From positions 1 through 38,823 of the forward strand of contig CALXDC010000026.1 in the NCBI GenBank assembly GCA_944386975.1: a DNA stretch of 38,823 nucleotides, read 5' to 3'. Positions 1-38,823 of this stretch are shown in pieces; the first letter of the stretch is position 1, and each line of letters opens with the position of its first letter. The position numbers were made by a program, and so were the translations under genes. Below the pieces are notes generated by a model. That model was not told where the DNA came from, did not search any database, and saw only the letters and a list, made by a program, of their open reading frames with translations. Source of the stretch: an uncultured Oscillospiraceae bacterium (GTDB lineage: Bacteria; Bacillota; Clostridia; Oscillospirales; Oscillospiraceae).

Positions 1-503
1 CGGGTGTCCACGATGAACAGAGCGCCGGGCAGCTTCTTCATCTCCTTGACGCCGCCCAGGTACTTCTCCAGCTTGGCAATCTCGCCCATCAGCTTGATGA
101 CTTCCTTCTTGGGCAGCATGTCGAAGGTGCCGTCCTCCTGCATCTTCTTCAGCTGGGCCAGACGGTCCACGCGGGTGCGCATGGTCTTGAAGTTGGTCAT
201 CATGCCGCCCAGCCACCGGGCGTTGACATAGAACATGTTGGCGCGGAGGGCCTCGTCGCGAATGGCCTCCTGGGCCTGCTTCTTGGTGCCCACGAACAGC
301 AGGGACTGGCCGTTCTCAGCCAGGCTGCGGACAAAGGCGTAGGCCTCCTCCAGCTTCTTCACGGTCTTCTGCAGGTCGATGATATAGATGCCGTTGCGCT
401 CCGTGTAGATGTAGGGCGCCATCTTGGGGTTCCAGCGGCGGGTCTGGTGACCAAAGTGGACACCGGCTTCCAGCAGCTGCTTCATGGATACGACGTTTGC
501 CAT
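1..503 (-). CDS. rpsB: 30S ribosomal protein S2, 3' end cut by window
   Basis: This is the N-terminal two thirds of ribosomal protein S2, a structural protein of the small subunit. The translation from the ATG at 503-501 begins [20 protein letters not shown] and continues with the family hallmarks [24 protein letters not shown] and [11 protein letters not shown]. It runs in frame to the window edge at the motif [11 protein letters not shown], so the C-terminal part lies outside. The start is fixed by a GGAGG about 9 bases upstream (complement of 513-517). It has its own promoter and a ~105-base leader. tsf normally follows rpsB and would be outside the window to the left. The call is secure. 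Confidence 0.98.
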
Positions 504-615
504 GTTGTTTGTTCCTCCAAAAAATTTAGTTTCTTACCTCCAGCCCCTTCTTCTCCCCGGCCAACCCCTCTCGGGGCACCGACCGAAAATCCAAGGCTGT
601 GCGTAATGCTGAAAT

Positions 616-644
616 ATAATATCACATGATTTCCAAAATTGCAA
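616..644 (-). promoter_or_regulatory. rpsB promoter
   Basis: On the minus strand a TTGCAA -35 box (639-644) is followed after 17 bases by TATTAT (616-621), preceded by TGA (extended -10). It lies about 110 bases upstream of the rpsB start. The resulting leader (about 504-609) contains a CCCC-GAGA-GGGG hairpin nested in a GGTC/GGCC pair, which could take part in S2 autoregulation; that role is inferred only. Confidence 0.7.
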
Positions 645-707
645 GGTAAATTTCCGGATTTTCCTGCCCTTTTGAAAAATTTCCGGGGCTTTTTTCAATA
701 ACCGGAC

Positions 708-749
708 AAAAAATTGCCCCGGACGGCCTGGGAGGGATCCGTCCGGGGC
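708..749 (-). terminator. Intrinsic terminator after the carbamate kinase gene
   Basis: Perfect 11-bp stem (716-726 with 739-749, arm GCCCCGGACGG) followed on the minus strand by a T-rich tract (708-713). It sits 16 bases past the carbamate kinase stop codon. Confidence 0.85.
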
Positions 750-764
750 AGATGGAGGGGCAAT

Positions 765-1706
765 TTACTGGTGGATGCGGGTACCGGTCTTGCCGGCAAT
801 GCCGTCCCGGGCCTTCTCCAGCAGGGTAATGAGGGCGGTGCGGCCGGGGCTGCTCTCGGCAAACTTCACGGCGGCCTCCACCTTGGGCAGCATGGAGCCG
901 GGGGCGAACTGGCCCTCCTCGGCGTACTTGCGGGCCTCGGCGGGGGTCATGTCGCTGAGCCACTGCTCATTTTCCTTGCGGAAGTTGATGGCCACCTTCT
1001 CCACGGCGGTGAGGATGATGAGCATGTCGGCGTCCAGCTGCTCGGCCAGCAGCTCGGAGCAGAAGTCCTTGTCGATCACCGCGGCGGCGCCCTTCAGGTG
1101 GTTCTTCTCCGTGCGGTAGACGGGAATGCCGCCGCCGCCGCAGCAGATGATCAGGTGTCCGTCCTCGGTGAGGGCCCGGATGGCGCCGGCCTCGATGATG
1201 TGCTTGGGCTGGGGGGAGGCCACATAGCGGCGCCAGCCGCGGCCGGCGTCCTCCTTCACCAGATAGCCGGTCTTGGCGGCGTAATCCTTGGCCTCCTCCT
1301 CGGTCATGAACTTGCCGATAGGCTTGGAGGGGTCGGCAAAAGCGGGATCGTTGGGATCCACCTCCACCTGGGTGACGATGGTGCAGACGGGCATATTGGT
1401 GATGCCGCGGTCCAGCAGCTCCTCACGGAAGGCATTCTGGAGGTCATAGCCGATATAGGCCTGGCTCATGGCGCCGCAGACGGACAGGGGAGTAAAGCCC
1501 TGGTTGGGGTCCACCTTCTGCAGGGCGGCCATGGCGTTGTTGATGATTCCCACCTGGGGGCCGTTGCCGTGGGCCACGATGACCTCGTTGCCGTCCTCAA
1601 TCAGATCCACAATGGCCCGGGCGGTGATCTTCACCGCGGCGGCCTGCTCCGGCAGGGTGTTGCCCAACGCGTTTCCGCCCAGGGCGATAACAATGCGCTT
1701 GCTCAT
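765..1706 (-). CDS. arcC: Carbamate kinase
   Basis: Carbamate kinase of 313 residues, the usual length. It transfers the phosphate of carbamoyl phosphate to ADP, giving ATP, CO2 and ammonia. The N-terminal nucleotide/carbamoyl-phosphate motif ALGGNAL is at residues 8-14, HGNGPQVG near 46-53, GRGWRRYVASPQP near 155, CGGGGIPV near 190 and the C-terminal GSMLPKVEAA loop near 275. The ATG at 1706 has AAGGAGA about 12 bases upstream. It lies downstream of ygeW and ygeY on the same strand, the position of the E. coli purine-cluster kinase YqeA, so it probably harvests ATP from carbamoyl phosphate released by YgeW. A 331-base palindrome-rich gap separates it from ygeW, so co-transcription is uncertain and I see no convincing promoter of its own. 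Confidence 0.95.
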   Translation of the reverse strand: MSKRIVIALGGNALGNTLPEQAAAVKITARAIVDLIEDGNEVIVAHGNGPQVGIINNAMAALQKVDPNQGFTPLSVCGAMSQAYIGYDLQNAFREELLDRGITNMPVCTIVTQVEVDPNDPAFADPSKPIGKFMTEEEAKDYAAKTGYLVKEDAGRGWRRYVASPQPKHIIEAGAIRALTEDGHLIICCGGGGIPVYRTEKNHLKGAAAVIDKDFCSELLAEQLDADMLIILTAVEKVAINFRKENEQWLSDMTPAEARKYAEEGQFAPGSMLPKVEAAVKFAESSPGRTALITLLEKARDGIAGKTGTRIHQ

Positions 1707-2037
1707 AATTCAATCTTCTCCTTCATCTATTGGGAAGTGGGAGAACAGCGGAAGCGTGCCGCGAAACGGCGGCCGGCCGTTTTCCCTGCCCTTGATAGAA
1801 AAGGAGTACCGCCGGTACTCCTTTTCCGTTCCGTATCCTATCTTCCCCCTCACGGCCCATCCCATACATTTTTCCAAGGACATGCGCCTTGGAAAAATAC
1901 TTTGACTTGCGCGCCGTGGGCGCGCGCACCAGTCCGCAGACTGGTGGTGGGGGATTCTCAAGGGGGAGCCCGCTCCCCCTTGATTTTAAGGTGGGGGGAA
2001 TCCGGGGGGAGCCAGCTCCCCCCGGAAGCGAAGCTTT
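1707..2037. repeat. Intergenic array of seven consecutive palindromes
   Basis: This 331-base gap between ygeW and arcC has no gene. It holds seven separate inverted repeats: 1764-1782 (AAACGG arms), 1799-1825 (13-bp arms AAAAGGAGTACCG, one central base), 1869-1897 (11-bp arms TTTTTCCAAGG), 1909-1925 (GCGCGCC arms), 1927-1946 (CACCAGTC arms), 1958-1983 (12-bp arms TCAAGGGGGAGC) and 2001-2026 (12-bp arms TCCGGGGGGAGC). The last two resemble each other. The 1799-1825 hairpin ends in T runs on both strands and could terminate transcription in either direction. Confidence 0.85.
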
Positions 2038-3231
2038 TTAGAACGCCTTGCGCTTGTCGCCCTTGCGCTCCAGATCCATCAGAGCGTCCACGGGGTTCTT
2101 CACCTTGGCCAGGAAGATCATGGCGGCGATGATATAGGGCTTGTAGGAGGCCTCCTTGTACAGGGGGACAATGTAGCGATCGAACACGCTGTTGTCCACC
2201 TCGCCCTCCTTGCAGCTCAGGCCGGTGATGTCGGCGGGCAGGCAGTGCATGTACAGAGCCTTGCCGTCCTTGGTGAGGCTCATCATCTCCTCGGTGCAGG
2301 CCCAATCCTTGTGCTCGGCGTTCTGGGCCAGCAGGCGCTTCTCCAGAGCGTCGATACCGGCCTTGTCGCCCTCGCGGTACAACTTGGTACGCTCCTCCAT
2401 GGCCTTGAAGGGAGCCCAGCTCTTGGGATAGACGATGTCGGCGTTCTCGAAGGCCTCCTTCATGCAGTTGGTCTTCTTGAAGGAGCCGCCGGACTTCTTG
2501 GCGTTCTCCTCGGCGATCTTCTCCACCTCGGGCATGATCTCATACCCCTCGGGGTGAGCAAGAACCACGTCCATGCCGAAGCGGGAGAACAGGCCGATGA
2601 TACCCTGGGGCACGCTCAGGGGCTTGCCGTAGCTGGGGCTGTAGGCCCAGGTCATGGCGATCTTCTTGCCCTTCAGGTTCTCCACGCCGCCGAAGTAGTG
2701 GATGACATGCAGCATATCGGCCATCGCCTGGGTGGGGTGGTCCACGTCGCACTGCAGGTTCACCAGGGTGGGACGCTGCTCCAGGATGCCGTCGCCGTAG
2801 CCCTCGTCCAGAGCGTCCATGAAGGTCTTCTGGTACTTGTGGCCCTCCTCGATGAACATGTCGTCGCGGATACCGATGACGTCGGCCATAAAGGACACCA
2901 TGTTGGCAGTCTCACGGACGGTCTCGCCGTGGGCGATCTGGCTGGTCTTCTCGTCCAGATCCTGGACCTCCAGGCCCAGCAGGTTGCAGGCGCTGGCGAA
3001 GGAGAAGCGGGTACGGGTGGAGTTGTCGCGGAAGATGGAGATGCCCAGACCGGAGTCAAACACCTTGGTGGAGATGTTGCGCTCACGCAGGTCGCGCAGG
3101 GCGTCGGCCACGGTGAAAATGGCGTCGATTTCGTCATCGGTCTTGTCCCAAGTCCAATAGAAATCGTTCTTGTACATGTTGTTGATCTTCAGGGTCTCCA
3201 GATGCTGGGCCAGCTTGGTCGTCTTGCTCAT
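2038..3231 (-). CDS. ygeW: Knotted carbamoyltransferase YgeW
   Basis: A 397-residue protein that by eye is very similar to E. coli YgeW (about 396 residues) along its whole length, including FRDNSTRTRFS (residues 68-78, the carbamoyl-phosphate loop STRTR at 71-75), AHGETVRETANM (100-111), DHPTQAMADM (164-173, HPTQ motif), AMTWAYSPSYGKPLSVPQGI and MHCLPADI. YgeW is a catabolic-type transcarbamylase of the anaerobic purine/urate-degradation gene set, thought to split a ureido compound on the way to 2,3-diaminopropionate, giving carbamoyl phosphate; its exact substrate is not firmly established as far as I recall. The ATG at 3231 has GGAG about 10 bases upstream. It is 46 bases downstream of ygeY, so the two are very likely one transcript. 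Confidence 0.95.
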   Translation of the reverse strand: MSKTTKLAQHLETLKINNMYKNDFYWTWDKTDDEIDAIFTVADALRDLRERNISTKVFDSGLGISIFRDNSTRTRFSFASACNLLGLEVQDLDEKTSQIAHGETVRETANMVSFMADVIGIRDDMFIEEGHKYQKTFMDALDEGYGDGILEQRPTLVNLQCDVDHPTQAMADMLHVIHYFGGVENLKGKKIAMTWAYSPSYGKPLSVPQGIIGLFSRFGMDVVLAHPEGYEIMPEVEKIAEENAKKSGGSFKKTNCMKEAFENADIVYPKSWAPFKAMEERTKLYREGDKAGIDALEKRLLAQNAEHKDWACTEEMMSLTKDGKALYMHCLPADITGLSCKEGEVDNSVFDRYIVPLYKEASYKPYIIAAMIFLAKVKNPVDALMDLERKGDKRKAF

Positions 3232-3277
3232 AACGTAAAATCTCCTTTTTTGTTTAGATAATTCAGAATGAGACGCT

Positions 3278-4687
3278 TTACTTGATGTCGTTGTTGGTAA
3301 GGCTCTGACGGAACTGGGTCACATCGGCAGTCTTGTTCTCCTCCTTGTACAGGCCGGGAACGGCGGCGTACACGGCGGCGCAGGTCACCAGATCCTGCTT
3401 CCAGGTGATCTCGTTGGGAGCGTGGGCCTGGCTCTCAGCACCGGGGCCGAAGCCGACGCAGGGGATGCCGTAGCGGCCCTGGATGGCCACGCCGTTGGTG
3501 GAGAAGGTCCACTTGTCGGTGAGAGGACGGTTGCGCAGGTGCATGGCGTCATACTTGGGATCGGCGTCGGCGTGGCCGATGCGCTTGTCGCCGTAGAGAG
3601 CGTGGTGGGCGTCGATGAGGGCCTGCACGTGAGCGGCGCTCTCCTTGTTGATCCAGGTGGGGAAGAAGCACTCGGTCTCATAGACCTCGCCGGTCCAGGC
3701 GGGACGGTCATACATGTACATGCTGACCTTCACGTCGTCGCCGTACTTCTTGACGGAGGGCAGGTCCTCGATCTCCTTCAGGCAGCTGTCCCAGGTCTCG
3801 CCGGCGGTCATGCGGCGGTCGATGGAGATGGCGCAGCTGTCGGCCACGGCGCAGCGGCTGGGGGAGGTGTAGAAGATCTGGCTGGTGGTGCAGGTGCCGC
3901 GGCCCAGGAAGCGGGCGTCCTCGTAATGCTCGGGGTTGTACTTGGGGTTTAGCATCTTCACGAGACCCTTGATCTCGGTGGAGTCGGCGTCGTCGTTCTC
4001 GTTGAGGGCGCGGACATCCTGGAGAATGTCGGCCATCTTGTAGATGGCGTTGTCGCCGCGCTCAGGAGCGGAGCCGTGGCAGGAAACGCCCTTCACATCC
4101 ACGCGGATCTCCATGCGGCCGCGGTGACCGCGGTAGATGCCGCCGTCGGTGGGCTCGGTGGAGATGACGAACTCCACCTGCTCCTTGCTGATACCGTTGG
4201 CGGGGAAGTACTTGTTGACGATGTACTGCCAGCACATGCCGTCGCAGTCCTCCTCCTGAACGGAGCCCACGACCATGATCTTGTAGCCGGCGGGGATGAG
4301 GCCCATGTCCTTCATGATCTTGGTGCCGTACACAGCGGAGGCCATACCGCCCTCCTGGTCGGAGCCGCCGCGTCCGTAGATCACATCGTCGGTCTCATAG
4401 CCCTTGTAGGGATCAGCCTCCCAGTTGTTGATGTTGCCGATGCCCACGGTGTCGATGTGGGAGTCGATGGCGATGATCTTGTCGCCCTCGCCCATCCAGC
4501 CGATGACGTTGCCCAGGCCGTCGATCTCCACCTTGTCATAGCCCAGCTTTTCCATCTCGGCCTTGATGCACATGACCACGTCCTTCTCCTCGCAGCTCTC
4601 ACTGGGGTGAGAGATCATGTCCCGGAGAAAGCGGCTCATATCGCTCTTATAGCCCTCAGCGGCAGCCTTGATCGCATCGAAATTCAT
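3278..4687 (-). CDS. ygeY: YgeY-type M20-family metallohydrolase
   Basis: A 469-residue M20/ArgE/DapE-type zinc amidohydrolase. Metal ligands are visible in order: H77 and D79 in DSHIDT, D110 in [10 protein letters not shown], the catalytic/metal acidic pair in VQEED (145-147), E178 in STEPTD, and a late histidine in AHAPNE near residue 425. The dimerisation insert contains [17 protein letters not shown]. This matches YgeY, a member of the yge purine/urate cluster, which hydrolyses an open-chain amide or ureido intermediate; the substrate here is inferred from context. The ATG at 4687 has a GGAGGTATCCTGCA stretch just upstream. It is the first gene of ygeY-ygeW and is divergent from the regulator gene, with its own promoter at 4756-4783. 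Confidence 0.93.
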
Positions 4688-4755
4688 TGCAGGATACCTC
4701 CATCATTTTTATTTTGTATCGCATTCCAGTTGGCTTACGGGGTGTCTCTGCTTCT

Positions 4756-4783
4756 ATCATATCATAGAAAATTCCAATGTCAA
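4756..4783 (-). promoter_or_regulatory. ygeY promoter
   Basis: Minus-strand TTGACA (4778-4783), 16-base spacer, TATGAT (4756-4761) preceded by TGA. It points at ygeY, about 70 bases away, in the AT-rich divergent region 4688-4913. Confidence 0.8.
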
Positions 4784-4824
4784 ATAAAATTTTAGAAAAC
4801 CTAAAAAATTTTTTGAGAAAACCG

Positions 4825-4852
4825 TTGATTTCTAAAAAAAATGTGGTATGAT
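4825..4852 (+). promoter_or_regulatory. Promoter for the PAS/HTH regulator and PLP enzyme
   Basis: TTGATT (4825-4830), 16-base spacer, TATGAT (4847-4852) preceded by TGG (extended -10). It is back-to-back with the ygeY promoter; the two -35 boxes lie about 41 bases apart, so one bound regulator could control both. Confidence 0.75.
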
Positions 4853-4913
4853 AAATATGCGAAGTTGTAGAAAGATACCAGGAAAACCGGGAGAACGGAG
4901 AGGTGGTGGCCCA

Positions 4914-5573
4914 TTGAACGCAAACAAACTGGAGTTGCTTAAACAGATTGCGGCGGGGCTGGCCGCACAGTTTGGTCCTTTGTGTGAGATTGTGATCCAC
5001 GATCTGGCGGCCTCCAAAGTCGAGCACTCCATCGTCCACATTGAAAACGGCCACGTCAGCGGCCGCCATGTGGGGGACGGACCCAGCAAGGTGGTGATGG
5101 AACAGATCCTGTCCGGGGCGGAGGAGCCCCAGGACCAGCTGGCCTATCTCACCAGGACGCCGGACGGCAAGATCCTGAAATCCTCCACCATTTATATCCG
5201 CAACGCTGCGGGGAAGGTGGTGGGAATCATGGCCATTAACTACGATATTTCCTCCCTTCTGCTGGCGGAGCACGCCATCTCCTCCTTTACCTCCATTCCG
5301 GAGAAGCAGGAGAAGAAGGGGCAGGAACGGATTACGGTGATCAACGTCAACGATCTTTTGGAGGAGCTGATTGAGCAGAGTGTGGCCCTGGTGGGAAAGC
5401 CGGTGGCGCTGATGAACAAGGACGACAAGGTGAAGGCCGTTCAGTTTCTCAACAAGCATGGTGCATTTTTGATCACCAAATCCGGCGACAAGGTGGCGAA
5501 ATACTTCGGTATTTCTAAATATACCTTATATTCTTACATTGATACAAAACAGGAGGAAAAAAGCAATGGGTAA
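4914..5573 (+). CDS. YheO/DauR-like PAS and helix-turn-helix regulator
   Basis: A predicted DNA-binding regulator of 219 residues. The N-terminal ~125 residues form a YheO-type PAS-like sensor domain (FGPLCEIVIHDL, KSSTIYIRNAAGKVVGIMAINYD), followed by a linker and a C-terminal helix-turn-helix of the DauR/HTH_22 type ending AKYFGISKYTLYSYID. The start is TTG at 4914, because GGAGAGG (4897-4903) sits 10 bases upstream and the family pattern begins here; an in-frame upstream ATG lies within the promoter. The stop overlaps the PLP enzyme start by 8 bases, so the two are translationally coupled. Being divergent from ygeY-ygeW, it probably senses a pathway metabolite and controls both arms. Whether it activates or represses cannot be read from the sequence. 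Confidence 0.85.
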   Translation: MNANKLELLKQIAAGLAAQFGPLCEIVIHDLAASKVEHSIVHIENGHVSGRHVGDGPSKVVMEQILSGAEEPQDQLAYLTRTPDGKILKSSTIYIRNAAGKVVGIMAINYDISSLLLAEHAISSFTSIPEKQEKKGQERITVINVNDLLEELIEQSVALVGKPVALMNKDDKVKAVQFLNKHGAFLITKSGDKVAKYFGISKYTLYSYIDTKQEEKSNG

Positions 5574-7047
5574 GATTGACCTGACCATCCACAAGGAGGG
5601 CCTCGCCCACAATATCCAGAAGGCCAAGGAAAACAACATTATTATCCCCACCATCGCCCAGATGCAGAATCCCGAGACCATCCCTGAGAAGATCCAGGCC
5701 AAGCTGAAGGACGTGGGGCTGTGGGATGTGAACCCCCTGAACCTGTTCCGCATCACCTGGAAGAACGAGGCCAAGGAGTTCGGCGGCCTGTTCCAGGCGG
5801 TGCCCAACTATGTGGAGATTCCTTCTGTTCTCTCCGGCGTACCCTGCCGGATCATCGCCATGGCGGGCAAGTGGTTCCCCACCGGCTGCCACAAGGTGGG
5901 CGCCTCCTTCGGCTGCCTGGCCCCCCGGCTGGTCACCGGCCAGTTTGACGCCACCTACCACCACGCCGTGTGGCCCTCCACCGGCAACTACTGCCGCGGC
6001 GGCGCCTTCAACTCCAAGCTGCTGGCCTGCGACAGCGTGGCTATTCTGCCCGCTGAGATGAGCAAGGAGCGCTTTGACTGGCTCTCCAAGATCGCCGGTC
6101 AGGTTATCGCCACCCCCGGCTGCGAGTCCAACGTGAAGGAGATCTTCGACAAGACCTGGGAGCTGCGGCAGGATCCCACCATGATGATCTTCAACCAGTT
6201 TGAGGAGATGGGCAACCCCCTGTGGCACTACAACGTCACCGGCTATGCCCTGGCGGATCTGTTCGAGGCCGTCAAGCGCCCCGGCGACCGGTTCGCCGCC
6301 GCCGCCTTCACCTCCGGTTCCGCGGGTACCATGAGCGCCGGCGACCTTTTGAAGGAGCGGTATCCCCAGCTGAAGCTGGCGGTGGGCGAGGCCCTGCAGT
6401 GTCCCACCATTCTCAACAACGGCTTCGGCGGCCATCGCATTGAGGGCATCGGCGACAAGCACATCCCCTGGATCCACAATGTAAAGAATACCGACATGGC
6501 CATCGCCATCGACGACGAGGACTCCCAGCGCCTGCTGCGGCTGTTCAACACCCCCGAGGGCCAGGCCTATCTGAAAAATGAGCTGGGGCTGGAGGACGAC
6601 CTCATCGAGAAGCTGAGCTGGCTGGGCATCAGCGGCATCGCCAACGTGCTGTGCTGCATCAAGATGGCCAAGTACTACGAGCTCACCGAGCACGACGTGG
6701 TGGGCACCGTCCTGACCGACAGTGCCGTGATGTATCAGAGCCGCATCGAGGAGCTCAACGAGATGCACGGCGCCTACAACGCCCACGAGGCCGCTCTGGA
6801 TCACAACCTCCACATTCTGGGCCTCAAGACCGACAACCTGCTGGAGCTCACCTACACCGAGCGCAAGCGGGTCCACAACCTGAAGTACTATACCTGGGTG
6901 GAGCAGCAGGCTCGGGACGTGAAGGATCTGAACGCCCAGTGGTACGACGTGGAGCATACCTGGGACGCCGTCCACGCCCAGGCCAAGGAGCTGGATGAGC
7001 TCATCAATGAGTTCAACGAGGCCACCGGCCTTCTGAAGGCTCTGTAA
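5566..7047 (+). CDS. Fold-type II PLP-dependent enzyme (cysteine synthase/ammonia-lyase superfamily)
   Basis: A 493-residue PLP enzyme. The probable Schiff-base lysine is K110 in GCHKVGASFG; the asparagine loop is STGNYCRGG (138-146) and the phosphate-binding Ser/Gly loop is TSGSAGTMSAGD (249-260). These are marks of fold-type II beta-eliminating lyases. It is about 95 residues longer than YgeX (2,3-diaminopropionate ammonia-lyase) and I see no YgeX signature such as NAFKMLGG. The ATG at 5566 is chosen because AGGAGG (5551-5556) lies 9 bases upstream; a TTG at 5539 would put the ribosome site inside the gene. It is coupled to the regulator and sits opposite ygeY-ygeW, so a role in removing ammonia from diaminopropionate or a related amino acid, giving pyruvate, is a reasonable inference. 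The exact reaction is unknown. Confidence 0.8.
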   Translation: MGKIDLTIHKEGLAHNIQKAKENNIIIPTIAQMQNPETIPEKIQAKLKDVGLWDVNPLNLFRITWKNEAKEFGGLFQAVPNYVEIPSVLSGVPCRIIAMAGKWFPTGCHKVGASFGCLAPRLVTGQFDATYHHAVWPSTGNYCRGGAFNSKLLACDSVAILPAEMSKERFDWLSKIAGQVIATPGCESNVKEIFDKTWELRQDPTMMIFNQFEEMGNPLWHYNVTGYALADLFEAVKRPGDRFAAAAFTSGSAGTMSAGDLLKERYPQLKLAVGEALQCPTILNNGFGGHRIEGIGDKHIPWIHNVKNTDMAIAIDDEDSQRLLRLFNTPEGQAYLKNELGLEDDLIEKLSWLGISGIANVLCCIKMAKYYELTEHDVVGTVLTDSAVMYQSRIEELNEMHGAYNAHEAALDHNLHILGLKTDNLLELTYTERKRVHNLKYYTWVEQQARDVKDLNAQWYDVEHTWDAVHAQAKELDELINEFNEATGLLKAL

Positions 7048-7062
7048 GAACCTGTCAAACTG

Positions 7063-7108
7063 AAAAAAGCCGCGCCGCAGAGAAAGCCTCTGCGGCGCGC
7101 TTTTTTCT
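7063..7108 (+). terminator. Intrinsic terminator after the PLP enzyme gene
   Basis: Perfect 12-bp stem CGCGCCGCAGAG (7071-7082) with 7088-7099, flanked by an A run (7063-7068) and a T run on the right. It is 23 bases past the stop codon. Confidence 0.92.
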
Positions 7109-7153
7109 TTTTGCCCTCCGGCGGGCGGGCCGGTTTGCCCTCTGACGAGGGCG

Positions 7154-7687
7154 GGGTCTCTTTTGTCGATACCCGACGGTGTTTCGAATGGTGTTAAGCC
7201 TCCGGCGGCCTACTTTTCTCGTCAAAGAAAAGTAGGCAAAAGTTGACTTAGAACCTACGGTTCTAAGAACTCCCTTTGTTTGTTACCAAAACTTGGAAGT
7301 CAGAGATGCTTTTTGTCGTCGGTTTGGTCCGGGTGACGCCTGTTTGGGTCGTCTTCTGCTCCTGCGCCGCGCTTCGGCGCGCTCATCTGTTGGGTAGACG
7401 CTGATCTTTTCTAAGCCTTCCCCTGGGGGAAGGCGAAAGACGCAGAAACCACAACAACCACCAGGGGAGCGCGCTGAAGCGCAGGGAGAGGGGAATTCCG
7501 ACCTCCTTGCAGGGTCAGCCGCACAAAGCCAACGATAAAATGGGACAGACTCCCCATAATAGGCCAAAAGGAGTCCTTAGAACCTTGGTTCTAAGCTGAT
7601 TTTTGCCTACTTTTGTTCAGCGACAAAAGTAGGCCGCCGGAGGCTGAACACCAAACGAAATACCGTCGGGCACCGACAAAAAGTCCC
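7154..7687. mobile_element. Gene-free element with ~112-bp terminal inverted repeats
   Basis: The left arm 7154-7267 and the right arm 7576-7687 are imperfect reverse complements over about 112 bases. Shared blocks include CCCGACGGT, GCCTCCGGCGGCCTACTTTT, AAAAGTAGGCAAAA and CTTAGAACC. Each arm itself contains two small hairpins: CTACTTTT...AAAAGTAG and CTTAGAACC..GGTTCTAAG. In the first, the left arm reads TTTTC...GAAAAG and the right arm TTTTG...CAAAAG, a compensatory change that keeps pairing. The ~308-base centre (7268-7575) has more hairpins but no convincing gene. It looks like a miniature inverted-repeat or REPIN-like element. No target-site duplication could be identified with confidence. 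Confidence 0.65.
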
Positions 7688-7740
7688 AATTCCCACGTCA
7701 GAAGGCAGAAAGAACGCCCCTCCCGGCAATCGAGGGGACA

Positions 7741-7768
7741 GACAAACGCGCCCCGCATTGCGGGGCGC
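7741..7768 (-). terminator. Hairpin terminator after the GtrA-family gene
   Basis: Perfect 9-bp GC stem (GCGCCCCGC, 7748-7756 with 7760-7768, loop ATT) 12 bases past the GtrA stop codon on the minus strand, followed by a short, imperfect T-rich tract. Confidence 0.65.
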
Positions 7769-7780
7769 ATATGTTTACGA

Positions 7781-8197
7781 TCATCGCTTGGCCACGCTGT
7801 TGGTGTCCAGGGTGGTCCGAAATACCACCAGGCGGTCGAAGAGGTACTCCAGCACGAAGTTGGAGACCATGTTGAGGCCGGTCACCAGATACTCATTCCA
7901 GAGGAGGGTGTCCGCCAAGTAGCTTCCCAGCACCGTGGAGACCGGGGTGAATACGCAGTAGAACAGAAACACCAGGGCCATGGCACGGGGCACGTTGCCC
8001 GCCGACTGGAAGGTGTACCGCCGGTTGAGGGTGAAGTTCCACAGCACCGACAGCACCAGGGCGATGAGGTAGCAGGGCCAGTAGCTCCACTCCGTCAGCT
8101 CGTTGAGCAGGGAGAAGGCGGCCAGCTCGATGATCCCGGCGGAGATGGAGAAGAGCAGGAACTTGAGGGAGCGGATCACTTCTTTTCGTTTGGACAT
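7781..8197 (-). CDS. GtrA-family membrane protein
   Basis: A 138-residue integral membrane protein with four predicted hydrophobic helices (around LKFLLFSISAGIIELAAFSLL, YWPCYLIALVLSVLWNFTLN, MALVFLFYCVFTPVSTVLG and LVTGLNMVSNFVLEYLFDRLVVF). The NFTLNRRYTF motif after helix 2 and NFVLEYLFDRLVVFR at the end are typical of the GtrA family, which is linked to polyprenyl-phosphate-sugar translocation and cell-surface glycan decoration. The ATG at 8197 is chosen because AGGAGG (complement of 8203-8208) is 5 bases upstream; that site overlaps the stop of the kinase gene, so the gene is read as the tail of that operon. A functional link to the kinase is not evident. Confidence 0.85.
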   Translation of the reverse strand: MSKRKEVIRSLKFLLFSISAGIIELAAFSLLNELTEWSYWPCYLIALVLSVLWNFTLNRRYTFQSAGNVPRAMALVFLFYCVFTPVSTVLGSYLADTLLWNEYLVTGLNMVSNFVLEYLFDRLVVFRTTLDTNSVAKR

Positions 8198-8207
8198 GGC
8201 GTCCTCC

Positions 8208-9809
8208 TTACTTCCCAAGGCCGTTGAGGGCCCGGAAATTCTTCTGATTGGATCGGTAGAGCTCTTTGAATACGGCGTAGTAGGGGGCGTAGGCCCGATT
8301 CCGCTCCGGGTCCGGGACATACCGGGCCGCCACAGGGATGAAGGCCCCCGCCGCGTCCAGATCGGGGATGAGGCCCAGGCCCACCCCCATCACCGCCGCA
8401 GCGCCCACGGCCCCCACGTTCTGGGGCTCCGCCACCACCTCCACCGTCCGGCCGGTGATGTCCGCCAGCCGCTGGCAGGTCACCGCTGACAGGGCCCCGC
8501 CGCCTACAAAGCGGACCGGATCGGAGGTTTTCACCTTCCGGTCCTGGCAGTCCAGCATCCATTTCAGGTGGAAGCACACCCCCTCCAGAACGGCGCTGAT
8601 GAGCTCCGTTTTCCCCGTCTCCAAACGGATGTTGAAAAACATCCCGGCGGCGCTGGGGTCCTCGAAGGGACAGCGGTTGCCGTGGAGCCAGGGCGTGAAG
8701 AGTACCCCGCCGGAGCCGGGGGGCACGTCCTTCACCGTCTCCGTCATGTAGTCGTAGAGGCTGGTGTATACCGCCTCCTGGCTGTGGGCCACGTCCTGCT
8801 TTTGAAGATAGATGCCGATCTCGTCCAACGCCAGGTGGTCCTTCACCCACTCCAGGCATTTCCCGGCGGTCTCCATCTCGGCGAAATAGTGGTACCGGCC
8901 CCTCCGGGCGCCCACGATGGCGGCGATCATGGCCGTCACGTCCACCAACTGCCGGTCCGTCACCGTGGACACCCAGCCGGAGGTGCCGCAGTAGATGTGG
9001 GTGCTGCCGAGAGCGGAGGCCCCGGCCCCCACCCCGATGAGGGAGGCGTCGCCGCCGCCGCCGAACACCGGCGTCCCCGCCGGGAGGCCCAGCTCCGCCG
9101 CCGCGCCCTCCGTCAGCCCCCCCACCGCCTCCGTGGCCTCCGCCAGCCGGGGCAGGTGGTTTTTCTGCACCCCGAACATGCGGCAGAGAGTGTCGCTCCA
9201 GCCCTCATGGCCCTTCCTGGTGTCGTAGAGGAAGGTGGCGTAGGCGCTGTCTCGGGTCATCACCGCCTTGCCGGTGCACCGGAGAATCAGGTACTCCTTC
9301 ACGTCCAGCCACTTCCAAACCTTGGCAAAATTCTCCGGCTCGTGGGCCTCCACCCATTTGTACTTCCACAGGGGGTCCTTCACGCTGCTGGACACCGCCC
9401 CGGTAAGGCGGAGGCTGGTGAGAAGCTTCCCCACGTTGGCCCCGGCGATCTGGAGGCCGTTGGCGATGCCCTTTTTGAGCTCCTCCCCGGACCGCTGGTC
9501 CATGTAGCTCATGGGGCGGCGGACGGGGCGGCCGTACCGGTCCACCAGCACCAGCCCCTGCATCTGGGAGCAGAAGGAGAGGCCCGCCACCTGCTCAGGC
9601 CGCACCGGGCTGTTGGTAAAGAGCTTCCGGGTGGTGGCGCACATGGCCTCCCACCACTGGCCGGCGTCCTGCTCCGCCCCGCCGCCGGGGAGAATGTAGA
9701 GGTCGTAGCCTTGCTGGGCGCTGGCCTCCAGGCGGATGGTCTCCCCGATGGAAAAGAGACAGGTTTTCACGCCGGTGGTGCCCACATCGTAGGCGATGAC
9801 GTATGTCAT
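8208..9809 (-). CDS. FGGY-family carbohydrate kinase
   Basis: A 533-residue sugar kinase of the FGGY (xylulokinase/gluconokinase/glycerol kinase) family. The N-terminal phosphate-binding motif is DVGTTGVK (residues 8-15), followed by FCSQMQGLVLVD and the substrate-side motif YMDQRSGEE; the C-terminal ATPase half carries FGGGGDASLIGVGAG, YCGTSGWVS, LHGNRCPFEDP and the FGGY-signature region FVGGGALSAVTCQRLADITGRTVEV. It phosphorylates a ketose or polyol, but the sequence alone does not tell which; I avoid the symbol xylB. The ATG at 9809 has AGGAGG upstream and overlaps the TetR stop by 4 bases (ATGA), indicating coupled translation. Neighbouring aldolase and aminotransferase genes suggest that the phosphorylated product is cleaved in the same pathway. 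Confidence 0.92.
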   Translation of the reverse strand: MTYVIAYDVGTTGVKTCLFSIGETIRLEASAQQGYDLYILPGGGAEQDAGQWWEAMCATTRKLFTNSPVRPEQVAGLSFCSQMQGLVLVDRYGRPVRRPMSYMDQRSGEELKKGIANGLQIAGANVGKLLTSLRLTGAVSSSVKDPLWKYKWVEAHEPENFAKVWKWLDVKEYLILRCTGKAVMTRDSAYATFLYDTRKGHEGWSDTLCRMFGVQKNHLPRLAEATEAVGGLTEGAAAELGLPAGTPVFGGGGDASLIGVGAGASALGSTHIYCGTSGWVSTVTDRQLVDVTAMIAAIVGARRGRYHYFAEMETAGKCLEWVKDHLALDEIGIYLQKQDVAHSQEAVYTSLYDYMTETVKDVPPGSGGVLFTPWLHGNRCPFEDPSAAGMFFNIRLETGKTELISAVLEGVCFHLKWMLDCQDRKVKTSDPVRFVGGGALSAVTCQRLADITGRTVEVVAEPQNVGAVGAAAVMGVGLGLIPDLDAAGAFIPVAARYVPDPERNRAYAPYYAVFKELYRSNQKNFRALNGLGK

Positions 9810-10477
9810 GGCGTTGTTCCTCCTAAAACCAAATTGCGGTGGGGAATCTGGGCCTGCTCGGTGGTGAAGGCGGATTCCAGGAACTTCAAAAGTTCCTCCT
9901 CCATCCGCCCCAGGTCCTCCCGGTCCTCCCCGCAGTAGAGGGCCAGCCGGGCCCGGTAGTAGTCGCAGCAGTAGGAAAACTGCAGCATCATCAGGAGATT
10001 GTCGAAGAAAAAGGCGAAGAGCCGGGGGTCCATGTCCCGCCGCAGGTCCCCTCGGGCCTGGCCCTCGGCGATGAAGGCGGTGTAGAGCCGGGCGGTGACC
10101 CCCTCAATCTCCTCCGCCAGCTGTCGGGCGGCGTCTCCCCCGGCAGCGGTGAGCTGGTGATACATGCGGATGTGGCTGGGGTGGTCCCCGGCATAGGTCT
10201 GGAGGGAGCGGATGATCCGCCGGGCTCGGTGGAGAAGGGGGGCCTCCCCGGCGGCGGCCTCCGCCAGCACCGCCTCCAGGGCGGTGAGACTGTGGCGGAG
10301 ACAGGAGCGGAAGAAGTCCTCCTTGTTTTCGTAATACTTATAGAGAACCCCTACGCTGAGGCCCGCCCGCCGGGCGATGTCCGCCATGGCGGCCCCGTGG
10401 AGCCCTTTTTCCGCAAAGGCCTCGATGCCTGCCTCCAGAATCTGCTCCCGCTGGTCCTCCGTCAGCTTGCGTCCCAT
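9806..10477 (-). CDS. TetR/AcrR-family regulator of the aminotransferase-aldolase-kinase operon
   Basis: A 223-residue TetR-type repressor. The N-terminal helix-turn-helix is clear: REQILEAGIEAFAEKGLHGA, then MADIARRAGLSVGVLYKYYENKEDFF (about residues 9-55). The remaining helical domain should bind the inducer and dimerise. The ATG at 10477 follows GAAGGGGTGAGG. It lies inside the operon, 4 bases after the aldolase gene and overlapping the kinase gene by 4. A 16-base palindrome at 13105-13120, just downstream of the operon promoter, is the best candidate operator, implying autoregulation with the catabolic genes. Confidence 0.9.
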   Translation of the reverse strand: MGRKLTEDQREQILEAGIEAFAEKGLHGAAMADIARRAGLSVGVLYKYYENKEDFFRSCLRHSLTALEAVLAEAAAGEAPLLHRARRIIRSLQTYAGDHPSHIRMYHQLTAAGGDAARQLAEEIEGVTARLYTAFIAEGQARGDLRRDMDPRLFAFFFDNLLMMLQFSYCCDYYRARLALYCGEDREDLGRMEEELLKFLESAFTTEQAQIPHRNLVLGGTTP

Positions 10478-10481
10478 GGCC

Positions 10482-11579
10482 TCACCCCTTCCGCTTGGCG
10501 TACCGGGTCACATAGAGGGTCCGCTGCAAAAGGGCGTCTCCCCGCCCAAGAGGGCGTCCCCTGGCCACCGCGGCGGCGAAGCGGGCGGCGGTGCAGCCCT
10601 TCTCCAGCAGATGGGCCGCCGCCCGGGCGTCCTCCAGGGAGCTGCCGGTGCAGAGGGCCCCGGCCTCCCGCAGCAGCACCGCGTTCCGTCCCCGGAGGCC
10701 CCGGAGGACCCGTTCAGGGTCGGCAGGCACGCAGAGAAGGCTGGCCCCGGCGATCTGGGCCTGGTCGTCCAGCATGGGCCGCAGAGGCCGCCCGCTGACG
10801 CTCATGGCCACCGTGTCCCGGCCCCGCTGGTGGACCACCGCCTGGGCCCCGGTATCCCGGTAGACGGCGGCGTGGAGAGCGGCGACGGGAGGGAGACCGG
10901 TCCCCTCCACTGGGTAGACCCGGGTCTTTCCGCCCAGGGTGAGGGAGAAGAGGACCCCCTGGCGGACGCTCTCTCCGAAGTGGGGCACATGGAGAGGCAG
11001 GTCCGGGATGGGCAAAGTCTTCTGCACCTTCCTGCCGCAGACCTCCTCCAGGGCCTCCGCCACGGCAAAGGAGCGGTCCATGGTCGCCCCCAGGCACACC
11101 GCCCCGTGGCGGCGCAGCAGGACGGCGGGGCTCTCCGGCCACTCTGCCAGCTCACGCCGCACCGCCTGCCGCAGCTGGTCCGTGGAGGGAAGGCCGTAGG
11201 CGGCGCAGGGCACCCGGCCCCCTAAGAGGGGGTGGCGGGTCACCAGATCCAGCCCTGCCGTCCCCAGGACGCTTGCCATGTCCTGGTGGGTGTGGATGAC
11301 GAAGGAGACCTCAGGCCGCAGCCGGTAGGCGTCGGCGTGAATGCCCTTTTCACTGGAGGGCTTCTGCGTGCCCTCCCAGGAGCCGTCCCGGCTGTCCACC
11401 AGCACCAGCTGACGGGGACGTATGGCGTCGTAGGCCATGCCGCTGGGGGTGATGATGAAGTGGGTGTCCGACACCCGGGCGCTGATGTTGCCCCAGGTCC
11501 GGGCCACCAGGCCCTTCTCCAGCAGCATCCGGCCTGCCGCCGCCACCAGCTCCCGTGCTTCCAGCTCTGTGTAGGCCAT
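10482..11579 (-). CDS. Class II aldolase/adducin protein with degenerate second domain
   Basis: A 365-residue protein, about 1.7 times the length of a usual class II (zinc) aldolase such as fuculose- or ribulose-phosphate aldolase. The first ~190 residues are a complete aldolase: TWGNISARVSD, ITPSGMAYDAI, the catalytic glutamate in SSEKGIHADAY (near 76), zinc ligands in VIHTHQDMAS (near 95-97) and the third histidine in LLRRHGAVCLG (near 157). Residues ~230-350 look like a second copy: LHAAVYRDTGAQAVVHQRGRD, MLDDQAQIAGASLL, AVLLREAGALCTGSSLEDA. There HTH is reduced to HQR and RHGAV to REAGAL, so that copy should not bind zinc. The ATG at 11579 follows GGGGTGAGCC. The substrate is unknown; the kinase downstream suggests a sugar phosphate. 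Confidence 0.88.
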   Translation of the reverse strand: MAYTELEARELVAAAGRMLLEKGLVARTWGNISARVSDTHFIITPSGMAYDAIRPRQLVLVDSRDGSWEGTQKPSSEKGIHADAYRLRPEVSFVIHTHQDMASVLGTAGLDLVTRHPLLGGRVPCAAYGLPSTDQLRQAVRRELAEWPESPAVLLRRHGAVCLGATMDRSFAVAEALEEVCGRKVQKTLPIPDLPLHVPHFGESVRQGVLFSLTLGGKTRVYPVEGTGLPPVAALHAAVYRDTGAQAVVHQRGRDTVAMSVSGRPLRPMLDDQAQIAGASLLCVPADPERVLRGLRGRNAVLLREAGALCTGSSLEDARAAAHLLEKGCTAARFAAAVARGRPLGRGDALLQRTLYVTRYAKRKG

Positions 11580-11582
11580 GGC

Positions 11583-13067
11583 TCACCCCTTGATGGGACC
11601 GCAGCCCGCCAGCACCCGGTCGAAGCGGCAGAGCACGTCGTCGATCATCTCCTCGGTGTAGGCGGCGCTGGTGTAGAGCCGGGAGCCCGCCAGGGTGACC
11701 AGACCCTCGGCCATGTAGGCGGCCCCCATGTGCTCCATCTCCTTCTGCCGGATTCCCGTCTCCTTGAGAATGTGGGGAATGGTCCAGGGCTTTTTCCAAT
11801 CAATGGCAAAATGCATGGTGCCCACGCTGTCCAGATGGCAGATGGACCCCTGGTTGAAGGCCACGAAGGGGAGGTCGTATTTGGCGATGAGGGCCTGGAG
11901 GCCTCGGGTCAACCGGTCGCCCATCCGTCCGGCCACCTCGCAGGCATTGGTCCGCTCGATCTCGCACAGGGCGTAGTACCCGGCGGCGCAGGAGATGGGG
12001 GTGGCCGCCATGGTGCCGCCGCACATGGCCTTGGACACCTTCTTCCCAGAGGAGTCGAGACCCGCCCCCAGGTGGGCCATGCAGTCGGCGTGGCCGCCCA
12101 CGCCGCCGGCCCCGGGGTAGCCTCCGGCGATGATCTTGCCGAACACGGTGAGGTCCGGGTCCACCCCGAAGTAGCCCTGGGCCCCACTGAGGCCGATGCG
12201 GAAGCCCGTCACCACCTCGTCGAAAATGAGGAGAGCCCCGTAGTCCCTCGCCAGCTTGGCGGCCCCCCGGACGAACTCCTTGCTGACGGGACGGGTGCCG
12301 CTCTCGGGGCCCATGGGCTCCAGGAATACCGCCGCTGTGCCGCCGGTGAGACGGTTGGCCTTCAGCTTCCGCTCCAGATCCTCCAAATCGTTGGGGAAGA
12401 ACTCCTGGGTGTGCTGGAACACATAGCCGGGCACGCCCTTGGACAAAAGCCCCTTGGTGCCGGGGATGCGGATGCCGTAGGCCAGCTGGTCGGACCAGCC
12501 GTGGTAGGCCCCGCCCATCTTGAGGATGTTCTTCTTCCCGGTCTTCAGCCGGGCGATGCGGACGGCGCACATGTCCGCCTCGGTGCCGGAGCCCAGCATC
12601 CGGAACATCTCCACCGAGGGCACCAGGTCGGAGATCTTCTTGGCCAGCTTGTACTCAAACTCGTGGAAGAGACCGGTGGAGGGGCCGCAGGTGTGGAGAA
12701 GGTCCACGACCTGGTCCCGTACCGCCGGCATGTTGCTGCCTAAAATGGTGGGGCCGCCGGCCTGGAGGAGGTCGTAGTACCAGTTGCCGTCCAGATCGTA
12801 GAGCTTGGCCCCCTCCGCCTTGGTGATGACGATGGGGAAGGGGTAGTTGAAGGCCAGATTGTGCTGAACCCCGCCGGGAATCACCTTTTTGGCCTTCTCA
12901 ATCATGGCCTTGGACTTGGGGCACTTCTCCTCAAAATAGCCCTGCACATACTCCGCCAGCTTGTCCCGGCGGATGGACCAGACCGGCTTCTCAATCAGCT
13001 CGTCCAGCTGCCGTGTCACCGCCGCCGCGTCCAGATACTCGTCGATGGCAAATCCGTTGTAGGCCAT
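11583..13067 (-). CDS. Class III (GSA aminomutase-like) PLP aminotransferase
   Basis: A 494-residue fold-type I PLP enzyme of class III aminotransferases, closest in feel to glutamate-1-semialdehyde aminomutase. Visible motifs: IPGGVQHN (63-70), the phosphate-binding GSGTEA (159-164), GAYHGWSD (186-193), FLEPMGPESG (248-257), the cofactor aspartate in FDEVVTGFR (282-290) and the Schiff-base lysine K311 in VFGKIIAGGYPGAG. It carries about 50 extra N-terminal residues. The ATG at 13067 is chosen for GGAGG (13075-13079) 7 bases upstream. It is first in a leftward operon with aldolase, TetR, FGGY kinase and GtrA genes, separated from the aldolase gene by 3 bases. It is unlikely to serve haem synthesis here; an amino-substrate for the aldolase/kinase route is the better guess. 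Confidence 0.9.
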   Translation of the reverse strand: MAYNGFAIDEYLDAAAVTRQLDELIEKPVWSIRRDKLAEYVQGYFEEKCPKSKAMIEKAKKVIPGGVQHNLAFNYPFPIVITKAEGAKLYDLDGNWYYDLLQAGGPTILGSNMPAVRDQVVDLLHTCGPSTGLFHEFEYKLAKKISDLVPSVEMFRMLGSGTEADMCAVRIARLKTGKKNILKMGGAYHGWSDQLAYGIRIPGTKGLLSKGVPGYVFQHTQEFFPNDLEDLERKLKANRLTGGTAAVFLEPMGPESGTRPVSKEFVRGAAKLARDYGALLIFDEVVTGFRIGLSGAQGYFGVDPDLTVFGKIIAGGYPGAGGVGGHADCMAHLGAGLDSSGKKVSKAMCGGTMAATPISCAAGYYALCEIERTNACEVAGRMGDRLTRGLQALIAKYDLPFVAFNQGSICHLDSVGTMHFAIDWKKPWTIPHILKETGIRQKEMEHMGAAYMAEGLVTLAGSRLYTSAAYTEEMIDDVLCRFDRVLAGCGPIKG

Positions 13068-13104
13068 ATCCGTACCTCCTGTGTCTCCCTTTGGGGCAAA
13101 ATTT

Positions 13105-13120
13105 GTGAATCTTCGTTCAC
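13105..13120. promoter_or_regulatory. Candidate TetR operator
   Basis: Palindrome GTGAATCTTCGTTCAC (arms GTGAA/TTCAC) beginning about 7 bases downstream of the predicted start of transcription of the aminotransferase operon. Its position fits repression by the operon's own TetR protein. Confidence 0.5.
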
Positions 13121-13133
13121 ACTTCATAAAAAA

Positions 13134-13162
13134 AGGGTATCACAGCGGGGGAGGCCTGTCAA
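13134..13162 (-). promoter_or_regulatory. Promoter of the aminotransferase-aldolase-kinase operon
   Basis: Minus-strand TTGACA (13157-13162), 17-base spacer, TACCCT (13134-13139) preceded by TGA. It lies about 67 bases upstream of the aminotransferase start. Confidence 0.7.
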
Positions 13163-13193
13163 CGGTCCCAGCGGGAAAATCGTCCCGCCGGGC

Positions 13194-13230
13194 GCAAAAA
13201 AGCGGCGCATTGCCGGAAAGCAATGCGCCG
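13194..13230 (-). terminator. Intrinsic terminator after the cupin gene
   Basis: Perfect 11-bp stem CGGCGCATTGC (13203-13213 with 13220-13230) followed on the minus strand by a six-T run. It lies 47 bases past the cupin stop and closes the bil-cupin operon. Confidence 0.9.
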
Positions 13231-13277
13231 ACAGCCGGAGGAAACCGGGTGAGGAAGGGCTCACCGGACCTCGCCGG

Positions 13278-13709
13278 TCAGTACTCTGTATGGACGGCGT
13301 CCTCCTGGGTGCAGTGGCGGGTCCCCTTGGGGTGCTTCGGCGGCCCGTAGAGGGAGGAGACCTTCAGCGGTGCGCGGTCACTGGCGTTGCAGATGTTGTG
13401 CCAGTACCCCTTGGGGATCAGCACGGCGTCGCCGGCAGTGAGGCGGCAGCGGAAATCCAGGTGCTCCCGGCACTGGCCCATACAGACCAGGGCGCAGCCC
13501 TCCTCCACCCGGACGAACTGGTCCGTTTCCGGGTGGCACTCCAGGCCGATCTCCCCGCAGGGGGGAATGTGCATCAACGTCAGCTGCAGGAAGCTCCCGG
13601 TCCATACGGCGGAGCGGAAAGCGGTGTTCTCGTGGGCGGCGGCCGCCATTCTGACGGCCCAGGGCGACGCCCCGTGGTCAGTGCCGCCGCAGGGGCAGTT
13701 GGTGTTCAT
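13278..13709 (-). CDS. Small cupin-domain protein downstream of bilS
   Basis: A 143-residue single-domain cupin. Motif 1 is CGEIGLECHPETDQFVRVEEG (one His, one Glu and the usual glycines; a glutamate-cysteine stands where the first HxH histidine is usual) and motif 2 is the canonical GDAVLIPKGYWHNICN. These residues normally hold a divalent metal. An N-terminal CPCGGTDHG stretch is cysteine-rich. The ATG at 13709 has AGGAGG about 9 bases upstream. It follows bilS by 58 bases on the same strand with no strong terminator between, and a strong terminator after it, so it is probably the last gene of the bil operon. It may bind a small ligand or metal; its function is unknown. Confidence 0.85.
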   Translation of the reverse strand: MNTNCPCGGTDHGASPWAVRMAAAAHENTAFRSAVWTGSFLQLTLMHIPPCGEIGLECHPETDQFVRVEEGCALVCMGQCREHLDFRCRLTAGDAVLIPKGYWHNICNASDRAPLKVSSLYGPPKHPKGTRHCTQEDAVHTEY

Positions 13710-13767
13710 AGGACAGACCTCCTTTTCAGGCGTGCCTTGCCATCCTATGCGGCGGACCGCCTCTCCG

Positions 13768-14250
13768 TTACGCCGTCACCGCCGCCCGCAGCCGCTGCAG
13801 GTCCTCTTCGTCGGGGTGGGACAGGGCCCGGTCAAAGTTCTCCAGCATGGCGGTGCGCCGGGGGCTGTCTTCCATGGCCGCATAGCGGTCCCGCACCGCC
13901 TGGGGCATTTTCCCCTGGCACATGAAGGTCCCCGCCACCGCGGCCTCCGGGGGGAGGTGGGCCTTCACCCGGGAGAGAATCTGGTCGAAGTAGGCGGGAG
14001 CGCCGACGAAGCCGGCGGTGCCGAAGAGAAACACCCGCTTGCCGGCAAGACCGGCCAGAAAGGCGGCCATGTCCTCGCTGCAGGCGCCCTTGTCGGTCCA
14101 GAACCCGGCGTAGACGGTGTCCGCACCCAGGGCTTGAGGGTCCGGAGGGCCGAAGTAGAGGCAGTCCTCCGGGGAAAGGGCCTCCCGGATCGTCTGGGCC
14201 AGCAGGGCGGTGTTGCCGGTCCGGCTCTGAAAAACGATGGCGTAGCTCAT
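13768..14250 (-). CDS. bilS: Flavodoxin-like protein, BilS
   Basis: A 160-residue flavodoxin-family protein. The FMN phosphate loop is FQSRTGNTALLAQTI (residues 7-21), followed by a strand-loop DTVYAGFWTDKGACSEDM and VFLFGTAGFVG, the second FMN-contacting loop. The C-terminal part, with FMCQGKMPQAVRDRY and an Asp/Glu-rich helix, resembles the flavodoxin-like proteins that accompany bilirubin reductase. Its ATG at 14250 overlaps the bilR stop by 4 bases (ATGA) and has AGGAGG upstream. In the published bilQRS operon BilS increases BilR activity, probably as an electron-delivery or flavin partner; the assignment rests on that gene order plus the fold. Confidence 0.85.
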   Translation of the reverse strand: MSYAIVFQSRTGNTALLAQTIREALSPEDCLYFGPPDPQALGADTVYAGFWTDKGACSEDMAAFLAGLAGKRVFLFGTAGFVGAPAYFDQILSRVKAHLPPEAAVAGTFMCQGKMPQAVRDRYAAMEDSPRRTAMLENFDRALSHPDEEDLQRLRAAVTA

Positions 14251-15359
14251 AGGATTTCCTCCTTTTCATAGATACAGTGGACGCCCTGGTGGGCCATCAT
14301 ACCCCCGAGACAGGCCTTGTTGCAGCGGACGCAGCGGCGGATTTCGCCGGTCCGTCCCTCCGCCGCCTTCCGGGGCCAGTCCGGGTCGGCGATGAGCTGG
14401 CGGCTCATGGCCACGCAGTCCACCCGTCTCCTCCTGAGCTGTTTCTCCACAAAGTCCGGGTCCGTCAGCCCGCCCACACCGCAGATGGGCAGGGCCGTCA
14501 GGGCCCGCACCCGGTCGCACAGCGGCAGAAAGCAGCCCTCCGCACCGAAAGCCGGGTGGTTTTTGGGGGGAATGGTGTCGGTGAGGGCCCCGTGGTTGGC
14601 CAGGGTCACGTGGAAGCTGGTGACTCCCGCCGCCTCCAGCAGAGGTACGAAGACAGGCAGCTCCTCCTCCAGTACCCCGGCATTCCCGTAGTGAGGGGCT
14701 TCCCGGCGCACCGCCAGCTTGTAGTCGATGGGGATGTCCGGCAGGCGGCGGCGGATGGCGGACACCGCCTCCACGGCAAACCGGGCCCGGTTTTCGGCGC
14801 TGCCGCCGTAGCAGTCCGTCCGGTGGTTGAAGACGGAGGAGCTGAAGCTGCCGCACATCCGGTCCCCGTGGACCTGGATCATGTCGAACCCCGCTTGAAG
14901 GGCCAGCTCCGCCGCTGTGCCGAAGCTCTCGGTGATCTTCCGGATTTTCTTTTGGGGGAGGTTCGTGATATAGGGCCCCACCTGCTGGTTGAGAAGGGGG
15001 CGCAGCGCCTCCTTGGAGATCCGCCCGGTCAGCACGCCGGGGAGGTATTTTCCCATGGCCCTGATATTGGCGTCGGACTGGTGGAGCTGGGCGCAGAGGA
15101 GGCAGCCCTCCCGGTGGACGGCGTCGGCCAGGGCGCGGTAGAAGGCCCGGCCCTTCTCCGTGTAGAGGGAGGGGACAAAGGCGTGGGGCAGCACCGGCAC
15201 GTCGCCGATGATGATCATGGCGCAGCCCCCCGCGGCGATCCGCCCCAGCCGGGCGGTCAGGTCCTCCCCCCGGAGGCCCATGGAGGTGGGGGCGAAGATC
15301 ACCCGGTTCTTTAAGGAAATCCCGCCATAGGAGATGGGGCTGGTTATGGTCTCGTACAA
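14247..15359 (-). CDS. bilR: Bilirubin reductase, Old Yellow Enzyme family
   Basis: A 370-residue Old Yellow Enzyme/2,4-dienoyl-CoA reductase-type flavoprotein. The FMN barrel starts with KNRVIFAPTSMGL; QLHQSDANIRA and the active-site segment IQVHGDRMCGSF follow. H164-G165-D166-R167 is the HGDR motif that, as I recall from the 2024 description of BilR, distinguishes bilirubin reductases from ordinary family members, with the same numbering. Near the C terminus C343, C346, C350 and C362 (Cx2Cx3Cx11C) should hold a 4Fe-4S cluster. It lacks the C-terminal NAD/FAD domains of the longer dienoyl-CoA reductases, so electrons must come from another protein such as BilS. The start is TTG at 15359 behind AGGAGG; it overlaps bilQ by 16 bases. 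The predicted reaction is bilirubin to urobilinogen. Confidence 0.9.
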   Translation of the reverse strand: MYETITSPISYGGISLKNRVIFAPTSMGLRGEDLTARLGRIAAGGCAMIIIGDVPVLPHAFVPSLYTEKGRAFYRALADAVHREGCLLCAQLHQSDANIRAMGKYLPGVLTGRISKEALRPLLNQQVGPYITNLPQKKIRKITESFGTAAELALQAGFDMIQVHGDRMCGSFSSSVFNHRTDCYGGSAENRARFAVEAVSAIRRRLPDIPIDYKLAVRREAPHYGNAGVLEEELPVFVPLLEAAGVTSFHVTLANHGALTDTIPPKNHPAFGAEGCFLPLCDRVRALTALPICGVGGLTDPDFVEKQLRRRRVDCVAMSRQLIADPDWPRKAAEGRTGEIRRCVRCNKACLGGMMAHQGVHCIYEKEEIL

Positions 15360-15769
15360 GGGCCGTTCCCCTCCTTTCCCGCCGCCTTGGCCAGAAGGGC
15401 CAGCAGCTGTTCCTGCTCCGCCGGGGTGAGGGAGGACAGGTGCAGTGCGTCCCAGTCGAAAAATACCTGGTGGCTCACGGCAAAGGCCTCCCGGCCCCTC
15501 TCACTCAGGCCCAGGCGGTAGGCACGGCCGGACTTCTCCCGGGTGAGGAAGCCCTCCTCCACCAGGCGGGTGATGCTCCGCTGGGAATAGCCCCAGTCCA
15601 GCCCCAGAGCCGCCGTCAGCTCCGCCTGGGAGCAGCCGGGGTGCTTGCCCACGTAGAGGATGGGGAACAGCGAACCGAAGCTGAGTCCCAGAGCCTGGAG
15701 CCGGGACGTGGTGTAGGCGGTGAAGCTGCGATGGAGGACCGTGGCGTAGTAGGCCAGGGTTTCAAACAT
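15344..15769 (-). CDS. bilQ: MarR-family regulator, BilQ
   Basis: A 141-residue winged-helix MarR protein. The recognition region is SQAELTAALGLDWGYSQRSITRLVEEGFLTRE, followed by the wing RAYRLGLSERGREAF; the N- and C-terminal helices would form the dimer interface. It heads the operon bilQ-bilR-bilS, the published order, and overlaps bilR by 16 bases. The ATG at 15769 has AAAGGAG about 12 bases upstream. Two 15-bp palindromes flank and overlap the promoter immediately upstream (15791-15833) and are almost certainly its binding sites, so it should repress its own operon and release it on binding a ligand, perhaps a bile pigment. Confidence 0.9.
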   Translation of the reverse strand: MFETLAYYATVLHRSFTAYTTSRLQALGLSFGSLFPILYVGKHPGCSQAELTAALGLDWGYSQRSITRLVEEGFLTREKSGRAYRLGLSERGREAFAVSHQVFFDWDALHLSSLTPAEQEQLLALLAKAAGKEGNGPCTRP

Positions 15770-15790
15770 GTGCGGTCCACTCCTTTCTTA

Positions 15791-15833
15791 CTTGACTTTG
15801 TCAAGTATAACAAATACACTTGACAAAGTCAAG
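15791..15833. promoter_or_regulatory. Double MarR operator upstream of bilQ
   Basis: Two perfect-arm palindromes, CTTGACTTTGTCAAG (15791-15805) and CTTGACAAAGTCAAG (15819-15833), 28 bases centre to centre. They differ only in the central TTT/AAA. One covers the -35 box of the bilQ promoter and the other begins at the end of the -10 box. Confidence 0.9.
15804..15832 (-). promoter_or_regulatory. bilQRS promoter
   Basis: Minus-strand TTGACT (15827-15832), 17-base spacer, TATACT (15804-15809). It is embedded in the double operator, so repressor binding would block RNA polymerase. Confidence 0.88.
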
Positions 15834-15867
15834 TACAATAAAAAATGCAGAATGTGCAGTGCCCCCC

Positions 15868-15896
15868 TTGACAAACAGGAGAGGGAGGGGTACACT
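15868..15896 (+). promoter_or_regulatory. Promoter of the tetR gene at 15931
   Basis: TTGACA (15868-15873), 17-base spacer, TACACT (15891-15896), about 35 bases ahead of the TTG start. Confidence 0.82.
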
Positions 15897-15900
15897 GTAG

Positions 15901-15914
15901 GTAATCAAGATTAC
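15901..15914. promoter_or_regulatory. Candidate TetR operator (site 1 of 3)
   Basis: Perfect palindrome GTAATCAAGATTAC centred just after the predicted start of transcription of the tetR gene. Related sequences recur at 16652-16665 and 16723-16736. Confidence 0.7.
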
Positions 15915-15930
15915 CAAAGGCGGTGAGCGC

Positions 15931-16596
15931 TTGAAGCCGGAACGAAAGATCCGCTATGTGGAGATCACCGGGGAGATTCTGGAGGAGGAGGGCATCGAGG
16001 GCGTCACCATCCGGAAGGTGGCGGCCCGGGCCGGGTGCACCAGCGCGGTGCTCTACAAGCACTTTGAGAACAAGGAGCACCTTATCATGCTGGCCTCGGT
16101 GAAGTTTCTGGAGCCCTACATTCTGGAGTTCATCAAGCAGACCGGCCGTAAGGACATCAACTCCATCCAGATGGATCTGATCCTGTGGAAGTTCTTCATC
16201 CAGGAGGCCTTCCGCCACAAGCCCTACTATGAGCTGATGTTTTTCAGCGACCAGCGGGATATGCTTCCCGACTGCGTTTATGAGTATTATCAGATGTTTC
16301 CGGAGGTTCAGCGCAGCTTTGACGGCTTTTCCGCCAGCATCATCTTCAGCAACAACCTCAGCGAGCGGGAGCTGGTCCGCCTGCGCCGGGCCGCCCACGA
16401 GGGGCTCATCACCATGGAGAACGCCACCCTCCTCAGCCGGCTGTCGGTGGCGGTGTTCAACGGCCTTTTTACCCAGTACGCCGGGGAGGCCATGACCGAG
16501 ACGGAGATCCGCTTCGCCTCGGAGGATTGCTACCGCCTGATCTACGCCCTGTTCCAGCGGTTTCTGGAGCCGGGGACCAGGATGGACGCAGAATAA
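15931..16596 (+). CDS. TetR-family regulator of the MttB-BCCT locus
   Basis: A 221-residue TetR-type regulator. The helix-turn-helix is IRYVEITGEILEEEGIEGVT, then IRKVAARAGCTSAVLYKHFENKEHL (about residues 7-52), with an all-helical ligand/dimer domain after it. The start is TTG at 15931, chosen because AAAGGCGGTGAG (15916-15927) precedes it and there is no earlier start past the promoter. It is divergent from bilQ and precedes the methyltransferase and transporter genes on the same strand. A palindrome at its own promoter and two related sites ahead of the methyltransferase gene suggest autoregulation and control of that operon. The ligand could be a quaternary amine (inference). Confidence 0.88.
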   Translation: MKPERKIRYVEITGEILEEEGIEGVTIRKVAARAGCTSAVLYKHFENKEHLIMLASVKFLEPYILEFIKQTGRKDINSIQMDLILWKFFIQEAFRHKPYYELMFFSDQRDMLPDCVYEYYQMFPEVQRSFDGFSASIIFSNNLSERELVRLRRAAHEGLITMENATLLSRLSVAVFNGLFTQYAGEAMTETEIRFASEDCYRLIYALFQRFLEPGTRMDAE

Positions 16597-16612
16597 GTTC
16601 CCAGGGAAAATC

Positions 16613-16638
16613 TGCCGATAGCACCTATCGGCATTTCT
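16613..16638 (+). terminator. Hairpin after tetR, possible terminator
   Basis: Perfect 9-bp stem TGCCGATAG (16613-16621 with 16625-16633) followed by TTTCTT, 17 bases past the tetR stop. The T tract is short, so termination may be partial. Confidence 0.55.
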
Positions 16639-16651
16639 TCCACCCCAAAAA

Positions 16652-16736
16652 GTAATCATGATGACTTTTCGGCAGTCGAAAGGCCGGGCGGACAGAGCGC
16701 CGCTTTCTTTTCGGCGGTCGAGATAATCGTGATGAC
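16652..16736. promoter_or_regulatory. Two TetR operator-like sites upstream of the methyltransferase gene
   Basis: GTAATCATGATGAC (16652-16665) and ATAATCGTGATGAC (16723-16736) match the operator at 15901-15914 in 10-12 of 14 positions. Each adjoins a copy of TTTTCGGCRGTCGA (16666-16679 and 16709-16722), so the region is an inside-out imperfect duplication. I see no strong -35/-10 pair here. Confidence 0.6.
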
Positions 16737-16791
16737 TTCATAAGACGATCAAACACAAAACCTTTTGATGGAAAGAAAGGAGCATGTTACA

Positions 16792-18225
16792 ATGAAAAAG
16801 GAAGAGATGGCAGCGCGGGATCAGGAGATCGTGGAGAAGATCCACCGGACCAGCCTCAGGATTCTGGAGGAGATCGGCATGGCCTTCCACTCGGAGCGGG
16901 CTCTGGAGCAGCTGCGCCAGGGCGGTATCCGGGTGGAGGGAAACCGGGCTTACTTCACGGAAAAGCAGGTGATGGACGCCATGGACGCCGCTGTGAAGGA
17001 CTTCACGGTGTACGCCCGTAATCCCAAGTACAACGTCCGCATGAACACCGAGGATCTGTACATGACCCCCGGCTACGGCAGTCCCTCCGTCTGCGAGGCC
17101 GACGGCACCGTCCGTCCCGCCACCTTCGACGACTTTCTGAAGCTGGCGGAGATCGTCCAGCAGAGTGAGGAGTTCGCCATCAACGGCGGCATTCTGGCCC
17201 AGCCCTCGGACATCGACGCGGAGATCTCCGCTGAGGTGATGGTCTACGCCACCCTCTGCCGGTCCGACAAGGCCCTGTTCTCCGTCTGCGGCGGCGGGGT
17301 CCAGGCGGAGAACATCATGAAGATGATGCGCATCGTCTTCGGCGGAGATATCACCGAGATCCCCTGCACCTTCAACCTCATCTCCACCCTCAGCCCCTTG
17401 GGCGTCACGGAGAACACCCTGGAGACCATCGAGGTCTGCGCCCGCAACGGCCAGCCCCTGGTGCTGGCCCCGGGCAACATGGCCGGCGCCACCGGCCCCA
17501 TCTCCCTGGCGGGCAACACGGCTCTCGCCAACGCGGAGATTCTGGGCACCAACGTCTACGCCCAGCTCATCCGCCCCGGCACCCCCATCATCTACGGCTT
17601 TGCCTCCACCGTCAGCGACATGAAGAACATGCAGGTGTCCAACGCCAGCCCCGGCTTTGTGAAGGAGGCCAAGTACGGCGCTCTGATGGCCAAGCGGTAC
17701 GGTCTCGCCTGCCGCAGCGGCGGCGGTATGTCCGACGCCTCCGGCCTCACCGCCCAGGCCGGTGTGGAGAGCGCCATGAGCATGTTTGAGTCCTTCTCCG
17801 AAAAGGCCAACCTGATGATGCACGCCACCGGCTCCCTCCACTCCTTCAATACCGTGAGCTTTGAGAAGTTCCTTCTGGATATCGAGACCTACACCCGGAT
17901 GAAGTACTACTTCAGCGACCTCCCCGACGACGAGGACGCCCTGGCCTTCGACGCCATCCAGGAGGCGGTGGAGGAGGGCGGCGTGTTCATCACGCTGGAC
18001 CACACCTACGAGCGCTGCCGTGTCGATCCCTGGTATAGTCAGGTGTCCATCCACACCAACACCAAGGGCGATCCCAATGCGGCGCTTTACGCCTCCATCC
18101 AGAAGCGGCTCCAGGCTCTGCTGGACGGTTATACCTGTCCCGCCCTGCCGGCGGAGCAGCGGCAGGCCCTGGACGAGATCATGCGGGGTCTCGGCATGAA
18201 GGCCGCCGACATGGCCAAGGTCTGA
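16792..18225 (+). CDS. MttB-superfamily methyltransferase without pyrrolysine
   Basis: A 477-residue member of the trimethylamine methyltransferase (MttB) superfamily: KIHRTSLRILEEIGMAFHSE at the N terminus, PGYGSPSVCEADG, PTTFDDF-like RPATFDDFLKLAEIVQ, GQPLVLAPGNMAGATGPISLAGNTALANAE and CRSGGGMSDASGLTAQAG are typical. Founding MttB proteins contain an in-frame amber codon read as pyrrolysine; this frame is open throughout, so it belongs to the non-pyrrolysine branch, whose known members demethylate glycine betaine, carnitine or proline betaine and pass the methyl to a corrinoid protein. The ATG at 16792 has AAAGGAG 9 bases upstream. No corrinoid protein gene lies nearby. The BCCT transporter downstream supports a quaternary amine substrate. 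Confidence 0.9.
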   Translation: MKKEEMAARDQEIVEKIHRTSLRILEEIGMAFHSERALEQLRQGGIRVEGNRAYFTEKQVMDAMDAAVKDFTVYARNPKYNVRMNTEDLYMTPGYGSPSVCEADGTVRPATFDDFLKLAEIVQQSEEFAINGGILAQPSDIDAEISAEVMVYATLCRSDKALFSVCGGGVQAENIMKMMRIVFGGDITEIPCTFNLISTLSPLGVTENTLETIEVCARNGQPLVLAPGNMAGATGPISLAGNTALANAEILGTNVYAQLIRPGTPIIYGFASTVSDMKNMQVSNASPGFVKEAKYGALMAKRYGLACRSGGGMSDASGLTAQAGVESAMSMFESFSEKANLMMHATGSLHSFNTVSFEKFLLDIETYTRMKYYFSDLPDDEDALAFDAIQEAVEEGGVFITLDHTYERCRVDPWYSQVSIHTNTKGDPNAALYASIQKRLQALLDGYTCPALPAEQRQALDEIMRGLGMKAADMAKV

Positions 18226-18253
18226 GCAAAACGGGAAACGAGGTAGTGCAGCC

Positions 18254-19171
18254 ATGAAACGATCGGCCATCAAAAAATACGGGACACTGCTGCTGCTGTC
18301 CTGCGGAGCCGGATTCATCTTCCAGCTCCCCTTCATCCGGGAGACCTTCTACATCCCCATCCAGAACGCCATGGGCCTCTCCAACGCCCAGATGGGCTCC
18401 CTCAACGGCTGGTACGCCGTCGTGGCCACCCCCGCCTACTTCCTGGGGGGCATCGTGGCGGACAAGTTCTCCCCCAAGGTGATGCTCACCTTCTCCTTCC
18501 TCTCCACGGGCCTTCTGGGCCTCTGGTTCTCCCTCTTCCCGGGCTACACCGTCAGCCGGGTGATCTTCGCCCTCATGGGCTTCACCACGGTGATGACCTA
18601 CTGGAGCTCCGTCATCAAGGCGGTGCGGATGCTGGGGGACTCCAGCGAGCAGGGGCGGCTGTTCGGCCTCCAGGAGGGGCTGCGGGGCTTTCTGAACGCC
18701 CTGCTGGTTTTTGTGATGGCGGCGGTCTACGCCTCCTTCGCCGACAACATCAAGGGGGCCGCGGCGGCCATCCGGCTGTGCGCAATTTTGCTGCTGGTGA
18801 TCGGCGTCCTCTGCTGGCTGGTCATTGAGAACACCAACGCCAAAGAGCAGACCGAGTCCCTCAAGGACGTGTGCATCGGCATGGTGAAATGCATGAAGAT
18901 CCCCAGAGTGTGGCTCCTGGCGGGGATCGTGTTCACCGCCTACAGCATCTACGGCCTTATGAGCTACATCAACACCTACCTCGTCACTCTCTACGGCATG
19001 TCGGAGACGGCGGCGGCCAACTTAGGCGGCATCCGGTACCTCATGCAGGGCGTGGGCGGCATCATCGGCGGCTTCCTGGCGGACAAGATCCGCTCCCGGC
19101 TGAAGGTCATCGGCGGAGCGGCGGCTCTGCTGTCAGTGGTGAAGAGGGACCGCAGAAAGGCGGCGCAGTAA
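18254..19171 (+). pseudogene. MFS transporter lacking its C-terminal third
   Basis: A 305-residue protein with the first eight or so membrane helices of a major facilitator transporter. The N half contains LNGWYAVVATPAYFLGGIVADKFSPKV (the GxxADKxSPK loop between helices 2 and 3), and the pseudo-repeat of this loop, GGIIGGFLADKIRSRLK, appears at residues 273-289. Normal proteins are 400-450 residues; here the frame ends soon after that loop in a charged tail, VVKRDRRKAAQ, that does not look like a membrane segment. Only 40 bases separate it from the BCCT gene, so the missing helices were deleted rather than shifted out of frame. The ATG at 18254 follows a weak GAGGT. It is probably a decaying gene, though a half-size transporter cannot be excluded. 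Confidence 0.7.
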
Positions 19172-19211
19172 GGGCCGTCCTGTTTGAGAAAGGGAGGAGG
19201 GAAGAGACCAC

Positions 19212-20852
19212 ATGGGAAAGAACCCGAGGGACCGGGAGGGCTGCCTCACCCTGAGGGAAGCTGTGGGCCGGGGAATCCGTCCGGCGGTGATTCTGGTGCC
19301 GGTGCTGATCTTTGTCACCCTCATTCTGGCGGGGACGGCGGCGCCGGAGCAGTTCATGGCGGTGCTGAACGCCGTGTTTGCCGGCCTCATGGTCCACGGG
19401 GGATGGCTGGTGTCCCTTGGCACCCTGCTGTTTGTGGTGTTCATGGTGGTGATTCTGGTCCACCCCATCGGAAAGGTGAAGCTGGGGGGCGAGGACGCCC
19501 AGCCGGAGTACAGCACCTGGAACTGGTTTGCCATCTCCCTGTGCGCCGGCATCGGCACGGGCATCGTCTTCTGGGGGGCGGCGGAGCCCCTCCGGTTTGC
19601 GGTGGAGCCTCAGCTCTCCGCCGGCATTCCCCCCGACTCCCGCTCCTCGGTGATCTGGGCCCTCTCCAAGCGCTACCTCCACTGGTCCTTTGCCCCCTAC
19701 GCCTGCTACGGCATTTTCGGCCTGTGCATCGCCTACGCCGTCTACAACCTCCATCGAAGCTATGCGGTGAGCGCCGCTTTCGCCCCCGCGCTGGGAGAGG
19801 TGACGGAGCGGAAGTGGTTCCGGGGGATTGTGGACACGCTGACGGTGTTCGCCATCACCGGAGGGGTGGCCGGGTCTCTCGGCTACGGCCTTCTCCAGAT
19901 CTCCAGCGGCCTCAACCAGCTCTACGGCGTGCCTCGGACCACCTGGGTCTATGTAGCCATCTGCGTGGTGGTGGTGGGGGTGTACAACACCGCCAGCGTC
20001 ACCGGCGTGGACCGGGGCATCCGCTGGCTCAGCGACAAGAATGCCTGGATGTTCCTCATCCTTCTGGCCCTGGTGTTTCTCTCGGGGCCCGGGTCCTGGA
20101 TCTGCAATCTCCTGGTGGAGTCCGTCGGGTCCTTCCTCTCCACCTTCCTCTCCTCCATCACCTCCACCGCTCCCTTCGCAGACAGCGGCGCGGCGGTGGG
20201 GGCCGTGTGGCACGAGAGCAGCGAGCTGTGGTCCCAGTGGTGGGATCAGTACTACTTCGTGGACTTTCTGGCCTTCGCCCCGGTGACGGGCCTCTTCCTC
20301 ATCAAGTTGGCCAGGGGGCGGACCCTCCGGGAGTTCATCGTCATCAACTGGATCGTCCCCTCGGTGTTCGGCATCGTCTGGTTCGCCATCTTCGGCGGGC
20401 TGGCCCTGGATATCCAGTACAACTTCGCCGACTACGCCGGTCAGATCAGTCTGGAGGGCTGCGAGAGCCTCTTCGCCTATATGGAGACCTACGGCAATGA
20501 GGCCATGCTGCTGAAGGTGGTGGAGGCCATCCCCTTCTCCCAGGTGGTGAAGCCGGCGGTGCTGGTGCTCATCACCCTGTCCTTCGTGACGCTGGCCGAC
20601 TCCATGACCTCCACAGTGGCCCTCATGACCATCCGGGACAACCGGGGGGTTCGGGAGGCCCCCGCCTCCATCAAGCTCTTCTGGGGCATTCTCATGGGGG
20701 CCGCCGCCCTGGTGTTCACCCTCACGGGGAACATTGAGGGCATCAAGATCGTCAAGACCATCGCCGGATTTCCCATTTTGCTGCTGGGCATGGTGATGGT
20801 GGTGCTGTTTGGGACGGCGCTGCTCCGGGGAGAAAAGGAACAGAAGAAATAG
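19212..20852 (+). CDS. BCCT-family betaine/carnitine/choline transporter
   Basis: A 546-residue secondary transporter with about 12 hydrophobic helices. Family marks: NWFAISLCAGIGTGIVFWGAAEP (the Na/substrate site around helices 3-4), WALSKRYLHWSFAPYACYG, VTGVDRGIRWLSDKNAW and the signature WSQWWDQYYFVDFLAFAPVTGLFLIKLARGRTLREFI, whose tryptophans form the aromatic box for trimethylammonium groups. Members import betaine, choline or carnitine, or exchange carnitine for butyrobetaine. The ATG at 19212 has GGAGG about 12 bases upstream. It is the last gene of the operon with the MttB-family methyltransferase and probably brings in that enzyme's substrate. Confidence 0.93.
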   Translation: MGKNPRDREGCLTLREAVGRGIRPAVILVPVLIFVTLILAGTAAPEQFMAVLNAVFAGLMVHGGWLVSLGTLLFVVFMVVILVHPIGKVKLGGEDAQPEYSTWNWFAISLCAGIGTGIVFWGAAEPLRFAVEPQLSAGIPPDSRSSVIWALSKRYLHWSFAPYACYGIFGLCIAYAVYNLHRSYAVSAAFAPALGEVTERKWFRGIVDTLTVFAITGGVAGSLGYGLLQISSGLNQLYGVPRTTWVYVAICVVVVGVYNTASVTGVDRGIRWLSDKNAWMFLILLALVFLSGPGSWICNLLVESVGSFLSTFLSSITSTAPFADSGAAVGAVWHESSELWSQWWDQYYFVDFLAFAPVTGLFLIKLARGRTLREFIVINWIVPSVFGIVWFAIFGGLALDIQYNFADYAGQISLEGCESLFAYMETYGNEAMLLKVVEAIPFSQVVKPAVLVLITLSFVTLADSMTSTVALMTIRDNRGVREAPASIKLFWGILMGAAALVFTLTGNIEGIKIVKTIAGFPILLLGMVMVVLFGTALLRGEKEQKK

Positions 20853-20863
20853 GAGCCTGTGCA

Positions 20864-20895
20864 GGGCGGTCCGCTCCTTCGGGAGTGGACCGCCC
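20864..20895 (+). terminator. UUCG hairpin after the BCCT gene
   Basis: A 14-bp stem (20864-20877 with 20882-20895, one G-T pair) closed by a TTCG tetraloop, 11 bases past the stop codon. The T tract is poor (GATCTGTTTGC), so it could be a terminator or an mRNA 3' end stabiliser. Confidence 0.7.
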
Positions 20896-20929
20896 GATCT
20901 GTTTGCGGGGCGGGGCGGACCTGCCGCCC

Positions 20930-20958
20930 TTGCAAATGCGCCGTCAAGCGGGTATAAT
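20930..20958 (+). promoter_or_regulatory. Promoter of the YmdB-family gene
   Basis: TTGCAA (20930-20935), 17-base spacer, perfect TATAAT (20953-20958), 40 bases ahead of the ATG. Confidence 0.82.
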
Positions 20959-20998
20959 AGGCCATATTGCACAACGAAACGGCAGGGAGGAGCGAACC

Positions 20999-21775
20999 AT
21001 GGAATATCGGGTCCTTGCTGTGGGCGACGTGGTGGGGGAGAACGGTCTCAACTTCCTCCGCCGCTGCCTGCGGCCGGTGAAGCAGCAGAAGGGCGTCCAC
21101 CTGACGGTGGTCAATGGGGAGAATATCTCCGGCGTGGGGCTGACGCCAGGTCAGGCGGAGGACCTCTTCGCCGCCGGGGCGGATCTCATCACCCTGGGCA
21201 ACCACACCTTCAACCGCCCCCAGATCGCTTCCATGCTGGAGGAGTGTCCCTACCTCCTCCGCCCCGCCAACTACACCGGCCGCTCGCCGGGGAAGGGCTT
21301 CGCCGTCTGGGACGCCGGGGCCGTGCGGGTGGGGGTGATGAACCTCATCGGCCGCTGCGAGCTGGATTTCCACGCGGAAAACCCCTTCACCACCGCCGAC
21401 CGCCTCCTGGCGGAAAACGGGGACCTCACCTTCGTCCTGGTGGACTTCCACGCCGAGGCCACCAGCGAGAAGCTGGCCATGGGCTACTATCTGGACGGCC
21501 GGGTGTCGGCGGTGTGGGGCACCCACACCCATGTGCCCACCGCCGACGAGCAGATTCTTCCCGGCGGCACCGGGTACATCACGGATCTGGGCATGACCGG
21601 CCCCATTCGCTCCGTGCTGGGCATCCGCCCCGAGCAGAGCATCGAGACCTTCCTGGGGGGCCGTCCCGGCCGCTACCAGGTGGCGGCGGACCCCTGCAAG
21701 CTGCAGGGCGCCCTCTTCACCCTGAACACCGCCACAGGCCGGTGCCTCTCGGTGGAGCGCCTGGAAATCCGGTGA
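20999..21775 (+). CDS. YmdB-family metallophosphoesterase (TIGR00282 type)
   Basis: A 258-residue calcineurin-like phosphoesterase of the YmdB/TIGR00282 family. Metal-site motifs are in order: LAVGDVVGENG (D9), VVNGENIS (N), LGNHTFNR (GNH), VDFHAEATSEK and WGTHTHVPTADEQIL (HxH), with the typical GTGYITDLGMTGP and GIRPEQSIETFL near the end. Members hydrolyse 2',3'-cyclic nucleotides and, in Bacillus, affect biofilm and sporulation decisions. The start is ATG at 20999 because GGGAGGAG lies 8 bases upstream and the homologous N terminus begins MEYRVLAVGD. It probably leads the short run ymdB-ybaK-yhaO-ansA. In many Firmicutes it lies beside rny; here it does not. Confidence 0.92.
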   Translation: MEYRVLAVGDVVGENGLNFLRRCLRPVKQQKGVHLTVVNGENISGVGLTPGQAEDLFAAGADLITLGNHTFNRPQIASMLEECPYLLRPANYTGRSPGKGFAVWDAGAVRVGVMNLIGRCELDFHAENPFTTADRLLAENGDLTFVLVDFHAEATSEKLAMGYYLDGRVSAVWGTHTHVPTADEQILPGGTGYITDLGMTGPIRSVLGIRPEQSIETFLGGRPGRYQVAADPCKLQGALFTLNTATGRCLSVERLEIR

Positions 21776-21813
21776 GAGATTTTACAGATAACAGATAAAG
21801 GAGAATCAGAACC

Positions 21814-22299
21814 ATGTCCATTGAACGGGTACGCGCCTACCTCCAGACCAAGGGGATGGCGGATCGCATCCAGGAATTCGACGTGTCCAGCGCCACGGTG
21901 GAGCTGGCGGCCCAGGCCCTTGGGGTGGAGGGAAAGCGCATCGCCAAGACCCTCAGCTTCAAGCTGGGGGACCGGGTGCTGCTGGTGGTGGCCGCCGGAG
22001 ACGCCAAGGTGGACAACGGCCGCTATAAGGCCGCCTTCGGCGGCAAGGCCAAGATGCTCACCGCCGACGAGGCCGTGACCCTGGTGGGCCACGCCGTGGG
22101 GGGCGTCTGCCCCTTCGCCGTCAATGACGGCGTGGAGGTGTATCTGGACGAGTCCCTTAAGCGCTTTGCCACGGTCTACCCCGCTGCGGGCAGCGCCAAC
22201 AGCGCCATCGAGCTGACCTGCGCCGAGCTGGAGGACCTCTCCGGGGCCAAGGCCTGGGTGGACGTGTGCAAGGCCTGGCGGCCGGAGGAGCAGGCATGA
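21814..22299 (+). CDS. ybaK: YbaK/ProX-type aminoacyl-tRNA deacylase
   Basis: A 161-residue YbaK/EbsC-type protein that hydrolyses mischarged tRNA in trans, typically Cys-tRNA(Pro). The motifs RIAKTLSFKLGDRVLLVVAAGDAKVD (with the conserved lysine KTL) and GGVCPFAVNDGVEVYLDESL (GGxxPFG-like site) are visible. AAAGGAG is upstream of the ATG at 21814. The next gene starts inside its stop codon (ATGA). It lacks an attached tRNA synthetase domain. Its presence fits the prolyl-tRNA synthetase about 2.3 kb downstream, which is the short type without a built-in editing domain. EbsC-like proteins with other specificities are possible, so the exact tRNA is inferred. Confidence 0.88.
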   Translation: MSIERVRAYLQTKGMADRIQEFDVSSATVELAAQALGVEGKRIAKTLSFKLGDRVLLVVAAGDAKVDNGRYKAAFGGKAKMLTADEAVTLVGHAVGGVCPFAVNDGVEVYLDESLKRFATVYPAAGSANSAIELTCAELEDLSGAKAWVDVCKAWRPEEQA

Positions 22300-23378
22300 G
22301 GTTTCTCCACGCGGCGGACCTCCACCTGGACAGCCCCTTCCGGGGCCTTACGGCGGAGAAGGCTCTCCAGCGCCGCCGGGAGAGCCGGGCGGTGCTGGAC
22401 GCCATGGCGGCGCTGGCAAAGGACCGGGCAGTGGATGCGGTGCTCCTCAGCGGGGACCTCTTCGACGGCGGCGCGGTCTACCGGGAGACCCTGGAGCACC
22501 TGAGCCGGACCTTAGGGGCCATGGCCTGTCCGGTGTTCATCGCCCCCGGCAACCACGACCCCTACCACAGCCGCAGCCCCTACCGGCAGGTGGACTGGCC
22601 GGACAATGTCCACCTCTTCGCCGATCCCCACATCACCTATTTCGAGCTGCCGGAGCACAACTGCGTTATCTATGGAGCGGCCTTCATCGACCAGCGGCGG
22701 ATCGACCACGTCCTCCAGGGCTTCACCGCCCCGGCGGAGGACCGGCTGCAGATCATGTGCCTCCACGCCGATCTCGGCGAGGGGCCCTACGGGCCGGTGT
22801 CGCCGGAGGAGATCGCTCTGAGCGGTCTTGACTACCTGGCCCTTGGGCACGTCCACCAGTGCAGCGGCCTTCAGAAGGCGGGGAGCACCTTCTACGCCTA
22901 TCCCGGCTGCCCCGAGGGCCGGGGCTTTGACGAGCTGGGGGAGAAGGGCGTGCTGCTCATCGAGGCGGAGCGGGGGCGCGTGGAGGCGGAATTCATCCCT
23001 CTCTGCCGCCGCCGGTATACCATTGTCACCGCCGACGTCACCGGGCGGGATCCCCGGACCGCCGCGGAGGAGGTTCTCCAGGAGATTCCCCAGGAGGACC
23101 TGGTTCGCCTGGTGTTCACCGGGGAGACCGGGGAGCAGGGGGTGGACCTGGAGGCCGTCCGCACCGCCTTCCTGCTGCGGTTTTTCCACTTTGAGGTCCG
23201 GGACGAGACCCGGGTGGGGGAGGCACTGTGGAGCCGGGCCGGGGAGGACAGCCTCCGGGGGCTCTTTCTGGCGGATCTCCACAGCCGGTATGAAAAGGCG
23301 GCGGACCAGGCGGAGCGGGAAAAGATCGCCATGGCCGCCCGGTTCGGGCTGGCCGCCATGGACGGACGGGACATGTGA
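22296..23378 (+). CDS. YhaO/SbcD-like DNA repair exonuclease
   Basis: A 360-residue metallophosphoesterase of the SbcD/Mre11 group, YhaO type. Metal motifs: FLHAADLHLDSPF (DxH), LLSGDLFDGG, APGNHDPYH (GNHD), CLHADLGEG and LALGHVHQCSGL (GHxH). The C-terminal ~130 residues form the cap/partner-binding part. The ATG at 22296 overlaps the ybaK stop by 4 bases; the homologous N terminus MRFLHAADLH starts here. It should act as nuclease in DNA end repair together with an SMC-like ATPase (YhaN/SbcC), but the gene usually following it, yhaN, is absent; asparaginase follows instead. Confidence 0.9.
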   Translation: MRFLHAADLHLDSPFRGLTAEKALQRRRESRAVLDAMAALAKDRAVDAVLLSGDLFDGGAVYRETLEHLSRTLGAMACPVFIAPGNHDPYHSRSPYRQVDWPDNVHLFADPHITYFELPEHNCVIYGAAFIDQRRIDHVLQGFTAPAEDRLQIMCLHADLGEGPYGPVSPEEIALSGLDYLALGHVHQCSGLQKAGSTFYAYPGCPEGRGFDELGEKGVLLIEAERGRVEAEFIPLCRRRYTIVTADVTGRDPRTAAEEVLQEIPQEDLVRLVFTGETGEQGVDLEAVRTAFLLRFFHFEVRDETRVGEALWSRAGEDSLRGLFLADLHSRYEKAADQAEREKIAMAARFGLAAMDGRDM

Positions 23379-23389
23379 GGAGGAAGGAT

Positions 23390-24385
23390 ATGAAGCGGCT
23401 TCTGCTGATCGGCACCGGCGGCACCATCGCCGCGGAGCTGGGGGAGAACGGGCTGGCCCCGGAGCTCACCAGCGCCCAGCTCCTGCGGTATCTGCCGGAC
23501 ATCGCGGCCATCGCCCAGGTGGACTGCCTGCAGCTCTTCAGCCTGGACAGCACCAACATCCAGCCCAAGCACTGGGTCCGCATCGCCGACGCCATCGCGG
23601 CGCGGTACAGGGACTACGACGGCTTTGTGGTGAGCCACGGCACCGACACCATGGCCTACACCGCCGCCGGTCTCAGCTACCTCATCCAGCAAAGCCCCAA
23701 GCCCATCGTCCTCACCGGGGCCCAGAAGCCCATCGGCTTTGAGACCACCGACAGCAAGCAGAACCTCCGGGACGCCTTCACGGTGGCGGCGTCGGACCTC
23801 CGTGGGGTGATGGTGGTGTTCAACAACAAGATCATCCTGGGCACCCGGGCCCGGAAGACCCGCAGCAAGAGCTTTGAGGCCTTCTCCAGCATCAACTATC
23901 CCCTCCTGGGGCTGGTGCGGGAGGGGCGGATTGTCCCCTATATCCCCCCGGAGGAGACGGGAGGCCCGGTGTTCTATGACCGGGTGGACCCGGCGGTGTC
24001 CCTCATGAAGCTGATCCCCGGGGCGGACTGCGCCGTGGCGGAGTTTTTGCTCCAGCGCAGCCACGGCCTCATCATCGAGGCCTTCGGCGTGGGGGGACTC
24101 CCCAGCTACAAGGCCGGAGACTTCTATGAGGCCGTCCGGGCGGGGTTGGAGGCGGGGCGCACCGTAGTCCTCACCACCCAGGTGGAGAATGAGGGCAGCG
24201 ACCTCTCCGTCTACCAGGTGGGCAGCCACCTCAAGCGGAACCTCCCCATCCTGGAGGCCTACGACATGACCACCGAGGCGGTCACCGCCAAGCTCATGTG
24301 GATTCTGGGCCAGACCCGGGAGCGGCAGGAGGTGGAGCGGCTGTTCTACACGCCGGTGGCCCGGGATATCTTCATGGCCCAGTAG
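23390..24385 (+). CDS. ansA: L-asparaginase, type I
   Basis: A 331-residue cytoplasmic-type asparaginase, converting asparagine to aspartate and ammonia. The nucleophile motif is LIGTGGTIAAE (T12), the second motif VVSHGTDTMAYTA (T85-D86) and the lysine motif VLTGAQKPIGFETTDS. There is no signal peptide, pointing to a cytoplasmic enzyme. The ATG at 23390 has GAGGAGGAAGG directly upstream; an earlier in-frame GTG at 23375 would place that site inside the gene. It starts 11 bases after yhaO and ends the operon. A homologous glutamin-(asparagin-)ase specificity cannot be excluded. Confidence 0.92.
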   Translation: MKRLLLIGTGGTIAAELGENGLAPELTSAQLLRYLPDIAAIAQVDCLQLFSLDSTNIQPKHWVRIADAIAARYRDYDGFVVSHGTDTMAYTAAGLSYLIQQSPKPIVLTGAQKPIGFETTDSKQNLRDAFTVAASDLRGVMVVFNNKIILGTRARKTRSKSFEAFSSINYPLLGLVREGRIVPYIPPEETGGPVFYDRVDPAVSLMKLIPGADCAVAEFLLQRSHGLIIEAFGVGGLPSYKAGDFYEAVRAGLEAGRTVVLTTQVENEGSDLSVYQVGSHLKRNLPILEAYDMTTEAVTAKLMWILGQTRERQEVERLFYTPVARDIFMAQ

Positions 24386-24427
24386 GCGATTTTTCTCCCA
24401 AAACGGGCCGAAAAGGCCGGGGAAACC

Positions 24428-24456
24428 TTGACATTTTGGAGGAAGACCGATACAAT
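24428..24456 (+). promoter_or_regulatory. proS promoter
   Basis: TTGACA (24428-24433), 17-base spacer, TACAAT (24451-24456). The predicted leader is about 80 bases. Confidence 0.87.
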
Positions 24457-24471
24457 AAGCACGGTCAACCG

Positions 24472-24510
24472 CGCCCGGCGGCCCCTGCAGGGCCCCACGC
24501 CGGGCGTTTT
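24472..24510 (+). promoter_or_regulatory. Leader hairpin with T tract ahead of proS
   Basis: A 9-bp stem CGCCCGGCG (24472-24480 with 24498-24506) enclosing a smaller GCCC/GGGC stem, followed directly by TTTT, lies between the proS promoter and its start. It has the form of an intrinsic terminator, so it may attenuate proS. No T-box sequence or leader peptide was found. Confidence 0.6.
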
Positions 24511-24543
24511 CCTACCTTTTTATAGAAGAAACGGAGAGATATT

Positions 24544-25986
24544 ATGGCGAAGGATAAGAAGCAGGTGGAGGCCATCACCTCCCGGGACGTGGATTTCGCC
24601 CAGTGGTTCACCGACGTGTGCACCAAGGCGGAGCTCATCGACTACTCCAGCATCAAGGGCATGTTCATCTACCGGCCCTACGGCTATGCCATCTGGGAGA
24701 ACATTCAGCGCATCATGGACGGCGAGTTCAAGAAGACCGGCCATGAGAACGTGTATCTGCCCATGCTGATCCCCGAGAGCCTCCTCCAGAAGGAGAAGGA
24801 CCACGTGGAGGGCTTTGCTCCCGAGTGCGCATGGGTCACCATGGGCGGCAGCGAGAAGCTGGAGGAGCGCTACTGCATCCGCCCCACCAGCGAGACGCTG
24901 TTCTGTGAGCATTACAAGAACGTGATCCAGTCCTGGCGGGACCTGCCCAAGCTCTACAACCAGTGGTGCAGCGTGCTGCGCTGGGAGAAGACCAGCCGCC
25001 CCTTCCTCCGCCACCGGGAGTTTCTGTGGCAGGAGGGCCACACCATGCACGCCACCGCCGAGGAGGCCATGGAGGAGACGGTGCGGATGCTGAACATCTA
25101 CGCCGACTTCTGTGAGAACGTGCTGGCCATGCCTGTGACCCGTGGCGTGAAGACCGACAAGGAGAAGTTCAACGGCGCGGAGAAGACCTACACCGTGGAG
25201 TGCATGATGCACGATAAGAAGGCCCTCCAGGCCGGCACCAGCCACTACTTCGGCGACGGCTTTGCCCGGGCCTTCGATATCACCTTCGCCGACCGAAGCA
25301 ACGGCCGCTCCTACCCCCATCAGACCAGCTGGGGCGTCTCCACCCGCCTCATCGGCGGCATCATCATGACCCACGGCGACGACGACGGTCTGGTGCTGCC
25401 CCCCCGCATCGCCCCCATCCAGGCGGTGGTGATCCCCGTGGCCCAGCACAAGGAGGGCGTTCTGGACGCCGCCCGCGGCCTTCTCGACCGCCTCCAGGCC
25501 GCCGGACTCCGGGCCAAGATGGACGACAGCGAGCAGAGCCCCGGCTGGAAGTTTGCCGAGTATGAGATGCGGGGCGTGCCTCTCCGGGTGGAGATCGGCC
25601 CCAAGGACATGGAGAAGGACCAGTGCTGCATCGCCCGCCGGGACACCGGGGAGAAGACCTTCGTGCCTCTCGCCGAGCTGGAGGCCACGGTGGCGAAGCT
25701 CCTGGACGACATCCACGCCAACATGTTTGCCAAGGCAAAGAAGAATCTGGAGGACAACACCTTCACCGCCGAGACCTGGGAAGAGGTGAAGGCCATTCTG
25801 GAGAAGAACAACGGCGGCTTTGTAAAGACCAAGTGGTGCGGCTCTCTGGACTGCGAGCTGGCCATGAAGGAGAAGGTAGGCGTGAGCTCCCGCTGCATGC
25901 CCCTGGCCCAGACCAAGAGTCTCGGCAAGTGCCCGGTCTGCGGCAAGGAGTGCGAGACCGACATCATCTGGGGCGTGGCCTATTGA
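24544..25986 (+). CDS. proS: Prolyl-tRNA synthetase, short (archaeal/eukaryotic-like) type
   Basis: A 480-residue class II synthetase charging tRNA(Pro). Motif 2 region: [13 protein letters not shown] and [21 protein letters not shown]; motif 3 region: [21 protein letters not shown]. An anticodon-binding domain ([14 protein letters not shown] to about residue 400) is followed by a C-terminal zinc domain with CGSLDCE and CPVCGKEC, ending in the characteristic VAY. The catalytic and anticodon domains are adjacent, so the bacterial INS editing insertion is missing. The ATG at 24544 has GGAGA upstream. Promoter, leader hairpin and terminator make it a single-gene unit. Editing of Cys-tRNA(Pro) is likely done by the YbaK-type protein upstream. 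Confidence 0.97.
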
Positions 25987-25998
25987 GAAAAAAAGACT

Positions 25999-26036
25999 GC
26001 GGCCGCTGGGGAATGTTCCCCAGCGGCCGCTTTTTG
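25999..26036 (+). terminator. proS terminator, probably bidirectional
   Basis: Perfect 15-bp stem (25999-26013 with 26016-26030), with an A run on the left and TTTTT on the right. It stands between proS and the convergent DUF362 gene and could serve both. Confidence 0.93.
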
Positions 26037-26048
26037 TCCGATTTTCCG

Positions 26049-27131
26049 TTATTTCTGCTGCCGCAGGACCTCCAGCACCGCCTCGGCGGTGGGGGGGCAC
26101 CCCTTCACCGGGCAGCTGGCCCCGGCGCAGCAGGCACCCACGCCCACGCCCTCCATGGTCTGACCCTTCCACTCCTGGCCGATGTAGATGGGCTTCGTCA
26201 CCTTGATCCCCATCCGCTTGGCCAGATACAACGCCCGCACCAGAGAGGCGTAGCAGGCGGAGCAGGCGGACTTCTCCTGGACCTTCCCACGGGTGAGGGA
26301 GGCCACCGTGCCGGAGGGGGCGGGGTAGCCCACGGCGTCCGTGGGCTCGTTGAGGCGGACGATGTCCTCCTCCCGGACCTGGGTGGAGCCGCCCCCCATC
26401 TTCTCCGCCATGGTGATGTAGGGCACCTGGCTGAGAGGGATGCCCATGAGCTTGCAGCCGTAGGCGTCGATCTGCACCGCGTCGGTGCCCAGGAGCATCC
26501 GGTTGGTCTGCACCGGGGTGCCGCCCTCCTCGAAGTTCAGGTCGCCGCAGATGCTGTCCACGATGATGAGCTGGGGCTTGAGGTAGGCCCCCAGGGCGGC
26601 GATGGGCTTGTGGAGCCCCTCGGCGTGGAAGCGGCGCTTCTCCTTGTCGGGGATGCAGCCCTTGCAGTTTTTCAGCGCGCAGGTCATCACCGTCTGACAG
26701 TGGCCCTTCAGCACCGGCAGGTCGATGAGGAAATCTGTGTCCAGGGCCCGGCAGCAGATCTCCATGGGCCGGGCCGCCGTCTTCACCGTCCGGGTCTTGT
26801 CGTGCTTGAGATCGAAGTAGGGTACGTTGTACTCCCTGCACACCTTGTCGTAGCCCGCCACCCGGAAGGCCCGGCCGGTGTCGTCCCCCACCCAGGAGCC
26901 CTCGATGACGCTGATCTTGTCAAAGCCGTGGCTCTGGAGGTAGGAGATGGCTCCCGAGAGGACGCCGGCGTGGGTGGTGGCTCCGTCCTCGGGGCGGCCG
27001 GCGATGACCAGGTTGGGCTTCAGCGCCACGCTGCCCCCCTTGGGGATCCTGTCCGCCACCTTGGCCGCCTCCATCAGGGCCACCGTCATGGCGTGGGCGT
27101 CGCTGCCGTAAATCTCATAAATTGTTCCCAT
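26049..27131 (-). CDS. DUF362-domain protein
   Basis: A 360-residue DUF362 protein of unknown activity. Typical pieces are KVADRIPKGGSVALKPNLVIAG, GDDTGRAFRVAGYD, LIDLPVLKGHCQTVMTCALKNCKGCIPDKEKRRFH (the CALKN-GC-D region), and DSICGDLNFEEGGTPVQTNRMLLGTDAVQIDAYG. The C terminus has cysteines in KSACSACYASLVRAL and GACCAGASCPVKGCPP, which could bind iron-sulfur clusters. The family is found in anaerobes and is often suspected of metal or FeS handling. The ATG at 27131 has AAGGAG about 12 bases upstream. It is divergent from the MATE gene, with its own promoter at 27246-27274. Confidence 0.88.
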   Translation of the reverse strand: MGTIYEIYGSDAHAMTVALMEAAKVADRIPKGGSVALKPNLVIAGRPEDGATTHAGVLSGAISYLQSHGFDKISVIEGSWVGDDTGRAFRVAGYDKVCREYNVPYFDLKHDKTRTVKTAARPMEICCRALDTDFLIDLPVLKGHCQTVMTCALKNCKGCIPDKEKRRFHAEGLHKPIAALGAYLKPQLIIVDSICGDLNFEEGGTPVQTNRMLLGTDAVQIDAYGCKLMGIPLSQVPYITMAEKMGGGSTQVREEDIVRLNEPTDAVGYPAPSGTVASLTRGKVQEKSACSACYASLVRALYLAKRMGIKVTKPIYIGQEWKGQTMEGVGVGACCAGASCPVKGCPPTAEAVLEVLRQQK

Positions 27132-27245
27132 ATGCTCTGCGCTCCTTTTTTCCGCCGGCGGGAGGGGAAGTCCGCGTTGCATTCCCGCCGGAATTGATTT
27201 ACAATATCTGGTAAGAAAGGGCGGAGGTCCGCCTCTGTTGCTGCT

Positions 27246-27274
27246 ATTCTATCAAAAAATTTGGCGTCCTTCAA
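27246..27274 (-). promoter_or_regulatory. Promoter of the DUF362 gene
   Basis: Minus-strand TTGAAG (27269-27274), 17-base spacer, TAGAAT (27246-27251) preceded by TGA. Confidence 0.65.
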
Positions 27275-27295
27275 AGAAAAAGTGGAAAAACCCCC

Positions 27296-27324
27296 TTGCC
27301 AACCATAGAAAAAAGGCGTATAAA
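27296..27324 (+). promoter_or_regulatory. Promoter of the MATE gene
   Basis: TTGCCA (27296-27301), 17-base spacer, TATAAA (27319-27324), about 32 bases ahead of the start codon. Confidence 0.7.
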
Positions 27325-27356
27325 TGTATGACAACTCTGGTAGGAGGAGAAATACC

Positions 27357-28757
27357 ATGCCGAAGACACTGGCCCACGACAGTATCATCGAGGGGTCCAT
27401 CTGGAAGGGGATGCTGCGCTTCTTCCTGCCCATCATGCTGGGGACCCTGCTGCAGCAGCTCTACAACATGGCGGACACCGTCATCGTCAGCCGCTTTGTG
27501 GGCAAGGAGGCTCTGGCGGCGGTGGGGGGATCCTCCGCCATCATCATTTTCCTGCTGGTGAACTTCTTTGTAGCCCTGGCCTCCGGCGCCTCGGTGGTCA
27601 TCGCCCAGCACTACGGGGCGGGCCGGTATGAGCTGGTGCGCCGGGGCGTGCAGAACGCCATGGTGCTGGCGCTGGCCAGCGGCGCGCTGCTGACGGTGGT
27701 GGGCGTGGCGGCGGCACGGCCTCTGCTGACCCTGCTGCGGACCACAGCGGATACCATGGAGTTCTCCGTGGACTATCTCCACTTCTATTTCCTGGGAATG
27801 ATCCCCTCCATGATCTACAACATGGGCAGCGGCATTCTCCGGGCCATGGGGGACCCCAAAAAGCCCCTGATGTTCCTGGCGGTGAGCATGGTGCTGAATA
27901 TCGCTCTGGACCTTCTCTTCGTAGTGGTTTTTCAGATGGCGGTGATCGGCGCCGCCGTGGCCACCACCATCGCCCAGACCGTCAGCGCCATCCTGGTGCT
28001 GATCACCATGCTGCGCCTGCCGGAGAACGTGCGGCCCGACCTCCGCCACCCCCAGATCAACGGGGAGCTGCTGCGGCGGATGCTGCAGATCGGCCTGCCC
28101 AGCGGCTTCCAGTCCGCCATGTACAACATCGCCAACATGGTGGTGCAGACGGCGGTGAACAGCCTGGGCACCGACGTGGTGGCGGGTTGGTCCGCCTACC
28201 GGAAGCTGGACGACATCTACTGGCCCATCAGCAACGCCATCGGCATCACGGTGATGACCTTTGTGGGGCAGAACTACGGCGCCCGGCGGCCCGACCGGGT
28301 GAAGCGGTCCATCGCCACGGGCCTCTCCATCCACCTGATCGTGTCGGTGCTGTTTTCGGCGGCGGCCTGTCTGGCCCGCTATCCCCTCATCAGCCTCTTT
28401 GCCAAGGGGGAGACGGCGGTGATTCAGGCCGGCGTCACCGTCACGCTATACACCTGTCTCTTCTACGCTCTCTTCTCCTGTACGGAGGTCTTTGCCGCCA
28501 CCATGCGGGCGGTGGGCAACGCCATCAAGCCCACCATCATCACCCTGGTGTTTGTGTGCCTGCTGCGGATCGTCTACCTCTGGCTCTACGGACTGGACCA
28601 CGCCTCCCTGCTGTCCATCGCCGTGGTGTTCCCAGTGACCTGGGCCATCTCCTCCGGGGTGTTTTTGATCTACTACAACTCCGGCCGGTGGATGCCCCGC
28701 CTTATGCGGCGGCAGCTGGCGGAGGACGCCGTCCGCCAGAGTCTCCACCGCTCGTGA
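27357..28757 (+). CDS. MATE-family efflux transporter
   Basis: A 466-residue multidrug and toxic compound extrusion transporter with about 12 membrane helices. Two pseudo-repeated halves are seen; the first starts SIWKGMLRFFLPIMLGTLLQQLYNMADTVIVSRFVGKEALAAVGGSS and the second LLRRMLQIGLPSGFQSAMYNIANMVVQTAVNSLGTDVVAGWSAYRK. Other marks are MGSGILRAMGDPKKPL and the late ATMRAVGNAIKPTIITL. It exchanges Na+ or H+ for a cationic substrate that cannot be named from sequence. The ATG at 27357 is chosen for AGGAGGAGA (27342-27350). It is a single-gene unit with its own promoter and terminator. Confidence 0.94.
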   Translation: MPKTLAHDSIIEGSIWKGMLRFFLPIMLGTLLQQLYNMADTVIVSRFVGKEALAAVGGSSAIIIFLLVNFFVALASGASVVIAQHYGAGRYELVRRGVQNAMVLALASGALLTVVGVAAARPLLTLLRTTADTMEFSVDYLHFYFLGMIPSMIYNMGSGILRAMGDPKKPLMFLAVSMVLNIALDLLFVVVFQMAVIGAAVATTIAQTVSAILVLITMLRLPENVRPDLRHPQINGELLRRMLQIGLPSGFQSAMYNIANMVVQTAVNSLGTDVVAGWSAYRKLDDIYWPISNAIGITVMTFVGQNYGARRPDRVKRSIATGLSIHLIVSVLFSAAACLARYPLISLFAKGETAVIQAGVTVTLYTCLFYALFSCTEVFAATMRAVGNAIKPTIITLVFVCLLRIVYLWLYGLDHASLLSIAVVFPVTWAISSGVFLIYYNSGRWMPRLMRRQLAEDAVRQSLHRS

Positions 28758-28789
28758 CCCCGGCCGCGCAATACCGCCGCTGAAAACGT

Positions 28790-28828
28790 GATCCCGGATT
28801 TCCAGAACGGAAATCCGGGATCCTGTTT
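28790..28828. terminator. Terminator after the MATE gene
   Basis: Perfect 14-bp stem GATCCCGGATTTCC (28790-28803 with 28809-28822), loop AGAAC, followed by CTGTTT. It lies between two convergent genes. Confidence 0.8.
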
Positions 28829-28888
28829 ATGGGAGAATGGAAAAGTGAAAAAACAGAAATCGGAGGACGTCCTCGGCCCTCTGCGCAG

Positions 28889-30289
28889 TCAGATGGTTTT
28901 GGTGAAATAGAAGAAGGTCTCGTCCTCCCCCGCCGGGCGCATGACGGCGGAGAGCATTTTGTGGGAGGCCTCGTTCTCTTTGCAGCACTTGGCCTCCAGA
29001 CGGGTGAGGCCCAGCTCGTAGAGGCTCCAGTCCGCTGCCCGGGCGAAGGCCTCCGCCCCGTAGCCGTGGCCGGCGAACTCCGGCAGGATGCGGCAGCCCA
29101 GCTCCGCCGCCCCCTTGCAGTCGAAGCGGTAGAGCACCGCCTCGCCGATGAACCGGCCGTCCAGGCGGATGGCGAAGTTGATGACCAGCCGGTTTTTAAA
29201 GTCGTTCTGGGCCACCCGGTAAAACCAGCTCTCGGTGAGGGGGCCCTTCAGGTCCTGGCGGTAGTCGTAGCCCCACCAGCGGTTGCGCTCGTCGTCCAGA
29301 CACAGCCGGTTGTAGTCGGGAATATCGGCCCGGGTGAGGGCGTCCAGGGTCAGCCGCTGGGAGGTGAGGGTGGGGATCTGGGACAGCCGCTGGAGCTCCG
29401 TCATGGTCTCCACCGTGAATTTCTTCCCCAGGGCGCAGGGGAGATACTGGCTCTTGCTCACCCGGAGGCCCCGGTCAGCCCCGTCGTCCTCCCGGTTGAT
29501 GAAGGCGCAGTCCCGGCCGTAGTAGGCGGCGAAGGACTGGACCATCATGGGGTAGACCCCCTCGTACTGGGGCAGGCCCTTCTCGATGTGGCAGATGAGG
29601 GTATTTCCGCAGACCTCTCCCAGGGAGATGGCGATGAACTTTCCCTCCAGCTCGATGGCTCCGGCGAGACACCACCGCTTGCCGATCTGCCGTGTCAGCT
29701 TCCGGGCGTAGCACAGTTCCTTCTTGGCGGAGGCGTTCTCCTTGTTGAAGGCCAGGTGGAAGGCGTCCCAGAACTCCTCCAGCTCCTCCCGGTCCGCCGG
29801 GGTGATGGGGCGGAAGGCGGCCTCAGGGTAGAGCTTTTTGAACTTGTTGATGTGGTTGCGCTGGCCGGAGTACTTCCGCCCGGCGAACTGGATGAGGTCC
29901 TGGGCGTGGTAGAGGTAGTCCTGCCACAGCCGGTTGCAGTCGGTGCGGAGGAGGGGATACCGGGCGGCCAGCAGGCCCACGGCCTCCTCCGGTACCTGGT
30001 TGAAGGCGGGACAGAGGCCCCGCCCGCGGCAGTAGTCGTCGATGGCGTCCAGGGCGGCCTCCACGCTGCCCCCGGGGGTCAGGGGCACGGGGTAGTCGAA
30101 GGAGACCCGGCCATGGTACTGGTTGCGGACGATGAGGCAGTCTCCCGCCTCGGCGAACATGGGGTTGAAGTGCTGCCGCCACATGAGCTTCACGCCCACG
30201 GAGTATTCGCACAGGCGGTAGGTGCAGTTTTTGTAGTACCGGTCCAGACGGGCGGCGTTGCGGACGTTGACGTGCTTGAATTCCAGCAT
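28889..30289 (-). CDS. DUF2156 domain fused to a GNAT acetyltransferase
   Basis: A 466-residue two-domain protein. Residues ~1-295 are DUF2156/LPG-synthase-like (a double GNAT fold): YKNCTYRLCEYSVGVKLMWR near the N terminus, IQFAGRKYSGQRNHINKFKKLYP in the centre, then FVIKALGE-like KFIAISLGEVCGNTLICHIEKG and QSFAAYYGRDCAFINREDDGADRGLRVSKSQYLP. Residues ~310-466 are a RimJ/RimL-like GNAT: LTLDALTRADIPDYNRL, ELGCRILPEFAGHGYGAEAF (acetyl-CoA loop) and LEAKCCKENEASHKMLSA. The ATG at 30289 is the first methionine before the conserved start, but no good ribosome site precedes it; an in-frame TTG at 30379 is a possible alternative. The substrate is unknown. Confidence 0.85.
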   Translation of the reverse strand: MLEFKHVNVRNAARLDRYYKNCTYRLCEYSVGVKLMWRQHFNPMFAEAGDCLIVRNQYHGRVSFDYPVPLTPGGSVEAALDAIDDYCRGRGLCPAFNQVPEEAVGLLAARYPLLRTDCNRLWQDYLYHAQDLIQFAGRKYSGQRNHINKFKKLYPEAAFRPITPADREELEEFWDAFHLAFNKENASAKKELCYARKLTRQIGKRWCLAGAIELEGKFIAISLGEVCGNTLICHIEKGLPQYEGVYPMMVQSFAAYYGRDCAFINREDDGADRGLRVSKSQYLPCALGKKFTVETMTELQRLSQIPTLTSQRLTLDALTRADIPDYNRLCLDDERNRWWGYDYRQDLKGPLTESWFYRVAQNDFKNRLVINFAIRLDGRFIGEAVLYRFDCKGAAELGCRILPEFAGHGYGAEAFARAADWSLYELGLTRLEAKCCKENEASHKMLSAVMRPAGEDETFFYFTKTI

Positions 30290-30329
30290 ACTGTAATAAC
30301 TCGCTTTTCTTGTAATGGTTGGGATGGTC

Positions 30330-31217
30330 TTAGGATTTCCCGCCGTGGATGGATTGAACCACCTGGGCGGAATATTCAATGAATTTCAGAGCGATGGGAG
30401 TGGCCTGCCGCAGAGAGGGCAGGGTGATGCCCAGGGACCGGTGGACCCCGCCGGAGAGGGGGCGGGCGATGATATTGTCCTGACGGCCCTGGAGAATCAG
30501 CTCCGAGAGGATGGAGAAGCCGAGGCCCAGCTCCACCATGGAGATGATGGTGCTGTCGTCCACGGAGGTATCCCGGATGTCGGGGCTCACCCCTGCCGCG
30601 TGGAAGATGGGCAGAATGTCGTAGTCAAAGCCCAGAGAGGGCATGAGAAATTCCCGGCCTTCAAACTCCGATACCGGGAAGGAGGTCCGCTGGCCGATGG
30701 GGTAGTCCGGGGGCAGAATGGCCAGCAGGGGGTCGTCCCACAGGGGTACCCAGTCGAAGCCCTCCCGCTCCTGGCGGCTGACAAAGGACAGGTCCACCTT
30801 GTCCTCCTGGAGCCAGCTGTACATCTCATCCACCGTGCCCATGCGGATGTCCACGCTGATGTCCGGATAGTCCCGGCGGAAGCTGGAGACAATAGCGGGC
30901 AGCCAGTGCATGCAGATGCTGGAGTAGGCCGCCACCCGGACATTCTCTTTTTTCATACTTCCCACCTGGGCAATCTGATTTTCCAGCCGCTTGCCCGCCT
31001 GCTGAAACTCCCGGATGGCGGGCATCAGCCGTTCCCCCGCCGCCGTCAGGCGGACGCCGTACCGGTCCCGGATCAAAAGGGAAAGGCCGATCTCTTTTTC
31101 TAAGGCGTGCATCATGTGGGTCAGCCCCGACTGGGTGTATCCCAGCCGCTCGGCCGCCTTGGTAAAGCTGCCCAGCTCCACCGCCGTCAGCAGCGCCTCC
31201 CACTTTTTGGTATCCAT
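30330..31217 (-). CDS. LysR-family regulator divergent from the NSS transporter
   Basis: A 295-residue LysR-type regulator. The winged helix at residues ~1-60 reads KWEALLTAVELGSFTKAAERLGYTQSGLTHMMHALEKEIGLSLL, with the substrate-binding domain behind it (VRVAAYSSICMHWLPAIVSSFRRDYPDI, LLAILPPDYPIG, VELGLGFSILSE). The ATG at 31217 has AGGAGA about 9 bases upstream, and the helix-turn-helix begins here; the longer reading frame is upstream noise. It faces away from the sodium symporter gene and shares an overlapping promoter region with it, the usual arrangement for a LysR protein and its target. Confidence 0.92.
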   Translation of the reverse strand: MDTKKWEALLTAVELGSFTKAAERLGYTQSGLTHMMHALEKEIGLSLLIRDRYGVRLTAAGERLMPAIREFQQAGKRLENQIAQVGSMKKENVRVAAYSSICMHWLPAIVSSFRRDYPDISVDIRMGTVDEMYSWLQEDKVDLSFVSRQEREGFDWVPLWDDPLLAILPPDYPIGQRTSFPVSEFEGREFLMPSLGFDYDILPIFHAAGVSPDIRDTSVDDSTIISMVELGLGFSILSELILQGRQDNIIARPLSGGVHRSLGITLPSLRQATPIALKFIEYSAQVVQSIHGGKS

Positions 31218-31265
31218 AAATTTTTCTCCTGCACCATTAGGAAGTTTAATACATAGGGTAAGCTT

Positions 31266-31309
31266 ATTATAATCTGGAACTTGTCCTTTGGCAAGATGTC
31301 TGGTATAAT
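31266..31309. promoter_or_regulatory. Interleaved divergent promoters of the lysR and NSS genes
   Basis: Rightward: TTGTCC (31281-31286), 17 bases, TATAAT (31304-31309). Leftward: TTGCCA (31289-31294), 17 bases, TATAAT (31266-31271). Each -35 box lies in the other's spacer, so only one polymerase can bind at a time. Confidence 0.8.
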
Positions 31310-31392
31310 TCCCTACCAGATGGAACCATTTTTGGTAAAAAAAGCAAGAAGTCTCTGCTTTTCCGTCGAGAAGATTGTGAGGGAGCGAGAAC

Positions 31393-32853
31393 ATGAACAA
31401 AAAGCGGGAGTCCTGGGGGAGTACCTTCGGATTTTTGATGGCGGCCATCGGATCGGCGGTGGGCCTGGGGAATATCTGGGGATTTCCCTATAAAATGGGC
31501 CGGGCCGGAGGCTTTGCTTTTTTGGTGATCTATCTCATTCTGGGCGTGCTGGTGGGCTTTACCATCATGCTCAGCGAGCTGGCCATCGGCCGGAAAACCG
31601 GTATGGGTGTGGTGGGGGCCTACCACAAGGTGTCCAGGCGTTTTGGATGGATCGGGTGGCTGGCGGTGCTGTCGCCCCTGCTGATCCTCAGCTTCTATAC
31701 GGTGCTGGGGGGCTACTGCATGGAGTACATGTTCCTCAACCTGTCCAATCTGGGCTTCTCCATCAGCGGCGTCACCGGCAGCGAGCTGTTCAACACCCTG
31801 CGCCACAACCAGTTCGGCAGCCTGATCTTCACCCTCCTCTACCTCCTTTTGGGCTATGTCATCATCAAGGGCGGCATCAAGGGGGGCATCGAGCGGTTCA
31901 ACAAGGTGGGCATGCCGGCTCTGGCGGTGATGCTGGTCATCGTCATCGGACGCAGCGTCACCCTTCCCGGGGCGGTGGACGGCCTGAAGTACATGTTCGT
32001 CCCCGGCTGGTCGGCGGCCAACGGCTATATGGAGGAGGCCCCGGGGCTGATCAGTGTTCTGGCCACCGCGGGAGGGCAGATGTTCTTCTCCCTGTCCCTG
32101 GCCATGGGCATCATGGTGACCTACGGCTCCTATCTCGATAAGAAGGAAAATCTGGTGCGCAACGCCCTGGTGGTGGTGGCCGCCGACACAACGGTGGCCC
32201 TGATGGCGGGGCTGGCGGTGATTCCCGCCGCCATTGCCACCTACGGCACCGAGGCCCAGCTCAGCGGACCCTCCCTGCTGTTTGTGACCTTGCAGGACGT
32301 GTTCAACGCCATGGGACCCATTGGCCCCCTGTTCGGCGCCATCTTCTACCTGCTGGTGCTGGTGGCGGCGGTGTCCTCCTCCATCTCCCTGACGGAGGTG
32401 CTGGTGACCTTCATGATGGACCACGCCATTTTGAAGGGCCGGGTGCCCGACCGGCGGAAGATCTCCATGGGGGTGTCCGCCCTGGTGATGGCCCTGGCGG
32501 TGGTGGTGGCCCTGGATGGTCTGGGCGCCAACGGGCTGTGGATTCCTCTGCGGGAGGAGACGGCCTATGTGGTGGACGGCGTGACCAAGTATCGGACCTT
32601 TGCCGGCAGCTGGCTGGACTTCATGGACTGTCTCTCCGAGGGGATCATGATGCCTCTGGGCGCTTTGATCATGTCCTTCATGGTCAGCTGGGAGGTGAAG
32701 CCCAAGCTGGTGTTGGACGAGGTGGGGGAGTACGCCCGTTCCCCCTGGCTGCGCCGGTTCTACACCTTCTCCATCCGGGTGGTGGTGCCGGTGGTGATGG
32801 CCCTGGTGCTGGCGGGCCAGATCAGCGACTTTTTCAATCTGGGCTGGTTTTAA
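31393..32853 (+). CDS. Sodium-dependent NSS-family amino acid/amine symporter
   Basis: A 486-residue neurotransmitter:sodium symporter (LeuT-like). The first helix with the Na+ and substrate site reads AAIGSAVGLGNIWGFPYKMGRAGGFAF (residues 17-43), followed by ELAIGRKTGMGVVGAY and the later TLQDVFNAMGPIGPLFGAIFYLLVLVAAVSSSISLTEV (helix 8 Na2-site serines). Around 11-12 hydrophobic helices are visible, as in bacterial members. The substrate, usually an amino acid or an aromatic amine, cannot be named. The ATG at 31393 has GGGAG about 9 bases upstream. It is controlled together with the divergent lysR gene and ends in a strong terminator. Confidence 0.94.
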   Translation: MNKKRESWGSTFGFLMAAIGSAVGLGNIWGFPYKMGRAGGFAFLVIYLILGVLVGFTIMLSELAIGRKTGMGVVGAYHKVSRRFGWIGWLAVLSPLLILSFYTVLGGYCMEYMFLNLSNLGFSISGVTGSELFNTLRHNQFGSLIFTLLYLLLGYVIIKGGIKGGIERFNKVGMPALAVMLVIVIGRSVTLPGAVDGLKYMFVPGWSAANGYMEEAPGLISVLATAGGQMFFSLSLAMGIMVTYGSYLDKKENLVRNALVVVAADTTVALMAGLAVIPAAIATYGTEAQLSGPSLLFVTLQDVFNAMGPIGPLFGAIFYLLVLVAAVSSSISLTEVLVTFMMDHAILKGRVPDRRKISMGVSALVMALAVVVALDGLGANGLWIPLREETAYVVDGVTKYRTFAGSWLDFMDCLSEGIMMPLGALIMSFMVSWEVKPKLVLDEVGEYARSPWLRRFYTFSIRVVVPVVMALVLAGQISDFFNLGWF

Positions 32854-32858
32854 GCGAA

Positions 32859-32895
32859 ACCGCCGCGGAGGGATCCCTCCGCGGCGGTCTTTTTT
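32859..32895 (+). terminator. Terminator after the NSS gene
   Basis: A perfect 30-base palindrome (32859-32888, arms ACCGCCGCGGAGGGA) followed by a six-T run. Confidence 0.93.
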
Positions 32896-33048
32896 CGCAT
32901 ATCCCATCCCGCCCCGCTCCGCCGTCTCGGACCGGCGGAACAGCATTTCCCCCAAATTACTTGATATTTTTCGAAATGTATGATAGCATAAAAATGTAGC
33001 TAAGCACATTTGGCAAAACGTAAAAACCGACTGAAAAGGGGGATTTTT

Positions 33049-33507
33049 ATGAAGCGACTGTTGGCGCTGATCCTGACGCTGTTCACCCTCTTCTCCATCA
33101 CCGCCCTGCCTGCCGCCGCCGCAGATACCGCCGATAACGGCTCCGGTCTGCTCAATCCCCCCAGCAACGCCATCGTGGTCCCCGGGTCCGAGGAGATCTC
33201 CCCCCGTATCGATGTTCCGTACACACTGAATTTTCCCACCGACAATGAATACCATACCTTGGCATCCGGTCTTTCGATCAGCGGGAATACCACGGTAACG
33301 GTAAGCGGCAACTGGTATCCATCCGTTATAAACGTTTATGTACAGTTTTATGATCCCAGCACCGGGAACGCACGCTCTGTCCTTCTCAGGAATGGTGTCG
33401 CCGCAACGTTCACCATCAGTACATCCGCAATTTATACGCTCCGTGTCTCCGCCTCCTATACCCCCATCTATACGATTGACGGCCATATGACCGTTCGGTA
33501 TGGTTAA
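33049..33507 (+). CDS. Small secreted protein of unknown function
   Basis: A 152-residue protein with a textbook signal peptide: positively charged MKR, a hydrophobic core LLALILTLFTLFSITALP and an AAA-type cleavage site (AAAADTAD) near residue 25. The mature ~127 residues are rich in Ser, Thr, Tyr, Asn and beta-branched residues, with SGNTTVTVSGNWYPSVINVYVQFYDP in the middle and TYTVDG-like YTIDGHMTVRYG at the end, suggesting an all-beta fold, perhaps a single Ig-like or jelly-roll domain. The ATG at 33049 has AAAAGGGGG upstream. The second half uses more A/T-rich codons than its neighbours, possibly a sign of transfer. I recognise no family. Confidence 0.8.
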   Translation: MKRLLALILTLFTLFSITALPAAAADTADNGSGLLNPPSNAIVVPGSEEISPRIDVPYTLNFPTDNEYHTLASGLSISGNTTVTVSGNWYPSVINVYVQFYDPSTGNARSVLLRNGVAATFTISTSAIYTLRVSASYTPIYTIDGHMTVRYG

Positions 33508-33516
33508 AGTACAGCA

Positions 33517-33546
33517 AAAGGCCGGCCCTCTCGGGCCGGCTTTTTT
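33517..33546. terminator. Bidirectional terminator between the secreted-protein gene and thiC
   Basis: 8-bp stem GCCGGCCC (33521-33528 with 33533-33540), T run of six on the plus strand and CTTTT on the minus strand. It serves both converging transcripts. Confidence 0.88.
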
Positions 33547-33604
33547 GCCGCACGTTTCTAAAATTCCACGCCCTGCCGGGCGGCCCTTTTTGATGGGCGC
33601 GCAG

Positions 33605-34912
33605 TTACAGAATGTCGATGACTTCTCCGCTGAGGGCCTTGTTCATGGACCGGACGGCGCAGAACTTGCCGCACATGGAGCAGGTGTCGTCGTGCTCCGG
33701 GGACCGGTCCGCCCGGACGGCCTTGGCGGTCTCCGGGTCCATGGCGCAGGCCCACTGGCCCTCCCAGTCCAGGCGGCGGCGGGCGTCGGCCATTTTGTCG
33801 TCCATCTCCCGGGCCCCCCGGACGCCCTTGGCGATGTCGGCGGCGTGGGCGGCGATCTTGCTGGCGATGATGCCCTGCTTCACGTCGTCCACATTGGGCA
33901 GGGCCAGGTGCTCCGCCGGGGTGACATAGCAGAGGAAAGCCGCGCCGTTCATGGCGGCCATGGCCCCGCCGATGGCGGAGGTGATGTGGTCGTAGCCGGG
34001 GGCGATGTCGGTGACAATGGGGCCCAGGACATAGAAGGGCGCCCCCATGCAGAGGGTCTGCTGGACCTTCATGTTGGCGGCGATCTGGTCCATGGGCACG
34101 TGGCCGGGACCCTCCACCATCACCTGGACGTCCTTCTCCCAGGCACGCTTGGTGAGCTCCCCGAGACGCACCAGCTCCTCAATCTGACACACGTCGGTGG
34201 CGTCGGCGAGACAGCCGGGGCGGCAGGCGTCGCCGAGAGAGATGGTCACGTCGTACTCCCGGCAGATATCCAGGATCTCGTCATAGTACTGGTAGAAGGG
34301 GTTCTCCTCCCCGGTCATGCACATCCAGGCGAACACCAGGGACCCGCCCCGGGAGACGATGTTCATCTTCCGCTTGTGCTTGCGGATCTGGTCGATGGTC
34401 TTCCGGGTGATGCCGCAGTGGAGGGTGACGAAGTCCACTCCGTCCTCGGCGTGGAGGCGGATGACGTCGATGAAGTCCCGGGCGGAGAGGGTACCTAAGT
34501 CCCGCTGGTAGTGGATGACGCTGTCGTAGACGGGGACGGTGCCGATCATCACCGGGCACTCAGAGGTGAGCTTCCGGCGGAAGGGCTGGGTGTTGCCGTG
34601 GCTGGACAGGTCCATGATGGCCTCCGCCCCCATGTTCACGGCGGACATGACCTTCTGCATCTCCACGTCGTAGTCCTTGCAGTCCCGGGACACGCCAAGA
34701 TTCACATTGATCTTGGTGCGGAGCATGGAGCCCACGCCCTCGGGATCGAGACAGGTGTGGCGGACATTGGCGGGGATGACCACCTTGCCGGCGGCCACCA
34801 AGGGGAGGAGCTCCTCCGTGGTCATCCGCTCCTTGCGGGCCACGGTCTCGAGCTGGGGGGTGACGATGCCCTTCCGGGCGGCGTCCATCTGGGTGGTGTA
34901 GCTGCGTTCCAT
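33605..34912 (-). CDS. thiC: Phosphomethylpyrimidine synthase
   Basis: A 435-residue ThiC, the radical-SAM enzyme that rearranges aminoimidazole ribotide into hydroxymethylpyrimidine phosphate. Marks in order: [136 protein letters not shown] and the C-terminal cluster site CSMCGKFC. That site is Cx2Cx3C rather than the Cx2Cx4C of E. coli-type ThiC; I believe short clostridial forms often have this, but have not checked. The protein is shorter than the ~630-residue E. coli form because it lacks its N-terminal extension. The ATG at 34912 has AAGGAGA upstream. It is the last gene of the thi operon. Confidence 0.97.
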
Positions 34913-34943
34913 TGTGTTCTATCTCCTTTTTATAGTATCCAGA

Positions 34944-35747
34944 TCAGTGTCCTGCCGGGTAGGTTCCGGCCACGGCAAAGGCGTGGTCCATGGGGCCGCT
35001 GCCCTTCCCCAGGTCCAGCATGGCCCCTAAGGCCCCGGAGAGGTAGGCCTTGGCCTCCTCCACCGCCTCCTCCAGGGAGAGGCCCTTGGTCAAATTGGAG
35101 GCGATGGCGCTGGAGAGGGTGCAGCCGGTGCCGTGGGTGTTGGGGTTGTGGATCCGCACCCCGTGGAACCACCGGCCTCCCGTGCTCTGCCAGAGGTAGT
35201 CGTCGGCGTCGGAGACCCGGTGGCCCCCCTTTAAAAGGACGGCGCAGCCGTACCGCGCCCCGATGGCCCCGGCGGCCTTTTCCATGGCGGCGGCGTCGGG
35301 GATGGTCAGGCCGGAGAGGACCTCCGCCTCGGGAATGTTGGGGGTGAGGACCGCCGCCAGGGGCAGCAGCTCCCGGCACAGAACCTCCACCGCCTCCTCC
35401 GAGATGAGGCGGGCGCCGCTGGTGGCCACCATCACCGGGTCCACCACCACATTGACCGCGCCGTATTGGCGCAGCTTCTCCCCGATCACCTGAATGAGGG
35501 CCCCGGAGGACACCATCCCCACCTTCACCGCCTGGGGCGGGATATCGGTGAACACGCTGTCCAGCTGGGCCGCCAGAAAGGCGGGGGGGACCTCCAGAAT
35601 GTCTGTGACGCCGGTGGTGTTCTGGGCGGTCAGGGCCGTGACGGCGCTCATGCCGTAGACGTGATGAGCGGCCATGGTCTTGAGATCTGCCTGGATACCG
35701 GCGCCTCCGCTGGAATCGCTTCCAGCGATCGTCAATGCTGTGTACAT
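34944..35747 (-). CDS. thiD: Hydroxymethylpyrimidine/phosphomethylpyrimidine kinase
   Basis: A 267-residue ribokinase-fold kinase that phosphorylates HMP and HMP-P to HMP-PP. Typical motifs: TIAGSDSSGGAGIQADLKTM (residues 6-25), AHHVYGMSAVTALTAQNT, VDPVMVATSGARLI, LTPNIPEAEVLSGL and the anion-hole motif HGTGCTLSSAIASNL (near 219-233). The ATG at 35747 has AAAGGAGA about 7 bases upstream. It sits between thiE and thiC in the thiamine operon and makes the pyrimidine half that ThiE joins to thiazole phosphate. Confidence 0.96.
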   Translation of the reverse strand: MYTALTIAGSDSSGGAGIQADLKTMAAHHVYGMSAVTALTAQNTTGVTDILEVPPAFLAAQLDSVFTDIPPQAVKVGMVSSGALIQVIGEKLRQYGAVNVVVDPVMVATSGARLISEEAVEVLCRELLPLAAVLTPNIPEAEVLSGLTIPDAAAMEKAAGAIGARYGCAVLLKGGHRVSDADDYLWQSTGGRWFHGVRIHNPNTHGTGCTLSSAIASNLTKGLSLEEAVEEAKAYLSGALGAMLDLGKGSGPMDHAFAVAGTYPAGH

Positions 35748-35827
35748 GGGATTCTCCTTTCAGCAGTGCCGTTTTCTTACGCGACGGAAGGTGGTGCCCC
35801 CGATCCGCCGCGGGATATGCAGTTTGA

Positions 35828-36466
35828 TTATTTCACAATGGATGCGAGAATCTCCCGCAGCTGCCGGGCGGCCTCCCGGCAGTCCGGCTGGGAGAAGATG
35901 GCGCTGACCACCGCCGCCCCGGCCATGCCGCAGCCGCGGAGCCGGGGGAGATTCTCTCCGGTCACGCCGCCGATGGCCACCACGGGGATGGAGACCGCCT
36001 CGCAGATGGCCCGGAGGGTCTCCGGGGAGGTGGGGACCACGTTGTCCTTGGTGCCGGTGGGGAACATGGCCCCCACGCCCAGGTAGTCCGCCCCGGCCTT
36101 CTCCGCCCGGAGGGCCTCTGCCACATTGTGAGCGGAGACGCCCAGAATTTTGCCGGGCCCCAGCTTCTGCCGGGCCGCGCCCGCCTCCAGGTCCTCCTGG
36201 CCCACGTGAACCCCGTCGGCCCCGGCGGCCAGGGCGATGTCCACGCTGTCGTTGATGATGAGCGGTACGTTGTGGGCCCGGCAGAGGGGGAGGAGGGCCC
36301 TGGCCTCCGCCAGAATCTCCTCGTCGGAGAGATGCTTCTCCCGCAGCTGGAGAAAGGTAACGCCCCCCTCCAGAGCCTCCTCCACGGCGGAATAGAGGGA
36401 TTTCTCCCCCAGATGGCTCCGGTCGGTGACGGCGTAGAGCAGCAGCTGCTCCCTATTGCACTTCAT
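35828..36466 (-). CDS. thiE: Thiamine-phosphate synthase
   Basis: A 212-residue TIM-barrel enzyme coupling HMP-PP and hydroxyethylthiazole phosphate to thiamine monophosphate. Motifs: LYAVTDRSHLG, VTFLQLREKHLSDEEIL, LIINDSVDIALAAGADGVHVGQEDLE, GVSAHNVAEALRAEKAGADYLGVGAMFPTGTKDN and VVAIGGVTGENL (phosphate site). The ATG at 36466 is chosen for GAAAGGAG just upstream; it overlaps the end of thiM by 14 bases. It is the joining step of the operon. Confidence 0.96.
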   Translation of the reverse strand: MKCNREQLLLYAVTDRSHLGEKSLYSAVEEALEGGVTFLQLREKHLSDEEILAEARALLPLCRAHNVPLIINDSVDIALAAGADGVHVGQEDLEAGAARQKLGPGKILGVSAHNVAEALRAEKAGADYLGVGAMFPTGTKDNVVPTSPETLRAICEAVSIPVVAIGGVTGENLPRLRGCGMAGAAVVSAIFSQPDCREAARQLREILASIVK

Positions 36467-37262
36467 ACTTGGCTCCTTTCTCCAGCCCTTCGCCGGACAG
36501 ATGATAGACAGCGTCAATGAGATAGTTCCGATAGGCCATGCTGCCGTCTGATGGGCCCATCCGCTGCCAGCCCAGCTCCCCGGCCAGCCCTATGGCGCAC
36601 ACCGCGGCGGCCGCCGCCTCCAGGGGCGTCTCCGGGTTGGCCCCCAGAAAGGCGGCGGTGAGACCGGAGAGCTGGCAGCCGGTGCCGGTGATGCGGCCCA
36701 TCTCCGCCCTGCCGTTTCGGATGACGAAGCAGCGGTCCCCGTCGGTGACCAGGTCCTCCGCCCCGGTGGCGATGAGGATGGTTCCCAGAGAACGGGCGGC
36801 GGCCTTCAGATGGAAAACAGTCTCCTCCAGCGGGGGCATGTCCCCCTCCGCGTCCACGCCCCCGGCGGTGGTCAGATCCTCCGCCAGAGCCCGCAGCTCC
36901 GAGAGATTCCCCCGCACCGCCGTAATGGGGAGGGTCCCCAGGAGGGTGAGGGCCGCCTCCCGGCGGAGACGGCTGGCCCCCACCCCCACCGGATCCAGCA
37001 CAATGGGGCGGCCCAGCTGCCCCGCCGCCGTCCCGGCGGCCAGCATGGCCTCATAGCGGCTGGCGCTGAAGGTGCCCAGATTCAGGTGCACCGCGGCGGC
37101 GTGGCCTGCAATCTCCGCCGCCTCCCGGGGGTCGTCGGCCATGACAGGCCGGGCCCCGCAGGAGAGCAGCAGGTTGGCCACGTCGTTGGCGGTGACGTAG
37201 TTGGTGATGTTGTGGACCAGCGGAGCCTGCTGCCGCACCCGGTCGAGACATGCCCCCAGCAT
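36453..37262 (-). CDS. thiM: Hydroxyethylthiazole kinase
   Basis: A 269-residue ThiM kinase that phosphorylates 5-(2-hydroxyethyl)-4-methylthiazole for salvage. Motifs: PLVHNITNYVTANDVANLLLSCGARPVMADDPREA (residues 14-48), NLGTFSASRYEAM, IVLDPVGVGASRLR, AVRGNLSELRAL, IATGAEDLVTDGD and the anion-hole GRITGTGCQLSGLTAAFLG. The ATG at 37262 is one base past the thiW stop codon, so translation is coupled. The preceding longer frame overlaps thiW and is not real. Pairing with ThiW is the standard thiazole salvage arrangement. Confidence 0.96.
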   Translation of the reverse strand: MLGACLDRVRQQAPLVHNITNYVTANDVANLLLSCGARPVMADDPREAAEIAGHAAAVHLNLGTFSASRYEAMLAAGTAAGQLGRPIVLDPVGVGASRLRREAALTLLGTLPITAVRGNLSELRALAEDLTTAGGVDAEGDMPPLEETVFHLKAAARSLGTILIATGAEDLVTDGDRCFVIRNGRAEMGRITGTGCQLSGLTAAFLGANPETPLEAAAAAVCAIGLAGELGWQRMGPSDGSMAYRNYLIDAVYHLSGEGLEKGAKYEVQ

Positions 37263-37263
37263 C

Positions 37264-37767
37264 TCAGACGTGGGGCTGGAGGCGGCGGAGCACGCCGGCC
37301 TGCTGCATGGCGGAGAGAGCCGCCCAGGCGATGAGGGACCCCACGCCGGTGGAGACGAAGAAGGGGAAGATGAAGGCGTACACCGCGGCGCTCTGGCCCA
37401 AGACATACACCGCGATGGGGTAGGCGGCGAGGCCCCCCAAAACGGAGGTGCCGAAGACCTCCGCCAGACAGGTGGGCAGCAGGCGGGGGAGCCTGGCGTA
37501 TACCAGACCGCACAGCAGAGCGCCGCACATGCTGCCGGGGAAGGCCATGGGGGTGCCCAGGGAGAAGAGGTTGCGGAGAAGGCTGGCCACAAAGGCCACG
37601 GCCACGCCGTACCAGGGCCCCAGGAACACGGCGCACACCACGTTCACCATGTGCTGGATGGGGGCGCACTTGGAACCCAGGAAGGGGAAGGACAGGAGGC
37701 TGCCGGCCACGGCCACAGCCACCAGGACGCCGGACAGGGCCAGCTTTTGTACCGTATTGCGTTTCAT
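37264..37767 (-). CDS. thiW: ThiW, thiazole-uptake S component
   Basis: A 167-residue membrane protein with about five helices, matching ThiW of the energy-coupling factor (ECF) transporters: KLALSGVLVAVAVAGSLLSFPFLGSKCAPIQHMVNVVCAVFLGPWYGVAVAFVASLLRNLFSLGTPMAFPGSM is characteristic (cut here only by reference to residues 8-80). It is predicted to bind hydroxyethylthiazole and work with the shared EcfA/EcfA'/EcfT module encoded elsewhere. The ATG at 37767 is chosen for AAGGAGC 8 bases upstream; a TTG at 37791 lies before that site. It is the first gene after the TPP riboswitch. Confidence 0.9.
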   Translation of the reverse strand: MKRNTVQKLALSGVLVAVAVAGSLLSFPFLGSKCAPIQHMVNVVCAVFLGPWYGVAVAFVASLLRNLFSLGTPMAFPGSMCGALLCGLVYARLPRLLPTCLAEVFGTSVLGGLAAYPIAVYVLGQSAAVYAFIFPFFVSTGVGSLIAWAALSAMQQAGVLRRLQPHV

Positions 37768-37950
37768 GGAAAAAAGCTCCTTTTTCTTCAAATCTTACCG
37801 GCAGACTCTGCCGGGTCGGTCGAAGCTTGCTGGCTTCCTCTCACGCCGGAACACGGCTTCCCATCGCAGCTGCAGCCTGCGCGGCCCAGGGCGCTCCCCC
37901 TCTGCCGCGGCGCCTTCCGGCGCGGCTGCCCGGTCCTCCTCTCATAATCA

Positions 37951-37982
37951 AATAAAAAAACGGATGCGCCAACGCGCATCCG
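37951..37982 (-). terminator. TPP riboswitch expression-platform terminator
   Basis: 9-bp stem CGGATGCGC (37961-37969 with 37974-37982), followed on the minus strand by a seven-T run. It lies 8-10 bases after the aptamer, so thiamine pyrophosphate binding should terminate transcription of the thi operon. Confidence 0.93.
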
Positions 37983-37989
37983 CTTTTTC

Positions 37990-38080
37990 CAAGCATTCCC
38001 TACGTTGGCATTACCCAAATCAGGTTTCAGGGTCGGAGTTGAAGGACTCCCTCTCAGCCTGCTGCACAAGCTCCCCTATA
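37990..38080 (-). ncRNA. TPP (THI-box) riboswitch
   Basis: On the minus strand the region starts GGGGAGC and contains the conserved CTGAGAGGG (complement of 38048-38057), ACCTGAT (complement of 38019-38025), GGGTAATGCCAACG and GTAGGGAA. This is the standard thiamine pyrophosphate aptamer. Its position just after the promoter and ahead of a terminator fits control by premature termination. Confidence 0.97.
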
Positions 38081-38094
38081 TGATTATGGAAGAG

Positions 38095-38123
38095 ATTATA
38101 GTCCCCCTGCCGGAATTTGTCAA
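38095..38123 (-). promoter_or_regulatory. thi operon promoter
   Basis: Minus-strand TTGACA (38118-38123), 17-base spacer, TATAAT (38095-38100): a perfect sigma-A-type promoter. Transcription should start about 38088, just ahead of the riboswitch. Confidence 0.93.
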
Positions 38124-38710
38124 GAAAGAACTGATGCCGGGGTTGTAACACAAAAAAGGAAGGACGGCTAAAATCGATACTTTCAATGATTGAGACAGCG
38201 GCAGGAGAACTGGAAAACCGGCCTTCTGGCCGGCGGCGCCTTTGCGCCGTACGAGCGTTTTGCCGGAGGCAAAACCTCGGCGCAGGGGCAATTCACTTGC
38301 CCCGAGCATTTCAATCACCGAGCATTTCAATCACCGAAGGGTGGAGCCGCCCTCCGGGCGGCGAAACCCAAAAAGAAAGACACGCTTTAAGCGTGTCTTT
38401 CTTTTTGGTACGAATGGCGATACAGAACTTTTCAAAAAATCCCGTAATATCAATGGTTTTCGGGCTTGCCGGATAGCAAATAACTTGTATTAGACCCCCT
38501 ATCGGGCGGCTGTTTTGATGACAGCCGCCCTTTTTCTATCCCCAAATCAAGTGTGCGTTTTAGGGTGGGAAATCCCCTTATTTTTCGCCTGTGGGCGGCG
38601 AAAGTGAAACTGCCCATATTCTTTCCCTCATGGGAGACGGGGTGGTGATACAGGGGCGAAAATCCGCCGAAACGAACACTTTTCAAAACCGAAGGAAGGA
38701 GGTATCCAAT
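38124..38710. repeat. Gene-free palindrome-rich stretch before an integrative element
   Basis: This 587-base gap has no convincing gene. Hairpins, in order: 38218-38233 (CCGGCC arms), 38234-38249 (CGGCGC arms), 38257-38275 (GTTTTGCC arms), 38285-38303 (GGGGCAA arms), 38346-38362 (GCCGCCC arms) and a 20-bp perfect inverted repeat at 38368-38408 (starts CCAAAAAGAAAG). Two tandem copies of the 16-mer GAGCATTTCAATCACC lie at 38304-38319 and 38320-38335. A further hairpin at 38504-38530 with a T run is listed separately. From about 38430 on, the base content falls relative to the left side. Confidence 0.75.
38504..38535 (+). terminator. Strong intrinsic terminator upstream of the helix-turn-helix gene
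   Basis: Perfect 10-bp stem GGGCGGCTGT (38504-38513 with 38521-38530), then TTTTTC. No gene ends here, so it either blocks outside transcription from entering the element or acts as an attenuator for it. Confidence 0.85.
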
Positions 38711-38823
38711 ATGGCGGTATTCCGCATTGAGAAAACCCGTGATTATACGGTGATGTCCAACCACCACCTGCGGGACAAGTCGCTCTCGCTGAAAGCGAAG
38801 GGCCTTCTCTCCCTCATGCTCTC
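38711..38823 (+). CDS. Helix-turn-helix/DUF6017-like protein of an integrative element, 5' part only
   Basis: Only the first 37 codons are in the window. They read MAVFRIEKTRDYTVMSNHHL and continue RDKSLSLKAKGLLSLML, the conserved beginning of the replication-initiator-like, helix-turn-helix proteins (often with a C-terminal DUF6017) common near the left end of Tn1549-type integrative conjugative elements in Clostridia. The ATG at 38711 has AAGGAAGGAGG 8 bases upstream. Codons are somewhat more A/T-rich than in the chromosomal genes to the left. A prophage-like replication gene is an alternative; the rest of the gene is needed to decide. Confidence 0.8.
   Translation, partial: MAVFRIEKTRDYTVMSNHHLRDKSLSLKAKGLLSLML

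Follow-up and report, generated by a model that had tools for sequence, protein, structure and literature searches.

The closest described systems are the bilQRS operons of Clostridium symbiosum and C. difficile (PMC10769871), in which the reductase BilR carries an HGDR motif given there as its signature. According to that paper, the arginine of the motif takes the position of a tyrosine in the E. coli dienoyl-CoA reductase, and its DR residues were examined by mutation. A second system, described in a bioRxiv 2026 preprint (PMC13252198), adds the enzyme BilV. In that account BilR by itself reduces its substrate at the methine bridges only and yields divinyl-urobilinogen, biliverdin is also a substrate of BilR, and reduction of the vinyl groups needs BilV, recognized by an AHAH motif. 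The preprint also reports that bilV is almost absent beside the short form of bilR (0.4% of species). In the open literature searched, we found no account of a BilQ operator or of the regulation of bilirubin reduction. Here we describe a bil operon from an uncultured Oscillospiraceae gut bacterium (GCA_944386975.1, contig CALXDC010000026.1); by the window we mean the whole stretch of DNA analyzed, 38,823 nucleotides in length.

A short-form bilQRS operon with an additional gene

The identity of BilQ, BilR and BilS was judged by curated NCBIfam cut-offs, and all three proteins score above them. On the minus strand of the window, bilQ (15344-15769) encodes a MarR-family regulator of 141 aa with a MarR_2 domain match (NF045593, 148.8 bits versus a cut-off of 125); bilR (14247-15359, minus strand), with a TTG start, a short-form bilirubin reductase of 370 aa (NF045592, 545.1 bits versus 425); and bilS (13768-14250, minus strand) a flavodoxin-like protein of 160 aa (NF045594, 213.1 bits versus 155). 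Neighboring genes overlap, bilR and bilQ by 16 bases and bilS and bilR by 4. The last gene of the operon, 58 bases after bilS, encodes a cupin of 143 aa (13278-13709, minus strand; Pfam Cupin_2, 1.2e-10), and its start is preceded by a ribosome site of its own, AAAAGGAGG. A first-pass annotation of this DNA had read the order MarR, Old Yellow Enzyme, flavodoxin as bilQRS, had placed a cupin gene 58 bases after bilS, and had noted HGDR at BilR residues 164-167 together with a Cx2Cx3Cx11C cluster site; all of these hold, the cluster site beginning at residue 343. On the strength of the family scores we assign bilQ, bilR and bilS with high confidence, and by its gene content the operon is the short-bilR form of bilQRS plus one extra gene at its end.

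PF00724 is the sole domain of BilR, which has no fused C-terminal domains. Its HGDR motif, already in PMC10769871 as a BilR signature, is not new, and it is present in the loci of 56 of 60 BilR relatives. We built a tree of 59 rows, leaving out four of the 60 loci with a score of 400 or less (L060, L062, L063 and L064). With support of 99/97, BilR and 56 relatives are set apart from the remaining two Old Yellow Enzymes of the host genome, in a tree whose outgroup consists of these two very long branches and in which no row is known to represent the experimentally tested enzymes of C. symbiosum or C. difficile. The BilR-like group also takes in three rows without HGDR (L050, L054 and L058). Because of the long outgroup, the rows lacking the motif and the lack of rows from tested strains, the NCBIfam score is a firmer test of BilR identity than the tree, and the tree supports the bilQRS assignment less firmly than the cut-offs and the motif do.

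Within the tree, BilR is closest to L006, and next to L009 and L012 (99/96). The BilR of a congener (G008, locus L008) falls outside this group, yet the aminotransferase of the same genome is 95% identical to that encoded next door to the operon described here. The block formed by aminotransferase, aldolase and TetR genes has no adjoining bil genes in G008, G002, G006, G010 and G001 (the G002 contig ends nearby). From the placement of BilR and from the occurrence of this block without bil genes in relatives, we infer a separate arrival of bilQRS in this lineage, which agrees with the proposal of horizontal transfer made in PMC10769871.

Predicted product of the pathway

The first-pass annotation had predicted a route from bilirubin to urobilinogen. 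This goes too far, as BilR alone gives divinyl products (PMC13252198) and BilV was not seen in the genome. The host assembly (2.66 Mb in 96 contigs) encodes three Old Yellow Enzymes above the Pfam cut-off, BilR and two others. BilR has HGDR, and AHAH, the motif of BilV, is found in none of the three, in a genome that is 90.48% complete and from which a BilV gene could therefore be missing. Since BilR alone spares the vinyl groups and no BilV-like Old Yellow Enzyme was found in this genome, the predicted product is divinyl-urobilinogen, not full urobilinogen. Several relatives bear poultry-derived names, which makes biliverdin a plausible substrate.

Probable extent of the transcript

An intrinsic terminator lies 3' of the cupin gene (13203-13230, minus strand), formed by a hairpin of 12 pairs and a T tail (-21.9 kcal/mol, z -4.65), and a matching hairpin sequence is visible in G007, the congener that also has the cupin gene (see below). 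The terminator scan returned five terminator-like sites versus 2.2 expected from shuffles, so that the count alone is weak evidence; each of the remaining minus-strand sites either is short or coincides with the candidate operator palindrome described below. With a strong hairpin and T tail 3' of the cupin gene and none between bilS and the cupin gene, the earlier statement that the operon's only strong terminator encloses the cupin gene is upheld. The cupin gene could instead be a mere neighbor, transcribed from an unseen promoter of its own and lying outside the bilQRS transcript. Its separate ribosome site and the length of the gap would suit such an arrangement, as would the relatives of the cupin elsewhere, which have no fixed neighbors (see below). 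Against it, a scan that covered promoters of the sigma-70 type only reported nothing promoter-like in the gap between the two genes, and nothing terminator-like either. We consider it unlikely that the cupin gene stands apart, and favor a single transcript that would run from bilQ to the terminator.

The cupin as a probable lineage-bound addition

By its conserved residues and modeled fold, the cupin is of the BH2720 type. In an alignment of 27 cupin rows, 27 columns are identical throughout, among them E57, H59, Q64 and H104, which we take to be the positions where cupins bind metal. The protein matches PDB entry 2oa2 by sequence (E 2.2e-35), and its structural model (mean pLDDT 82.9) matches the same entry with TM 0.85/0.92; in Foldseek the match has a value of 9.1e-17, with 48% identity in the structural match. 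This structural-genomics entry was the single close match that the structure search gave. A stem over the start codon of the cupin gene was discounted, its folding z being only -2.13.

To count how often this cupin follows bilS, we reduced 92 rows to 85 distinct ones, 71 of them with BilS and 70 of these followed by 400 bases or more. The arrangement is found in two of the 70 distinct bilS loci, belonging to this species and to a congener (G007), and in two of the 50 distinct loci having linked BilR; searched with a profile of the BH2720 family, the 92 rows yielded no further cupin of this type. The G007 protein is 97% identical, its gene differing by 13 synonymous and 4 non-synonymous codons and preceded by an identical 58-base gap, so that gap, cupin gene and terminator are kept in both species. 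The cupin extension of the operon proposed in the first-pass annotation is thus real and retained in a second species, but a check of other genomes does not bear it out as a usual companion of bilS, and within the stretches fetched around relatives of the cupin no link to bil genes was seen.

These relatives are common. BH2720-type cupins occur in 27 of 200 genomes of the family (E 1e-10) and in 92 of 391 genomes of the class (E 1e-20), the host genome counted in both. Around 28 cupin homologs from 26 other family genomes we found no bil gene within the stretches fetched (up to about 6 kb per side, less at contig ends). Nor was any neighboring gene family common to more than three of 29 cupin neighborhoods (these 28 and that of G008). 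The first clustering of neighbors relied on crude frame calling and included antisense frames; repeated with every frame of at least 90 aa within 4 kb, it again gave a maximum of 3/29. In G008, bilQRS and a 58% identical cupin lie on separate contigs, and in the family sample the cupin is present in one of seven other bilS genomes, two of the seven being below the BilS cut-off. A search for the source of the cupin gene found no donor, as the closest relatives beyond the two species are 57-60% identical in the family sample, and the best in the class sample 50%.

We reject the cupin as a general bil gene, given its frequency among bilS loci and the neighborhoods without bil genes. It might still contribute to bilirubin metabolism in this lineage as a fourth working component, binding or converting a bile pigment, an oxidized by-product or a metal. 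In favor of this, the cupin gene lies on the operon strand, 58 bases behind bilS with nothing terminator-like in between, and shares the terminator; the arrangement has been retained in the second species with few protein changes, and the E/H/Q/H positions are those common to the cupin family. The rarity of the pairing, the homologs surrounded by neither bil genes nor any recurrent neighbor, the separate contigs of G008 and the near absence from other bilS genomes of the family all weigh against this reading, which we hold to be improbable, a shade more so than separate transcription. Pigment binding by the cupin is without support here, and our confidence in any pigment role is low. Given its presence in two of the 70 loci and the absence of bil neighbors in the 28 neighborhoods, the cupin looks like a lineage-specific add-on, probably accessory and of probably general function.

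A double palindrome in the bilQ promoter

A sigma-70-like promoter (TTGACT-17-TATACT; 15804-15832, minus strand) precedes bilQ, and two TTGACnnnGTCAA palindromes 28 bases apart overlie it, one over the -35 box and one fused to the -10 box. The first candidate operator, CTTGACTTTGTCAAG (15819-15833, minus strand), contains the -35 box TTGACT; the second, CTTGACAAAGTCAAG (15791-15805, minus strand), overlaps the last bases of the -10 box TATACT. Neither palindrome had been reported in the earlier annotation of this DNA. Compared with the two 15-base CTTGACnnnGTCAAG palindromes seen here, shuffles of the window contained 0.04 matches on average at one mismatch. The host genome has exactly two perfect CTTGACnnnGTCAAG sites, both at the bilQ promoter, and six more with one mismatch.

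Allowing one mismatch per site, we searched 52 bilQ loci, the one described here plus those 51 of the 60 in which a BilQ was detected. The pair is present in 41 of them (spacing of 28 bases in 38 and of 27 in 3), a single site in eight and none in three. Beyond the promoter regions, the 784,229 bases of the same loci contain two exact sites. All 42 pairs found at a spacing of 28 bases share the geometry of the promoter described here, copy 1 holding the -35 box and copy 2 overlapping the -10 box across a 17-base spacer, and the -10 box is TATACT in 38 of the 42. The fixed spacing of the palindromes is explained by this -35/-10 geometry. The sites were selected with the palindrome pattern itself and so say nothing about conservation within it. 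The loci carrying the pair are related sequences and not independent events. That palindromes are conserved in bilQ promoters can be said with high confidence.

The bilR loci lacking an adjoining bilQ are an independent test, at the sequence level, of an operator reading. In three of them (L010, L015 and L055) the bilR promoter has retained the pair, and a fourth (L029) has it there with one mismatch in each site. All four genomes encode a BilQ above the cut-off elsewhere. The pair stands in front of three of these four unlinked bilQ genes, with one of those sites mismatched, and a single one-mismatch site stands in front of the fourth.

We also scanned 394 genomes of the order, 33 of them bilS-positive (31 of the 33 above the BilS cut-off), allowing one mismatch over the whole pair. 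The pair occurs in eight genomes, seven of which are bilS-positive (hypergeometric 1.2e-7, a value that ignores relatedness), and a reversed control found no pair in any of the 394. At this stringency the pair is missed in 26 of the 33 bilS-positive genomes. The eighth genome (G519) has it directly before a BilQ-like gene, and at one of the nine places where the pair was found (L203, in G529) no bil gene follows. The double palindrome could alternatively be nothing more than a conserved sigma-70 promoter, which would account for the -35 and -10 boxes that it holds and, through their geometry, for the 28-base spacing. A promoter, however, needs no mirrored GTCAA halves. The complete palindromes are found again and again before bilQ but hardly anywhere else in these loci, and where bilRS and bilQ are unlinked, the promoters of both have them, which makes this reading highly improbable. 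The double palindrome is very probably the BilQ operator.

The bil genes are not always found together. We searched for bilR in ten hand-picked genomes, nine of them bilS-positive, and in five of the nine there was no bilR match at E 1e-60. One of these (G092) has bilQ-bilS behind a palindrome pair, and the others (G032, G223, G255 and G331) encode BilS above the cut-off. Bil genes are split in G385, where bilQ-bilS follows a pair and bilR lies in a 675-aa frame on another contig, and in G421, with two bilS places and its bilR on a different contig, within a 651-aa frame; in G137 and G529 bilR adjoins bilS. Because some bilS genomes have no bilR match, a BilS match alone does not prove bilirubin reduction.

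Discussion

We suggest, with a probability of somewhat under 0.8, that the locus as a whole is a BilQ-repressed, short-form bilQRS operon leading to divinyl-urobilinogen, and that its cupin has joined the transcript while keeping a general family role. In the proposed mechanism, BilQ would bind both palindromes and thereby cover the -35 and -10 boxes of the bilQ promoter, blocking RNA polymerase; a ligand, most likely a bile pigment, would release BilQ. With the promoter free, BilR, presumably with FMN and a 4Fe-4S cluster, would reduce bilirubin or biliverdin at both methine bridges to give divinyl-urobilinogen, a chemistry taken from published work on its relatives; BilS is likely the electron carrier, as published work has guessed, although the bilS genomes with no bilR match count against this. 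A common, presumably metal-binding cupin that otherwise stands alone would have become the last gene of what was probably a single transcript, in the common ancestor of this species and G007. It would be made whenever the operon is induced, and most likely has the general role of its family. The broader claim, that the palindrome pair is the BilQ operator across short-bilR relatives, acts also in trans, and here belongs to a pigment-controlled transcript that recruited a metal cupin, seems to us likely, if a little less so than the reading of the locus itself.

If this is true, BilQ would be a natural sensor of bile pigments, with a ligand that can be tested directly. The reduction of bilirubin is among the core functions of the gut, and a conserved operator would give a direct handle on when the pathway is induced and on the pigment that induces it, as well as a DNA marker for the regulon. 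Following PMC13252198, short-bilR genomes without bilV would be read as producers of divinyl-urobilinogen. The cupin case shows that the bil operon can gain genes; no firm new chemistry follows from it.

With the BilR/BilV system (PMC13252198), the operon shares the BilR component and the predicted reduction of the methine bridges of bilirubin or biliverdin, whereas BilV has no counterpart among the three Old Yellow Enzymes found in this genome. With the bilQRS operons of C. symbiosum and C. difficile (PMC10769871), it shares the genes for a MarR regulator, a short Old Yellow Enzyme and a flavodoxin, and HGDR at residues 164-167; it differs in its fourth gene, the word cupin being absent from the main text of that paper. 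With the BH2720-type cupins (2oa2), the product of this fourth gene has in common the fold and the E/H/Q/H positions, but it sits in a bil operon and has 10 cysteines, versus a median of 1 in the 27-row alignment.

Palindromes at the bilQ promoter

In the window, the promoter of bilQ has its -35 and -10 boxes covered by two 15-base palindromes (15791-15833), and the same double palindrome recurs at most of the bilQ loci examined. It is the probable operator of BilQ.

In genome G092, the double palindrome is followed by a bilQ-bilS pair (L206, 4863-5977); no match to bilR was found in this genome at E 1e-60, and its BilS may act with a partner other than BilR. The bilQ-bilS operon of genome G385 (L205, 1331-2337) likewise has the palindrome pair, and bilR is located on a different contig, within a 675-aa frame. 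At a further locus (L203 of genome G529, 1501-1541), the pair is present with one mismatch and no bil gene comes after it; a frame downstream, on the plus strand, is MerR-like, an identity assigned by eye. BilR-like proteins that lack the HGDR motif, encoded at three loci (L050, L054, and L058), together form a well-supported group in the tree; neither BilQ nor BilS was detected at these loci, from which the exact palindrome is absent.

The cupin and genes beyond the operon

The cupin closing the operon (13278-13709) has 10 cysteines, versus a median of one across the 27 aligned rows, with eight rows of the alignment containing 2 to 11 each. Within 13705-13775, the cupin start codon is able to pair with a stretch upstream of it (CATAGGA/TCCTATG), a weak signal (z = -2.13). 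Within 4 kb of the cupin homologues, the highest recurrence of any neighbor was three of 29 neighborhoods, reached by a similar membrane-protein-like gene (L112, 6651-7685; L124, 7068-7745; L143, 7062-7841).

Beyond the operon, the aminotransferase homologue of a congener (G008:C3:25243-26739) contains one in-frame TGA. The window itself encodes, at 15931-20852, a divergent TetR, an MttB-superfamily methyltransferase scoring under the TIGR02369 cut-off, a 305-aa frame that is unclassified and MFS transporter-like by eye, and a BCCT transporter. This gene set probably serves quaternary-amine use.
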